From: Rhodoferax sp. | Lineage (GTDB): Bacteria; Pseudomonadota; Gammaproteobacteria; Burkholderiales; Burkholderiaceae | Reading direction: 5' to 3' | NCBI GenBank assembly: GCA_020048295.1 | Contig: JAIFMT010000150.1 | Location: 1 to 8,226 of the forward strand | Length of the DNA: 8,226 bases | Made by a program: the position numbers and the translations under genes | Shown here: in pieces, positions 1 through 8,226 of the stretch | Numbering within the stretch: position 1 is the first letter of the stretch | Layout of the letters: each line of letters opens with the position of its first letter | Notes under the pieces: generated by a model | The model's input: only the letters and a program-made list of their open reading frames with translations | The model's database searches: none | What the model was told of the DNA's origin: nothing

Positions 1-30
1 GCGGCGTAACATCCTGGAATCCTTTTGATT

Positions 31-34
31 GGAG
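31..34 (+). promoter_or_regulatory. Ribosome binding site deciding the start of the first gene
   Basis: GGAG lies 9 bases before the ATG at 44, a good Shine-Dalgarno position. A TTG at 29 is in the same frame, but it overlaps this site and has no purine-rich element of its own at the right distance. The ATG also places the charged MEVRR segment directly before the hydrophobic helix, as expected for a signal anchor. Confidence 0.6.
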
Positions 35-43
35 TCAGCATTT

Positions 44-1150
44 ATGGAAGTCAGGCGGATTTTGGGGCCAGCCCTTGCGGCCATTTTGGCACTGGGCATT
101 GGCGCGGCGGTGTACGTGTCTTACGGGCGCCGGGCGGCAGACACTGCGGCCAAAGAGGCCGCCGCCGCCATGGTGGATGTGCGCGGCATGATTGGCTCGG
201 AAAAGGAGTCGTTCTTTGCCGACCCCAAAGTGGTTGAACTGCTGGGCGCCAAAGGGCTGCGCGTGGCGGTCGAAAAAGTGGGCTCGCGCGAAATTGCCTC
301 GCGCGACCTCAAGGGTTACGACTTTGGTTTTCCGGCCGGCGCACCGGCTGCCATAACCCTGCAAGCCAAGGCCAAAGCCAGGCAGGTGTATCCAACCTTC
401 TTCACGCCAATGGCCGTGGCCTCGTGGCAACTGCTGGTGCCTATCCTGGAAGGCGAAGGCATTGTCAAAAAGACTGACGGGGCGTACTACATCATCGACA
501 TGAAACGCCTGCTGGCCCTGAGCGAACAAGGTGCGCGCTGGCGCGACCTGAAAAACAACACCACCTTTGCCACCGGCAAAAGCATTCTGATCAGCTCCAC
601 CGACGTGCGCAAATCCAACTCGGGCGCCATGTACCTGGCGCTGGCCAGCTACGTGGCCAACGACAACAACGTGGTGGACAACGCCGAGCAGGCCAACAAG
701 GTGCTGCCGTTTGTCACCTCGCTGTTCTTGCGCCAGGGCCTGCAAGAATCAAGCAGCGCCGGGCCGTTTGAAGACTACGCCACCATGGGCGTGGGCAAGG
801 CCCCGCTGGTGATGATTTACGAGAGCCAGTTTCTCGAGTACCAGGCCAAACGTGCCAAGCCCAACCCCGACATGGTGCTGCTCTACCCGCAGCCCACCCT
901 TTACACCAAGCATATTCTGGTGCCATTCACTGACAACGGTCGCCGCCTGGGCGAATTGCTGGCGGGCGATGCCGAACTGCAAAAAATGGCCGCGCAGTAT
1001 GGCTACCGCACTGCTACGCCGGCCTATTTTGATGATTTCCTCAAGGCCAAAGGCCTGCAGGCTCCGATCAATCTGGTCGATGTGATTGACCCACCAAGCT
1101 TTGAAATGCTGGAGCGCATGATCCAGTCAATCGAGCAGAAATTCAAGTAA
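44..1150 (+). CDS. Membrane-anchored periplasmic substrate-binding-like protein
   Basis: This 368-residue protein has a short basic start (MEVRR) and one hydrophobic helix at about residues 6-27 with no obvious lipobox. It probably stays anchored in the inner membrane with a large periplasmic domain. The domain looks like a type-2 periplasmic binding fold. Residues 181-203 (ILISSTDVRKSNSGAMYLAL) contain an S/T-rich ligand-loop motif, residues 256-262 (VMIYESQ) and 279-283 (LLYPQ) resemble later core strands, and a helical end follows. The same landmarks occur in the N-terminal half of the lipoprotein encoded at 2385, so the two are probably distant paralogues. The telA-family gene follows after 20 bases, and no permease or ATPase gene is nearby. 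A role as ligand sensor or assembly factor is therefore more likely than ABC uptake, but the ligand is unknown. The fold call is from pattern only. Confidence 0.75.
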   Translation: MEVRRILGPALAAILALGIGAAVYVSYGRRAADTAAKEAAAAMVDVRGMIGSEKESFFADPKVVELLGAKGLRVAVEKVGSREIASRDLKGYDFGFPAGAPAAITLQAKAKARQVYPTFFTPMAVASWQLLVPILEGEGIVKKTDGAYYIIDMKRLLALSEQGARWRDLKNNTTFATGKSILISSTDVRKSNSGAMYLALASYVANDNNVVDNAEQANKVLPFVTSLFLRQGLQESSSAGPFEDYATMGVGKAPLVMIYESQFLEYQAKRAKPNPDMVLLYPQPTLYTKHILVPFTDNGRRLGELLAGDAELQKMAAQYGYRTATPAYFDDFLKAKGLQAPINLVDVIDPPSFEMLERMIQSIEQKFK

Positions 1151-1170
1151 GCCACCCCAGGAGCCCCGCC

Positions 1171-2373
1171 ATGAGCCAGACCCAGGTTCTCGAACCCCCC
1201 GTGACGCTGACCCCGCCCGAAGTCCTCACCCCCATCGCCGAAACCAAGGCCCCCGACATGGTGCCGCTCAAGCCCGAGTTGCAGGGCAAGATCGACGCGC
1301 AGGTGGCGGCCTTCGTCAACGGCATGCTGGCTGAAGACATCCACAGCGACGGCTTCAAGGCCAAGCTGGATGCCAGCTTCCGGCTCGGCCGCGAAGAAAT
1401 TTCAGGTGCCGCCAGCCTGCTGGGCGGCCGCTTCATGGAGCGCAATTTTGTCGGCATTGAAGACTCCAGCGCCTTCAAGTCGATCCAGTCCATGCGCGGC
1501 ATGCTCGACGAACTCAACCCGGGCAAACAGGGCGACTTGCTGTCGCCGCAAAAAATCCTTGGCTTCATTCCGTTTGGCAACAAGCTGCAAGCTTACTTTC
1601 GCAAGTTTGAGAGCGCCTCAAGCCAGTTGCAGTCGATCATGACGCAGCTGTACGCCGCCCGCGACGACATGCAGCGCGATGCCGCCGAGATCGAGCAGAC
1701 CAAGGCCCGCCTGTGGGATGCCATGCAAAAGCTCAAAGGCGCAATTTATTTTGCCGAACAGCTCGACCAACAAATCGCCAGCCGCGTGGAGTCACTCAAG
1801 GCCAGCGACCCGCTGCGCGCCAAGGCGCTGGAGCAAGAGGTGCTGTTTTACGCGCGGCAAAACCTGCAGGACATGCAGACCCAGATGGCCGTCAATGTGA
1901 ACGGCTACCTGTCACTTGACGTACTGAAAAAAACCTCGCGCGAAATGGTCAACGGCTGCAACCGTGTGGCCACCACCGGCATGTCGGCGCTGGCCATTGC
2001 CCAGACCGTGGCGCGTGCCACGGGCAACCAGATCCAGGTGATGGAGATGTTGAACGGTGTCAGCAGCACGATTGGCGACCTGGTCACCGAGACCTCGCGC
2101 CAGTTGGGCAACCATGTGGAAAAGACAGCTGAGTTCTCCAGCAACCCGCTGATTGGCATCCAGAAAATCCAGGAGATGTTTGACAGCACCTTCAAGGCCA
2201 TGGATGCAATGGACAGCTTTCGCAGCAAGGCCATCGACAACATGGGCAAAAACAACCAGATGCTCAAGGAACAGATCGCACGCTCAGAGCAATACCTGGA
2301 CCGTACCCGCGCCGAGCAGGTACGCAGCGCCTTGCATGGCAGCGCTGTGGTGGATGGCCCGGTGAAACTTTGA
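1171..2373 (+). CDS. TelA-family toxic anion resistance protein
   Basis: This 400-residue soluble, largely helical protein fits the TelA/KlaA family (PF05816) over its full length, and its size is typical. A proline-rich N-terminal tail (about 1-35) precedes the family core. The most diagnostic stretch is residues 132-156, with FIPFGNKLQAYFRKFESAS followed by QLQSI. It is followed by long helices with coiled-coil character (150-240), the conserved NVNGYLSLDVLKKTSREMVNG segment from 242, and a C-terminal helix around AMDAMDSFRSKAIDNM (343-358). No signal peptide or membrane helix is seen, so it should act in the cytoplasm. AGGAG at 1159-1163 stands 7 bases before the ATG. Plasmid relatives were named for tellurite resistance, but chromosomal members often sit with vWA and XpaC-like proteins and their biochemical role is unresolved. 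Here it sits between two binding-protein-like genes. Tellurite resistance should not be assumed. Confidence 0.92.
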   Translation: MSQTQVLEPPVTLTPPEVLTPIAETKAPDMVPLKPELQGKIDAQVAAFVNGMLAEDIHSDGFKAKLDASFRLGREEISGAASLLGGRFMERNFVGIEDSSAFKSIQSMRGMLDELNPGKQGDLLSPQKILGFIPFGNKLQAYFRKFESASSQLQSIMTQLYAARDDMQRDAAEIEQTKARLWDAMQKLKGAIYFAEQLDQQIASRVESLKASDPLRAKALEQEVLFYARQNLQDMQTQMAVNVNGYLSLDVLKKTSREMVNGCNRVATTGMSALAIAQTVARATGNQIQVMEMLNGVSSTIGDLVTETSRQLGNHVEKTAEFSSNPLIGIQKIQEMFDSTFKAMDAMDSFRSKAIDNMGKNNQMLKEQIARSEQYLDRTRAEQVRSALHGSAVVDGPVKL

Positions 2374-2384
2374 GGAGTCTGGTG

Positions 2385-3962
2385 ATGAAAAAAGTTCTCG
2401 CCCTGCTGGGCATTTGCGCCGCGCTGTTGGTTGGCTGCGGCAAGCAAGACAGCACCACTACCGCGCCCGACCCGGCCAATACGCTCAGCGTGCTGGCCGG
2501 CTCTGAGCTCAAAGACATCGAGCCGCTGTTGCCGGCGCTGACCCAAGCCACCGGCATCACGCTGCAAATGCGCTATGTCGGCACGCTCGAAGCGGTTGAG
2601 AAGCTGCAAGCCGGTGAAGACGTGGATGCCGCCTGGCTGGCCAGCAACCGCTACGCCATGCTGGTGCCCGCTGCCAAGGCACGCATCCTGGCCTCTGAGC
2701 GCACCATGCTGACACCGGTGGTGCTGGGCCTCAAAGACAGCAAGGCCGCTGAGCTGGGCTGGAAAAACAACCCCAACGTCACCTGGAAAGACATTGCCCA
2801 GGCCGCCACCCAGGGCAAATTCACCTTCGGCATGACCAGCCCGGTATCGTCGAACACCGGCTTTTCGGCGCTGCTGGGGCTGGCCGCAGCCCTGTCGGGC
2901 AAGGGCGACGCGCTGGAAGAAAAAGACATCGATGGCAAGCGCCTGGCGGCTTTTTTCAAGGCGCAACGGCTCACCTCGGGCAGCTCGGGCTGGCTCGCCG
3001 ATGCCTGGCTGAAAGAGCCGGGCAAGGTTGATGGCATCATCAATTACGCCTCGACCCTGCTGTCGATGAACCGCAACCCGGCGCTGACTGAAAAACTGGT
3101 GCTGATCTATCCGCAAGACGGCATCACCACCGCCGACTACCCGCTGATGCTGGTGCAAGGGGCCAAACGCCCTGCCTATGAGAAGCTGGTGGCCTACCTG
3201 CGCGGGGCTGAGTTTCAGAAAAGCATGGCCGAACAAACCCTGCGCCGCCCGGTGAACCCCGATGTGCAGGTGTCTGATGCCGGCCCGAGCGCGCTGGTGG
3301 AGCTGCCGTTTCCGGCCAAACTGGCGGTGGTCGATGCCATTCTGGCGGCGTTTGACAACGAATTGCGCCTGCCCACCGACAGCACTTTTGTGCTGGACCA
3401 GAGCGGCTCGATGGAAAACGAGCGCATCGCCGCACTCAAGACGGCCATGCTCGGCCTGGCCGGGGCCGATGCCAGCATCAGCGGCCGCTTTGCCCGCTTT
3501 CGCAACCGCGAACGCATCTTTTTGCTGCCGTTCAGCGATAGCTTTGGGAATGTCGAGCGCTTTGACATGGGCAACAACGCGGCCAGCAACCAAGCCGCCA
3601 TGGCCAATTTGTCTGGGCGCATCAACGAATTGCAGGCCAATGGCGGCACCGCCATTTTCTCAGCCACCCAGCAAGCCTATCAAGAGGCAGCCAAGCGCCG
3701 GCGCAATGACCCGCAGCGCTTTTATTCGATCGTCATCATGACCGACGGCCTGAACAACAACGGCATCAAGGTCGATGAATTTGCGCAGTGGTATGCGCAG
3801 TTGCCGGCCGCCGACCAGGGCATCAAGCTGTTTCCGGTGCTGTTTGGCGAAGCCAGCGCCGCCGAGCTGCAACGCCTGGCCGAACTGACCGGGGGGCGGA
3901 CCTTTGACAGCCGAAAGACCAGCCTGGCGGCGATCTTCAAGGAAATACGCGGGTACCAGTAA
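2385..3962 (+). CDS. Lipoprotein with substrate-binding domain fused to a vWA domain
   Basis: This 525-residue lipoprotein has the signal peptide MKKVLALLGICAALLVGC, whose lipobox LVGC makes Cys18 the lipidated residue. The +2 residue is Gly, so outer-membrane sorting is possible. Residues about 33-300 form a type-2 periplasmic-binding-like domain (LSVLAGSELKDIEPLLPALT near the start, DAAWLASNRY at 81-90, TSPVSSNTGF at 151-160). Residues about 333-520 form a von Willebrand A domain with a complete MIDAS: D338, S340 and S342 in DQSGS, T422 in GGTAIFS, and D454 in MTDG. It should bind a divalent metal and a protein partner in the periplasm. GAGGAG at 2372-2377 overlaps the stop of the upstream gene and sits 7 bases before the ATG. 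A TTG at 2370 in the same frame lacks such a site. Binding-domain/vWA fusions are known in diverse bacteria, but no function is established. Confidence 0.9.
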   Translation: MKKVLALLGICAALLVGCGKQDSTTTAPDPANTLSVLAGSELKDIEPLLPALTQATGITLQMRYVGTLEAVEKLQAGEDVDAAWLASNRYAMLVPAAKARILASERTMLTPVVLGLKDSKAAELGWKNNPNVTWKDIAQAATQGKFTFGMTSPVSSNTGFSALLGLAAALSGKGDALEEKDIDGKRLAAFFKAQRLTSGSSGWLADAWLKEPGKVDGIINYASTLLSMNRNPALTEKLVLIYPQDGITTADYPLMLVQGAKRPAYEKLVAYLRGAEFQKSMAEQTLRRPVNPDVQVSDAGPSALVELPFPAKLAVVDAILAAFDNELRLPTDSTFVLDQSGSMENERIAALKTAMLGLAGADASISGRFARFRNRERIFLLPFSDSFGNVERFDMGNNAASNQAAMANLSGRINELQANGGTAIFSATQQAYQEAAKRRRNDPQRFYSIVIMTDGLNNNGIKVDEFAQWYAQLPAADQGIKLFPVLFGEASAAELQRLAELTGGRTFDSRKTSLAAIFKEIRGYQ

Positions 3963-4588
3963 TGCAACCGTTAAGCTTCTCGACGCGGCTGATGCTGTTT
4001 CTCTACAGCACCCGCAACCTGGTGGGCAGCAGCCTGGCGATCATCGGGCTGGCGCTGTTTTTTGCCGGCATCATTGCCGACTGGTGGATGCCCATCGTGC
4101 TTGGGCTGTACGCCGTGGGCTGGCTGGCGGCACCGGGCAGCCGCGAGCTGGACCTGAAAGTGCGCAACGAGGCCACGCAGGCGGATTTGATCGACAGCCT
4201 GGACGAACTGCTGGCACAGTCCAAGTCCCGGCTGCCGCATGAGGCAGTGGAGCGACTGCTGCGCATTCAAGCGGTGGTCCATGCGGTGGCACCCAAGCTG
4301 TTTTCCGGGGAAGTGACGATGGACTATGTGGTGACCCTGGTGCATGCGGTCACGCGCGACCTGCCCGCCACCGTAAAAAATTACCTGCGCCTGCCCAGTG
4401 CGTTTGCCAATCTGCACGCGCTGGAAGACGGCAAGACCAGCAAGCAGCTGCTGATCGAACAGCTTGACATTCTCGACCAGCAGCTGGCCAAAACCGCGCA
4501 GGACATCTATAAGGATGACGCGCAGGCGCTGATCAGCAATGGCTGGTTTCTCAAGGAAAAATTCCACAGCGTGTCATTTGTGGGTTGA
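3962..4588 (+). CDS. Small inner-membrane protein resembling XpaC
   Basis: This 208-residue protein has two closely spaced hydrophobic helices, at about residues 20-39 and 42-58. A soluble helical domain follows (about 62-205), which should be cytoplasmic given the short hairpin and basic N-terminal and post-helix residues. The pattern from residue 140 on, NYLRLPSAFANLHAL then regularly spaced Leu/Ile and DIYKDDAQAL, resembles the C-terminal half of the XpaC family (PF10112). Members of that family are neighbours of TelA proteins in Bacillus (xpaC-yaaN). The name '5-bromo-4-chloroindolyl phosphate hydrolysis protein' is historical and should not be read as an enzyme activity. The ATG shares one base with the upstream stop (TAATG), so translation is probably coupled. 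The nearest AAGGAA (3939-3944) is rather distant. Similarity to XpaC is by pattern and by context with TelA, so the family assignment is moderate; the gene itself is secure. Confidence 0.75.
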   Translation: MQPLSFSTRLMLFLYSTRNLVGSSLAIIGLALFFAGIIADWWMPIVLGLYAVGWLAAPGSRELDLKVRNEATQADLIDSLDELLAQSKSRLPHEAVERLLRIQAVVHAVAPKLFSGEVTMDYVVTLVHAVTRDLPATVKNYLRLPSAFANLHALEDGKTSKQLLIEQLDILDQQLAKTAQDIYKDDAQALISNGWFLKEKFHSVSFVG

Positions 4589-4593
4589 GCCGC

Positions 4594-4618
4594 ACACCGT
4601 CGCCTCGCGGTGTTTCTT
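4594..4618 (+). terminator. Candidate weak intrinsic terminator after the telA operon
   Basis: ACACCG (4594-4599) and CGGTGT (4608-4613) form a perfect 6-bp stem with an 8-base loop, followed at once by a short interrupted T tract (TTTCTT). The position, 6 bases after the last stop codon, fits the end of the four-gene operon. A second, AT-rich inverted repeat (TTTCTT at 4613-4618 with AAGAAA at 4626-4631) overlaps the T tract and may compete or add to it. The stem is short, so read-through is possible. Confidence 0.5.
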
Positions 4619-4659
4619 GGTTTATAAGAAATTCGGCTCTAGCCCTTTTGTAGAAAGAG

Positions 4660-4687
4660 TTGTCTGCTATTTTTTTATATCTATGGT
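4660..4687 (+). promoter_or_regulatory. Candidate sigma-70 promoter before the cytochrome operon
   Basis: TTGTCT (4660-4665) and TATGGT (4682-4687) match the -35 and -10 consensus at four of six positions each, with a 16-base spacer. The spacer contains a run of seven T and TATAT, the most AT-rich stretch of the window. It lies about 80 bases upstream of the SHP start. The match is modest, and no start site can be derived from sequence alone. Confidence 0.3.
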
Positions 4688-4695
4688 GACGCAAT

Positions 4696-4731
4696 GGGGG
4701 AGTCGCTAAGAATTCCTTAAGGCTGCCCCCC
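4696..4731 (+). repeat. Imperfect inverted repeat with G5/C6 arms around an EcoRI-like core
   Basis: GGGGG (4696-4700) can pair with CCCCC within the run at 4726-4731. Inside it GC (4705-4706) can pair with GC (4722-4723 region), and TAAG (4707-4710) pairs with CTTA (4716-4719) around the loop AATTC. Small internal loops interrupt the stem. No T tract follows, so it does not look like a terminator. It lies 37 bases before the SHP start and could be a leader RNA hairpin, if transcribed, or a symmetrical protein-binding site. Confidence 0.4.
4706..4721 (+). promoter_or_regulatory. Candidate QseB/PmrA-type response-regulator box
   Basis: CTAAG (4706-4710) and TTAAG (4717-4721) form a direct repeat with an 11-base period, giving TAAG-N7-TAAG. 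Response regulators of the PmrA/QseB branch of the OmpR family bind tandem CTTAAG-like half-sites with this spacing. The site lies upstream of the SHP/cytochrome operon, and a QseC-like sensor kinase is encoded next to that operon. No convincing -10 is seen at the usual distance downstream, so its use as an activator site is unproven. Confidence 0.4.
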
Positions 4732-4768
4732 TAAGCTTTGACCCAGTTCCCAACCCACGGTCAAACGC

Positions 4769-5176
4769 ATGAAACTTCAACGCCTCACCACCCAACTGCT
4801 GCTGTGCCTGGCCAGCGCCCTGCCCTTGGCAGCAGCCGCCAACCCCGTTCTGGACGGGCTGCGCAGCGCGGCCAAACAGGAAAACCCTGCTTTCAAGGAC
4901 TTCAGCGCTGCCGCTGGCGAAAGGCTCTACACCACAGTTGGTCCCAACAAGCTCTCTTGTTCGTCGTGCCACACGCCGTCGCCCAAAAACAGTGGCAAGC
5001 ACGCCACCACCAACAAGGTCATTGAGCCAATGGCACCTGCGGTCAACCCGCAGCGCTTCAGCGACAGTGCCAAGGTTGAAAAATGGTTCAAACGCAATTG
5101 CAACGACGCACTGGGGCGCGCCTGCACCACGCAGGAAAAAGGCGACTTTGTGAGCTGGATGCTGTCCATCAAATAA
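4769..5176 (+). CDS. shp: SHP-type (DUF1924) periplasmic monoheme cytochrome c
   Basis: This 135-residue precursor has a Sec signal peptide (MKLQRL, hydrophobic core, then ALPLAAA), leaving about 112 residues after cleavage, the size of Rhodobacter sphaeroides SHP. One c-heme site, CSSCH, is at residues 64-68. Near the C-terminus, WFKRNCNDALGRAC (106-119) carries the SHP hallmarks: Asn110, equivalent to the unusual Asn sixth heme ligand, and Cys111 with Cys119, which form a disulfide in the family. Counting from a mature start at residue 23 puts these at 88, 89 and 97, the numbering I recall for R. sphaeroides SHP. Asn ligation leaves the reduced heme able to bind small ligands such as O2 or NO; the physiological substrate is unsettled. 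The start lacks a clear Shine-Dalgarno sequence (only ACGGT at 4757-4761). The next gene follows after 10 bases, and its DHC domains are the expected electron donor. Confidence 0.9.
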   Translation: MKLQRLTTQLLLCLASALPLAAAANPVLDGLRSAAKQENPAFKDFSAAAGERLYTTVGPNKLSCSSCHTPSPKNSGKHATTNKVIEPMAPAVNPQRFSDSAKVEKWFKRNCNDALGRACTTQEKGDFVSWMLSIK

Positions 5177-5186
5177 GGCTCACCGC

Positions 5187-6830
5187 ATGAACAAGAACCT
5201 GACCCTAACCCTGCTGGCAGTCGCCGCCAGCTGCAGTTTTGCAGCGCAGGCTGCCAAATACAACGGCGAAGATCGCGGTCGCCCGGTCATGCCGGCGCAA
5301 GGCAACACCAAGTGGCAGGTCGAGTGCAGCGGCTGCCACCTGGCTTACCCGCCGGGTCTGCTGCCGGCAGCCTCGTGGACAAAACTCATGGGCAGCTTAG
5401 ACAAGCACTTTGGCAGCGATGCCTCGCTGGCGACTGCCGATGCGCAAGAGATCAGCCGCTATCTGACGCAACACGCCTCCAACCGATGGAGCGCCAGCAC
5501 CGCACCGCTGCGCATCAGCGAAGCGGGCTGGTTCAAGTCCAAGCACAGCGCTGGTGAGATCAACCCGGCGGTCTGGAAGCGCGAGTCGGTCAAGAGCGCG
5601 GCCAATTGCACCGCCTGCCACGGCAGCGGCGCTGCAAGTGGCGATTTTGACGAAGACCGCGTCACCACCCGCCTGTTTCACTGGACGCTGGCGGGCAGCT
5701 TTGCGCTGGCCTGGCTGAGCGCTGAATCTGACAGCTGGCGCGCACTGCACGTTTTTTGCGGCTACCTGATGCTGGGGCTGTTGGCCTTTCGGCTGCTGTG
5801 GGGTTTTGCCGGTTCACACTACGCGCGGTTTGCCACCTTCTGCTTTGGCCCGAGAGCGGGGCTAGCCTATTTCAAGCAGGTGCTGTCGGGCCAGGCCAGC
5901 CGCCATGTCGGGCACAACCCCGCCGGCAGCCTGGCCATTTATCTGTTGCTGCTGCTGACGCTGCTGGCTGGCGTGACCGGGGTGCTGACGCTGGGTTCCG
6001 AAGAGCAGCACGGCCTGGCCACAGGTTGGCTGGCCCTGAGCCAGGCAAAACTGCTGAAGTCGCTGCATGAAGCAGTTACCACTGCCATGCTGCTGCTGGT
6101 GCTGGGGCATATTGCCGGGGTGGTGGTGGAAAGCTGGCTGCACCGCGAGAACCTGGCGCGCGCAATGCTGACCGGCATCAAGCAGGCTGTAGCCGGCACG
6201 CCCGCTGCCAAACCCCATCGCCTGGTGGCGCTGGGCCTGCTGCTGGCGATGCTGGGCTTTGGCGGCTGGTGGTTTGCTTACGCAATTGACCGCCAGCTTG
6301 ACCTATTCGCTGGCCACGCGGGGCAGGAAAGCGCCCGGACAGAGGAGCCGCACGTCCGGTTTGTCGGCCCGCAGTTGCCCGACAACGCCCGCTGGCGTGA
6401 GGAATGCGGCAGCTGCCACGCGGTGTTTTACCCGTCGCTGCTGCCTGCACGCTCATGGGAAAAAATCATGGCTGGGCAAACTGATCATTTCGGCACCGAC
6501 CTGGGTCTGGACGCTGCTACCACGCAAGCGGTGCTGGCGTTCATGCAGGACAACGCCGCCGACCGGCACCTGACTGAGGCAGGTCTGAAGATCGACCAGT
6601 CGGTGCCGCCCAATGCCACGCCGCTGCGCATCACCGACACGGCCTACTGGATTAGAAAGCACCGCGAAATTGCCGCCGCCGACTGGGCCAACCCGCTGGT
6701 CAAGAGCCGCGCCAACTGCGCCGCCTGCCACAGCGATGCCGATGCCGGCACGTTTGAAGACGGTGCCATGCAGATCCCCGCCACGCCAGCGCACACCGCT
6801 GGCTCGGCCGCCGCTGCTGCAAGTCAGTAA
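5187..6830 (+). CDS. DHC - cytochrome b561 - DHC chimeric multiheme membrane protein
   Basis: This 547-residue protein starts with a Sec signal peptide (about 1-22). A diheme cytochrome c (DHC, PF09626) domain occupies about 24-159, with CSGCH at 47-51 and CTACH at 141-145. Next comes a Ni/Fe-hydrogenase-type cytochrome b561 domain (160 to about 335) with hydrophobic segments near 163-180, 184-209, 246-269 and 292-316. A fifth helix (344-367) leads to a second DHC domain (about 385-531) with CGSCH at 407-411 and CAACH at 511-515. Likely b-heme ligands are H165 (RLFHW), H188, H294 and H308, enough for two hemes. The expected role is to pass quinol electrons through the b hemes to the c hemes and then to SHP. 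AAGG at 5175-5178 is 8 bases before the ATG. The cytochrome b part has no start codon of its own at the junction. DHC and cytochrome b are usually separate genes, so this may be an in-frame deletion fusion. Confidence 0.88.
   Translation: MNKNLTLTLLAVAASCSFAAQAAKYNGEDRGRPVMPAQGNTKWQVECSGCHLAYPPGLLPAASWTKLMGSLDKHFGSDASLATADAQEISRYLTQHASNRWSASTAPLRISEAGWFKSKHSAGEINPAVWKRESVKSAANCTACHGSGAASGDFDEDRVTTRLFHWTLAGSFALAWLSAESDSWRALHVFCGYLMLGLLAFRLLWGFAGSHYARFATFCFGPRAGLAYFKQVLSGQASRHVGHNPAGSLAIYLLLLLTLLAGVTGVLTLGSEEQHGLATGWLALSQAKLLKSLHEAVTTAMLLLVLGHIAGVVVESWLHRENLARAMLTGIKQAVAGTPAAKPHRLVALGLLLAMLGFGGWWFAYAIDRQLDLFAGHAGQESARTEEPHVRFVGPQLPDNARWREECGSCHAVFYPSLLPARSWEKIMAGQTDHFGTDLGLDAATTQAVLAFMQDNAADRHLTEAGLKIDQSVPPNATPLRITDTAYWIRKHREIAAADWANPLVKSRANCAACHSDADAGTFEDGAMQIPATPAHTAGSAAAAASQ
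5656..5681 (+). other. Junction of the N-terminal DHC with the cytochrome b domain
   Basis: Residues 153-166 read DFDEDRV followed directly by TTRLFHW. DFDEDRV corresponds to the end of a DHC, where a few more residues (RIP-like) and a stop are usual; the C-terminal DHC copy ends TFEDGAMQIP. TTRLFHW corresponds to a point roughly ten residues into free-standing b561-type proteins, which usually begin M...VWD.PTR.FHW. No ATG, GTG or TTG in frame lies near the join. Seen directly: continuous reading frame and domain order. Inferred: loss of a stop, an intergenic gap and a start. Confidence 0.6.
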
Positions 6831-6843
6831 GCCCAGCGACAGT

Positions 6844-8226
6844 TCACGCCGGCACAGGCCAGCGGACCATCACGCTCAGGCCACCCAGTTCGGCCGAACG
6901 CTGCACCGTGACTTGCGCCTGGTACACCGCTGCAATGCGCCGCACAATCGACCAACCCAGCCCGCTGCCGCTTTGCCCACTGCCCAGCACCCTGAAAAAG
7001 CGCTCGCCCAGGCGCTGCAGCTCAGCGGGTGTCAGGCCGGGTCCACTGTCATCGACCTGTAACAGCACTTGCCTGCCGTCCTGCACGACCGACACGTTGA
7101 CACTGGCACCCGGCGGGCTGTAGCGCAACGCGTTGTCGAGCAAATTGCGCAACAGCACGCTGGTCAACATGTCATCAGCGGCGACCCAGCACGCCTGTGG
7201 TGCTGCCAGTGACAACTGCTGCTGGCGCTGCAATGCGGTGGGTGCCAGGTCGGCCGCCACGCGCTGCGCCAGCGCTGACAGATTGACCCGCCCAGTCTGC
7301 GTACTGGGCTGCGATGACTCCAGCCTGGACAGCGTCAGCAACTGCTCAACCAGATGCACCGCACGGTCACAGCCAGCCAGTGTTTGCTGCAGCGCCCGGT
7401 CGCGCCCGACGGCATCATCGTCCAGGATACCCAGGGCCACTTGCGCCTGCATGCGGATGGCGGCAATCGGGGTACGCAGCTCGTGCGCGGCATCTGCGGT
7501 AAAGCGTCGTTCAACTTCCAACATGGCGCTGATGCGGGCAAACAGCTGGTTGAGCGACTGCACGACGGGCTCGATTTCGGAAGGCGCGCCTTGCAGCCGC
7601 AAGTCATCCAGTGCCTGCGGCTGACGCTGCGCCAACGTCTGGCTCAGCGTGCGCAGCGGGGCCAGCCCGTGGCGCACCGCCAGCCAACCCAGCAACGCCA
7701 GCAACGGCAGCGCCAGCGCCAAGGGCATCAGCAGGCTTTGCAGTACCGCCCACAAGATGGATTCGCGCGTGGTGATTTGTTCGCCGACAAAGACCTGCAC
7801 ATCGCCTTCATTACCTTGCGCGGCAAACACGCGCCATGAAATGCCATCCGCCAGGCGCACCGTCTCGAATCCGCGCTGAGTGCGGGCCATCGGGGTCAGG
7901 CCGACGTTGCCCGAGTGCAAGGTCAGCCGCCCTTCGTGAAACACCTGAAATGCCACTCGATGCGCGTATTTGTGCATGGGTGTGGCACTGTCGGGCGGCA
8001 AATGCGCATCAGAGGCTTCAGTAACATCGTGTTCAGCCTCTATTTCATGGCCCGGACTGGCTTGCTGCGCCACCAGCAGGGCCGCCGACTGCGCCAGGTG
8101 ACCGTCCAGCAGTTCGTCAAGCTCGTGCGCGGTGTCCCACCAGGCCAGCAGCGCCGCGCTGAACCACACCAGCAGCACCATCAGCAGCAGCAAAGACAAC
8201 AAACGCCCTTGCAATGAGCGCACTTT
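6844..8226 (-). CDS. QseC-like sensor histidine kinase (5' end at window edge)
   Basis: This is an inner-membrane two-component sensor of at least 459 residues. A first helix at about 8-29 and a second at about 158-183 enclose a periplasmic domain of some 130 residues, rich in His in its middle (59-103). A HAMP-like linker (184-237) leads to the dimerization domain, with phospho-acceptor His247 in FTADAAHELRTP. The ATPase domain follows: N-box LLRNLLDNALRYSPPG (N364), G1 DDSGPGL (391-397), F-box ERFF (407-410) and G2 GSGLGWSIV (419-427). All catalytic motifs are intact. A GTG at 8223 could start it, but the preceding codon is AAA in frame, so an ATG just outside the window (giving MKVRSLQG) is equally likely. 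Its stop lies 13 bases from that of the convergent cytochrome gene. The response regulator expected as partner would lie beyond 8226. QseC is named from enteric homologues; the signal here is unknown. Confidence 0.93.
   Translation of the reverse strand, partial: KVRSLQGRLLSLLLLMVLLVWFSAALLAWWDTAHELDELLDGHLAQSAALLVAQQASPGHEIEAEHDVTEASDAHLPPDSATPMHKYAHRVAFQVFHEGRLTLHSGNVGLTPMARTQRGFETVRLADGISWRVFAAQGNEGDVQVFVGEQITTRESILWAVLQSLLMPLALALPLLALLGWLAVRHGLAPLRTLSQTLAQRQPQALDDLRLQGAPSEIEPVVQSLNQLFARISAMLEVERRFTADAAHELRTPIAAIRMQAQVALGILDDDAVGRDRALQQTLAGCDRAVHLVEQLLTLSRLESSQPSTQTGRVNLSALAQRVAADLAPTALQRQQQLSLAAPQACWVAADDMLTSVLLRNLLDNALRYSPPGASVNVSVVQDGRQVLLQVDDSGPGLTPAELQRLGERFFRVLGSGQSGSGLGWSIVRRIAAVYQAQVTVQRSAELGGLSVMVRWPVPA

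Follow-up and report, generated by a model that had tools for sequence, protein, structure and literature searches.

In-frame joining of a soluble diheme cytochrome c to the CytB/mDHC chimera in a Rhodoferax-like SHP operon, probably by a private deletion

The window, by which we mean the whole stretch of 8,226 nucleotides that was analyzed, contains a single open frame that runs through a soluble diheme cytochrome c (sDHC), a b-type cytochrome (CytB) and a membrane-attached diheme cytochrome c (mDHC). This is probably a Rhodoferax-like betaproteobacterial SHP operon whose sDHC gene was fused to the gene for a CytB/mDHC chimera by a private in-frame deletion. What is new in the window is the joining of sDHC to the front of CytB/mDHC, while the remaining two thirds of the protein are ordinary. 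The SHP gene is located directly upstream of the fused frame, and SHP, DHC and cytochrome b are found side by side. The features of the window, with the parts of the fused frame, are the following:

44-1150, plus strand: frame flanking the TelA/von Willebrand A pair, without Pfam match
1171-2373, plus strand: TelA-family gene (Pfam)
2385-3962, plus strand: gene for a solute-binding/von Willebrand A (VWA) protein (Pfam)
3962-4588, plus strand: other frame flanking the same pair, without Pfam match
4769-5176, plus strand: SHP gene (Sphaeroides heme protein, DUF1924), 135 aa; PF09086, E 9.9e-39, profile positions 2-96 of 96
5187-6830, plus strand: fused sDHC-CytB-mDHC frame, 547 aa, with an ATG start and no internal stop
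5256-5663, plus strand: former sDHC, residues 24-159; the best stand-alone relative is P0148, 80% identical
5661-5669, plus strand: junction, codons V159-T160-T161, placed by comparison with P0002 and with two-gene loci
5667-6284, plus strand: CytB, b561/FdnI-like, five helices, residues 161-366; PF01292, HyaC profile, weak FdnI match
6363-6782, plus strand: mDHC, residues 393-532; PF09626 at residues 403-523, structures 3u99 and 2fw5
6844-8223, minus strand: QseC-like sensor kinase; PRK10337 QseC, HisKA, HATPase_c

The architecture of the fused protein is as the original prediction had described it. The uninterrupted frame, the DHC, the b561 helices, the extra helix and the second DHC were all confirmed by the reading frame itself, Pfam, PDB and a structure model, as were the four CxxCH sites, which start at residues 47, 141, 407 and 511, and the four candidate b-heme histidines. 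The signal peptide, read by eye, is MNKNLTLTLLAVAASCSFAAQA. PF09626 (DHC) matches two stretches (whole-protein E 3.7e-73; 244.4 bits against a cut-off of 22.2). In the PDB, the front domain (residues 27-157) matches the DHC 2fw5 (E 2.1e-25) and the rear domain (residues 395-532) matches the DHC 3u99 (E 2.8e-21). Each DHC domain has a Pfam match above the cut-off and two CxxCH motifs, found at residues 47-51 and 141-145 in the sDHC part (5325-5339 and 5607-5621) and at residues 407-411 and 511-515 in the mDHC part (6405-6419 and 6717-6731). Judged by these motifs, both domains carry candidate c-heme sites. Behind the junction, the b561-type CytB, a fifth helix and the C-terminal DHC are all present. 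PF01292 (cytochrome b561) covers residues 160-330 and profile positions 5-179 of 179 (E 7.5e-22), the CytB part matches the profile of HyaC (4gd3) with E 4.5e-10, and a weak Foldseek match to FdnI (1kqf_C, E 9e-3) was obtained. The candidate b-heme histidines H165, H188, H294 and H308 are kept in 146 of 146 distinct relatives, a set made by merging the 46 matches of an N-terminal search with the best 120 of 857 homologs.

Most of this protein belongs to a known kind. In the passages of Meyer et al. 2010 (PMC2909971) that deal with these genes, a three-gene SHP operon with a soluble DHC and a CytB/mDHC chimera is described. The same passages give the chimera for Rhodobacter sphaeroides, Rhodoferax ferrireducens, Campylobacter fetus and others, state that CytB is not chimeric with mDHC in most species, and mention a CytB/SHP chimera in Rhodospirillum rubrum and Magnetospirillum magnetotacticum. 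For the intact operon, the electron flow proposed there goes from quinol to CytB, then to mDHC and sDHC, and finally to the oxygen-binding SHP. Scanning the GTDB species genomes brought up 269 relatives, and the best 80 were kept for examination; the gene order SHP, DHC, CytB/mDHC is present in 58 of these 80 loci. The homologs listed (best 120 of 857, with 7995 candidates scored) have 382-428 aa, cover 68-71% of the query and are of the CytB/mDHC kind. The expectation that related clusters encode DHC and cytochrome b in separate genes is therefore wrong for the close relatives, according both to these 120 homologs and to the chimera as published in those passages (PMC2909971). In close relatives the CytB-DHC fusion is usual, and the soluble DHC only is normally a separate gene. 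CytB genes without a fused DHC also occur (L114, L115 and L121, about 240 aa); they keep the fifth hydrophobic segment and, after it, a hydrophilic tail. The extra helix thus occurs independently of the DHC fusion.

A nearby sensor kinase is a feature of SHP operons, not in all species, and in the window it is represented by the QseC-like kinase, which matches PRK10337 QseC with E 1.4e-99 and 333.8 bits, below the curated cut-off of 475. This gene is encoded on the minus strand and converges with the cytochrome genes. A related kinase frame was found in 19 of the 80 loci, on the same strand as CytB in 19 of 19 (for example L005, L025, L038 and L073, with 63-66% identity). Fourteen of the 80 loci harbor an extra, more distant DHC gene before SHP, 44-49% identical, which is absent from the window (L001, at 3059-3565, L002, L003, L004, L011, L020, L022, L024, L026, L028, L029, L030, L031 and L061). 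A promoter scan of the window found none, and 5 terminator-like sites were counted against 3.6 expected.

The junction can be read by comparison with an unfused protein, P0002, encoded on a JGI-sourced contig of 16,003 bases and identical to the window at 383 of 387 positions from T161 onward. P0002 has its own start, MQPTLIWDLP-TRLFHW, where the window reads GDFDEDRV-T-TRLFHW across the join. The left side is sDHC sequence and the CytB sequence starts at T161, the ten residues MQPTLIWDLP being missing ahead of TRLFHW, with sDHC sequence in their place. In the 144 of 146 relatives having the motif, the tail ahead of RLFHW has 9-41 residues (median 11). The spacer between sDHC and TRLFHW was readable in 55 of the 80 loci, and all of them have a stop followed by 29-162 nt. 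The sDHC itself ends in a hydrophobic residue, a proline and one more residue before the stop in 54 of these 55 loci (L053 differs); compared with these tails, the sDHC part of the fused frame no longer has the customary end, xIPK or a variant of it, and the stop. These comparisons indicate that the window has lost the sDHC tail, its stop, the spacer, the CytB start codon and the first ten CytB residues, and an in-frame deletion accounts for what is missing. Such a deletion would remove the last few residues of sDHC with the stop, then the spacer, then the CytB start codon together with the first ten CytB residues, and the size of the deletion, judged from the relatives, would be roughly 45-180 bp. 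The fusion keeps the reading frame and both DHC domains retain all heme motifs, as would be expected of a selected fusion, but of a recent deletion too.

We infer that the deletion is real rather than an assembly error, although the latter is its main rival and, while unlikely, deserves to be taken seriously. The organism would then have two normal genes, and the join would come from sequencing, amplification, assembly or mixed strains. The join is indeed a singleton among the 46 N-terminal matches and the 133 CytB frames discussed below, and the near-identical P0002 is unfused. Moreover, the protein search gave no sDHC that could be the expected neighbor of P0002, the best match being an sDHC of 80% identity; this would fit contigs breaking at this spot, and the P0002 contig may end or break near its sDHC. 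On the other hand, the join preserves the reading frame, no long repeat of a kind that misleads assemblers is apparent there, and no damage was seen in the other Pfam-matched frames of the window: the profiles of TelA (4-332 of 332) and SHP (2-96 of 96) are covered, and those of HisKA (3-65 of 66), HATPase_c (9-110 of 111) and VWA (3-165 of 174) are also mostly covered.

The same fusion was searched for in proteins and in genomes. A search with query residues 1-200 among 3893 candidates of 301-957 aa gave 46 matches of 362-417 aa, and the front sDHC-CytB join is absent from all 46. A protein with a front DHC and CytB but without the rear DHC would also have approximately 360-420 aa, and for this reason the domain order was checked in the 146 distinct relatives. 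In none of the 146 does a CxxCH precede the CytB part; P0139 and P0142, which are without FHW, have their CxxCH at 254/358 and 248/350, that is, behind it. No fusion of the window type was found in the 80 loci (best 80 of 269 relatives in the GTDB species genomes). Further genome searches covered 6, 89, 399, 399 and 398 genomes, which overlap and total 1291 with some counted twice. The three large ones used E cut-offs of 1e-60, 1e-50 and 1e-30, with at most 3 candidates scored per genome, and the counts from the 89-genome search are for the matches listed; weak or distant cases may have escaped these searches.

The 80 loci and the genome searches together gave 133 distinct CytB frames, including the window and counting identical CytB segments once. 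A DHC is present ahead of CytB in one of the 133, which is the window itself, and behind CytB in 102 (window included); SHP is behind CytB in one. Thus the 132 other distinct frames have DHC or SHP behind CytB in 102 cases and ahead of it in none. A separate DHC frame is found just upstream of CytB in 70 of the 133 frames, and 32 of these are in the same reading frame. In five genomes (G001:C77, G150:C73, G460:C154, G518:C31 and G795:C2) sDHC and CytB/mDHC align as one frame with only one or two stop codons between them, so the fusion is mutationally near, yet unseen there.

Some candidates were rejected after inspection. G070 (residues 84-281), G761 (141-364) and G1117 (148-334) are stop-free across the junction among the matches listed; read as DNA, they are CytB frames whose upstream part has neither a CxxCH nor a DHC match, and they are not fusions. 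Long open-frame values were also given for several relatives in the 89-genome search, where the DNA reading revealed separate frames. L034, L051, L053 and L072 have long parts upstream of CytB, from which CxxCH is absent.

These searches bear on the reading that the three-part frame is the ordinary architecture of the family, previously unnoticed. The CytB/mDHC fusion itself is common, both among the best 120 of 857 homologs and in the relevant passages of Meyer et al. (PMC2909971), but no front DHC was found in the 132 other distinct CytB frames nor in the 146 relatives. The reading is extremely improbable and, within the material examined, it is refuted. The search for this architecture, suggested with the original prediction, brought up no relative sharing it among those examined, and the three-part frame is not the family norm (0 of 132 other CytB frames).

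The position of the front domain has consequences for membrane topology. In the b-type part of the AlphaFold model, long helices are formed by residues 156-177, 182-208, 245-272, 284-319 and 345-383. Its overall quality is poor (mean pLDDT 59.9, pTM 0.52) and lowest over the front DHC, with means of 27-49 for 10-residue blocks over residues 1-150, because the alignment A1 has no sDHC rows. A mixed alignment, A2, seemed from its summary to place sDHC rows on the rear DHC, and the model was built without it. Helix 1 is confident in the model, with pLDDT of about 87-89 over residues 161-180. Over the 146 relatives it is the least hydrophobic helix, with a mean Kyte-Doolittle value of 0.86 versus 1.57-2.39 for helices 2-5. 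The net charges over the same 146 relatives are +0.9 for the N-tail, about 0 for loop 1, +3.2 for loop 2, -1.5 for loop 3, +2.7 for loop 4 and -1.4 after helix 5. This charge pattern would put the start of CytB and loops 2 and 4 inside, whereas loop 3 and the segment that follows helix 5 would be outside.

If the front and the rear DHC are separated by an odd number of helices, the two ends of the protein would be on opposite sides of the membrane. To acquire its heme, the rear DHC has to be outside and the start of CytB is thus inside, while the signal peptide exports the front DHC. With five predicted helices and the CytB start inside, a periplasmic front domain would conflict with a periplasmic rear domain, and the two demands can be reconciled only when one helix is kept out of the membrane. 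The odd helix count of the model and the charge pattern therefore argue against both DHC domains being on the periplasmic side, a consequence of the fusion that we infer from charges, helix count and homology. Such a topological limit fits the finding of the c-type domain behind CytB in all 102 other fusions seen. One of these has a different domain: L170 (1312-2430), a frame of 373 aa, resembles the published Rhodospirillum rubrum CytB/SHP chimera and has SHP behind CytB, and this one other kind of periplasmic fusion is also located behind CytB. Finally, no in-frame ATG, GTG or TTG is present between residues 68 and 195 of the fused frame, from which a normal CytB therefore cannot be made alone.

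The original prediction went further and proposed that the fusion tethers a six-heme wire from the quinone pool to SHP in one polypeptide. This is poorly supported in view of the five predicted helices and the predicted inside position of the CytB start, and it is also weakened by the removal of ten CytB residues and the sDHC tail at the join. The signal peptide would export the front DHC to the periplasm, and this domain and mDHC, each of which needs the periplasm, would then have the five CytB helices between them. The helices might insert upside down, leaving mDHC heme-free on the cytoplasmic side, or helix 1 might be kept out of the membrane together with the heme ligand it carries. Since either option misplaces mDHC or helix 1, the chain is expected to be impaired or dead, and not a better wire.

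A real and functional single-chain hexaheme quinol:SHP wire is accordingly given little credence here. It might work with helix 1 of CytB outside, as helices 2-5 and both DHC domains would then keep their usual sides; the c-heme motifs and the b-heme histidines are all kept, and helix 1 is the least hydrophobic, so a four-helix arrangement is conceivable. However, the model predicts helix 1 with confidence, and H165 on this helix is conserved in all 146 relatives; leaving the helix out of the membrane would cost a b heme, and no relative examined shows the fusion. It is likewise very doubtful that a real hexaheme chain is expressed, a recent deletion having tethered sDHC to its membrane partner with helix 1 outside or with mixed insertion. 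If this were true, the window would hold a newly born gene fusion, a test of whether such fusions are limited by membrane topology. A fusion that is both real and working would lead electrons from quinol to SHP within one chain and would break the pattern of c-type domains only behind CytB (102 behind and 0 ahead in 132 frames). In the more likely case of a deletion or an assembly error, the window cautions against taking one fused frame for a new protein architecture.

Compared with known systems, residues 161-547 of the window protein are the same protein as the CytB/mDHC chimera of SHP operons, and they occur beside SHP and sDHC. Unlike that chimera, the window protein has sDHC in frame ahead of CytB and is missing the first ten CytB residues. 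In the CytB/SHP chimera of R. rubrum and M. magnetotacticum, a cytochrome b of this kind is likewise joined to a c-type domain, but the domain is SHP, which in the comparable frame L170 is behind CytB. FdnI and HyaC are four-helix subunits of formate dehydrogenase and hydrogenase. Among solved structures, these membrane cytochrome b subunits (1kqf_C and 4gd3) come closest to the helix bundle of the window protein, FdnI weakly by its fold and HyaC by its sequence profile, but they are without DHC domains. Both end domains of the window protein match soluble DHC (2fw5, 2fwt and 3u99), although the solved DHC structures are stand-alone chains of 125-148 residues, unlike the domains of the window, which are parts of one frame with CytB.
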